Of a DNA stretch of 43,776 nucleotides, positions 1 to 43,776 are shown one piece after another. The stretch covers positions 1-43,776 of the forward strand of contig JAGWBA010000012.1 of assembly GCA_021296215.1 (NCBI GenBank), written 5' to 3'. Source of the stretch: Flavobacteriales bacterium (GTDB lineage Bacteria > Bacteroidota > Bacteroidia > Flavobacteriales > ECT2AJA-044). The notes under the pieces were generated by a model. The model saw only the letters and a list, made by a program, of their open reading frames with translations, searched no databases and was not told the DNA's origin. Positions within the stretch are counted from its first letter, which is position 1; the number at the start of each line of letters is the position of its first letter. The translations under genes were made by a program, and so were the position numbers.

Positions 1-78
1 TTGAGGTGAATTTTCGTCTCTTCATTTACAGTAAAATTATTTATTAATTTCACTGTCCCAATTTTTGGGGTATCTACA
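1..78 (-). mobile_element. End of an IS3-family (IS150-like) insertion sequence with start of its first transposase ORF
   Basis: Read on the minus strand, the segment begins TGTAGATACCCC, continues with a run of A and then TTGGGACAGT. This closely resembles the TG-starting terminal repeats of IS150-group IS3 elements. About 50 bases further in, an ATG at 25-23 opens a frame reading MKRRKFTS to the window edge, which is how many IS3 OrfA (helix-turn-helix) proteins begin. Only eight residues are visible, so the rest of the element must lie to the left. The outer boundary near position 78 is inferred from the TG terminus. Family assignment is from remembered consensus, not a search; the terminal repeat and protein start agree independently. 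Confidence 0.6.
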
Positions 79-101
79 AGGGAGCAAGGATTTTCGCTCG
101 A

Positions 102-2483
102 TTAGATCTTTACCCAGCGTATAGTCTGTCCAGATTGAGTTCTAATAAAATAAATGCCCGATTCCAGACCTTTCACATCAATGATGTGCTTGACATTTCC
201 TTTTTCGATCGAATACGAACCTAGGTTTCGGCCGCTGATATCGACGATATCAAAATCAAGTGAAATACCTCGGTCGCCTATGGCTACAGTGAGCTGTTCC
301 ATTGCCGGATTCGGATAGACGCTGATGCCGAGATCTAACTCTTCTCCTGGTCCTATGCTGGATGATGCGCTATCTACTACTTCGAACTGATCGATTCCCG
401 CCTCGACAAAGTGTCCACCCGTAGAAACCAAGTCAGCCACATACGCTCTGAATTGGACCGTGCTCAGATTGTTCGTGCAATCCAAGATCCGATAAGATGT
501 CTGAATCCATTGACTTTGAGGCATACTCTGATCAAAGCGATCCAACTCGTAAGTAGCCGCACCATCATTCAAGAACAGGATCATGGTGTCGTTTGGCGTT
601 CCCGATCCACCGGCATTTGCAAACCAGTGATAAACACTTAAATAAGGATCCGTGTAGCCATTCAAGTTCATTTGAGGCGAGCGCAACGTAGTAAAACCTT
701 CATCTACATCGTCCCAGCCTGCACCCGATCCGGCGTCGTTTCCGGTAACATAAGCTTGGTCCAAACAATCGCCTTGAACATCCACGTCCGGATTAAATGG
801 AGCACCGTTGTACGTGGTTCCTTCCGGTACGGCACGCTCCCAAATTCCGGTAGAGACCGTGCTCAAATTGCTCCAACCAAAGTCAAAACTAAAATCGTCG
901 TAGTACCCGGGTTCTAGGTCCAGAGTAATGCTTGAAGTATTTGCGTCCACAACGATCGACGTACACTCAGTTCTGTATCCCCATGCTCCTGCCGATACAT
1001 TATAAGTACCGTAAAAGAGCGGGGAGAAAGTCACTTGACCATTGGCATTCGTTGTTTCGGTATAGGTGTTGAAACCGTTGCTCATCACCACCGTTACACG
1101 AGAAAGCGCCGTGCCGTTACTGTCCACAACGGAACCATCCAAACTCGTGCTTCCCAATGGACTCAAGCTCGCATTCTGAGTTGTCAAAACACCATTAGCA
1201 AGTGTAACAGAGATCGTATCAGAAGTGTACCCGGGAGCCGAGTAAACCGCAAAATACGTTCCCGCATTTGGTGTACCGGTAGCGTAGAAACCGCTCAGAT
1301 TAGCTCCTTCCGATATGCCAGATGTAAGCAATTCCACTTGACTCGTTGCGATCGGTGCGGACGTCGCCGCATCTGTGATCGTACCTTCAAGGTAACAGGC
1401 CTGCTGAGGTGTGTAACCCAAGACAAAAAGGCCTTGCTCCATATCGCTTACGTAGATGTTTCCGCTAGGGGCAAATGGATAAGCGCCCCAAGCTCCGTTG
1501 AATCCACCACCAGATAATGGTGAGCTGTCATACTGGCCCACGCGAATTACGTTGTATGGATATGTAGCGTCGTGAATCAAAATACCACTGCGGTACCAGC
1601 TCGTGTAAATGAATTGCCCCTTCACATAAGCGTTGTGAGGGATCACACCATTATTCGGTTCAGGTTGAACACGATCAACCTCGGTGATATTGCTCAAGTC
1701 GGTCACGTCATACGCTGCAACATAAGCACCAGAAACTTCATCCACAGTAAATACATGGCTTCCATCCTGGCTTACCCAAGCATTGTGAGAAAAAACGTCT
1801 GGAGTACTAACAGAGCCCATGGCCGAACCAATAGCTGACGGGTTGCTTACATCGATCGCAACCATTTCTCCTTGATAGATCGCACCACCCCATAGTGTGT
1901 CACCGCGCACCATCCCATCGTGTAAATAATACTCGTTGTAAATTCCGATCACGGGCGGAGCAGTATCATTCACCGTACAATCCAACAGCAAGGCACCACC
2001 AACACCAATATTTGCCCCGAACAAATAACAGATCCCGTTCTCGTCGATGTACAGGTTGTGAGCCGTTGTTAACGTTTGACCATTCCACGTTGGAAAGTAA
2101 TTCCAGTACGCCGGATTCGAATTCGTGGCAATGTCACTCAAGTCCACAATCAAAAGTCCATCACTCGGGTTTCCCGGTGAACAGTTTGGCGAATCGTGCG
2201 TAACATAAGCTTTATCGCCCCATACTTTAACATCGCGCCATGTACTACAAACCCCGCCTATGTACGCTTTTTTCACGGGGTTGGCCGAGTTGGTCACATC
2301 GACGATACTGAAACCGTTCTGCGCGCCAACCAAGGCGTATTCATTTCCATTGCCGTCAGCATATCCCCAAATATCATTGAGGGTCTGCGTGTACGGTAGT
2401 TGACCCAAAAGGGTCATGTTTAGGTTTTGTCCCTGGGCAAACGAAAATACACTCAGAAGACAGAAAATTAGCAATCGCTTCAT
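102..2483 (-). CDS. Secreted choice-of-anchor B (LVIVD repeat) protein with type IX secretion sorting domain
   Basis: A 793-residue secreted protein. Residues 1-19 form a signal peptide ending near AQG. The N-terminal half carries repeated LVIVD-type blades (for example GFSIVDVTN, GLLIVDLSD, MVAIDVSNP, VAAYDVTDL), as in choice-of-anchor B family beta-propellers. Two carboxypeptidase-regulatory-like beta domains follow at roughly 400-560, then a jelly-roll-like region. The last 75 or so residues (from YPNPAMEQL to GIYFIRTQSGQTIRWVKI) are a Por/T9SS type A sorting signal, so the protein is expected to cross the outer membrane through the type IX system. The frame is open further upstream into parC, but the ATG at 2483 fits the signal peptide and lies just downstream of a TAnnTTTG box. 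Its ligand or substrate is unknown. Confidence 0.9.
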   Translation of the reverse strand: MKRLLIFCLLSVFSFAQGQNLNMTLLGQLPYTQTLNDIWGYADGNGNEYALVGAQNGFSIVDVTNSANPVKKAYIGGVCSTWRDVKVWGDKAYVTHDSPNCSPGNPSDGLLIVDLSDIATNSNPAYWNYFPTWNGQTLTTAHNLYIDENGICYLFGANIGVGGALLLDCTVNDTAPPVIGIYNEYYLHDGMVRGDTLWGGAIYQGEMVAIDVSNPSAIGSAMGSVSTPDVFSHNAWVSQDGSHVFTVDEVSGAYVAAYDVTDLSNITEVDRVQPEPNNGVIPHNAYVKGQFIYTSWYRSGILIHDATYPYNVIRVGQYDSSPLSGGGFNGAWGAYPFAPSGNIYVSDMEQGLFVLGYTPQQACYLEGTITDAATSAPIATSQVELLTSGISEGANLSGFYATGTPNAGTYFAVYSAPGYTSDTISVTLANGVLTTQNASLSPLGSTSLDGSVVDSNGTALSRVTVVMSNGFNTYTETTNANGQVTFSPLFYGTYNVSAGAWGYRTECTSIVVDANTSSITLDLEPGYYDDFSFDFGWSNLSTVSTGIWERAVPEGTTYNGAPFNPDVDVQGDCLDQAYVTGNDAGSGAGWDDVDEGFTTLRSPQMNLNGYTDPYLSVYHWFANAGGSGTPNDTMILFLNDGAATYELDRFDQSMPQSQWIQTSYRILDCTNNLSTVQFRAYVADLVSTGGHFVEAGIDQFEVVDSASSSIGPGEELDLGISVYPNPAMEQLTVAIGDRGISLDFDIVDISGRNLGSYSIEKGNVKHIIDVKGLESGIYFIRTQSGQTIRWVKI

Positions 2484-2504
2484 ATTGAGTAGATAAGAGA
2501 TTCT

Positions 2505-2512
2505 CAAAGGTA
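2505..2512 (-). promoter_or_regulatory. Bacteroidota-type -7 box (TACCTTTG) for the T9SS protein gene
   Basis: On the minus strand TACCTTTG matches the Bacteroidota -7 consensus TAnnTTTG, with TTG 16 bases upstream as a possible -33 element. It lies just downstream of the parC stop codon and 21 bases before the ATG at 2483; the possible -33 element falls within the last codons of parC. The secreted protein can therefore be transcribed independently of topoisomerase IV. Confidence 0.5.
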
Positions 2513-2523
2513 ACAAATGGAAA

Positions 2524-5172
2524 TCACTCAAGTTCCATAGAGAATTGACCATCTTCTGTAGATGAACCCCCGCCTTTATTATTAGATGTGTCATTCTCCG
2601 CCGGGGTTAGGTTCTCGCCCTCTCGGACGGATGTGTCCTCTTCAGGTTTTTCGGGCTTTGGCGGGTCTTTCTCAATGGCCTCCAGTAAGTCAATACTCTT
2701 GACCTTGTGCCTGGTCAACTGATTCCCCAATGCTTTTAGTCCTTTAACGGAAATGAACTCAGCCAAGTTCACCGTTTCATTCGGACGGCGATTCTTGTTG
2801 GGCATCTTCGTGTATTCGATCTCAATTTGAGGAATGAAATCACTGGTCACCAACTCTAGATAGGTTCCCTCCGTCTCTGGTATGAATTCTACCTTCTTGG
2901 TTTTATCGACCATTTCCGGAACAAATCGCTTCACATAGTAAAGCCCCTTCTCCCCTTCATAATAAACCACGTTCAGTAGTTTGTCCGGATCAAACTTCTC
3001 CAGTAAAACAACCTCGTCCTCAAAGTGAGTACTGAGTTCAAATCCGAGCAATCGGTACGATCCATTCTGCGCGACCTCCAATATGCGATCGTCCCCACTG
3101 AACGACCCCAGTAGTTCGCCCCGACCTTCCGTATTTAATTTTCGCACGGTGTCATCGAACCAAATCTTTTGAGGCTTCAAGGTGCTCACCCCCTCATCCC
3201 GAAGATCGATCCTCTTTATGGGGTTTTTCGTAACGATATTGCCTTTAGCCGCTCGACCTTTGATGATGAGCTCAGAAAAGTCCAACTCGAAATTGGTCTT
3301 CTTAAGCCTTTTAAGTTGACGCAGGTACACCATTACGGTTTCCGCTTCACCATTCGGATTGGCGGTGAAATATTCAACATATGAGCCTTTGGCCCCAGCC
3401 GTTAAATCGTATTCCCTATCTCTGGTGATACTGGAAACCGGGAACCGCTTAACGTAGTACGCCCCCTTCGGACCATCGCGATAGATCATATTGTAGGTCG
3501 TGCGCTTATCTTTTTTCTTCCAAACGGCCACATGTATGATGTCCTTACCAACAAAGGTCTTCTTGTCGACCCGGGTGACCATCATTTTTCCATCGCGCCT
3601 GAATACGATAATGTCATCGATGTCGGAGCACTCGGTTACGAACTCATCCTTGCGCAAGGCGGTTCCGATAAATCCCTCCTCCCTGTTGACGTAAAGGCGT
3701 TCGTTCGCTATGGCAACCTTGTTGGCCACGATGTCGTCAAATACTCGAATCTCGGTTTTCCGCTCGCGGCCCTCTTTATATTTGGCTTTCAGGTTTTTGA
3801 AGTAATCAATGGCGTAATCGACCAAATTAGCCAGGTGGTGCTTAACCTGCTCGATCTTTTCTTCAAGACCCGAGATGAACTGCTGCGCTTTATCCAGATC
3901 GAATTTAGATATGCGCTTGATGCGAATCTCTGTCAATCGCACTATATCTTCCTCGGTAACCGCCCTATTCAAATGCTTAGTGTGTGGCTTCAACCCTTTG
4001 TCGATGGCGGCGATCACTCCTTCCCAAGTCTCCTCTTCCTCTATATCGCGGTATATCCTGTTCTCGATAAAGATGCGCTCCAAATTCGCAAAATGCCATT
4101 GCTCTTCTAGTTCGTCAAGCTCTATCTCCAGCTCTCTTTTCAGAACATTAAGTGTGTTCTCCGTGCTCAGTCTGATCAAGTCACTGATACCGGCAAAGTA
4201 TGGACGATCGTTTTCAATGACACAGCACAAGGGGCTTATCGATACCTCACAATCCGTAAAGGCATAGAGTGCATCGATGGTTTTATCCTGACTGAGGTTC
4301 GTTGGAATGTGGATCAGGATTTCTACGTGCTCAGCCGTATTGTCTTCGATCTTCTTGATCTTCATCTTTCCCCTATCATTCGCCCTTAAAATGGAATCGA
4401 TCAGGCTGGTAGTTGTAGTTCCAAACGGAATCTCACTTATTCGAAGTAAGTTTTTGTCTTCGACCGAAATCCGCGCTCGCACCTTGATACGCGAACCGCG
4501 AACTCCATCGTCGTACTGACTGAAATCAGCTATTCCTCCGGTCGGAAAATCAGGAAATAGCTTGGGCTTTTTACCGCGTAAAGTATCGATACTCGCATCG
4601 ATGAGTTCAACGAAGTTATGAGGCATGATCTTCGTCGATAATCCGACCGCAATGCCTTCTACTCCTTGCGCCAACAAAAGTGGAAACTTGACAGGTAAGA
4701 ACACGGGCTCCTTTCCTCTACCGTCATAACTAGCTTGCCAAGTCGTGACCTTTGGTGAAAAAACGACCTCTAGAGCGAATTTAGACAGTCGAGCTTCTAT
4801 ATATCGTGGTGCCGCTGCGCGATCCCCGGTATAAATATTACCCCAGTTACCCTGACAATCGATGAGTAAATCCTTCTGTCCTAATTGCACCAAAGCATCC
4901 GCAATAGATGCGTCCCCGTGAGGGTGATATTTCATGGTGTGCCCGATCAAATTGGCCACTTTGTGGTAGCGACCATCTTCCATCTCGCGCATACTGTGCA
5001 GTAAGCGACGTTGTACGGGCTTGAGTCCGTCTTCAAGGGCCGGAACGGCACGTTCTAGAATGACATATGAAGCATAGTCAAGGAACCAGTCCTTATACAT
5101 GCCCGATACTTTCGTACTCGTAGCCGCCCCCTCCTCTTCTAATTCATTTGGTTCAAATTCCTCTTCTGCCAT
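2524..5172 (-). CDS. parC: DNA topoisomerase IV subunit A (ParC-type)
   Basis: An 882-residue type IIA topoisomerase A subunit, which cleaves and rejoins DNA. The breakage-reunion domain starts near residue 25 with the winged-helix signature KPVQRRLLHSM. The active-site tyrosine is Tyr124 in AAAPRYIEARLS. A beta-pinwheel C-terminal domain covers about 500-830, and the last 50 residues are an acidic, low-complexity tail. The position equivalent to E. coli GyrA Ser83 / ParC Ser80 is alanine (HPHGDASIAD), which I recall as usual in Bacteroidota ParC. Pairing with the parE two genes upstream supports topoisomerase IV rather than gyrase. The ATG at 5172 shares one base with the preceding stop codon (TGATG), suggesting coupled translation; an in-frame TTG one codon upstream is less likely. 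Confidence 0.95.
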   Translation of the reverse strand: MAEEEFEPNELEEEGAATSTKVSGMYKDWFLDYASYVILERAVPALEDGLKPVQRRLLHSMREMEDGRYHKVANLIGHTMKYHPHGDASIADALVQLGQKDLLIDCQGNWGNIYTGDRAAAPRYIEARLSKFALEVVFSPKVTTWQASYDGRGKEPVFLPVKFPLLLAQGVEGIAVGLSTKIMPHNFVELIDASIDTLRGKKPKLFPDFPTGGIADFSQYDDGVRGSRIKVRARISVEDKNLLRISEIPFGTTTTSLIDSILRANDRGKMKIKKIEDNTAEHVEILIHIPTNLSQDKTIDALYAFTDCEVSISPLCCVIENDRPYFAGISDLIRLSTENTLNVLKRELEIELDELEEQWHFANLERIFIENRIYRDIEEEETWEGVIAAIDKGLKPHTKHLNRAVTEEDIVRLTEIRIKRISKFDLDKAQQFISGLEEKIEQVKHHLANLVDYAIDYFKNLKAKYKEGRERKTEIRVFDDIVANKVAIANERLYVNREEGFIGTALRKDEFVTECSDIDDIIVFRRDGKMMVTRVDKKTFVGKDIIHVAVWKKKDKRTTYNMIYRDGPKGAYYVKRFPVSSITRDREYDLTAGAKGSYVEYFTANPNGEAETVMVYLRQLKRLKKTNFELDFSELIIKGRAAKGNIVTKNPIKRIDLRDEGVSTLKPQKIWFDDTVRKLNTEGRGELLGSFSGDDRILEVAQNGSYRLLGFELSTHFEDEVVLLEKFDPDKLLNVVYYEGEKGLYYVKRFVPEMVDKTKKVEFIPETEGTYLELVTSDFIPQIEIEYTKMPNKNRRPNETVNLAEFISVKGLKALGNQLTRHKVKSIDLLEAIEKDPPKPEKPEEDTSVREGENLTPAENDTSNNKGGGSSTEDGQFSMELE

Positions 5173-5651
5173 CAATTCTTCTCTTTGGCGGTCCTATTCT
5201 GCCGCTTGATCTTGTCCAATGATTTTTTGAGGTGTCTTTGTTTGCTCCTCGAAAGGAATGTAATGTTGAAATGCCTAACGGTCATTCCTTTTTTGCTCTT
5301 GATCTTGATCGTTACGGTTCTTCGAATAATGCCCGTGATCTTGTAGTCGATGAGCTTACGCTTGGGAAACTCGGCAGTTTTAGTCAGCCCCGGGAAGAAC
5401 CGTTCTACCAAAAAGTACCGACTCTTAAAGATCAATACTTCTCCATCGGAGTCGTACTCGAAGTACGGCTTACCCAATAACAACAACAGTATCGCCACTC
5501 CAGCACTGCTGATCGATAGCGTGTGGTGTTGAAAGTATTCCGTCATGGTACCATCTACTCCACTTACGAGCAGATCAATAAGAATACCTAACAGCAATAG
5601 GGCGTATAACAGCACGAAACGCTCATTAAGATGTTCGTTGGTCAGTCTCAT
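5172..5651 (-). CDS. Small membrane protein with PH-like domain, between parE and parC
   Basis: A 159-residue protein I cannot assign to a named family with certainty. Two hydrophobic segments (about 12-30 and 45-60) are followed by a basic, beta-rich stretch ([17 protein letters not shown], then two more strands) ending in a lysine/arginine-rich helix. That layout resembles bacterial PH-like (bPH) membrane proteins. Its ATG overlaps the parE stop in ATGA, and its stop shares one base with the parC ATG, so all three are probably translated from one mRNA. Similar small membrane-protein genes sit between parE and parC in other Bacteroidota, as I recall. A link to topoisomerase IV is only inferred from position. 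Confidence 0.8.
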
Positions 5652-7501
5652 ACTCCGTCGTCTATCAGGTCTTTCTCCACACGGAGGTTATCAATTATGA
5701 ACTCCTGACGCTGAGGAGTATTCTTCCCCATGTAAAATTTGAGTAAGTTGTCGATGGTGGAATCCTTTCCGATCAGCACGGGATCAAGCCTGATATCCTT
5801 ACCAATGAAATGCTTGAACTCATCGGGTGAGATCTCACCCAATCCCTTGAATCGAGTGATTTCGATCTTGCCTTTCAATTCCTCCATGGCCGACCTCTTC
5901 TCACTTTCGTCATAACAGTAAATGGTCTTCTGCTTGTTTCTCACCCTAAATAAAGGTGTCTGGAGGATGTACAAATGTCCCTCGCGGATGAGCTCCGGGA
6001 AGAACTGCAAGAAAAAGGTGATCAATAGAAGACGAATGTGCATACCATCAACATCGGCATCCGTCGCGATGACAACGTTATTGTAGCGAAGTCCCTCGAG
6101 GCCATCTTCAATGTTCAATGCAGCCTGAAGGAGATTGAATTCCTCGTTCTCGTACACCACCTTTTTCGTTAAGCCATAACTATTCAGAGGCTTTCCCTTT
6201 AAACTAAAGACGGCCTGCGTGCGGACGTTCCGCGCCTTGGTAATGGATCCGGAAGCCGAATCACCCTCCGTGATGAACAAAGTGGTCTCTAAGCGATCCT
6301 CTGTCTTTTGATTGTCGTAATGTGAGCGGCAATCCCTCAATTTTCGGTTGTGCAAGCTCGCTTTCTTCTGACGCTCACGCGCTAACTTCTTTATACCCTG
6401 AAGCTCCTTGCGCTCGCGCTCGGCCTGCATGATCTGCTTTAACCATATCTCTGCTACGTCTTCGTGCTTGTGGAGGTAGTTGTCGAGATTCGTCTTGATG
6501 AAGTCATTTATGAAGGTGCGCACGGTCGGGCCGTCGGGACCCATTTCCGCGGAGCCGAGCTTGGTTTTGGTTTGGCTTTCGAAAACCGGCTCAATGACCT
6601 TGATACTTACCGCAGCCACTATTCCTTGGCGAATATCCGCAGAATCAAAGTTCTTATTGTAGAACTCACGGGCCGTCCTTACAATGGCTTCACGGAATGC
6701 GCCTTGGTGGGTACCCCCTTGTATGGTGTGCTGGCCGTTAACAAAGCTGTAATACTGTTCGCCGTACTGTTTGCCACTCACGGTCATGGCAACCTCTATG
6801 TCTTCTCCGCGCAAATGAATTATAGGAAAAAGCACTTCTCCATCCAGGTTATTTTCCAAAAGGTCTTTCAACCCATTCTCGGAATACATTTTTTCACCGT
6901 TGTAGACGATCGTTAATCCCGGGTTCAAATACACGTAGTTCCAGAGCATTTTTTCTACATACTCTGTCCTATATGCGTAGTTTCCGAAGATCTCAGTGTC
7001 CGGAACGAAGAAGACCTTTGTTCCTTTGCGCAGGGATGACTCAGCGAAAGGTTCATCCGAGGTCAAGGCCCCGCGCTCAAAATCTGCGATCTTGGTCTGA
7101 TTATCACGTACGCTCTGAATGCGAAACTGCTCCGACAGAGCATTTACGGCTTTGGTTCCTACACCGTTTAGTCCTACCGATTTCTTAAATACCTTGCTAT
7201 CGTATTTGGCACCAGTGTTGATCTTGCTAACGACGTCCACGACCTTTCCCAAAGGCACACCACGACCATAATCGCGTATCGTGACGGTGTTGTTCTTGAT
7301 CGAAACCTCGATCGTTTTACCGTTCCCCATGACGAATTCGTCGATGGAGTTGTCCAAAACTTCCTTGAGCAAGATGTAGATCCCATCGTCGTGGGCCGAA
7401 CCATCTCCTAACTTCCCAATGTACATACCCGGCCGCAACCGAATATGCTCTTTCCAGTCGAGCGACCGGATACTATCTTCTGTATACTGATTTTCCGCCA
7501 T
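5648..7501 (-). CDS. parE: DNA topoisomerase IV subunit B (ParE-type)
   Basis: A 617-residue ATPase subunit of topoisomerase IV. The N-terminal GHKL domain has the ATP-binding asparagine in DNSIDEF, the glycine motif DYGRGVP and the lid [10 protein letters not shown]. The transducer follows, then a Toprim domain (about 405-500) with the metal-binding EGDSASG and [10 protein letters not shown], and [10 protein letters not shown]. It closes with the short tail typical of ParE; it lacks the large insert of many GyrB proteins. I chose the ATG at 7501 ([10 protein letters not shown]), because relatives begin just before the YTED motif; an in-frame ATG at 7522 would add seven residues. The stop codon overlaps the next gene's ATG by four bases. 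Confidence 0.95.
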
Positions 7502-7578
7502 CTCGCCACTAAAATAGAGCATTTACAGTGCCCGTTGCGCGCAGCTTGCAGCGAGTTTTTAACAGGTTTTTCAAAACC

Positions 7579-8673
7579 CTAGACATTGAAGCGGAAATGC
7601 ATCACATCGCCGTCCTGAACTATGTACTCTTTTCCTTCAATGTGAATTTTTCCTGCCTCTCGGCACGATGATTCACTCCCGTATTTTACGTAGTCCTCGT
7701 AGTGGATGACCTCTGCGCGAATAAAGCCCTTTTCGAAGTCGGTGTGTATAACTCCTGCCACTTGTGGTGCCGTAGATCCAATGGGAATGGTCCACGCGCG
7801 AACCTCTTTGACACCAGCGGTAAAATAGGTTTGCAAATGCAGCAATCGGTACGCTGCCCGTATGAGTTTATTTACACCGGGTTCTTCCAATCCAAGGTCA
7901 TCCAAGAACATCTCACGCTCTTCATAGGTCTCCAATTCGGCAATATCGGCTTCTGTCGTTGCGGCGATCACCAACACCTCGGCATTTTCGTCCTTAACGG
8001 CTTCACGAACGCGATCCACGAATTCATTACCCTCGCGGAGCGAATTCTCATCGACGTTACAAACGTACATGATCGGCTTATCGGTCAACAGGAACATATC
8101 TTGAACGAACTCTTCCTTTTCTTTTGCTTCGAGTTCAACGGCTCGAACACTGATTCCGCTCTCCAATGAAGTCTTAACCTTTTCGAGTACCGCTAATCGT
8201 TTTACAGCGTTCTTGTCACCCGTACGAGTAAGCTTTTGAAGCTTCTCCATTTTCTTCTCGACCGTTTCAAGATCCTTCAACTGAAGCTCTATATCAATGG
8301 TCTCCTTGTCACGAACGGGGTCGATATTCCCATCGACGTGGGTAATATTCTCGTTTTCAAAACAGCGAAGTACGTGCAGAATGGCATGGGTTTCACGAAT
8401 ATTACCCAGGAACTGATTTCCCAATCCTTCTCCTTTACTCGCTCCTTTTACCAATCCAGCGATGTCAACGATCTCAACGGTAGCCGGCATTACCCGCTGC
8501 GGATTTACCAACGATTCTAGCATGGCCAATCGATCGTCTGGCACATTGATCACGCCTACGTTCGGCTCAATGGTGCAAAACGGATAATTTGCCGACTGGG
8601 CCTTTGCATTACTTAAAAAGTTGAACAAGGTCGATTTCCCCACGTTCGGCAAGCCTACGATACCACATTTCAT
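7579..8673 (-). CDS. ychF: Ribosome-associated ATPase YchF (Obg-family)
   Basis: A 364-residue OBG-family P-loop NTPase that prefers ATP to GTP and binds ribosomes; in E. coli it modulates oxidative-stress responses. The G1 loop GLPNVGKST is at residues 7-15 and the G3 motif is [16 protein letters not shown]. The usual NKxD is replaced by NVDE (in YVCNVDENS), the hallmark of YchF's ATP specificity. A coiled-coil insertion lies at about 130-200, and the C-terminal TGS domain ends in [12 protein letters not shown]. Length matches the family (about 363). It has its own promoter box at 8694-8701, and 77 non-coding bases separate it from parE downstream. Confidence 0.97.
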
Positions 8674-8693
8674 TACTTCGCGATTTTAGGCCG

Positions 8694-8701
8694 CAAAAAT
8701 A
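8694..8701 (-). promoter_or_regulatory. -7 box (TATTTTTG) for ychF
   Basis: Minus-strand TATTTTTG fits TAnnTTTG, 20 bases before the ychF ATG. A TTTG lies 23 bases further upstream, somewhat far for a -33 element. The box faces away from the transketolase promoter at 8767. Confidence 0.45.
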
Positions 8702-8766
8702 GGAATTGCACAGCACCTATTTATCAAAAGAAACCAACAACACTTCCGCTTTACCGTGTAAAGGAA

Positions 8767-8774
8767 TAGTTTTG
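8767..8774 (+). promoter_or_regulatory. -7 box (TAGTTTTG) for the transketolase genes
   Basis: TAGTTTTG fits the Bacteroidota TAnnTTTG box and sits 16 bases before the ATG at 8791. No clear TTTG is seen at the expected -33 distance. Confidence 0.45.
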
Positions 8775-8790
8775 CACAAAATTATCGCAC

Positions 8791-9639
8791 ATGGCCGATC
8801 TCGCTTCTCTTCAAGACATCGTATCCCAAACCCGCAGAGATATCGTACGCATGGTACACGCCAACAACTCCGGCCACCCCGGAGGATCATTGGGTTGTAC
8901 AGAGTATTTCACTGCCTTGTACCACGAGGTCATGGACTACAAAAAAGGGTCCTTTGATATGGATGGCCGAGGCGAAGATCTTTTCTTCCTCTCCAACGGT
9001 CATATTTCACCGGTATATTATTCAACGCTCGCACGCGCAGGATACTTTTCGGTGGATGAGCTGGGAACATTCCGCAAGATCGATTCTCGCCTTCAGGGGC
9101 ACCCTACCACACACGAGGGGCTTCCGGGAGTGCGCATCGCCTCTGGTTCTTTGGGGCAAGGCATGTCCGTAGCCATTGGAGCGGCATTGACCAAGAAACT
9201 CAATAAAGACGATAAACTCGTTTTCAGCCTTCACGGAGATGGCGAGCTTCAAGAAGGACAGATATGGGAAGCTACCATGTACGCGGCCCACAACAAAGTG
9301 GATAACCTTATCGCTACCGTTGATTGGAATTCCAAGCAGATCGATGGCGATATAAAGGATGTGCTTGATCTTGGTGACTTGGAAGCGAAATTCTCAGCCT
9401 TCGGCTGGATGGTCATCGTTGAAGAAAATGGGAACGACTTGCAAAAGGTCATCGACGTGCTCAATAAAGCGAAATCGATGACGGGTCAAGGAAAGCCTAT
9501 TATTATCTTACTAAAAACCGAAATGGGCAACGGTGTCGATTTCATGATGGGCACGCATGCTTGGCATGGTGTTGCACCGAACGACGAACAGCTCGCCAGC
9601 GCATTGGACCACAACCCCGAAACAATGGGCGATTACTGA
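8791..9639 (+). CDS. Transketolase, N-terminal (thiamine diphosphate-binding) subunit
   Basis: A 282-residue protein equal to the N-terminal third of a full transketolase, which moves two-carbon ketol units between sugar phosphates in the pentose phosphate pathway. It carries NNSGHPGGSLG (26-36), the substrate-side SNGH (68-71), GSLGQGMSVAIGAA (119-132) and the thiamine diphosphate/Mg motif from GDG at 149-151 to N at 180. It needs the pyrimidine-binding half encoded at 11045-11995. Split transketolases are common in Bacteroidota and Archaea, but the two genes are normally adjacent; here a VWA protein gene starts three bases after this stop codon. Confidence 0.95.
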   Translation: MADLASLQDIVSQTRRDIVRMVHANNSGHPGGSLGCTEYFTALYHEVMDYKKGSFDMDGRGEDLFFLSNGHISPVYYSTLARAGYFSVDELGTFRKIDSRLQGHPTTHEGLPGVRIASGSLGQGMSVAIGAALTKKLNKDDKLVFSLHGDGELQEGQIWEATMYAAHNKVDNLIATVDWNSKQIDGDIKDVLDLGDLEAKFSAFGWMVIVEENGNDLQKVIDVLNKAKSMTGQGKPIIILLKTEMGNGVDFMMGTHAWHGVAPNDEQLASALDHNPETMGDY

Positions 9640-9642
9640 TCC

Positions 9643-11037
9643 ATGCACAGACTTCGGTTCATAGCGGTAGTTGCATTTCTCGCCGTAGGCGGAAATTATA
9701 AGGCTTCAGGGCAGGATCTTGAAAAGCCAAAGCCTCCGAAGACCCGCATTCTCTTTGTTTTCGACGCGTCGCAGAGTATGTATGCACAATGGGAAAGTGG
9801 TACCAAGATCCAGATCGCCGAGCGGCTCATGAACCGAATGCTCGACAGTTTGGCACAAGTGCCCGATCCGAACTTTGAATTGGCTTTGCGCATCTACGGA
9901 CATCAGAAGCCCGTTCCACCTCAGGACTGTTCGGATACACGACTCGAAGTGCCCTTTTCGGCGAACAACATACGTCGGATCAAACAGAAATTAAGCGAGA
10001 TCCGACCAAAGGGGACTACGCCCATCGCGCGTTCATTGGAGAAAGCAGCAAATGATTTTCCAAGCAATTGTAGCGATTGCCGAAACGTGATCATATTGAT
10101 CACCGACGGCGTTGAGGCCTGTGACGGCGATCCCTGCGCAGTGAGCCGAGCACTTCAAAAACAGGGCATCATACTGAAGCCATTCGTTATTGGAATCGGT
10201 CTCGACGACCAGTTTAAGGAGAGTTTTGAATGCGTGGGGCAGTACTACGACGCATCCAATGAACGTACTTTTGAGAACATTCTCGGACTCGTGATCTCAC
10301 AGACGCTGAACAACACCACGGCGCAAGTGAATCTGCTCGATGAGCGCGGTTTACCCACGGAGACCGATGTGAACATGAGCTTTTACGACATTACGAGTAG
10401 TCAATTGAAGTACAACTACATCCACACGATCAATCACCGTGGGAACCCGGATACCATCATTCTGGATCCCTTGATCGAATATAGAATGGTCGTCCATACG
10501 ATTCCGCCCGTAAGCAAAGACAGCATAAAGATCATCCCGGGAACACATAATGTGATCGCGGTAGACGCGCTTCAAGGGTGGCTGCAATTGAGGGTCGGTG
10601 GCATCGGAGGAAATCGCGGTTATAAGTGTATCGTGCGACGTGCAGGAACTATGCGGACCTTGAACGTCCAGGACTTCAATGAAAGTGAGAAGTATTTGAC
10701 CGGTAAATACGATCTAGAGATCCTGACCCTGCCACGCTATTTAGAATACGGAGTTCAGATTCAACAAAGCACCACCACCAAGATCGAGATACCGGTACCG
10801 GGGTTGGTGACGTTGAATGCCCCTACGAACGGATCGGGCAGCTTGTATGTTGAAGACGGGAACGAGCTCAGATGGATCGTGAACCTTCCATCGAATAAAC
10901 GACAAAACACATACTACCTGCAGCCGGGTAGATATCGCGTGGTCTACCGACCGCAAAACGCCAAGGAATCGATTTATACCATTGAAAAGAAGTTCAGTAT
11001 TGAGTCGGGTGGCTCAACTGTAGTGAACCTCAAATAA
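9643..11037 (+). CDS. Secreted von Willebrand factor A domain protein
   Basis: A 464-residue exported protein. Residues 1-24 look like a signal peptide (hydrophobic core AVVAFLAV, end near ASGQ). A VWA domain at about 34-215 has a complete MIDAS metal site: DASQS at 41-45, a conserved threonine in the [10 protein letters not shown] loop, and ITDGVEAC. Two beta-sandwich-like repeats follow (about 230-325 and 330-464), with motifs such as [12 protein letters not shown] and [12 protein letters not shown]. No C-terminal membrane anchor or sorting signal is visible. It probably binds a protein partner in the periplasm; no enzymatic role is apparent. The gene is wedged between the two transketolase genes with 3- and 7-base gaps, so it must be co-transcribed with them. 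Its base composition looks like that of its neighbours. Confidence 0.88.
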
Positions 11038-11044
11038 AAGCCCC

Positions 11045-11995
11045 ATGATAGAATTCATTAACCAAGGTAGCAAAGACACTCGTTCAGGATTCGGTGCCGG
11101 ATTGAGTGAACTCGGTGAAAAGAATGAAAATGTCGTTGCGTTGTGCGCCGATCTAACAGGTTCGCTAAAAATGAATGACTTCGCGGATCGTTGGCCCGAG
11201 CGTTTCTTTCAGGTGGGTATCGCCGAAGCGAACATGATGGGCATCGCGGCCGGACTCACCATCGGTGGAAAGATACCTTTCACGGGTACGTTTGCCAATT
11301 TTTCGACTGGTCGAGTTTACGACCAAATTCGTCAATCGATCGCCTACAGCGGCAAAAACGTAAAGATTTGCGCATCGCATGCTGGCTTGACCTTGGGTGA
11401 AGATGGAGCTACGCATCAAATCCTCGAAGACGTAGGTATGATGCGCATGTTGCCGGGTATGACCGTCATAGTGCCATGTGACTACAATCAAACCAAGGCC
11501 GCAACTTTGGCGATCGCCGATCATCAAGGCCCTGTATACTTGCGCTTTGGTCGTCCGAAAGTGGCGAACTTCACCGAAGATGGAGCTGCCTTTGAGATCG
11601 GAAAAGCGCAACTACTTCAAGAAGGTTCAGATGGGACCATCATCGCCAACGGCCACCTGGTTTGGAAGGCTTTGGAAGCGGCGAAAACCCTCGGTGATCG
11701 TGGCGTTTCGGCCGAAGTGATCAATATGCACACCGTAAAACCACTCGATTCTGAGGCCATCATAGCCTCGGCAAAGAAGACGGGTCGCGTTGTTTCGGCA
11801 GAAGAACATCAGCGTTTTGGTGGATTGGGAAGTGCCGTTGCAGAAGTCCTGGCTCAAGAACTCCCTACTCCAATGGAAATGGTAGCAGTGAACGATTCGT
11901 TCGGCGAAAGCGGTACTCCTGAGCAACTGCTCGAGAAGTACGGATTGGGCACTTCAAATATCGTGGATGCGGTAGATCGCGTGCTGGCCCGTTAA
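11045..11995 (+). CDS. Transketolase, C-terminal (pyrimidine-binding) subunit
   Basis: A 316-residue partner of the subunit at 8791-9639. The pyrimidine-binding domain holds the essential glutamate Glu61 in [10 protein letters not shown]. The region [14 protein letters not shown] provides conserved active-site histidines, and [11 protein letters not shown] leads into the C-terminal regulatory domain ending around AVDRVLAR. Together the two chains rebuild a 600-residue transketolase; neither would be active alone. A transcript starting at the box near 8767 should cover both, with the VWA gene between. No terminator is obvious in the short gap before the sigma factor gene. Confidence 0.95.
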
Positions 11996-12022
11996 ACTTT
12001 TGGCTAAAGGCCGCATCTTTGT

Positions 12023-12586
12023 GTGAAACGCACAAAGCGGGTGACTACCGAGGAATTCTTATCGCTTCGAAAAAAAGAGGGTACCGAGCGCGCCTATACC
12101 GCCTTGGTGCACCATTATTCGAAGCCGATCTACTTTCAAATAAGGTATATTCTATTCGATCACAGCATAACTGATGACCTCGTTCAAGAGACCTTTTTAA
12201 AGGCCTGGAAGAATATACACAGTTTTACTGGGCCTGGTTCGGTTGAGGGCTGGTTACGCAAGATCGCGACCAATGAGGTGCTGATGCATTTGCGCAAAAC
12301 CAAGACGCGGGTATCGCTTGTTTCGAATGAGGTTGAAGCAGAGGACGGCGTGTTCCACATCGAGCCGCAGGCTCCCTCCTATTGGAATCCCCGCGATGGC
12401 GAAGAACGCTTTCTGTTGGCCATTGAGCAGCTGCCCGAAAAACAGCGTCTCGTTTTTACGATGAAATACTTCGAGGATATCACGTACGTGGAAATGGCCG
12501 AGCAATTGGGCGGATCCGTGGGTAGCTTGAAGGCGAGTTATCACCACGCCGTGCAAAAACTCAAGGGTGAACTCGGTGAGGATTAA
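12023..12586 (+). CDS. ECF-family RNA polymerase sigma factor
   Basis: A 187-residue sigma-70 family factor of the extracytoplasmic-function type. Region 2 is at about 25-95 (DDLVQETFLKAWKNI is the core-binding 2.2/2.3 part), and region 4 at about 135-182 is the helix-turn-helix (LPEKQRLVFTMKYFEDITYVEMAEQLG, split here only by the usual turn). It would direct RNA polymerase to a stress regulon. It begins with GTG at 12023; there is no in-frame ATG early enough to keep region 2. CATCTTTG at 12014-12021 is one mismatch from the TAnnTTTG box and would place transcription start at or next to the GTG. The next two genes are a membrane protein and a Spy-like periplasmic protein, a common Bacteroidota module. 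Confidence 0.92.
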   Translation: MKRTKRVTTEEFLSLRKKEGTERAYTALVHHYSKPIYFQIRYILFDHSITDDLVQETFLKAWKNIHSFTGPGSVEGWLRKIATNEVLMHLRKTKTRVSLVSNEVEAEDGVFHIEPQAPSYWNPRDGEERFLLAIEQLPEKQRLVFTMKYFEDITYVEMAEQLGGSVGSLKASYHHAVQKLKGELGED

Positions 12587-12615
12587 ACCATTGAACCTAC
12601 GCTACATCTTAGATA

Positions 12616-13020
12616 ATGATGAACGATTTAAACAAATACGAGAAGCCCAGTTTCGAACCCGATGAGGAGTATTGGAATGAGTTGCAAGATCGCTTACTCT
12701 CGATTCCGACCGTTACCGAAGCCGATCCGAAGATCCGATCTATTGGCCAGTACCGCTGGTGGGCAGTCGCCGCTGTAGTTGCCCTTTTGATCACGGCCAT
12801 TCCTTTTACGCAGAGCAATGAGACCGGAGGCTTAACGGCAGAGGATGTCGCATTATACCTAGAGAACGATGGAGCCTGGATGGTAGAGGATTTGGCGTTC
12901 TACGAAGAAGTTAGTGAGTCGGAGACTTTGGTAGAATTCGGCTTTGAATCAGAAGAGATAGACCTTCTGTACATGGAGGGTGTGGACTATATAGAGGGTT
13001 ATTTGAACACGGACATTTAA
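12616..13020 (+). CDS. Single-pass membrane protein, possible anti-sigma factor
   Basis: A 134-residue protein without a family I recognise. A charged cytoplasmic segment (1-45) begins MMNDLNKYEK, followed by one membrane helix at about 49-66 (YRWWAVAAVVALLITAI). The outer part is very acidic and tyrosine-rich (for example EEIDLLYMEGVDYIEGYL). Its place 29 bases after an ECF sigma gene, and its N-in, one-helix topology, suggest an anti-sigma factor. It lacks the zinc-binding HxxxCxxC motif of ZAS anti-sigma factors, so the role is inferred from context only. Confidence 0.78.
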   Translation: MMNDLNKYEKPSFEPDEEYWNELQDRLLSIPTVTEADPKIRSIGQYRWWAVAAVVALLITAIPFTQSNETGGLTAEDVALYLENDGAWMVEDLAFYEEVSESETLVEFGFESEEIDLLYMEGVDYIEGYLNTDI

Positions 13021-13040
13021 CACAGAAACACACAAATACT

Positions 13041-13565
13041 ATGAAAAACACAAAGATCACCTTAATGGCCTTGACCCTATTGACCGGGTTCGGGAGCACA
13101 GCTCAGCCTTACAGAGAGAAAATGAGCATCAGCATGGAAAAAGTAGAGGCGAAAAAGATCGCTTTCATTACGGAGCGGCTCGACTTATCTCCAGAGCAGG
13201 CTCAGAAGTTCTGGCCCGTGTACAACGAATTTCAAGACAAGTTGAACGAAGCGCGAAAGGATCAACTCGAGATCATTCGGCCCTCGAGAGATGAACCCAA
13301 TCGGACGAGCCAAATGAGTGACGAAGAGCTGGCGAAGATGATGGAAATGCGTTTCGACTTAGAGCAAAAGGAACTCAATCTAAAAGTTGAGTATCATAAG
13401 CGATTCCTCAAAGTGTTAGAAACGCGTCAGGTAGCCCGGCTGTACACGGCAGAACACGAATTCAAGCGCTTCCTTTTCGAGGAAATGCGTTCTGAAAGAG
13501 GTGAACGTGGAGAGCGCGGCGAAGGTCGTAAAGAACGTGAAAAGTCCTCCGGCTTATTTGAATAG
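13041..13565 (+). CDS. Spy/CpxP-like periplasmic protein of an ECF sigma operon
   Basis: A 174-residue exported protein. The signal peptide is 1-21 (end near STAQ). The rest is nearly all charged helix, with the LTXXQ-like element LDLSPEQAQKFWPVYNEF near 48-65, as in Spy/CpxP chaperones and the Bacteroidota proteins often labelled sensor of ECF-type sigma factor. The C-terminus has tandem RGE repeats (RGERGERGEG) and is strongly basic and acidic by turns. It likely binds unfolded envelope proteins and reports on them. It is the third gene of the sigma operon, 20 bases after the membrane protein. Confidence 0.85.
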   Translation: MKNTKITLMALTLLTGFGSTAQPYREKMSISMEKVEAKKIAFITERLDLSPEQAQKFWPVYNEFQDKLNEARKDQLEIIRPSRDEPNRTSQMSDEELAKMMEMRFDLEQKELNLKVEYHKRFLKVLETRQVARLYTAEHEFKRFLFEEMRSERGERGERGEGRKEREKSSGLFE

Positions 13566-13582
13566 CGACGTATATTAGCGAT

Positions 13583-14770
13583 GTGAGTCGCAGAGAAGAT
13601 TTCTTTCAATATCAAGCGCAAACCACCGATTTTGCATCGGGGTTTGAAGTGGAGCGCGCCGAAGGGTGCTACATCTACGAGCGCAATGGAAAACGATACC
13701 TCGACCTGGTGGCCGGGGTTTCGGCTTGTAATATGGGGCATGGTCATCCGAAGATCAATGCGGCCATCAAGGCCCAGATAGACGACTACCTGCACGTAAT
13801 GGTCTACGGAGAGTACGTTCAGGGAGCCCCCGTTGAACTCTCCAAAAGACTCGCATCCCTCCTTCCCGATCCGCTGGAATCCGTTTACCTCGTGAACTCA
13901 GGAACAGAAGCTATTGAGGGCGCCTTGAAGTTGGCCAAGCGGTATACCCGTAGATCGAACATCGTAGCTGCGCGCGGCGCATACCATGGAGCCACTCACG
14001 GTTCATTGAGCGTAACGGGAAACCACGGTTGGACCCGCTCCATGCGGCCATTGCTTCCGGGTGTTAAGTTCTTGACCTTCAATAACGAAGACGAACTTGC
14101 CTTAATAGACGAAGCTACAGCAGCCGTGATACTGGAGACCATTCAAGGGGCCAACGGGTTCGTTACTCCGGAGAGTGACTACCTCCATAAGGTGCGAGAG
14201 CGCTGCAATGAAACCGGAACTCTGTTGATCTTCGATGAGATACAACCCGGTTTCGGGCGAACGGGAAAGCTTTTCGGATTTGAGCATTATGGTATAGTTC
14301 CCGACATCTTGTGTATCGGAAAAGCTATGGGTGGAGGTCTTCCCATTGGAGCTTTCGTGAGCTCAAAAAAAATTATGGATGTGCTGCGCAGGAACCCCAT
14401 GCTGGGTCATATTACCACCTTCGGAGGGCATCCGGTCATGGCGGCAGGGGCTTTGGCGCACCTCGATGCTTTGTATGAAGAAGAGGTGATGGACAAGATC
14501 GCCGAGAAGGAGGCTCGATTCAGGGCTGGACTGGAGCATCCGGCCGTTGAGGCCGTAACCGGAAAAGGATTGATGCTCGCTGCGCATTTAGACGGCGCAG
14601 AGTCGGTTCAGAAGGTTGCGAAACTGGCGATGGAAAAGAGGTTGATCCTCTTCTGGCTACTGTTCAAGGGGAATGCGCTGCGCATAACGCCACCGTTGAT
14701 CATTAATGACGAGCAAATCGATTGGGCTTGTAAGGTTATCCGTGAATGCCTCGACGAGGTTAGCGCTTAG
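13583..14770 (+). CDS. Class III (aspartate aminotransferase family) PLP-dependent aminotransferase
   Basis: A 395-residue fold-type I aminotransferase of the ornithine/acetylornithine/4-aminobutyrate group. Visible features are the phosphate-binding NSGTEAIEGALKLAK (105-119), the aromatic/His stacking region YHGATHG (134-140), FDEIQPGFGRTG with Asp218, and the Schiff-base lysine Lys247 in CIGKAMGGGLP. The substrate cannot be read from the sequence. The start is GTG at 13583: the ATG at 13581 is out of frame and immediately followed by TGA. Its 3' end overlaps the convergent thioredoxin gene by four bases. No argD-type neighbours are present to suggest a role in arginine synthesis. Confidence 0.93.
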   Translation: MSRREDFFQYQAQTTDFASGFEVERAEGCYIYERNGKRYLDLVAGVSACNMGHGHPKINAAIKAQIDDYLHVMVYGEYVQGAPVELSKRLASLLPDPLESVYLVNSGTEAIEGALKLAKRYTRRSNIVAARGAYHGATHGSLSVTGNHGWTRSMRPLLPGVKFLTFNNEDELALIDEATAAVILETIQGANGFVTPESDYLHKVRERCNETGTLLIFDEIQPGFGRTGKLFGFEHYGIVPDILCIGKAMGGGLPIGAFVSSKKIMDVLRRNPMLGHITTFGGHPVMAAGALAHLDALYEEEVMDKIAEKEARFRAGLEHPAVEAVTGKGLMLAAHLDGAESVQKVAKLAMEKRLILFWLLFKGNALRITPPLIINDEQIDWACKVIRECLDEVSA

Positions 14771-15087
14771 GCCAAGTGTTTATGGAGTTTCCCGAGTTTA
14801 TCGTTCAGGTCCGGCATTTGCATATAGGCTCCAAGTCGTTCCATTTCCTTTCCTTCGAGCATAACGATCAACGTGGGAACACCCATGATGAGGAGAGGTC
14901 CGGCCAGGCCGGGTAAGTGCATGAGGTTGATTCGCGCCACGGAAAGGTCGTGATCTTGAAAAACCTCGTTCACCTTCGGCTTTAAAACGTCACAGATCGC
15001 GCACGTTGTTGTGTAGAAATACACGCCACACAATGGGTTTTGGTCCAGAAATGAGTGGTACTCTTCGGGGGTATGGATCTCCGTCAT
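14767..15087 (-). CDS. Thioredoxin-like protein with CAIC active site
   Basis: A 106-residue single thioredoxin fold. The redox motif is C29-A-I-C32 in TTTCAICDVLKP, with no tryptophan before the first cysteine, unlike classic WCGPC thioredoxin. The cis-proline loop is GVPTLIV. No signal peptide is visible, so it is cytoplasmic. It is the last gene of the rlmL-like/priA/CoA-binding operon; its ATG shares one base with the preceding stop. It may serve a dedicated partner rather than general disulfide reduction. Confidence 0.88.
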   Translation of the reverse strand: MTEIHTPEEYHSFLDQNPLCGVYFYTTTCAICDVLKPKVNEVFQDHDLSVARINLMHLPGLAGPLLIMGVPTLIVMLEGKEMERLGAYMQMPDLNDKLGKLHKHLA

Positions 15088-15452
15088 CAGTATTGTCCGG
15101 TGCTTAATAGTACGAGGGTACAGGCGACTTCGGTTTCAATACCTCGGCCTGCGGCCAGATGAATCAATTCCGGGTTTTCCGTGCCTGGGTTAAAGATGAT
15201 GCGCTTGGGATTTAGGTCCAGTAAGTAATCATAGTATTCGGGCTGTCGTGCCGGCCCCACATATAACGTAATGGTTTCAACATCATCGACTTGAGGCTTG
15301 CCCAATTCTATGCTTTGTCCACCGATCACGCCATCTCGAATACCCAAAGGCACCACGGGAATCTCATTTCGCTGCAGCAGCGTCGTAGCTCGGTACGAGT
15401 ATCGCTCGGGGTTCGGTGAAGCACCTAGTACCAATGTTTTTCCTTGATTCAT
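15087..15452 (-). CDS. CoA-binding (Rossmann-fold) protein, YccU-like
   Basis: A protein of about 121 residues with one CoA-binding domain of the succinyl-CoA-ligase-alpha type. The nucleotide-loop motif TLVLGASPNPERYS is near the N-terminus, the middle carries VDDVETITLYVGPARQPEYY, and FNPGTENPEL lies near the end, as in YccU/YbhQ-like proteins. These bind CoA but have no established reaction. I chose the second ATG (15452); the ATG at 15458 would add two residues. It lies between priA and the thioredoxin-like gene. Confidence 0.88.
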   Translation of the reverse strand: MNQGKTLVLGASPNPERYSYRATTLLQRNEIPVVPLGIRDGVIGGQSIELGKPQVDDVETITLYVGPARQPEYYDYLLDLNPKRIIFNPGTENPELIHLAAGRGIETEVACTLVLLSTGQY

Positions 15453-15474
15453 AACCATTTAATACACAGCAAAT

Positions 15475-17928
15475 TTACTGGGGATCTACATCAACCACAA
15501 CGCGCACGCCCTTAAAATCGTTGTGGTCCTTCAATTGTTCTATTAACTGAGTTACGAGCTCTTTGACCATATGCAGACTTTCACCCATGGCGAGCTTGAG
15601 CATGATGTTCTTGTGGTACTGATTCCTCACGCGGGCTATGGCCGGAAATTCCGGACCGAGCACTTCTTTGGGAAACCGCTTGCGCAATGGGCGCGCTAAG
15701 GCTTCGGAGGCCCTGTTCACGCGATCCAAGTCGCGATGACGCACATTCAAACGAATTAATCGGTAAAAGGGCGGATAATGAAAGTGTTTGCGTTTATCTA
15801 ATTCCAGCTTTGCCCGGTGTTCATAGTCGGATCGCTGCACATCGAGTAGCAAAGGATGTTCGGGCTTGTACGACTGTATATACACATGACCGCGCTCCCC
15901 TTTTCGGCCCGCACGCCCCGCGACCTGCACCATCAATTGAAAGGCACGCTCGAACGCCCTGAAATCGGGATACTGCATCATGGGGTCAGCTGCTAAAACG
16001 CCCACGAGCTTCACGTGATCGAAGTCGAGCCCCTTCGTCAGCATTTGCGTGCCTACCAGAATATCGATCTCCTGCCGCGCAAAACGATCGATAATATCCT
16101 GATACGCATCCTTTCGACGCGTAGTGTCCCAATCCATACGCCCTATTCGGGCGGATGGGTACCTCAGTCGCAACTCTTCCTCGATCCGTTCGGTACCGAA
16201 GCTTTTCGTTCTTAGATCGGTATGTCCGCATGCCCCACACTTCTGCGGAAACTGTTGGCTGAATCCACAGTAATGACATTTCAGCGTGTGTATCTGCTTA
16301 TGATACGTTAAGCTCACATCGCAATTTTGGCACTGTGGCACCCAACCACATCGTTGACATTCAACAATGGGTGCGAATCCTCTACGATTCTGAAATAGAA
16401 TAACTTGACCATTTTCACTGAATGTGTTTTCGATCTTCTTCTTGAGTACATCGGAGAGGATCACGGGCTGACCCGGAGTGCGTTTTTCACGCCCGAGGTC
16501 AATGAAATGAATCTCGGGCAATTGAATGTCGCCAAAGCGCTTTAGTAGCGGCACGTAGTCGTACTTACCCATACGGGCATTGTGATAGCTTTCCAAGCTT
16601 GGAGTAGCTGAACCGAGGAGGCATCGGGCCCCATTAAGCTTGGCCAAGTAAATGGCCGCATCGCGACCGTGGTATCTTGGAGCAGGATCGAACTGTTTGA
16701 AGCTCGATTCGTGCTCTTCATCGATAATGACCAGCCCGAGCTTCTTAAAAGGAAGAAATACCGCAGAACGTGCACCCAGTACAATGTCGTAACTGTTTTC
16801 CTCGGGAAAGCGAGCCACCGCCTGCCATACTTCGGCGCGCTCGTTTTGACTGTAATGACTGTGAAATACCCCAATTCGATCTCCGAAGTATTTCTTTAAT
16901 CGCTGTATGATTTGAGTAGTTAAAGCGATCTCCGGAAGCAAGTACAGTGCTTGTTCTCCCCGCTCAAGGGCTTCTTCGATCAAATGAATATAGATCTCCG
17001 TTTTGCCACTTCCCGTTACCCCGTGAAGCAGCTGAACACGGCGTTCTTGCATGCCCTTTCGCAGGTCATCGAGCACCCGTTCTTGATCCTGATTGGGTGG
17101 CTTTGCCTCCTCCTTGCCCTCTGATGAGAACGACAGCCTTGAAAGCTCGTGTTCGTAACTCTCGGCAATTCCTTTGTCGCGCAGAACCGTTAGCACTGCT
17201 CTGTTGACTCCGTGCAACTTTTGCCATTCAGCGGCCGTTCTACCGGGGTGCAATGCTCGTGCATCGTCGAGCATTTGAAAAAGTGCCGTACGTTGTTTTG
17301 GGCCCTGAGCAACTGACTGAAAAGCCTGTTCTAACAAGTCGTCATTTTCGGGTAAGAAGGCCAATCGCCACAGGATCTCCTTCTTGCTTTTGAATTTCTC
17401 TTCGACCCGCTCAACCACTTCAATGACACCGAGATCAATCATGCTCTTGATCAATGGATGAACGGTCACTTTGCCAATGACATCCGAGATCTCACCCAAA
17501 CTGAGCTCATCTTGTTGTTCCAAGGCCTGAGCAACTAGAAACTGATCATCGGTGAGTTGGTCGGCATCAATGGCTCCTTCGGCGATCCACTTCACGCGGG
17601 TTTGGCTTTCCAGTTTTAGTCCGGCCGGCAACGCGGCAGTCATTACTTCGCCTAAAGAACAGGCGTAATATTCGGCCATCCAAGCCCAAAAGCTCAACTG
17701 ATGCTCCCCGATCAAAGGCGCTGAATCCAGAACTTCGATCACCTCTTTAGCTGAATACCGGTCGGGGGCTTCATTATGAACGCGAACGACGACTCCTGTA
17801 TAGATCTTCCGGCGACCCAGAGGCACCAAAACCCTAAATCCGGCCGAAAGGCCGACATCCTTAGGTACCGCATACGTAAACGTGCGCGGTAACGGCACAG
17901 GCACTATGACGTCGGCATAGGCCTTCAT
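15475..17928 (-). CDS. priA: Primosomal protein N' (replication restart helicase PriA)
   Basis: An 817-residue superfamily 2 3'-5' DNA helicase that reloads the replisome at collapsed forks. The N-terminal 3' DNA-binding domain is at 1-105 (VPVPLPRTFTYAVP). Walker A GVTGSGKTE is near residue 303 and the DEEH box (VIIDEEHESSFKQ) near 400. The zinc-binding insert is at about 525-567, with paired cysteines (CQRC, CQNC, CHYC, CGAC). Helicase motifs V/VI include DILVGTQMLTKGLDF and VAGRAGR. Length is slightly above E. coli PriA (732), due to a longer wedge between the DNA-binding and helicase domains. Its ATG overlaps the upstream methyltransferase stop by four bases. Confidence 0.97.
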   Translation of the reverse strand: MKAYADVIVPVPLPRTFTYAVPKDVGLSAGFRVLVPLGRRKIYTGVVVRVHNEAPDRYSAKEVIEVLDSAPLIGEHQLSFWAWMAEYYACSLGEVMTAALPAGLKLESQTRVKWIAEGAIDADQLTDDQFLVAQALEQQDELSLGEISDVIGKVTVHPLIKSMIDLGVIEVVERVEEKFKSKKEILWRLAFLPENDDLLEQAFQSVAQGPKQRTALFQMLDDARALHPGRTAAEWQKLHGVNRAVLTVLRDKGIAESYEHELSRLSFSSEGKEEAKPPNQDQERVLDDLRKGMQERRVQLLHGVTGSGKTEIYIHLIEEALERGEQALYLLPEIALTTQIIQRLKKYFGDRIGVFHSHYSQNERAEVWQAVARFPEENSYDIVLGARSAVFLPFKKLGLVIIDEEHESSFKQFDPAPRYHGRDAAIYLAKLNGARCLLGSATPSLESYHNARMGKYDYVPLLKRFGDIQLPEIHFIDLGREKRTPGQPVILSDVLKKKIENTFSENGQVILFQNRRGFAPIVECQRCGWVPQCQNCDVSLTYHKQIHTLKCHYCGFSQQFPQKCGACGHTDLRTKSFGTERIEEELRLRYPSARIGRMDWDTTRRKDAYQDIIDRFARQEIDILVGTQMLTKGLDFDHVKLVGVLAADPMMQYPDFRAFERAFQLMVQVAGRAGRKGERGHVYIQSYKPEHPLLLDVQRSDYEHRAKLELDKRKHFHYPPFYRLIRLNVRHRDLDRVNRASEALARPLRKRFPKEVLGPEFPAIARVRNQYHKNIMLKLAMGESLHMVKELVTQLIEQLKDHNDFKGVRVVVDVDPQ

Positions 17929-19088
17929 TGTTCTTTTTTCTTGCCACTAAAAAGTTTGAACTCGAGGTAGCGGCAATCGATGGAACCATTGACCATGGCA
18001 ACGCGGCGACTCGGGCGCAAACCGATGTGTTTGCTGGCCTGTACTTCACCGTCAGGAGCCAATATATAGGCCTTCCATCCGGGGAAGTCGTGCTTTAGCC
18101 AAGTTCCTATGCCACTGTAGAGCGGCTCTATGTTGGCCGAAATTCGCTTGTCGTAGGGCGGGTTCGTCACAATGAACCCAAATGGGCCGCTCTTTTGCAC
18201 TTCTCGGTAATCGCACGATTTCAGTTCGATATAATCGTCGATCAGCGCGTGCTCCATATTTTCCTGAGCTTCCCGTATGCTCCTCAAATTGCGGTCCGAT
18301 CCGTAGATCTTATAATCGAATTCGCGAACCCGATTCATGAGTCCGTCCCAGATCTTGTTTTGAAGGTCCTCATCGAATCCGGGCCAGTTCTGATAACTGA
18401 ACTTCGATCGAAAAACGTTGGCCGGAATATTCATAGCGATCAGGGCCGCTTCACTTAAGATCGTTCCGGAGCCACAAAAGGGGTCGATGAAATCGCCTTT
18501 TCCGTCCCAGTGCGTCATCATGACCATTCCGGCCGCGAGCACTTCATTCAATGGCGCTTGCCCTTGATTCACCTTGTAGCCGCGACGGTGTAGTGAGTCC
18601 CCCGAACTGTCGAGCGAAACCTGCACGCGATCTTGACTCCAGAGAATGTGAATATTCCAATCGGCATTCCTGGTATCTACCGAAGGGCGACGCCCTTTAT
18701 CGGCCTGTATCCTGTCGACGATGGCATCCTTAACCTTGAGCGCTGCAAAATGACTGTGTGTAACCGATGCTTTGACTAAAATAGCGTGCACCGCCAGGGT
18801 CTGATCCAAACCGATCCACTCACTCCAAGGCATTGCTTTAATGCCTTCGTACAAGGCCGTTTCGTTCGCGGCGCTGAATTTATGGATAGGCACCAATATA
18901 CGCAGGGCCGTTCGTAAGCTGCGGTTCGCTTTATAAATAAACCCAAGGTCTCCGTAAAACTTCACCGCCCTCTTGAGGGGTTCTATCTTTTGAGCGCCCA
19001 AACGCAATAATTCGGCAGCCAAAGTCTCTTCCAATCCTTGAAGAGTGGTGGCCACCATTTCCCTCAAATCATCATTCTGTGGTAACAT
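17925..19088 (-). CDS. THUMP-domain RNA guanine-N2 methyltransferase (RlmL-N/Trm14 type)
   Basis: A 387-residue S-adenosylmethionine-dependent RNA methyltransferase of the UPF0020 family. The N-terminal ferredoxin-like/THUMP part (about 8-150) binds RNA. The Rossmann catalytic part has the SAM motif DPFCGSGTILSEAAL near 202-216 and the base-flipping NPPY motif (VTNPPYDKR) near 309. This corresponds to the N-terminal half of E. coli RlmL, which makes m2G2445 in 23S rRNA; the target here is inferred from that homology. It has a promoter box four bases before its ATG, so its mRNA may be leaderless. It heads the operon with priA. Confidence 0.92.
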   Translation of the reverse strand: MLPQNDDLREMVATTLQGLEETLAAELLRLGAQKIEPLKRAVKFYGDLGFIYKANRSLRTALRILVPIHKFSAANETALYEGIKAMPWSEWIGLDQTLAVHAILVKASVTHSHFAALKVKDAIVDRIQADKGRRPSVDTRNADWNIHILWSQDRVQVSLDSSGDSLHRRGYKVNQGQAPLNEVLAAGMVMMTHWDGKGDFIDPFCGSGTILSEAALIAMNIPANVFRSKFSYQNWPGFDEDLQNKIWDGLMNRVREFDYKIYGSDRNLRSIREAQENMEHALIDDYIELKSCDYREVQKSGPFGFIVTNPPYDKRISANIEPLYSGIGTWLKHDFPGWKAYILAPDGEVQASKHIGLRPSRRVAMVNGSIDCRYLEFKLFSGKKKEQ

Positions 19089-19092
19089 CGCT

Positions 19093-19100
19093 CAAATGTA
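19093..19100 (-). promoter_or_regulatory. -7 box (TACATTTG) for the THUMP methyltransferase/priA operon
   Basis: Minus-strand TACATTTG fits TAnnTTTG exactly. Only four bases (AGCG) separate it from the ATG at 19088, so transcription is predicted to start at or within a base or two of the start codon. Confidence 0.5.
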
Positions 19101-19110
19101 GCTAAATGTA

Positions 19111-19118
19111 TAGTTTTG
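19111..19118 (+). promoter_or_regulatory. -7 box (TAGTTTTG) for the symporter operon
   Basis: TAGTTTTG fits TAnnTTTG, and five bases (GGGTC) separate it from the ATG at 19124. The arrangement mirrors the box at 19093-19100 on the other strand; the two start codons are only 35 bases apart. Confidence 0.5.
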
Positions 19119-19123
19119 GGGTC

Positions 19124-20857
19124 ATGCATTTATCGAACCTCGACTGGACCCTCTTGGTCGCCTTTTTCGCGATCTCTACGGCGATTGGCCTGTATTTCAG
19201 AAAACGCGCAGGCAAAAGTCTGGCCGAATTCTTTCTCGGAGGACGTCAATTCCCCTGGTATTTGGCCGGTGTTTCGATGGTAGCGACCACCTTTGCCGCC
19301 GATACTCCACTTGCCGTAACCGAACTCGTTGGTCAGCACGGTATCTCCGGAAACTGGCTTTGGTGGAGCTACCTCATGGGCGGAATGCTCACTACGTTTT
19401 TCTTTGCTCGGTTATGGCGACGGGCCGAAATCCTCACAGAGGTCGAATTCATTGAGTTGCGCTATTCGGGTATGGCCGCTGCTTTCCTACGCGGGTTCAA
19501 GGCCGTATACCTCGGGCTCTTTATGAACGTACTCGTCATCGGCTGGGTGAACCTGGCATTGATGTCCCTGTTACAGGTATTCTTCGGACTTAGCGAAGGA
19601 ACTGCACTGCTCTACACGGCCGGAGCCATGCTCATTGCCGCCGGCTACAGCTCACTCAGCGGGCTTTGGGGCGTGGCAGTGACAGATGCCTTGCAATTCG
19701 TAATCGCTATGACCGGAACGGTCGTATTGGGCATTTTAGTCCTAAAATCTCCCGAGATCGGAGGCCTCGAGGGCCTCACCCAAAAGGTTCCCGATTGGAG
19801 CCTGGAATTTTTTCCGCGCCTCAACGGCGCGATGGATACCGCCCGTGCCCTATCGATCTCATTCGGTACCTTTTTGGCTTACGTCGGTATGCAGTGGTGG
19901 GCGAGCTGGTACCCGGGAATGGAACCCGGTGGTGGTGGTTACGCCGCTCAACGTATGATGAGCGTTAAAAAAGAAGAAGACGCCCTGTACGCCACCCTTT
20001 TCTTTCAGATCGCTCACTACTGCCTGCGACCATGGCCATGGATATTGGTCGGACTCTCGGCTATGGTTCTATATCCCGAGTTGAGCGACGGTGACCTCAA
20101 ACTAGGTTACGTGATGGCCATGCGCGATTACCTCCCCAACGGCTGGCGCGGGCTCTTATTGGTGGCCTTTTTTGCCGCTTACATGAGCACGATCAGCACC
20201 CAACTGAACTGGGGCGCCGGATACTTGGTGAACGACGGATTCAAGAGGTTCATCCGGCCGCAGGCCGAAGAAAAAGAACTCGTGCGGGTGAGTCGAATCA
20301 CGACCATTGTACTGATGCTCATTGCCTTGTACGCTACTACCCAAATGGAGAGCATCAGCGGGGTGTGGAGCTTTTTAATCGAGTGTGGAGCCGGGCTCGG
20401 AGGCGTGCTGATACTGCGCTGGTACTGGTGGCGAATCAACGCCTGGAGCGAGATCAGTGCCACGCTGACACCGATCGCAGCTTATGCCTTGGCTCATTTC
20501 GCTTTCGACTGGGTGTTCCCGAACTCGTTCTTTTTTACGGTCGGACTCACAACCGTGGTATGGTTGGTCGTCACCTTCGTTACTCGTCCCGAAAGCAAGG
20601 AACACCTACAGGCCTTCGTAGATCGCGTGCGGCCCGGTGGATGGTGGCCTCAAGCCGGTGAGGATCAAGAACGTCCGCGAATGGGATACCTGTTCATGGC
20701 CTGGATCGGTGCTGTTGTGCTCACCTATTCCATACTGTTTGCCACCGGAAAATGGCTACTTTTCGGCTTCGATGACGCTGTGGTGTATTTGATCTCGGCT
20801 GCGGTCGGATTCATAGCTCTGCGATTCGCAATGAAAAAAACGACAATTTTGCAGTGA
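19124..20857 (+). CDS. Sodium:solute symporter (SSS/SLC5 family)
   Basis: A 577-residue integral membrane transporter of the SSS family, with 13-14 predicted helices. It couples solute import to the sodium gradient. The N-terminus holds the family's helix 1 and the FFLGGRQFPWYLAGVSM element near residues 35-52. The core includes NWLWWSYLMGG and the helix 8 region LLLVAFFAAYMSTISTQLNWGAGYL, which carries the conserved Na+-site serines/threonines. The substrate is not evident; relatives carry sugars, amino acids or organic acids. I chose the ATG at 19124 because of the adjacent promoter box; an in-frame ATG at 19106 lies upstream of that box. The stop overlaps the next ATG by one base. Confidence 0.93.
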   Translation: MHLSNLDWTLLVAFFAISTAIGLYFRKRAGKSLAEFFLGGRQFPWYLAGVSMVATTFAADTPLAVTELVGQHGISGNWLWWSYLMGGMLTTFFFARLWRRAEILTEVEFIELRYSGMAAAFLRGFKAVYLGLFMNVLVIGWVNLALMSLLQVFFGLSEGTALLYTAGAMLIAAGYSSLSGLWGVAVTDALQFVIAMTGTVVLGILVLKSPEIGGLEGLTQKVPDWSLEFFPRLNGAMDTARALSISFGTFLAYVGMQWWASWYPGMEPGGGGYAAQRMMSVKKEEDALYATLFFQIAHYCLRPWPWILVGLSAMVLYPELSDGDLKLGYVMAMRDYLPNGWRGLLLVAFFAAYMSTISTQLNWGAGYLVNDGFKRFIRPQAEEKELVRVSRITTIVLMLIALYATTQMESISGVWSFLIECGAGLGGVLILRWYWWRINAWSEISATLTPIAAYALAHFAFDWVFPNSFFFTVGLTTVVWLVVTFVTRPESKEHLQAFVDRVRPGGWWPQAGEDQERPRMGYLFMAWIGAVVLTYSILFATGKWLLFGFDDAVVYLISAAVGFIALRFAMKKTTILQ

Positions 20858-21585
20858 TGGAATGGTTTAAATCTTGGTTCGACACCCCATACTACCACTT
20901 GCTTTATCGCAATCGGAACGATGAGGAGGCACAGGGATTCATCGATCGGTTACTCGAATATTTGAACGTATCAAAAGAAGCGCGCGTTCTGGATGTCGCA
21001 TGCGGAAAAGGGCGTCATGCCATCTATATGAACGAAAAAGGATTCAATGTCACTGGAATCGACCTGTCGGAACACAGCATCATGGAGGCAAAGGAATCCG
21101 AGAATGATCGACTTCGTTTTTTCGTACGCGACATGCGTAAGCCTTTGAAACACGAGTACGATGTAATTCTGAACATGTTCACCAGCTTTGGCTACTTCGA
21201 GAACAGGAACGAAAACCGCATCAGTATTAATCACCTGGCCAAGGCCCTCCACCCGGACGGCTGTTTGGTGGTCGATTTCCTGAACAGTAAAAAAGCTCAG
21301 TTACAGCTCGTACACCGCGAAAAAAAGACCGTAGACGGTATCGATTTCTTTATTGAACGTGAGTTCACGGGCGAATCCTTCATAAAACGCATTCGTTTTA
21401 TGGCTGATGGGGAGGAACAGGAGTTTCAGGAACAGGTGCAGGCGCTGACACTGGCTGACTTTAAAGAGTGTTTCGAAGATGCAGGGCTACAGATCGTCGA
21501 TACGTTTGGCGATTACGATCTCGGACCCTTTCACGCCTTGAATTCGGACCGTTTGATCCTCATCGCTATAAAGACCGCCGTATGA
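20857..21585 (+). CDS. Class I SAM-dependent methyltransferase
   Basis: A 242-residue Rossmann-fold methyltransferase. Motif I is VLDVACGKGRHAIYM (44-58) and the acidic motif II residue is Asp69 in VTGIDLSEHS. Motif IV is DVILNMFTSFGYF, typical of a family with a SAM-binding domain followed by a small beta-rich extension (about 150-215). The acceptor substrate is unknown. It starts one base into the symporter stop codon (TGATG), with a GTG one codon earlier as an alternative, and ends overlapping the ZIP transporter ATG. The three genes are thus a tightly coupled operon. Confidence 0.88.
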   Translation: MEWFKSWFDTPYYHLLYRNRNDEEAQGFIDRLLEYLNVSKEARVLDVACGKGRHAIYMNEKGFNVTGIDLSEHSIMEAKESENDRLRFFVRDMRKPLKHEYDVILNMFTSFGYFENRNENRISINHLAKALHPDGCLVVDFLNSKKAQLQLVHREKKTVDGIDFFIEREFTGESFIKRIRFMADGEEQEFQEQVQALTLADFKECFEDAGLQIVDTFGDYDLGPFHALNSDRLILIAIKTAV

Positions 21586-22292
21586 CCATAGCCCTGCTCC
21601 TACTTGCGGTGGTTCTTGGTGTTGCAGGAGCCTTTGTGTTTCCGGCTGAAGGAAAGGGGCTCAAGTATTTCACAGCCTTTAGCGGTGGATTGCTCCTATC
21701 TATATCTTTCTTGGAACTGCTTCCCGAAAGCTTCAAGGAATTGGGTAGTTCGGTCGGATTCTGGATCCTGGCAGGTTTCTTTCTACAGATCATACTCGAC
21801 TTTTTCTCCAAAGGCCTAGAGCACGGTCACGTTCATCTCGATGACAAAGAGCACGGCCGCGTCCCTTACTTGCTCCTAGTCGGTTTATACCTGCACGCCC
21901 TGCTCGAAGGGATGTCTTTACACGAACACGCATCGGGCGATATTCTCTCACGCGATCACAACCACGGATTGCTGTGGGGTATCGTGGTGCACAAGATCCC
22001 CGTAGCCCTGATCCTATTCCAATTCCTGCGGGTCAAGCAAATCAAATGGCCCGGACTCTTTGTATTGATGGCCATTTTCGCCCTCATGAGTCCGCTGGGC
22101 AGGTTCATGTCCGAATATGTGCAAGCCCTGAACTCGGCTCTGCCGAAAGTCAAAGCCCTGGTCGTGGGCATCTTCCTGCATATCGCTGCTACGATTCTGT
22201 ACGAGTCGACCGAATCGCATAGATTCAATGCCCTCAAGTTATTTGCTGTGGGTATCGGCCTTGCGGCCGGATGGGCAACTGTAGCCTTTTAG
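21582..22292 (+). CDS. ZIP-family metal transporter
   Basis: A 236-residue membrane protein with about eight helices, importing divalent metals such as zinc. A histidine-rich cytosolic loop, HGHVHLDDKEH (81-91), lies between helices 3 and 4, as in ZIP proteins. The helix 4 metal site HNxxxDG is replaced by HALLEG (105-110) and the helix 5 HExPH by HKIP (137-140). Both sites thus keep the histidine but lose part of the binuclear centre, so metal preference may differ from classic ZIPs. The open frame extends upstream, but the ATG at 21582, overlapping the preceding stop in ATGA, matches the first helix. Confidence 0.88.
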   Translation: MTIALLLLAVVLGVAGAFVFPAEGKGLKYFTAFSGGLLLSISFLELLPESFKELGSSVGFWILAGFFLQIILDFFSKGLEHGHVHLDDKEHGRVPYLLLVGLYLHALLEGMSLHEHASGDILSRDHNHGLLWGIVVHKIPVALILFQFLRVKQIKWPGLFVLMAIFALMSPLGRFMSEYVQALNSALPKVKALVVGIFLHIAATILYESTESHRFNALKLFAVGIGLAAGWATVAF

Positions 22293-22334
22293 TCGACCTA
22301 TATCGCATAAAGACTATTTATCGAAGATTAACAC

Positions 22335-22356
22335 GGCCCGAGTCGCTTACTGGGCT
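22335..22356 (+). other. Imperfect hairpin between the ZIP gene and ahpC
   Basis: GGCCC-(G)-AGT pairs with ACT-GGGCT around a five-base loop, giving eight pairs with one bulged G and one G-T pair. There is no clear U-tract after it. It lies ten bases upstream of the ahpC -7 box, so it could be a weak terminator for the symporter operon or part of an operator. Apart from this and the promoter box, the 120-base gap shows nothing. Confidence 0.3.
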
Positions 22357-22365
22357 ATCATTTGC

Positions 22366-22373
22366 TAATTTTG
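22366..22373 (+). promoter_or_regulatory. -7 box (TAATTTTG) for ahpC
   Basis: TAATTTTG fits TAnnTTTG and gives a leader of about 35 bases. The leader ends in an A-rich stretch (AAAAACAAAAACATA) directly before the ATG, the usual translation enhancer in Bacteroidota highly expressed genes. Confidence 0.5.
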
Positions 22374-22411
22374 GGTCGCACAATTAAGTATAACTCAAAA
22401 ACAAAAACATA

Positions 22412-23044
22412 ATGGGTGTTTTAGTAGGAAAAAAAGCTCCTTCATTCAAGGCTGCTGCCGTAATCAACGGAGAAGAGATCGTTGAGGATTTCTCTCTCGA
22501 CCAATTCATCGGAAAGAAATACGTGATCTTGTTCTTCTATCCGAAGGATTTCACCTTCGTTTGCCCAACTGAATTGCATGCATTCCAAGCTCGTTTGGCT
22601 GATTTTCAGTCAAAAGACGTTGAGATCGTTGCCGTTTCTACCGATACGGAGCAATCGCACTGGGGATGGTTGCAAATGAGCAAAGATCACGGTGGTATCC
22701 AAGGAGTTACTTACCCGGTAGTTGCCGATACGAACAAAACCATCGCGAGCAATTACGATGTGTTGGCCGGTGAATACTTTTACAACGAGAACAACGAGTT
22801 GGAAGCCGACGGAGAGTTGGTAGCTTACCGCGGATTGTTCCTGATCGACAAGGAGGGAACGGTTCAGCACCAAATCGTCAACAACATGCCACTTGGACGT
22901 AATGTCGACGAGGCTATGCGTATGGTCGATGCATTGAAATTCTTCGAAGAAAAAGGAGAAGTATGCCCGGCTAACTGGAGCGAAGGAAAAGAAGGAATGA
23001 AAGACACTCACGACGGAGTGGCTAGCTACCTCGCTTCGCACTAA
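22412..23044 (+). CDS. ahpC: Typical 2-Cys peroxiredoxin (AhpC/Prx1 group)
   Basis: A 210-residue peroxidase that reduces hydrogen peroxide and organic hydroperoxides. The peroxidatic cysteine is Cys51 in DFTFVCPTELHAF, and the resolving cysteine is Cys185 in GEVCPANW of the C-terminal tail. Conserved RGLFLIDKEG closes the active site. No ahpF follows, so electrons probably come from a thioredoxin, perhaps the WCGNC protein at 23858-24175. Codon use and the A-rich leader suggest high expression. A terminator follows directly, so it is monocistronic. Confidence 0.97.
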   Translation: MGVLVGKKAPSFKAAAVINGEEIVEDFSLDQFIGKKYVILFFYPKDFTFVCPTELHAFQARLADFQSKDVEIVAVSTDTEQSHWGWLQMSKDHGGIQGVTYPVVADTNKTIASNYDVLAGEYFYNENNELEADGELVAYRGLFLIDKEGTVQHQIVNNMPLGRNVDEAMRMVDALKFFEEKGEVCPANWSEGKEGMKDTHDGVASYLASH

Positions 23045-23064
23045 GCGTTATAAAACAATTCGAG

Positions 23065-23092
23065 AGCCCGTGCGTTGAGCGTGGGCTTTTTT
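23065..23092 (+). terminator. Intrinsic terminator of ahpC
   Basis: AGCCCGTGC pairs with GCGTGGGCT (nine pairs, two of them G-T) around a five-base loop GTTGA, followed by a T6 tract that starts at the last stem base. It ends ahpC before tpx. Confidence 0.85.
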
Positions 23093-23125
23093 ATGCTAGA
23101 ATAATCCCAAAACACCCTTTTCACA

Positions 23126-23626
23126 ATGGCTGAAATCAAACTAGGAGAAAACACCGTACATACCTCCGGAAACCTTCCTGAAGTGGGCGGAGACGCTCCG
23201 GACGCTACGTTGGTCGCGCAAGACCTGAGTGAAGTCGTTCTGAGTAGCTACACCGGTAAACGTGTAGTTCTCAACATCTTCCCTTCGATCGACACGGGCG
23301 TTTGCGCCGCGTCGGTCCGCAAGTTCAACGAAGAAGCTGCCGGTTTGGATAACACGGTAGTCGTTAATGTTTCTGTAGATCTTCCATTCGCTCTTAAGCG
23401 ATTCTGCGGAGCTGAGGGAATCGAAAACGCAGTAAGCCTATCGGCATTCCGCCACGACTCATTCGAAAACGGATATGGCGTTACCATGATCGACGGCAAA
23501 ATGAAAGGCTTCTTCTCACGCGCCGTTGTGGTAGTAGATGAAAAAGGGGACGTGCTCCATACGGAACAAGTCCCCCAGATCGGTCAGGAACCAAACTACG
23601 AAGCTGCCTTAGCAATACTTAGTTGA
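23126..23626 (+). CDS. tpx: Thiol peroxidase Tpx (atypical 2-Cys peroxiredoxin)
   Basis: A 166-residue lipid-hydroperoxide peroxidase. The peroxidatic cysteine is Cys60 in PSIDTGVCAASVRKFN, and the resolving cysteine Cys94 in RFCGAEGIEN sits on helix 3, as in E. coli Tpx. Length equals the family norm. It is cytoplasmic and normally reduced by thioredoxin. It follows the ahpC terminator and has no exact TAnnTTTG box in the short spacer. Its last eight bases overlap the convergent small gene at 23619. Confidence 0.97.
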   Translation: MAEIKLGENTVHTSGNLPEVGGDAPDATLVAQDLSEVVLSSYTGKRVVLNIFPSIDTGVCAASVRKFNEEAAGLDNTVVVNVSVDLPFALKRFCGAEGIENAVSLSAFRHDSFENGYGVTMIDGKMKGFFSRAVVVVDEKGDVLHTEQVPQIGQEPNYEAALAILS

Positions 23627-23855
23627 TCGAGTTTCGAACCTTTTTTGTGAAGGCGCGGAGGGCTTCTTTTTCCTCCGTGCCTTTTTCTATTTGCTCCTTG
23701 ATCCAAATGGCTACAAAGACATTGGTGAGCTGATCACCTTCGTCTACTCCACCTACTTCAATTTCCGGAGTCTCGCCCTCTTCAATAGCCGCTTCGGCTT
23801 TTCTAAGCGTATCCAGATCGTACTCGAGCAATGCTTTAATGGCTGGTATCTTCAT
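23619..23855 (-). CDS. Small conserved protein, DUF6952-like
   Basis: A 78-residue acidic helical protein (MKIPAIKALLEYDLDTLRKA to FTKKVRNSIN). I recall it as a Bacteroidota-restricted family, probably DUF6952, often next to a thioredoxin gene as here; the family number is from memory. There is no signal peptide, membrane segment or cysteine. It begins two bases after the thioredoxin stop, so the two are co-transcribed. It may be a partner or regulator in thiol redox, but no function is known to me. Confidence 0.75.
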   Translation of the reverse strand: MKIPAIKALLEYDLDTLRKAEAAIEEGETPEIEVGGVDEGDQLTNVFVAIWIKEQIEKGTEEKEALRAFTKKVRNSIN

Positions 23856-23857
23856 GA

Positions 23858-24175
23858 TTATCGGTTTTCGTCAATGATCTTCCGTATATACTCTTCCTTG
23901 CTGCTGGAGCTTCCCTCAACGAGCTCTCCATTCTTGAAAAAGGCCATGAACGGTAAATTGTCTACTCCGGCCATTTTACGCTTCTCCGGATTCTCTTCGG
24001 CATTTACATCGAGAAAAAGAACGTCCTGCATCTCTTCCTCGTTACTCACGCGCTTGTACTTCGGAGCGAACAGACGGCAATTTCCACACCAGTCGGCGTA
24101 GAACTTCACCACTACATTCTCGTTGTCTCCCAACAGGGAGTTAAAATCTTGATCGGTTGCTGTTTGTACTGCCAT
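23858..24175 (-). CDS. Thioredoxin
   Basis: A 105-residue cytoplasmic thioredoxin. The active site is W29-C-G-N-C33 in KFYADWCGNCRLF, with asparagine in place of the usual proline, and the cis-proline loop is NLPFMAFF. It is a likely electron donor to the two peroxiredoxins beside it. It has its own promoter at 24202-24209 and leads the two-gene unit with the small DUF protein. Confidence 0.93.
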   Translation of the reverse strand: MAVQTATDQDFNSLLGDNENVVVKFYADWCGNCRLFAPKYKRVSNEEEMQDVLFLDVNAEENPEKRKMAGVDNLPFMAFFKNGELVEGSSSSKEEYIRKIIDENR

Positions 24176-24201
24176 TTCGATTCCTTTTAAATTGAACGTT
24201 A

Positions 24202-24209
24202 CAAAAATA
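24202..24209 (-). promoter_or_regulatory. -7 box (TATTTTTG) for the thioredoxin gene
   Basis: Minus-strand TATTTTTG fits TAnnTTTG, with a TTG exactly 16 bases upstream. The leader would be about 20 bases. The same TTG-N16-TAnnTTTG layout appears before the T9SS gene and prfC. Confidence 0.55.
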
Positions 24210-24274
24210 CGTCGGTTACACCTTTCAACATCGTATTATTGAATGTTCGTATCGATGAACTATAAACGCCCTTT

Positions 24275-25549
24275 ATGAAGCCATACCCTTTTAAATACAT
24301 CATTTATACTGCAGCCGTTATTCTTACTGCATGTTCATCCAACAACTCTGAATCAGTAGCTGAAGTCGATGCCGCATACTCGGAAGTTTCTCGGCCTGCG
24401 GCCGGATATTGGAGAGGGGTTCTCGAGCTGAGCGATACGGTGACGCGTGAACTCCCGTTTCAATTCGTGATGGACGGAACCGGTAACGATCAAACCATGG
24501 TGATCCAAAATGCTGGTGAAGCGATCGTTTTGAACAAGATCGTTGAAAAGAACGACAACCTGGAGATCGTATGGCCTGTGTTCGAGAGCGGGTTTGTGGT
24601 GTCGACAAGCGATTCAACGATGTCGGGCTATTGGTACGATTTGAGTCGGGGCACCGATTATAAAATACCCTTCAATGCTCAACTCGGTTCTACGATGAGA
24701 TTTCCGATAAGTGGCCAGCCAGCCGAAAGGCTGTCCGGAAAATGGCGCACCCACTTCGGAAACGACGAAGCCAACGCACTCGGCATCTTCAACATGAATC
24801 AGCACGTGGTCATGGGAAGCTTCGCCACGGAAACCGGCGATTACCGCTACTTGGAAGGCGTTGTTGTCGGCAACCAGTTCAAGTTGTCGACGCTCGATGG
24901 CGCCCATGCATTCTTGTTCGAAGGGACCATCGACGGCGATAGCTTATGGGGAACTTTCTACAGCGGTGACCACTACAGTGAGCCATTCTACGCCGTTCTC
25001 GACGACGGGTTCACCCTTCGTGATGCCAATGAACTCACCTTTTTGAAAGAGGGCTATGAAAGCATCTCGTTCGCGTTTCCGTCCGTGAATGGCGATACGG
25101 TCCGATTATCCGACCCTGAATTTGAGCACAAAGCGGTGATCGTTCAACTTTTTGGCTCGTGGTGTCCGAATTGTATGGACGAGACCAAGTACCTCGTCGA
25201 CCTCTATGAAGAAGAGTACAACAACGGATTGCGGGTCGTGGGGCTGGGCTTCGAACGACATTCCGATTACGAGCGAGCCTCGCGAGCGGTGATCAAAATG
25301 CGGCAAGATCTACTTATTCCTTATCCCCTTCTCATTGCCGGTCGGGCCAGTAAAACCGAAGCCGCGGAGAAACTTCCGATGCTGAATCACATTATGAGTT
25401 TTCCGACGGCGATCGTTTTGGATCGAAACCATAATGTGGTTGGAATCCATACCGGTTTTTACGGCCCGGGAACAGGAACGTACTACAAGGAGTTCAAAAA
25501 GGAATTCGAGGAGATGGTCGATAAGGCCTTGGCAAGGCGACCCATTTAA
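24275..25549 (+). CDS. TlpA-like thioredoxin-fold lipoprotein
   Basis: A 424-residue lipoprotein. The lipobox LTAC places the lipid-anchored cysteine at Cys20. A beta-rich N-terminal region (about 40-260), with repeats such as LSGKWRTHFG and LFEGTIDGDSLWGTFY, precedes a redoxin domain (about 275-424). Its active site is W296-C-P-N-C300 in FGSWCPNCMDETKY, with the cis-proline in SFPTAIVLD. It probably reduces disulfides at the outer face of a membrane, or in a dedicated periplasmic client. It is divergent from the cytoplasmic thioredoxin gene 99 bases away and ends at a strong hairpin. Confidence 0.9.
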   Translation: MKPYPFKYIIYTAAVILTACSSNNSESVAEVDAAYSEVSRPAAGYWRGVLELSDTVTRELPFQFVMDGTGNDQTMVIQNAGEAIVLNKIVEKNDNLEIVWPVFESGFVVSTSDSTMSGYWYDLSRGTDYKIPFNAQLGSTMRFPISGQPAERLSGKWRTHFGNDEANALGIFNMNQHVVMGSFATETGDYRYLEGVVVGNQFKLSTLDGAHAFLFEGTIDGDSLWGTFYSGDHYSEPFYAVLDDGFTLRDANELTFLKEGYESISFAFPSVNGDTVRLSDPEFEHKAVIVQLFGSWCPNCMDETKYLVDLYEEEYNNGLRVVGLGFERHSDYERASRAVIKMRQDLLIPYPLLIAGRASKTEAAEKLPMLNHIMSFPTAIVLDRNHNVVGIHTGFYGPGTGTYYKEFKKEFEEMVDKALARRPI

Positions 25550-25554
25550 ACGTC

Positions 25555-25580
25555 GAAACCACGGCTTGCACCGTGGTTTC
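25555..25580 (+). terminator. Hairpin terminator after the TlpA-like gene
   Basis: GAAACCACGG and CCGTGGTTTC form a perfect ten-base stem around a CTTGCA loop six bases after the stop codon. The T-run is inside the stem end rather than after it, so it could work in both directions. Confidence 0.7.
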
Positions 25581-25764
25581 TATCGCGATCGATTAATAGA
25601 CAAAACATCAACGAGTAACCTTCATTCGCGGCGTTTTGAGGACATCGATTTCGTTCAAAAAAAACGAATTGAGAAAGACATTGAAACACCATAAACCTTT
25701 CTCAAGCTGCCCAAATATACAAATATTCGGGAATTATAAAAGTCATTGTCCGAAAAAAAAAGAG
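25581..25764. other. AT-rich intergenic region before prfC
   Basis: About 185 bases with no gene that I can support. It contains two A-runs (near 25658 and 25752), and TTG at 25746-25748, which is 16 bases before the prfC -7 box. I see no conserved RNA structure. Confidence 0.5.
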
Positions 25765-25772
25765 TACTTTTG
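25765..25772 (+). promoter_or_regulatory. -7 box (TACTTTTG) for prfC
   Basis: TACTTTTG fits TAnnTTTG with TTG 16 bases upstream. The ATG at 25797 lies 24 bases downstream. Confidence 0.55.
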
Positions 25773-25796
25773 CGGGCCTGGAACTATCGCTAGACC

Positions 25797-27383
25797 ATGG
25801 GTTTTAAAGAGGAAATTAGCCGACGTAGGACATTTGCCGTGATCAGTCACCCCGATGCCGGAAAAACGACCTTGACGGAAAAATTACTGCTCTTTGGAGG
25901 GGCTATTCAAGTGGCCGGTGCTGTTAAATCGAACAAGATCAAAAAAAGCGCTACTTCTGACTTCATGGAGATCGAAAGACAGCGTGGTATATCCGTGGCA
26001 ACATCGGTCATGGGGTTCGAGTATCAGGACAAAAAGATCAATATTCTCGACACACCGGGTCACCAGGATTTCGCCGAAGACACGTACAGAACGTTGACCG
26101 CGGTGGATAGTGTGATCGTGGTTATCGACGTAGCGAAAGGGGTCGAGACCCAAACAGAAAAACTGGTGAAGGTGTGCCGCATGCGCAACACGCCGGTGAT
26201 CGTCTTCATCAACAAGCTGGACCGTATGGGTAAAGACGCTTTCGACCTCCTCGACGAGATCGAAGAAAAGCTCGGCCTTACCGTTTCTCCTTTGAGCTGG
26301 CCCATTGGCATGGGACAAGAGCTAAAAGGCGTTTATAGCCTGTTTGAAAAGCAAGTGGTGCTTTATTCTGCCCACGGGAAGCAAGAGGCCAACAGTTCAG
26401 TGGTCATTGATGATTTGGCGGACAACAGACTTGACGAGTTGGTTGACCCGCACTTCGCCAACACCCTTCGGAATGAGTTGGAATTAGTTCAAAGCGTATA
26501 CCCGGACTTCGGCGTCGAGGAATACCGAAAGGGCGCCATTTCTCCGGTGTTCTTTGGATCGGCGATCAACAACTTTGGAGTGCGTGAACTGCTCGATTGC
26601 TTTATTGAGCTGGCTCCCCCACCACAGCCCACCAAGACCGAAGAACGGTTGGTGGACCCGGGCGAAAAGAACTTCGCCGGATTCGTTTTCAAGATCCATG
26701 CGAACATGGATCCAAAACACCGGGATCGAATCGCGTTCGTAAAAGTGTGCAGTGGAAACTTCAAGAGAAACACGAATTACCTGCACGTGCGTCACGGAAA
26801 ACAACTCAAATTCTCGAACCCAACTTCTTTCATGGCCGAGAAGAAAGAGATCGTTGACCTCTCGTACCCGGGAGATATCATGGGTTTGCACGATACGGGA
26901 AACTTCAAGATCGGAGACACACTAACGGAGGGCGAAGAGCTGCACTTCACCGGTATTCCAAGCTTCTCGCCTGAGCAATTCAAGGTGATCGAGAATGCCG
27001 ACCCTATGAAGTACAAGCAACTGGCCAAGGGTATTGAGCAGTTGATGGACGAAGGGGTTGCCCAGCTGTTCAACATGAAGCAGAACAACCGCAAGGTCAT
27101 TGGTACGGTCGGACAATTACAGTTCGAAGTGATTCAATACCGCCTGGAACACGAATATGGAGCTAAGTGTCGGTACGAGCCTATAAATGTTCATAAAGCC
27201 GTCTGGATCTCAGGGTCGAAGCAGGATTTGGACGAGTTTACAAAGCAGAAGTATCGGAACATGGCCGAAGACAAAGAAGGTCGTCTTGTTTTCATGGCCG
27301 ATACCGCCTTTGCTCTTCAAATGGCACAAGACAAATTTCCGGATGTGAAGTTTCATTTCACATCGGAATTCGAAACGGCTTAA
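25797..27383 (+). CDS. prfC: Peptide chain release factor 3
   Basis: A 528-residue translational GTPase that recycles RF1/RF2 from the ribosome after peptide release. G1 is [10 protein letters not shown] (about 18-27), the G2 region is [13 protein letters not shown]3 is DTPGHQDF, and G4 is NKLDR. The domain II/III region continues to a C-terminus without the domain IV found in EF-G, which separates it from fusA. Length matches E. coli RF3 (529). It begins at an ATG with its own promoter and is followed 44 bases later by the GCS2-like gene on the same strand. Confidence 0.97.
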
Positions 27384-27427
27384 ATCAATTCCATTTTTCC
27401 TATTTTGCCGGTATTCAAGCCGGAAAT

Positions 27428-29341
27428 ATGGGAGAAAAGAACGTGCGAAAAGAGTCTACGGCCGGAGAGCTGAAGGCTTTTATGAAGCATTTGATCAAGG
27501 ATATACGCGCCCTTGAGATCATGATCGATCGGGGTATGATCGAAGAGGGAATCCATCGCATTGGAGCCGAGCAAGAGCTTTGCCTCATCGATAAGACTTA
27601 CCGACCTGCTCCTAAGGCCATGGATGTGCTGAAGGAACTTAACCATCCGAAGTTCACGCATGAACTTAGCAGGTTTAACCTCGAAATCAACCTCGATCCG
27701 GCCGAGTTCACCGGCGGTGCGCTAAAAGGCATGGAAGACCAGCTTAAAGAGTGTCTCGATTGCCTTAGAGTAGGTCTCACCCCGCACGATTTAGATTACA
27801 TTTTAGTCGGGATCTTGCCGAGTATTAGGCTTTCCGACATGACCTTGGAGAACCTCACTCCTCTTCCCCGGTATTTCGCCTTGAATGAACGGTTATCCGA
27901 TCTACGGGGTGAGGCTTATGAATTCCGGATCGAAGGAACGGATGAACTAATCACTAAGCACGATTCCCTGATGTTCGAAAGCTGTAACACCAGCTTTCAG
28001 ATCCATTTCCAAGTGGGTGCTCAGGATTTCACTTCATATTACAATTGGGCTCAAGCGATCACGGGTCCTGTACTCAGCGCTTGTACGAATTCGCCGTTGC
28101 TCTTTGGCCGGAGATTGTGGCGCGAAACCCGAATTGCGCTGTTCCAACAATCCACAGATACGAGGAGTAATCACCAATACACAAGAGAAGATGCCCCGCG
28201 TGTACTTCTGGGAAAGAGCTGGCTAACAGGCAGTATCGTAGACCTATACAAAGAAGACATTGCTCGATATCGGGTCCTGATCAGCCAAGATATGGACGAA
28301 GATTCACTCGAAACCCTTAAAGAAGGTAAAATACCGAACCTTGGGGCTCTTAAGATGCATAACGGCACGATCTATAAATGGAACCGAGCTTGTTTTGGAG
28401 CCGCCAGTGGTATTGCTCATTTGCGCATAGAGAATCGATACATACCTTCCGGCCCTTCCGTTCTCGATGAAATGGCCAACATGACCTTTTGGCTAGGCCT
28501 CATGCACGGTATGCCGGATGAATACCGCAACCTGAATAGGACACACGACTTCGACGTGATCAAGGCCAACTTCAACAGGGCTTGCCGAATGGGTATGGGT
28601 TCTATGTTTCGTTGGCTCGATGATAAGGCCTATAGCGCTCGAGACTTGCTGATCAATGTGCTACTCCCCATCGCTCGCGATGGACTGCGGAAGGCCAAGA
28701 TCCACGAAAAAGATATCACCCGATTCCTGAACGTCATAGAGGGACGGGTCGAATCGGGGAACTCGGGTAGTCAATGGATCCTGAACTCTTTCGACAAACT
28801 CAAGAACGACGGCACCAAGGACGAGATCATGCTGGCCATTACTGCGGGTATCGCCAAAAGACAAAAAAGAAATACGCCCGTACACAAATGGAGCCTTAGT
28901 CGAATTAACGAAGCCGGAAGCTGGATCAACAGATACTGGCGAATCGATCAAATCATGTCCGTAAACTTGATCACGGTAAACGAAAACGACCTCCTCGATA
29001 TCGTGCCGAACATCATGAACTGGCGTGAAATCAGGTACGTCCTCGTCGAAAACGATAAGAATGAGTTGGTCGGTTTACTCACTTCCGGAAACTTGATCCG
29101 CTATTACTCCACCCGCCTTACGGACGAAACCCAAGATGCCTTGGTCAAAGACGTCATGATCAAGAAACCTATTTGCGTCACACCCGACACCTTAACCAAA
29201 GACGCCATATCTTTGATGCGGAAACACAAGATCGGATGCCTACCGGTCGTGCGCTCCAAAAAGGAACTCATCGGTATCGTTACAGAACACGATTTCGTCA
29301 ACGTCGCCGATCATTTTCTTCAGGAATTTCTAAAAGACTGA
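27428..29341 (+). CDS. GCS2-like carboxylate-amine ligase fused to two CBS domains
   Basis: A 637-residue two-part protein. Residues 35-480 resemble the glutamate-cysteine ligase type 2 (GCS2/COG2170) fold: GAEQELCLID near 40-50 holds the metal-binding glutamates, LSRFNLEINLDP continues the site, and FQIHFQV and HLRIENRYIPSGPS are later metal and substrate strands. Residues 507-637 are a CBS pair (IMSVNLITVNENDLLDIV and VMIKKPICVTPDTLTKDA), which usually senses adenine nucleotides. Such ligases join an amino group to a carboxylate using ATP. The substrate is unknown, and glutathione itself is not typical of Bacteroidota. The stop codon is six bases before, and in frame with, the start of the metallohydrolase gene, so the two are a functional pair by position. 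Confidence 0.88.
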   Translation: MGEKNVRKESTAGELKAFMKHLIKDIRALEIMIDRGMIEEGIHRIGAEQELCLIDKTYRPAPKAMDVLKELNHPKFTHELSRFNLEINLDPAEFTGGALKGMEDQLKECLDCLRVGLTPHDLDYILVGILPSIRLSDMTLENLTPLPRYFALNERLSDLRGEAYEFRIEGTDELITKHDSLMFESCNTSFQIHFQVGAQDFTSYYNWAQAITGPVLSACTNSPLLFGRRLWRETRIALFQQSTDTRSNHQYTREDAPRVLLGKSWLTGSIVDLYKEDIARYRVLISQDMDEDSLETLKEGKIPNLGALKMHNGTIYKWNRACFGAASGIAHLRIENRYIPSGPSVLDEMANMTFWLGLMHGMPDEYRNLNRTHDFDVIKANFNRACRMGMGSMFRWLDDKAYSARDLLINVLLPIARDGLRKAKIHEKDITRFLNVIEGRVESGNSGSQWILNSFDKLKNDGTKDEIMLAITAGIAKRQKRNTPVHKWSLSRINEAGSWINRYWRIDQIMSVNLITVNENDLLDIVPNIMNWREIRYVLVENDKNELVGLLTSGNLIRYYSTRLTDETQDALVKDVMIKKPICVTPDTLTKDAISLMRKHKIGCLPVVRSKKELIGIVTEHDFVNVADHFLQEFLKD

Positions 29342-29344
29342 CCA

Positions 29345-30526
29345 TTGCTGCCTACGGATTTCACATCGACCCTCGTTGACCGAGTCATTCTCGACATCGA
29401 CAGCGGAATTCCAGGCCCTACCCTACTCGTCATAGGCGGCATCCACGGCAACGAACCCTCGGGCATGTACGCCCTCGAGCGCCTGAAAATGGCCTTCGAC
29501 AAAAAGGAGCTCTCTATTGCCTGCGGCAAGATACTTGCTCTTCGCGGCAACCGCAGAGCACTTTCAGAGGGTGTGCGCTTCATCAAGAGAGACCTGAACC
29601 GGCTGTGGCGGTGGGATTTTAAAACGCAATGCCCCATTAATCCGATCGCAGAAGAACCCGACGACGAATACGATGAATACTGTGATCTTCAATATCGCAT
29701 TCACAAAGCTATAAAAGAACGCAAAGGGCCCATTTGCTTCCTCGATCTCCATACCACCTCGGCAGTAAGTGCCCCATTCATCATGGTAGGCGATACCTTG
29801 AGAAATCGCGACTTGGTCGACGGTATTCCGGTTCCTATTGTACTCGGCGTTGAAGAGCAACTCGACGGCCCCCTGTTGAGTTACATCAACGAGCTGGGGC
29901 ATTTGTCGGTCGGATTCGAAGCCGGGCAGCACGAGGCACCTGAAGCCATTGATGCTCACGAAGCACTAACCAAGGTGATCTTGTACCGGCTGGGCATGAT
30001 CGATGAAGAGTACGTGGATCGTATCGATGAATCGTTGGATCGCTTGGCCGAACTTGGCGGCCATTTGGCACAGTTCTATGAAGTAAGGTACCGACATGGA
30101 ATAACCCCGGAAGATGAATTTGCCATGAAACCGGGATACGCCAATTTCCAGCGGGTCGAAAAAGGAAAGACCTTGGCACGCGATAAAAACGGCCCCATTG
30201 CCATGCCCGAAGACGGACGCATCTTTATGCCGCTCTATCAAAAGCAAGGCAACGACGGGTTCTTGCAGATTCGAGGAATCAAAAGGTTCTGGCTGTCCTT
30301 CTCTCGATACACAAGAAAATTCGGACTGTATAAACTTCTTCCGCTATTACCCGGCGTTCGACGCGATAAAGACAATCCCCTCGGGCTCCATGTCAATACC
30401 CACGTAGCGAGTTTCTATTCAAGGCAGATCTTTCACCTTATGGGTTATAGAAAGGTCCGAGAGCACGAGGGCATGTTACTTATGGAAAAAAGGCCCTTCG
30501 ATTTCGAAGAGCCTCCTTTACCTTAA
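29345..30526 (+). CDS. Succinylglutamate desuccinylase/aspartoacylase-family zinc hydrolase (M14-like)
   Basis: A 393-residue zinc carboxypeptidase-fold amidohydrolase. The zinc ligands are His34 and Glu37 in GGIHGNEPSG and His136 in FLDLHTTSA. The substrate arginine/asparagine loop is RDLNRLW (82-88), and the catalytic glutamate is probably Glu192 in GFEAGQHE. The C-terminal third (about 230-393) is an extra beta domain, as in AspA/AstE proteins. These enzymes remove acyl or aminoacyl groups from amino acids. The only possible start is TTG at 29345 (or CTG next to it): the upstream ligase stop TGA lies in the same frame two codons earlier, and the next methionine is beyond the zinc site. Confidence 0.88.
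   Translation: MLPTDFTSTLVDRVILDIDSGIPGPTLLVIGGIHGNEPSGMYALERLKMAFDKKELSIACGKILALRGNRRALSEGVRFIKRDLNRLWRWDFKTQCPINPIAEEPDDEYDEYCDLQYRIHKAIKERKGPICFLDLHTTSAVSAPFIMVGDTLRNRDLVDGIPVPIVLGVEEQLDGPLLSYINELGHLSVGFEAGQHEAPEAIDAHEALTKVILYRLGMIDEEYVDRIDESLDRLAELGGHLAQFYEVRYRHGITPEDEFAMKPGYANFQRVEKGKTLARDKNGPIAMPEDGRIFMPLYQKQGNDGFLQIRGIKRFWLSFSRYTRKFGLYKLLPLLPGVRRDKDNPLGLHVNTHVASFYSRQIFHLMGYRKVREHEGMLLMEKRPFDFEEPPLP
30485..30514 (-). terminator. Intrinsic terminator of the arginase-YceI operon
   Basis: On the minus strand AGGC-T-CTTCGA pairs with TCGAAG-G-GCCT (small loop), followed by T6. It lies within the last codons of the convergent hydrolase gene, just past the YceI-like stop at 30539. Confidence 0.6.
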
Positions 30527-30538
30527 AACCTCACCTCG

Positions 30539-31189
30539 TTATTCGCAAACGCGATCAAAAACCGCATTTACTTCGATCTTGACCTCGGGCCAAAGCTTTG
30601 AAACACCATCAGCGCCTTTGTGCAGATCGTAGCACATTTCATTGAGCTGATTAATACCCATTTGACCGTTCCAATCATTTACGTCAATGGTAGTCGACAT
30701 ATTCAGGACCCCGTTTTCAAAGGTATAGGGCATGCTTACCATGACCTCTTGGTTATTCATGGTGATGATGACTTCCGCGTTTCCACCATTTTCACCATTG
30801 TAGTTGAGTCCGTTTATTCTTCCGAAGATAACGGGGGTGTTGATGGTTTCAAAGAAATATACAGCGATCTTCTTATTGCGGTCTTCGTTGTTCGATTCAA
30901 CTTTATTCACCGGAATCTTAAAGCTGGCGTTTCCAACCACCTCGGCAATGTCATCACTCTCTTTGAATCCGTCGGTGATGATCTCGGTAAAAGTACCGCT
31001 CACTCCTACTCGCTCGTTAAACTTATAGCCTGTCCAGGTCATGGAGGTTGAATCAGCATTGTAGCTGTAAACGCAAGCCTTCGAACCTTCAATGGCTTCA
31101 TCGCCGGATTCCGACCCTTTGTCGGCATTTGGTGCACAGGCGGTGAATAAAAGAGAGAAACTGAGGATTCCGAAAAGTAGTTTTTTCAT
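30539..31189 (-). CDS. YceI-like lipoprotein
   Basis: A 216-residue exported lipoprotein with lipobox FTAC and lipidated Cys18. After a short acidic linker (20-38), the rest is a beta-barrel of the YceI type: SMTWTGYKFNERVGVSGTF begins the barrel and FKIPVNKVESNNEDRNKKI follows. YceI proteins bind isoprenoid-like lipids inside the barrel, so a lipid-carrying or stress role in the periplasm is plausible. It is the last gene of the folD/ffh/argS operon, eight bases after folD. Confidence 0.85.
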   Translation of the reverse strand: MKKLLFGILSFSLLFTACAPNADKGSESGDEAIEGSKACVYSYNADSTSMTWTGYKFNERVGVSGTFTEIITDGFKESDDIAEVVGNASFKIPVNKVESNNEDRNKKIAVYFFETINTPVIFGRINGLNYNGENGGNAEVIITMNNQEVMVSMPYTFENGVLNMSTTIDVNDWNGQMGINQLNEMCYDLHKGADGVSKLWPEVKIEVNAVFDRVCE

Positions 31190-31197
31190 GAGGGATT

Positions 31198-32067
31198 TTA
31201 TTGTTTGATTGCTTTAAGCGTGTTCAATAACAGGGCTGCTCGGGTCATTGGACCAACGCCGCCGGGAACAGGAGTAATGGCCGAAACTTTGTCTTTTACT
31301 CCGTTGAAGTCCACATCTCCTTTTAAGCGGAATCCGCTTTTCGTCTCTGTAGACGGGACTCTTGTAGTTCCGACATCAATGACAACGGCTCCTTCTTTGA
31401 CCATATCTTCTGTTACGAATTCCGGTTTTCCAATTCCGACGATCAATATGTCCGCTGACCGCGTGAGTTCCGGTAAGTTTTTAGTTCTACTGTGTGCCAT
31501 GGTCACGGTCGAATTTCCGGGGTAGTTATTCCGCCCCATCAATACCGACATGGGCGCACCCACTATATGACTACGTCCAAGCACTACGCAATGCTTACCC
31601 TCCGTCTCTACCTCGTGCCTTTTGAGTAGCTCGAGAATGCCCATAGGGGTTGCCGGCAAAAAAGCATCGAGCCCCAAAGCCATGCGGCCGTAGTTCGCCG
31701 GATGAAAACCGTCTACGTCTTTCTTAGAATCTACCGCTTCGATGACTTTTTGCTCGTCGATGTGTTTTGGTAAGGGAAGTTGAACGATGAATCCGTCTAT
31801 ATCTTCATCTTCGTTGAGTTGACGTACTTCGTCGAGCAGTTGCTCTTCGGTAACATCGTCATCCATGGTGATCAAGGTGGAATTAAAGCCCACCTGTTCG
31901 CAGTCGCGGATCTTTCCGGCGACGTAGCTCTTACTTCCGCCGTCTTCACCCACGAGGATTACGGCTAAATGGGGCACCTTATGGCCATCGGCCCGTAGGG
32001 CCTTCACCTCTTCAGCGATTTCTTCTTTGATCTTCTGTGCGGTGGATTTTCCGTCGATTAGCTGCAT
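31198..32067 (-). CDS. folD: Bifunctional methylenetetrahydrofolate dehydrogenase/methenyltetrahydrofolate cyclohydrolase
   Basis: A 289-residue enzyme that interconverts 5,10-methylene-, methenyl- and 10-formyl-tetrahydrofolate for purine and formyl-Met synthesis. The N-terminal domain has the catalytic Tyr/Lys in [14 protein letters not shown] and the folate loop [14 protein letters not shown] binding is by the [14 protein letters not shown] region. [11 protein letters not shown] and [11 protein letters not shown] are family signatures. Length fits (about 285-295). It starts nine bases after ffh. Confidence 0.97.
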
Positions 32068-32076
32068 GGTATTGGT

Positions 32077-33423
32077 TTACATGCCAGAGGGTTTACCTCG
32101 CATGGCGTTCATCGTGTTCATCATTTTTCTACCTCCGCCACCTTGCATCATCCGCATCATTTTGCTCATTTCACTAAACTGCTTAAGCAAACGATTCACC
32201 TCCTGTACGCTGGTACCCGATCCTTTGGCGATGCGTTTTTTGCGCGATCCGTTGATGATCTTGGAATCTTGCCGCTCTGATGGAGTCATGGATTTGATTA
32301 CGGCCTCAATGTGCTTGAAGGCATCGTCATCGATGTCTACATCGCGCACGGCTTTGCTCATTCCGGGAATCATGCCCAGCAGGTCTTTGGTAGATCCCAT
32401 TTTCTTGATCTGATCGATTTGCTTCAAGAAATCGTCGAAATCGAACTTGTTTTGAGCGATCTTCTTTTGGACGCGGCGGGCTTCTTCTTCGTCGAATTGC
32501 TCCTGAGCTTTCTCTACCAGGCTTACGACGTCGCCCATACCGAGGATTCGGTCGGTCATACGCTCCGGGTAAAACACGTCGAGCGCATCCATCTTTTCAC
32601 CCGTACCGACGAACTTGATCGGTTTATCGACTACGGTCCTTATGGAAAGGGCCGCACCACCGCGCGTATCACCGTCGAGCTTGGTGAGCACTACTCCGTC
32701 GAAATCGAGTCGATCGTTGAAAGCCTTTGCCGTGTTCACCGCGTCCTGACCGGTCATGGAATCAACTACAAATAGAATCTCATGCGGATCCACCGCCGAT
32801 TTAATGTTCGATATTTCGTTCATCATCTCCTCATCGACGGCCAAGCGACCCGCGGTATCGATGATCACTAGGTTTTTACCGTTCGCCTTGGCATAAGCGA
32901 TCCCTTTTTCTGCTAAATCGACCGGATTCTTATTGCCCTCTTCAGTGAAGACGTCTACGTCTATTTGCTCTCCCAGAACCTTGAGCTGGTCAATGGCCGC
33001 AGGTCGATACACATCGCCCGCCACCAGCAACGGGTGCTGCGCTCGCTTGCTCTTCAAGTACTTCGCGAATTTGGCGCTAAAGGTCGTTTTACCAGAACCT
33101 TGAAGTCCGGCGATCAAAATCACCGTGGGCTTTCCGTCGAGCTTGACTTCTACCTGTTCGCCGCCCATGAGCTCGGAAAGTTCGTCTTTGACGATCTTCA
33201 CCAACAACTGCCCTGGCTTCAGGCTGGTCAATACTCTTTGACCCAAGGCCTTTTCCTTCACTCGATTGGTGAAATCCTTGGCGATCTTGAAGTTCACGTC
33301 GGCATCCAACAGGGCTCGACGCACTTCTTTAAGCGTATCCGCTACGTTAACTTCTGTGATTTGCCCATGGCCTTTGAGGACCTGAAAGGCTTTTTCCAGC
33401 TTGTCGTTTAAATTCTCAAACAT
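32077..33423 (-). CDS. ffh: Signal recognition particle protein Ffh
   Basis: A 448-residue SRP GTPase that captures signal sequences of nascent membrane and secreted proteins and docks with FtsY. The N domain helical bundle covers 1-90. The G domain has GLQGSGKTTFSAKFA near 107, VIIDTAGRLAVDEE, and TKLDGDTRGGAAL. The methionine-rich M domain binds the signal peptide and SRP RNA (MSKMMRMMQGGGGRKMMNT at the end). Start at 33423 (ATG); GTG at 33426 is in frame one codon earlier. It is preceded by argS at 12 bases. The 4.5S RNA gene is not in this window. Confidence 0.97.
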   Translation of the reverse strand: MFENLNDKLEKAFQVLKGHGQITEVNVADTLKEVRRALLDADVNFKIAKDFTNRVKEKALGQRVLTSLKPGQLLVKIVKDELSELMGGEQVEVKLDGKPTVILIAGLQGSGKTTFSAKFAKYLKSKRAQHPLLVAGDVYRPAAIDQLKVLGEQIDVDVFTEEGNKNPVDLAEKGIAYAKANGKNLVIIDTAGRLAVDEEMMNEISNIKSAVDPHEILFVVDSMTGQDAVNTAKAFNDRLDFDGVVLTKLDGDTRGGAALSIRTVVDKPIKFVGTGEKMDALDVFYPERMTDRILGMGDVVSLVEKAQEQFDEEEARRVQKKIAQNKFDFDDFLKQIDQIKKMGSTKDLLGMIPGMSKAVRDVDIDDDAFKHIEAVIKSMTPSERQDSKIINGSRKKRIAKGSGTSVQEVNRLLKQFSEMSKMMRMMQGGGGRKMMNTMNAMRGKPSGM

Positions 33424-33435
33424 CACTTTTTCTCC

Positions 33436-35217
33436 TTACATCTGATCGGGAACCGTAATACCCAACGTCTTCATCGACGATTTGATCACGTGTCCCACAA
33501 ACTTACTCAATTGGACCCTAAAGGCCATTTGTTCTTCGGTCTCGGCATTGAATATCGATACCTGCTGATAAAACCCGTTATACGCCTTTACCAACTCGTA
33601 GGTATAATTGGCCATGTGCGCAGGGCTCATCTCCGTCGCTGCTTGTTGCACCACTTGGGGGTAATCTGCCAAGAGCTTCAACACTTCCTTCTCGGAGGCG
33701 TGTAATTCACGGACCCTCACGGGTCGATGTAGCCCTTCGTCGGCCCGGCGAAGTAAACTCTGTATTCGGGCATGCGCGTACTGTATAAAAGGCCCCGTGT
33801 GCCCGTTGAAGTCGATCGATTCCTGCGGATCAAACATCATGCGCTTTTGGGGGTCTACCTTAAGTATAAAGTATTTGAGAGCGCCCATACCGATATTGTG
33901 GTACAGCTCTTCTTTGTCTTCGTCATTTAACCCCTCCAGCTTGCCCAACTCCTCGGCGATCGCCTTAGCTTCATTACCCATAGAGCTCATGAGGTCGTCG
34001 GCATCGACCACTGTACCTTCGCGGCTCTTCATTTTGCCGTGCGGCAAATCGACCATGCCATAGCTCAAATGATAAAGCTCTTTGGCCCGGTCGTACCCGA
34101 GTTTTCCCAGAATGAGGAAAAGCACTTTGAAGTGATAGTCCTGCTCATTCCCTACGGTGTAGATCAACTGATCAATGTCGTAATCTTCGAAGCGCTGTAC
34201 GGCCGTTCCAAGATCCTGAGTCATATACACCGCGGTTCCATCGGCGCGCAACAATAATTTTTCATCAAGACCGTCTTCTGTCAAATCGCACCAAACGGAT
34301 CCGTCTTCACGCTTATAGAAAACGCCTTTTGAAAGCCCTTCATCAACGAGCGACTTACCCAACTTGTAGGTTTCGCTTTCGTAGTAGTTCTGATCGAAGT
34401 CTACCCCCAATCTATCGTATGTGGCGTCGAATCCCGTATACACCCACGAGTTCATTTGTTCCCACAAAGCGGTAACCTCACTATCTCCTTGCTCCCACGC
34501 ACGCAACATTCCCTGAGCTTCTAACAATAGCGGAGCTTTTTTCTTGGCTTCGTCCTCTTCCATTCCGCCCGCAACCAACTCAGCCACTTCAGCTCTGTAC
34601 TCCTGATCGAATCGCACGTAGTACTTTCCAACGAGGTGATCTCCTTTGATGCCCGCCGATTCAGGTGTTTCACCTTCACCGAATTTTTGCCAAGCCAGCA
34701 TGCTCTTGCATATGTGGATACCGCGATCGTTGATGATCTGCACTTTGAGCACGCGCTTACCTGCGGCTTTATACAGTTCTGCGACCGAATATCCGAGCAG
34801 GCAGTTTCTGATATGCCCCAGGTGCAGCGGTTTGTTGGTGTTCGGAGAACTGTACTCGACCATTACGGCCGGAGCACTATCGTCTGGTGCTACCAATCCG
34901 AAACTCGGGTCAGACGCTTGTTCGGCAAAGAAATCGAGCCACAACTCATCGCTGAGTTCGAGGTTCAAAAACCCTTTAACCACGTTATAACCACTGATCC
35001 AGTCGTGCTTTTCGGTCAAGAACGCACCGATCTCTTCTCCCGTTTCTTCGGGTTTCTTTTTTGACACGCGAAGAAGTGGAAAAGTCACCAAAGTGATGTC
35101 CCCGGCGAATTCTTTGCGGGTTTTCTGAAAGTTGAACTGTGATTCTGGCAGCTCGGTGCCGTAAAGTGATGAAATGGCCTCGGCTACGGCCGGACCCATT
35201 TTTACCTCTAAGTTCAT
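33436..35217 (-). CDS. argS: Arginyl-tRNA synthetase
   Basis: A 593-residue class I aminoacyl-tRNA synthetase. The HIGH-type motif is HLGHIRNCLLG in SSPNTNKPLHLGH near residues 125-145. The LPHGKMKSREGTVV segment replaces KMSK, as usual in ArgRS. The N-terminal Add-1 domain (1-100) and C-terminal DALR anticodon-binding domain (about 475-593, with PVRVRELHASEKEVL) are present. The frame is open to 35307, but the family start is the ATG at 35217, which overlaps the arginase stop codon by four bases (ATGA). Confidence 0.97.
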   Translation of the reverse strand: MNLEVKMGPAVAEAISSLYGTELPESQFNFQKTRKEFAGDITLVTFPLLRVSKKKPEETGEEIGAFLTEKHDWISGYNVVKGFLNLELSDELWLDFFAEQASDPSFGLVAPDDSAPAVMVEYSSPNTNKPLHLGHIRNCLLGYSVAELYKAAGKRVLKVQIINDRGIHICKSMLAWQKFGEGETPESAGIKGDHLVGKYYVRFDQEYRAEVAELVAGGMEEDEAKKKAPLLLEAQGMLRAWEQGDSEVTALWEQMNSWVYTGFDATYDRLGVDFDQNYYESETYKLGKSLVDEGLSKGVFYKREDGSVWCDLTEDGLDEKLLLRADGTAVYMTQDLGTAVQRFEDYDIDQLIYTVGNEQDYHFKVLFLILGKLGYDRAKELYHLSYGMVDLPHGKMKSREGTVVDADDLMSSMGNEAKAIAEELGKLEGLNDEDKEELYHNIGMGALKYFILKVDPQKRMMFDPQESIDFNGHTGPFIQYAHARIQSLLRRADEGLHRPVRVRELHASEKEVLKLLADYPQVVQQAATEMSPAHMANYTYELVKAYNGFYQQVSIFNAETEEQMAFRVQLSKFVGHVIKSSMKTLGITVPDQM

Positions 35218-36164
35218 CCGTTCAATCGATTTTCGAGGGTTAATGCTGTTTTTTCGAGCAGTTGCAAGGCGGTATCGGCCATTACGTTGCCCTTTGTATC
35301 CAAACACGGGTTGATCTCCACGAACTCCATGCAGCAGACTTTTTCGTGCTTTGCGAATTCAGTGAGCAGGTCTTCAGCTTCGCTTTCCCAAATACCGTTG
35401 TGCACCGGAGTTCCCGTACCCATGGAAATGGTCGCGTCCATGGAATCGACATCAAAGCTGGCGTACACGCGATCGCAATCGCTCAATTTATCCATGATTT
35501 CTTGCGCTATGGGGCGACCTCCGCGATTGTGTACTTCGCCAACGCGGTAGTTCTTGATTCCCTCCCGGGCAATGAGTTGATCCTCGGGCTCTTCGGTATC
35601 GCGTACGCCAATAAAGAAAAGATCTTCGGGGCGTACCCGAGGTTCCGGGCCTTTCATGCGGTTCCACGCTTCGAGGGTAGCGTCTTTAACGTCGTTGCTT
35701 TGGCACTGTTCGTTGTTCATGCCGAGTGCAGTGGCCAAAGGCATACCGTGCACGTTTCCGGTAGGTGTGGTATAGGGAGAGTGCAGATCGGCATGGGCGT
35801 CGATCCAAACCACGCCGATGCGATCGTTGGGATAGGCCTTGCGAATTCCGGCAATAGTGCCCCCCGCCACGCTGTGGTCTCCACCAATGATGAGCGGAAA
35901 GCTTCCGCCCGAGAGGGCGTTAGACACAGACTCTTCGATGCGATCGTATTGATCGGCAATAGCGGTGATGCGAATTCCGTTAGGGGTATCGATGTCGTCG
36001 AAGAGGTGCTCGTTCGCGGTCGGAATATGTTCCCACGGATGGCGTGCGAAGAACTTGCTTTCGGCGTTGAAGGCCGCTACTTTGAGGGCATCGAAACCCA
36101 AGCTAGCCCCACGAGTGCCGGCACCTAATTCAGAAAGAGAAGTAAGTATCTTCAATCGACTCAT
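35214..36164 (-). CDS. rocF: Arginase (ureohydrolase family)
   Basis: A 316-residue manganese enzyme that splits arginine into ornithine and urea. The binuclear Mn site is visible: GGDHSVAGGT at 94-103 (His97), WIDAHADLHSP at 120-130 and SFDVDSMDATISMGTGTP near 242-258. GTGTP...GI is the arginase rather than agmatinase/formiminoglutamase pattern, though I am less sure of this. The coupling to argS by an ATGA overlap puts arginine breakdown and arginine charging on one transcript. It starts the operon that runs to the YceI-like gene; its promoter box is at 36186-36193. Confidence 0.9.
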   Translation of the reverse strand: MSRLKILTSLSELGAGTRGASLGFDALKVAAFNAESKFFARHPWEHIPTANEHLFDDIDTPNGIRITAIADQYDRIEESVSNALSGGSFPLIIGGDHSVAGGTIAGIRKAYPNDRIGVVWIDAHADLHSPYTTPTGNVHGMPLATALGMNNEQCQSNDVKDATLEAWNRMKGPEPRVRPEDLFFIGVRDTEEPEDQLIAREGIKNYRVGEVHNRGGRPIAQEIMDKLSDCDRVYASFDVDSMDATISMGTGTPVHNGIWESEAEDLLTEFAKHEKVCCMEFVEINPCLDTKGNVMADTALQLLEKTALTLENRLNG

Positions 36165-36185
36165 AAAATCCGTTTATTTGGACCG

Positions 36186-36193
36186 CAAAGCTA
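36186..36193 (-). promoter_or_regulatory. -7 box (TAGCTTTG) for the arginase-argS-ffh-folD operon
   Basis: Minus-strand TAGCTTTG fits TAnnTTTG, about 21 bases before the arginase ATG. No clear -33 element is seen. It is divergent from the ftsK box 39 bases away. Confidence 0.45.
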
Positions 36194-36231
36194 CGGAATT
36201 CCTATGGCCTTAAGCGCTGAGGGAACTTTTG

Positions 36232-36239
36232 TATTTTTG
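36232..36239 (+). promoter_or_regulatory. -7 box (TATTTTTG) for ftsK
   Basis: TATTTTTG fits TAnnTTTG, 16 bases before the ftsK ATG; no clear -33 element is seen. Confidence 0.45.
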
Positions 36240-36255
36240 ACCCCGACACCGACCT

Positions 36256-38661
36256 ATGGCGAAAGCGAAAAAATCCATAAAAACTACCAAAACGAAGAGA
36301 GCGCGTAATGAAAACGCGTGGTATCGACGTAAGAGCACACACACCGCAGTGGGTCTTTTACTGCTGTTCTTTTCCATGTTCGGATTCATTGCGTTCACGA
36401 GTTTCTTCTTTCATTGGAGTTACGACCAAAGCACCTTGCGCGAGGGATTGCTCGCAAGCGACGTGCGCAATATTTTAGGAAAGGCCGGAGCGATGGTATC
36501 TCATTTACTCGTGTGGCGTTACTTTGGTGTTAGCGCGTATTTCATCCCCTACTTTTTATTGATCCTGGGCATCAAAGTGTTGTTTCAACCCGAGCGGCTG
36601 AAGCCTCGAAAGTTATTGTGGGGAGGATTATTGGCCATGATCTGGTTCGTGGCCTTGACCGGATTGTTGTTTTCGGAATCGCACCCCGTTTGGGCGGGTG
36701 GGGCGGGATATACCGTGTTTTTGTGGATGAAGAAAGGCATTGGCACCGTGGGTACGGCCTTGGTGCTGTTTTTTACGGTATTGTTGGGCATCGTGCGGTT
36801 CTTCAATATTACTCCGGCACACTTGCAGAATTGGTTGAGTCGTCCAGAAAAAGCATCGGCACCAGCTTCAGAGATGGCCGATGCAAACGCCGAATTAGAA
36901 GCGATACCAGAGGAAATAGAAACGGAAGAAGAACTGCCTAGTCAGGAGGTCGACCTTTCGATGGACGATACGCATCGTGCCGATGAGGCAGAAGAAGAAG
37001 AGCAACAGCAACAAGAAGAAGAGAAAAAGCCGTATCCTGAGCCCGAGGTTGTGGATGAAGCCGGTGATGATGTGGAGTTGAGTGTTGAGGAAACCGTTGA
37101 GGAGGAATTGAGTGAGGACGACGCTAAGGCTAAGCGAAAGGTGGAGGATTTTGGGGCGTATGATCCGCGGCTCGATCTATCGACGTACCAATTTCCGACG
37201 ATCGACCTGCTGAACGACTACGGTAAGTCGAATATAACGGTCGATCAAGACGAGTTGGAGGCCAATAAGAACAGGATCGTCGAGACGCTCAAGAACTACA
37301 AGATCGAGATCGCGAAGATCAAAGCGACCATTGGGCCGACCATTACTTTGTACGAGATCGTTCCGGAGGCGGGAATTCGCATTTCGAAGATCAAGAATCT
37401 GGAAGACGATATTGCGCTGAGCCTTTCGGCTTTGGGTATACGGATCATTGCTCCTATACCGGGTCGCGGAACCATTGGTATTGAAGTGCCGAATACGAAG
37501 AAGAACATTGTTTCGATACGCTCTGTGATCGCCTCGGAGAAATTTCAGAAATCGGAAATGGAACTCCCGATCGTACTGGGGAAGACCATTTCGAACGAAA
37601 CCTTCGTGACGGACTTGGCGAAAATGCCCCACATGCTCATGGCCGGGGCGACCGGTCAGGGTAAGTCGGTCGGATTAAACGCCGTGTTGACTTCGCTGCT
37701 GTATAAGAAGCACCCTACAGAGGTGAAATTTGTGCTGGTGGATCCGAAGAAGGTGGAATTGACCTTGTTCAACAAAATCGAACGACATTATTTAGCCAAG
37801 CTTCCGAATGAAGAAGAGGCGATCATTACCGATACCAAAAAGGTGATCAATACCTTGAATTCGCTGTGTATCGAAATGGACGATCGGTACGAAATTCTGA
37901 AAACCGCGATGTGTCGTAACATCGTGGAGTACAACAAGAAGTTCGTATCGCGTAAGTTGAATCCCGAAGAGGGACATCGCTACCTGCCTTATATCGTATT
38001 GGTGATCGACGAGTTCGCCGACCTGATCATGACTGCGGGTAAGGAAGTAGAAACGCCGATAGCGCGATTGGCGCAGCTGGCTAGGGCCATTGGTATCCAT
38101 TTGATCATCGCAACTCAGCGTCCGTCCGTAAACGTCATCACCGGTATCATCAAAGCCAACTTCCCATGTAGGATCGCCTTCAGGGTAACTAGTAAAATCG
38201 ACTCGCGCACGATCCTGGATGCAGGTGGAGCCGATCAGTTGATCGGTAAAGGAGATATGCTGATCGCTCAGGGGTCGGAATTAACGCGCTTGCAGTGTGC
38301 TTTCGTGGACACCCCTGAGGTTGAAAAAATTACGGACTTCATCGGGAATCAGCGCGCCTATCCAGAGGCCCACTTATTGCCGGAATATGTTGGTGAAGAA
38401 GGTGGCGAACCCGGAGAAGTAGATTTAGATGATCGCGATAGCTTGTTCGAAGATGCGGCACGCATTTTGGTTCAACATCAGCAGGGATCGGCCAGTTTGT
38501 TACAGCGAAAGTTGAAGCTGGGCTATAACCGAGCAGGTCGGATCATCGATCAACTCGAAACTGCCGGAATCATTGGGCCGTTTGAAGGCTCTAAAGCACG
38601 GAAGGTGTTGATCCCGGATGAAATGGCACTCGATGAGCATCTGCGTCAAGAGAAAGAGTAA
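36256..38661 (+). CDS. ftsK: DNA translocase FtsK
   Basis: An 801-residue chromosome-segregation motor at the division septum. A basic cytoplasmic start is followed by four or so membrane helices within 30-190. Then comes an acidic linker (about 205-300) with runs of Glu and Gln (for example EEEEQQQQEEEKK). The motor domain has Walker A GATGQGKSVGLN near 464-475 and Walker B IVLVIDEFADLI near 580-590. QLARAIGIHLIIATQRPS is the arginine-finger region. The last 65 residues are the gamma winged-helix domain (RILVQHQQGSASLLQRKLKLGYNRA) that reads KOPS sites. It heads a plus-strand cluster of envelope genes. Confidence 0.97.
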   Translation: MAKAKKSIKTTKTKRARNENAWYRRKSTHTAVGLLLLFFSMFGFIAFTSFFFHWSYDQSTLREGLLASDVRNILGKAGAMVSHLLVWRYFGVSAYFIPYFLLILGIKVLFQPERLKPRKLLWGGLLAMIWFVALTGLLFSESHPVWAGGAGYTVFLWMKKGIGTVGTALVLFFTVLLGIVRFFNITPAHLQNWLSRPEKASAPASEMADANAELEAIPEEIETEEELPSQEVDLSMDDTHRADEAEEEEQQQQEEEKKPYPEPEVVDEAGDDVELSVEETVEEELSEDDAKAKRKVEDFGAYDPRLDLSTYQFPTIDLLNDYGKSNITVDQDELEANKNRIVETLKNYKIEIAKIKATIGPTITLYEIVPEAGIRISKIKNLEDDIALSLSALGIRIIAPIPGRGTIGIEVPNTKKNIVSIRSVIASEKFQKSEMELPIVLGKTISNETFVTDLAKMPHMLMAGATGQGKSVGLNAVLTSLLYKKHPTEVKFVLVDPKKVELTLFNKIERHYLAKLPNEEEAIITDTKKVINTLNSLCIEMDDRYEILKTAMCRNIVEYNKKFVSRKLNPEEGHRYLPYIVLVIDEFADLIMTAGKEVETPIARLAQLARAIGIHLIIATQRPSVNVITGIIKANFPCRIAFRVTSKIDSRTILDAGGADQLIGKGDMLIAQGSELTRLQCAFVDTPEVEKITDFIGNQRAYPEAHLLPEYVGEEGGEPGEVDLDDRDSLFEDAARILVQHQQGSASLLQRKLKLGYNRAGRIIDQLETAGIIGPFEGSKARKVLIPDEMALDEHLRQEKE

Positions 38662-38677
38662 TTAGATATAGTTCTGC

Positions 38678-38700
38678 GTTCTTAGTTTGTAGTTCTTAGT
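38678..38700 (+). repeat. Two short direct repeats between ftsK and the lolA-like gene
   Basis: GTTCTTAGT occurs at 38678-38686 and again at 38692-38700, 14 bases apart, in the 42-base gap before the lolA-like start. It could be slipped-strand sequence or a binding site; nothing else is recognisable in the gap. Confidence 0.35.
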
Positions 38701-38703
38701 AAT

Positions 38704-39366
38704 ATGAAAGAGATGATGAAGAAATTACTGTTCATTGCCTTGATGGCATTAGGTTGGCCGGCTGTAGGTCAGCAGGACCCGGAAGCAAAGAAACTTTTGG
38801 ATAAGGTTTCCGAGGCCACAAAAAGTAACGAGAATATCGCCTTGGACTTTTCTGTAACCCTCGAGAATAAATCGGCGAACATCCCGGCGAGCACCATGAG
38901 CGGGAAAATCCTGATCAGTGGTGAAAAGTACCGCTTGGAGTTAGAAGGAAACGAGCAAATCAGCAACGGAGAACGCATTTGGCGCGTTTTGCGCGACGAT
39001 GAAGTGGTAGAGACCATGTCGGTTGACGACCTTGAAGAAGAAGGGTTGACACCAAGCCGACTTTTGACCATGTACGAGAGCGGGTTCAAGTACAAGATGG
39101 GCGATCGTAAAGCGCACCGAATGCACGAGGTTCAGTTGATCTACTTATTTCCTGAGGACGCCTCATCCGCGCCTTATACGAGTATTGAGTTGGCCATCGA
39201 TGTACAGACCAACCAAATCGTTTATTTAATGGAAAAAGGGAAGGATGGCACTATCACTACGTACGAGATCGTTACTTTCCGAACGAACGTCGATGCTCCG
39301 GCCAGTGCTTTCGCCTTTGACAAAACCAAATATCTCGGATTCGAGATCATCGATGTTGGATTCTAA
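38704..39366 (+). CDS. lolA: LolA-like periplasmic lipoprotein carrier
   Basis: A 220-residue periplasmic protein. The signal peptide is about 1-22 (MKKLLFIALMALGWPAVGQ from the internal methionine at 38716); starts at 38704, 38713 and 38716 are all in frame. The mature part is the half-open beta-barrel of LolA/LppX: SVTLENKSANIPASTMSGK, then GEKYRLELEGNEQISNGER and YKFK-like strands, with a closing FDKTKYLGFEIIDVGF. It should carry lipoproteins between inner and outer membrane. It sits 42 bases after ftsK and 12 bases before the lptF/G-like gene, as commonly seen in Bacteroidota. Confidence 0.87.
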   Translation: MKEMMKKLLFIALMALGWPAVGQQDPEAKKLLDKVSEATKSNENIALDFSVTLENKSANIPASTMSGKILISGEKYRLELEGNEQISNGERIWRVLRDDEVVETMSVDDLEEEGLTPSRLLTMYESGFKYKMGDRKAHRMHEVQLIYLFPEDASSAPYTSIELAIDVQTNQIVYLMEKGKDGTITTYEIVTFRTNVDAPASAFAFDKTKYLGFEIIDVGF

Positions 39367-39378
39367 TTCCGACGCGTA

Positions 39379-40878
39379 TTGAAGGTCATATCGAAATTTA
39401 CGCTCAAGGCTTTTGTTAGCCCTTTTGTGATCTCCTTTTTGGTGATCCTCTTCATTCTGCTCATGCAGTTCGTGTGGAAGTACGTCGACGACCTCGTCGG
39501 AAAGGGGCTCGAATGGTATATCATAGCGGAGCTGCTCGTGTACACTTCCGCCAGCTTGGTCCCCCTCGCCCTTCCATTAGCTGTATTATTGGCCAGCATC
39601 ATGACCTTTGGCCGTATGGGCGAGAACTACGAACTGGTGGCCTTTAAAAGCTCCGGTGTTTCCTTGTTCAGGATCATGCGCCCTTTGTTGGTCGCCATGT
39701 TCTTTATGTCGATCGGTGCATTCCTTTTCAGCAATTATGTGATCCCCTACTCCAACTTAAAGAGTGGTGCATTGCTTTGGGACATTACGCGAAGCAAGCC
39801 GGCCTTTAACTTGAGGACAGGAGTATTTTACAACGGAATCGAAGGGTATTCGATCAAGGTCGCCAACAAATCAGGGGAAAACGGAAACCTGTTGGAAGAC
39901 GTCATGATCTACGATCATACGGCGAATAGAGGGAACGTAAAGGTCATCAGTGCAGAGAGTGGCAAGATGATCATGAATGAGGATGACAACATCATGACCC
40001 TTGAGTTGTACAATGGATTCAGTTACGAAGAAATGAATCCGGAGAATCGTCAGAAAAGGAAGAATTACCCGTTGCTTCGGTCGCATTTCAGCAAGGAGAT
40101 CATTCGATTCGACCTGAGCAACTTCAAGATGAAGCGCACCGATGAAGGGCTTTTCAAGAACAACTATAAAATGTTGAATCTGGCCCAGCTAACCCATTCC
40201 ATCGACAGTCTGGATGGGCAATTGAACACGGAAACATCGGACTTCAAGGAACGGTTGAATTCGCGGTACGATTACCAACCTCCTGCTCGAACGGAAGAAG
40301 GGGCCGTTTCTTCGAAACATAAACTCGAGGCGCAGCCCGAGCAAATTGATTCTGTTCCGGGACAGTATCTACTCGAAAACTACGAGCTGCCCGAACAGCA
40401 GCGCATCATACAAACGGCCACGGTATCGGCACGAAATGCCAAAGCCTACGTGTATTCTTACATAGGAGAGTTCAAGAATAAGAATCGTTGGATCGTCAAG
40501 CACAAGCTGGAGACCCACAAGAAATTCACCTTGAGTTTTGCCGTTCTGATCTTGTTTTTGGTCGGAGCTCCACTGGGTAGCATCATACGAAAGGGTGGAA
40601 TGGGTTTGCCGGTAGTGGTGGCCATTTTGATCTTCTTGTTCTACCATATCGTATCGACTACGACCGAAAAATTGGGCCGGGATTTCGTGCTCACTCCCTT
40701 TGGAGCCATGTGGCTATCGAGTATGATTTTACTGCCCTTCGGTCTTTGGCTGACTTACAAATCGACTACCGATTCGGCCCTCTTCAACTCGGAGCGGTAC
40801 TGGCAACCGATCGAAAGACTCTTCAAAAAGCTATTCACTCGAAAAAAGCGCCATGCGGATATGTCAGCTGACGCATAA
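39379..40878 (+). CDS. LptF/LptG-family lipopolysaccharide export permease
   Basis: A 499-residue YjgP/YjgQ family membrane protein, part of the ABC system that pulls lipopolysaccharide from the inner membrane. Six membrane helices are arranged as two sets of three (about 10-125 and 385-475) around a large periplasmic beta-jelly-roll. That domain is longer than in E. coli LptF/G (about 360 residues in all), with an insertion at about 250-360 (rich in charged and proline residues). Whether it is LptF or LptG is not decidable. Translation must start at TTG 39379: the lolA-like stop is in frame five codons upstream, and the first methionine inside lies in helix 1. Confidence 0.9.
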   Translation: MKVISKFTLKAFVSPFVISFLVILFILLMQFVWKYVDDLVGKGLEWYIIAELLVYTSASLVPLALPLAVLLASIMTFGRMGENYELVAFKSSGVSLFRIMRPLLVAMFFMSIGAFLFSNYVIPYSNLKSGALLWDITRSKPAFNLRTGVFYNGIEGYSIKVANKSGENGNLLEDVMIYDHTANRGNVKVISAESGKMIMNEDDNIMTLELYNGFSYEEMNPENRQKRKNYPLLRSHFSKEIIRFDLSNFKMKRTDEGLFKNNYKMLNLAQLTHSIDSLDGQLNTETSDFKERLNSRYDYQPPARTEEGAVSSKHKLEAQPEQIDSVPGQYLLENYELPEQQRIIQTATVSARNAKAYVYSYIGEFKNKNRWIVKHKLETHKKFTLSFAVLILFLVGAPLGSIIRKGGMGLPVVVAILIFLFYHIVSTTTEKLGRDFVLTPFGAMWLSSMILLPFGLWLTYKSTTDSALFNSERYWQPIERLFKKLFTRKKRHADMSADA

Positions 40879-42022
40879 ACCCGCTTATCCGACCGTTGAT
40901 GGCGGTTGCATCGCGATGGCCCACGTGCTCGAATCACTTCTTCGTTCGGGTAATACGGTCGACGTGCTGACCTTATCAACCTTCAAGCATCGCTTTGACG
41001 AAAGCGCTTTTCCCTCAAATGATCGCCTTGAAGTGCGGTCAGTGGAAATCGATCTGCGAACTAAGGTCTCGGATGCGCTTAAAAATTTGGGGCAACGGTC
41101 GAGCTACATCATGGCGCGCTTCGATGCGCCTCAAGTTAGAAGCGCGCTTCAAGAGCAATTGAATAACGGCTACGATGTCATATACATCGAGAGTATCTTT
41201 TGGTTGCCTTATTTGCCCGAACTGAAGTCAAGCGGTATCCCTCTCGTGCTTCGCAGCCACAACATAGAGCATCGAGTTTGGCGCGAATTGGCGTACAAAT
41301 CGAGCTTCCCCCGCTCCGCTTATCTTCGTTTACTTGCTCGGCGCCTACGGCGCGAAGAACATCTTATGTGGCAGGGAGTCGATCAGATTCATTCGATCAG
41401 CTCCTCGGACAGCACGACCATCGCCAAGCATACCTCCGCTGACGTAATTGATCTACCGATGGCCGTCAAAGTGAATGACGAAGTCCCTAATGCTCCTAAA
41501 CCCTTTGTGTGTCATCATCTGGGAGCTATGGACTGGATTCCGAATCAAGAAGGAATGCGTTGGTTTCTCGACAAAGTATGGCCGGGTGTGCAAAGAGCCG
41601 AGTCTCTAGCAGAGTTTCATTTAGCCGGACGAAGAATGTCTGTTGAGTTTCAGCAGATGAAGGGTCCAGGTGTGCGGGTGATCGGTGCTGTTGACGATGC
41701 CAAGGCCTTTAGGGCCGAACACGGGGTGTTGGTGGTTCCGCTATTCAGTGGTTCGGGTCTGCGCATAAAGATACTCGAAGCACTTGCTGAGGGTGTTCCG
41801 GTCATGGCTACGACCAAGGCCATTGAAGGGTTGCCGGAGGTTCAAACGAGTGGTATGTTCGTGAGTGATGACCCTCTTAAATGGATAAAAAAACTGAGCG
41901 TTATCTGGCATCGGCCCGTTGAGGGCCAGAAAATGGCTGAGGACGGGAAGGCTTATGCGAAGCGGTACTTTGGTATGGATGCCCTCGATATTCGCTTGAG
42001 TGAATCATTGCGACAGTTATAA
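40853..42022 (+). CDS. Family 1/4-type glycosyltransferase
   Basis: A 389-residue GT-B fold glycosyltransferase. The N-terminal acceptor domain has the glycine loop PTVDGGCIAMAHVL, and the C-terminal donor domain has HHLGAMDWIPNQEG and VVPLFSGSGLRIKILEALAEGVPVM, with the EX7E-type glutamates. A probable role is adding a sugar to lipopolysaccharide core or another surface glycan; donor and acceptor are unknown. It starts 26 bases inside the lptF/G-like gene, so the two are translationally coupled. It is followed by the ribB-type gene, which has its own promoter. Confidence 0.88.
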   Translation: MRICQLTHKPAYPTVDGGCIAMAHVLESLLRSGNTVDVLTLSTFKHRFDESAFPSNDRLEVRSVEIDLRTKVSDALKNLGQRSSYIMARFDAPQVRSALQEQLNNGYDVIYIESIFWLPYLPELKSSGIPLVLRSHNIEHRVWRELAYKSSFPRSAYLRLLARRLRREEHLMWQGVDQIHSISSSDSTTIAKHTSADVIDLPMAVKVNDEVPNAPKPFVCHHLGAMDWIPNQEGMRWFLDKVWPGVQRAESLAEFHLAGRRMSVEFQQMKGPGVRVIGAVDDAKAFRAEHGVLVVPLFSGSGLRIKILEALAEGVPVMATTKAIEGLPEVQTSGMFVSDDPLKWIKKLSVIWHRPVEGQKMAEDGKAYAKRYFGMDALDIRLSESLRQL

Positions 42023-42044
42023 ACCCTAGGCCGTTCAATTTGGT

Positions 42045-42052
42045 TACTTTTG
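42045..42052 (+). promoter_or_regulatory. -7 box (TACTTTTG) for the ribB-type gene
   Basis: TACTTTTG fits TAnnTTTG and lies 18 bases before the ATG at 42071, between the glycosyltransferase stop and the gene. No flavin (FMN) riboswitch is visible: the leader is too short to hold one. Confidence 0.5.
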
Positions 42053-42070
42053 CGTCGCAAATTTCAAGGT

Positions 42071-43174
42071 ATGTCGCATTTGTTGGATACGGTCGAAGAG
42101 GCCATCGAAGATATTCGGAACGGGAAAGTGATCATCGTGGTAGACGATGAGGATCGCGAGAACGAGGGGGATTTTGTTGCCGCCGCGGAGAAAGTTACAC
42201 CCGAGATGGTGAATTTCATGGCCGTTCACGGGAGAGGACTTATTTGCACTCCCCTACTCGAAGAGCGTTGCGACGAGCTTGAATTGGAGCTTATAGTCGG
42301 GAAAAACACCGCCCTGCGCGAAACACCCTTTACCGTATCGGTTGATTTGAATGGGCACGGTGTTACTACGGGTATCAGTGCATCGGACCGCGCTAAGACC
42401 ATTCAGGCCTTGGTGGATCCGGCGACGAAGCCCGAAGATTTGGGACGTCCCGGACATATTTTTCCGTTGAAAGCTAAGGCAGGCGGGGTTTTGCGCAGAA
42501 CCGGGCACACTGAGGCTTCGGTGGACTTGGCTCGTTTGGCGGGACTGCAGCCGGCCGGAGTGATCGTAGAGATCATGAACGAAGACGGTAGCATGGCGCG
42601 ATTGCCACAATTGCGTGAGATCGCCGACAAGTGGGACCTGAAGCTTATTTCCATCGAAGATTTGATCGCGTATCGGTTGAACAATGAAACCTTGATCGTA
42701 GAGCGTGAATCTTTTGAAGTGGATACCCCCCATGGTCCGTTTAACTTAACTGCATTCGAGCAAAAAACGAACGGTCAAATTCACATTGCCTTGACCAAGG
42801 GGATGTGGAACGAAAACGACCCGGTATTGGTTCGTATGCACAGCAGCACGGTAAAGAACGATTTGCTTCAAGTATTGACACAATGTTCGTTGCCCGATTT
42901 GAATTCGGCAATGGAAAAGATCGAGGCCGCCGGTTCAGGTGTGATCGTGTACTTGAACATGGAAGGACTGGGATCGAATATTCTCGATACGCTAAAGCAA
43001 ATCAAGGATGTAAAATCAACGCCTCCACGTCGCGATGCGCGTGACTTTGGCGTTGGAGCACAAATTTTACGTTCACTTGGGGTACGCAAGATCAATCTTT
43101 TGACCAATCATCCGAGCAAAAGAGTGGGCCTCGTGGGTTACGGGCTCGAGATCGTGGAGAATACGGCTCCTTAA
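42071..43174 (+). CDS. ribB: 3,4-dihydroxy-2-butanone 4-phosphate synthase with degenerate GTP cyclohydrolase II domain
   Basis: A 367-residue riboflavin-synthesis protein. The N-terminal RibB domain is complete: the Mg/acid motif [10 protein letters not shown] at 25-34 and [12 protein letters not shown] at 145-156. It turns ribulose 5-phosphate into the four-carbon precursor. The C-terminal domain (from about 215) still has the GTP cyclohydrolase II outline ([30 protein letters not shown]). The zinc ligands of E. coli RibA are gone: the VHSECLTGD and RCDCG cysteines align to Thr260, Gln271 and Ser273. So it should not open GTP, and a separate RibA is needed elsewhere. I used the ATG at 42071; a TTG at 42050 is inside the promoter box. 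Confidence 0.93.
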
Positions 43175-43187
43175 GTACTTGTCGGCT

Positions 43188-43700
43188 CTATGTGAAGGTG
43201 ATGTGACCGAGTTCCTGTATCTGCCGATGTAGGTGATCCTTCAGCTCATGAGCCAATTCATGGCCCTCGTATACGGTCATACTTCCATTGACTCGAGCAT
43301 GTAATTCAACATGGTAGTTCATACCCGCCTTTCTTAATAAGCACTTCTCGGTATTCACGATACCAGTGACCTCATTCGATGCCCTTCTGATTCGGTCGCG
43401 CAGATCGTCGTTCAAATGTTCGTCCATGACTTCTCCCAATGCAGGCCTAAAGATCAGGTAGCTGTTGTACAGTATGAATGCGCTTGCAACCAGTGCAGCC
43501 CAATCGTCAGCAGCCTCATGACCAGGCCAAAAATATCCGGCTACGCCAATGCCTACCAGTGCAGCAACCGATGTGATTGCATCGCTTCTATGATGCCATA
43601 CATCGGCTTTTAATGCCGTGCTATTCGTTTCTTCGCTTTTTTTATTGACCCAACGATACGAAGCTTCCTTCCATAAGATAATGCCAAGTAAAACATACTT
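43188..43700 (-). pseudogene. Cation diffusion facilitator, N-terminal half missing
   Basis: An open frame runs from about 43700 down to the stop at 43188, giving about 170 residues. The helix 5 zinc-site motif is HHRSD in ALKADVWHHRSDAITSVAALV, preceded by IILWKEASYRW. The last membrane helix is WAALVASAFILYNSYLIF, and the cytoplasmic ferredoxin-like domain starts at MDEHLNDDLR. This is the C-terminal half of a CDF (DUF-free, about 300 residues) metal/proton antiporter. Helices 1-3 and the start codon are replaced by IS256-family transposase sequence, in another frame. It is therefore a broken gene, or an assembly join. It converges on the ribB-type gene with a 13-base gap. Confidence 0.85.
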
Positions 43701-43776
43701 GTTTGAGCATTTATTGTAGCCAAATATATTTGTTTTATGATGGCTGTTTCGCTCGTGAAGGCTCCTTTTGTTTTGG
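43701..43776 (-). mobile_element. C-terminal fragment of an IS256-family (Mutator-type) transposase
   Basis: On the minus strand, frame starting at 43774, the bases read KTKGAFTSETAIIKQIYLA followed by TINAQT. KTKGAFTSE is the characteristic segment close to the C-terminus of IS256-family DDE transposases (RKVTKTKGAF). It is normally followed by KW and about 25 more residues. Here the match stops near 43700, where the cation diffusion facilitator sequence begins in a different frame. No stop codon or terminal inverted repeat of the element is visible at the junction. The rest of the element would lie beyond the right edge. Confidence 0.75.

Follow-up and report, generated by a model that had tools for sequence, protein, structure and literature searches.

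Based on the comparison of the window (the whole analysed stretch of 43,776 nucleotides, which is the entire contig C12 of a Flavobacteriales draft genome with 135 contigs, 2.53 Mb and 97% completeness) with other copies of the same insertion sequence, the interior of an IS256-family transposase gene is joined to the 3' part of a CDF cation-efflux gene near the contig end. The arrangement very probably arose by insertion of the element in or beside the CDF gene, followed by deletion of the right end of the element together with neighbouring DNA. In the proposed course of events, a multicopy IS256-family element would first have landed inside, or immediately upstream of, a CDF gene that was convergent to ribBA. 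Illegitimate recombination, which we infer along with the order of the two events, would later have deleted the right-hand 102–103 bp of the element, inverted repeat and transposase terminus included, and the DNA next to it, so that the transposase interior came to be joined to the CDF gene at about codon 119. The transporter is dead: on this side of the junction it has lost its start codon, half of the transport core and the part of the metal site contributed by TM2, and its C-terminus is frameshifted.

Table 1. Features at the right-hand end of the window
Feature	Position	Strand	Remarks
ribBA-like gene	42071..43174	+	convergent with the CDF remnant; collinearity with the complete genome G001 extends to this gene
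Frameshift near the CDF C-terminus	43171..43205	-	in-frame end GHITFT, then stop; next frame carries the conserved HIEP, then TST and stop
CDF cation-efflux 3' remnant, 169 codons	43188..43697	-	TM4 through the cytoplasmic ZT_dimer domain
IS256/CDF junction	43697..43698		1-bp ambiguity; placed against the intact right ends on C46 and C29
Internal IS256-family transposase fragment, right-truncated	43698..43776	-	coding frame 43774-43697; contig ends inside

The coding frame of the element piece translates to KTKGAFTSETAIIKQIYLATINAQTS. This 25-residue piece alone is too short for a Pfam match; extended with the C-terminal end of a sister copy on C46, the region matched 184 places in the genome collection, and the best full-length homologues are 75–84% identical and occur across Bacteroidota. 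The full open reading frame of one homologue (L102) scored 389 bits against NF033543 (NCBIfam IS256; cut-off 150) and 322 bits against PF00872 (Pfam Transposase_mut), and the IS256 type is accordingly given by profile for the homologue and by similarity to that protein for the window piece, in agreement with the family named in the preliminary description. The window piece aligns with the copies on C46 (46 of the 79 bp at 96%), C51 (23/23) and C29 (18/18), and all these alignments start exactly at the junction. Relative to the intact right ends on C46 and C29, the last 102–103 bp are gone, corresponding to 30 codons, the stop codon and the right inverted repeat. A junction had previously been placed at about 43700, with no terminal repeat and with about 25 residues lost from the transposase; the junction, the missing repeat and the C-terminal loss all stand, and the position is corrected to 43697/43698 and the loss to 30 residues. 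The window copy can no longer transpose by way of its right end. Another copy of the same element without its right tip is found on C51, and C21:23560-23654 (L036/L081), between rodA-like and peptidyl-prolyl-isomerase-like genes, holds an isolated right end, about 80 bp long, whose interior has been lost.

A search of the same genome for further copies, as the preliminary description had proposed, showed the element to be multicopy. A 55-residue query from the transposase C-terminus matched 17 places, nearly all of them at contig ends, and a pattern search with the two termini found 15 right ends (14 at contig ends) and 15 left ends. Intact termini, either left GAGTCTGTTCAGAAAAGTGTGTCA or right GGGAGTGTTCACTAAAGTGTGTCA, are carried by 29 contig ends; compared as inverted repeats, the two agree in 19 of their 24 positions. 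Terminal inverted repeats of about 20–30 bp, an IS256 trait, are thus present in the other copies at 24 bp and absent at the window junction. Two left/right contig pairs have identical 7-bp flanks (C92/C111, TAGATTA; C93/C106, GGCAGAC) against a chance expectation of 0.014, and in a third pair, C26/C77, the two contigs are neighbours by the gene order of G001, a complete genome of the same genus in which the searched part of the element was not found. Elements of the IS256 family are expected to make target duplications of 8–9 bp; those seen here are 7 bp in the two paired copies of this genome, with none readable for the window copy, and 8 bp (TCGAGTTC) in an Aequorivita capsosiphonis homologue (NZ_AUBG01000013.1, L105). 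The latter, 1,282 bp long, is the closest intact element with readable ends. Bacteroidota elements of this kind resemble that of the window genome in the transposase region (75–84% identity), and the Aequorivita element shares with it the terminal bases GAGTC...CTCCC, a size of about 1.3 kb and duplications of 7–8 bp; unlike the Aequorivita element, the window copy is a remnant without a right end. The full length of the element was not assembled in this genome; the ends were read from aligned copies, since an automatic inverted-repeat search on the homologue loci gave mostly wrong boundaries. A PF00872 search of the bin returned only decayed or doubtful IS256-like pieces, because the contig ends hold too little transposase for the profile. 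Given the many intact termini at contig ends, the paired flanks and the intact Aequorivita relative, the element is an ordinary multicopy insertion sequence. At C99:54-106 (L059/L065), a right end is followed by extra partial terminus copies, GAACACTCCC and CACACTTTAGTGAACACTCCC, which may have been left behind by a nested insertion or an imprecise excision.

The preliminary description had left the choice between two reasonable options, destruction of the transporter by an insertion with an adjacent deletion and an assembly join at a repeat. Among the 29 contig ends with an intact terminus, 26 hold 73–79 bp of the element past unique DNA, and the window end holds 79 bp. Such an overhang is the mark of the assembly graph, in which a contig runs about one k-mer into a repeat and stops at the branch; the contig geometry suggests that the assembler took 43697/43698 as the boundary of unique and repeated sequence, with k-mers spanning it. 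Since the overhang equals that at ordinary element boundaries, the junction is probably a genuine unique-to-repeat boundary, and the contig breaks off 79 bp into the element because short reads do not get across the interior, which occurs repeatedly in the genome. A sequencing or assembly chimera, behind which the true genome would have an intact CDF gene, would suit a junction lying at a contig end beside a repeat, where misjoins occur; it is nevertheless improbable, because identity between the two sides at the junction amounts to about 1 bp and leaves no shared k-mer to drive a repeat join, the overhang is that of genuine element boundaries, the far end of the CDF piece already carries a frameshift, and the bin contains no intact CDF gene. 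The favoured reading is that the end of the contig is repeat-driven and the junction is not, so that of the two options the deletion beside an insertion is preferred on the overhang, the near lack of shared sequence, the absence of an intact CDF gene from the bin and the second CDF lesion.

Other repeats also lie at contig ends. Those of C4, C31, C99 and C111 (L066, L082, L075, L077) carry another repeated element, which starts with TGTAACACTCCCC or TGTAATACTCCCC and on C4, C31 and C99 continues with a start codon and MSGKRRKFSADFKA-like coding sequence. This repeat, which looks like an IS3-type element, is a second cause of the fragmentation of the genome. Furthermore, the ends of C31 and C46 (L006 tail, L072) share an identical stretch beginning CTAAAACAGTTTAGGAGACTTAAATTTAGAAG, which on C31 ends an open reading frame resembling the N-terminal part of an integrase.

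On the other side of the junction, the CDF remnant is in a frame different from that of the transposase and opens at YVLLGIILWKE in TM4, at about residue 119 of 291 in a relative. It matches Cation_efflux (profile positions 109–194 of 198), ZT_dimer and TIGR01297 above their cut-offs, which bears out the earlier assignment of this frame to a CDF transporter entered from inside its fourth membrane helix. Like CDF transporters (TIGR01297/PF01545 and PF16916), the remnant, which is 60–66% identical to its closest relatives in the same order, has TM4–TM6, the dimerisation domain and the TM5 HxxxD motif (HHRSD). In contrast to them, it is without the N-terminal residues (about 118) and the start codon, its first in-frame ATG, GTG or TTG being an internal TTG at 43439, and its C-terminus is frameshifted. 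The full architecture of the family, a six-TM Cation_efflux domain with a two-helix metal site and ZT_dimer, is therefore incomplete in the remnant, which keeps only the TM5 half of the metal site. The frameshift is independent of the junction, and the piece is a pseudogene with two lesions and not a working member of the family. The ribBA stop and, on the opposite strand, the ancestral stop of the CDF gene share the bases TTAA at 43171-43174, which suggests a tight convergent arrangement of the two genes before the CDF gene decayed.

The CDF frame has no stop across the element piece and runs on to the end of the contig (195 aa), which speaks for a functional fusion or an alternative transporter driven by the element. 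Such a product is most improbable and was rejected on frame, start codons and frameshift: the open frame is not that of the transposase, it has no usual start codon before about residue 113, this side of the junction lacks TM1–TM3 and with them the metal ligands of TM2, and a frameshift affects the C-terminus.

Collinearity of the window with G001 extends through ribBA. In G001, katG follows ribBA after about 60 bp, and C26 opens with katG, whose stop lies about 104 bp from the first base of that contig; by this gene order, C12 and C26 would face each other across a gap, which must hold the remainder of the window IS256 copy and may hold further DNA. Of this copy, neither the interior nor the left flank is assembled. 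The start of C26 is neither the left end of the element nor CDF sequence, and against the other contig ends examined and the IS sequence it gave only chance-level 13–16-mer matches. The CDF gene is absent between ribBA and katG in G001, and no close CDF match occurs elsewhere in that genome; the gene was either gained at this locus in the window genome or lost in G001. A literature search found nothing specific to this locus.

The preliminary description had also suggested searching for an intact CDF gene with the same 3' half and for the missing N-terminal half. The bin contains no CDF gene other than the window piece and none with the same 3' half, which argues against an assembly error. The N-terminal half, sought with the first 121 residues of a relative, was likewise absent from the bin, and this negative is weak evidence, because a piece measuring a few hundred bp between repeats would not be binned. 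Within the preferred explanation, a tentative and less probable variant is that the CDF gene was split by the element, with its N-terminal half lying beyond it in the unassembled C12–C26 gap and only the right end of the element, perhaps with a few CDF bases, eroded. The facing contigs and a C26 start without IS left end or CDF sequence, which leave an unassembled stretch, speak for this variant, and short pieces between repeats do drop out of bins; the failure to find the N-terminal half speaks weakly against it. Such a piece in the gap, below the contig-length limit of the bin, could change the description of the CDF gene from deleted to interrupted and would leave the truncation of the element unchanged.

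The locus is a case of ordinary genome decay. That the junction recurs as an active rearrangement, for example in a population in which some members have an intact transporter and others do not, is very improbable; if true, it would make the loss of the CDF gene a switchable, element-driven trait. For annotation, the gene at 43188-43697 is to be labelled a CDF pseudogene, and the break of the contig is explained by the repeated IS256 element. Where no reads are at hand, the length of the overhang at contig ends can help to distinguish true IS junctions from misjoins.
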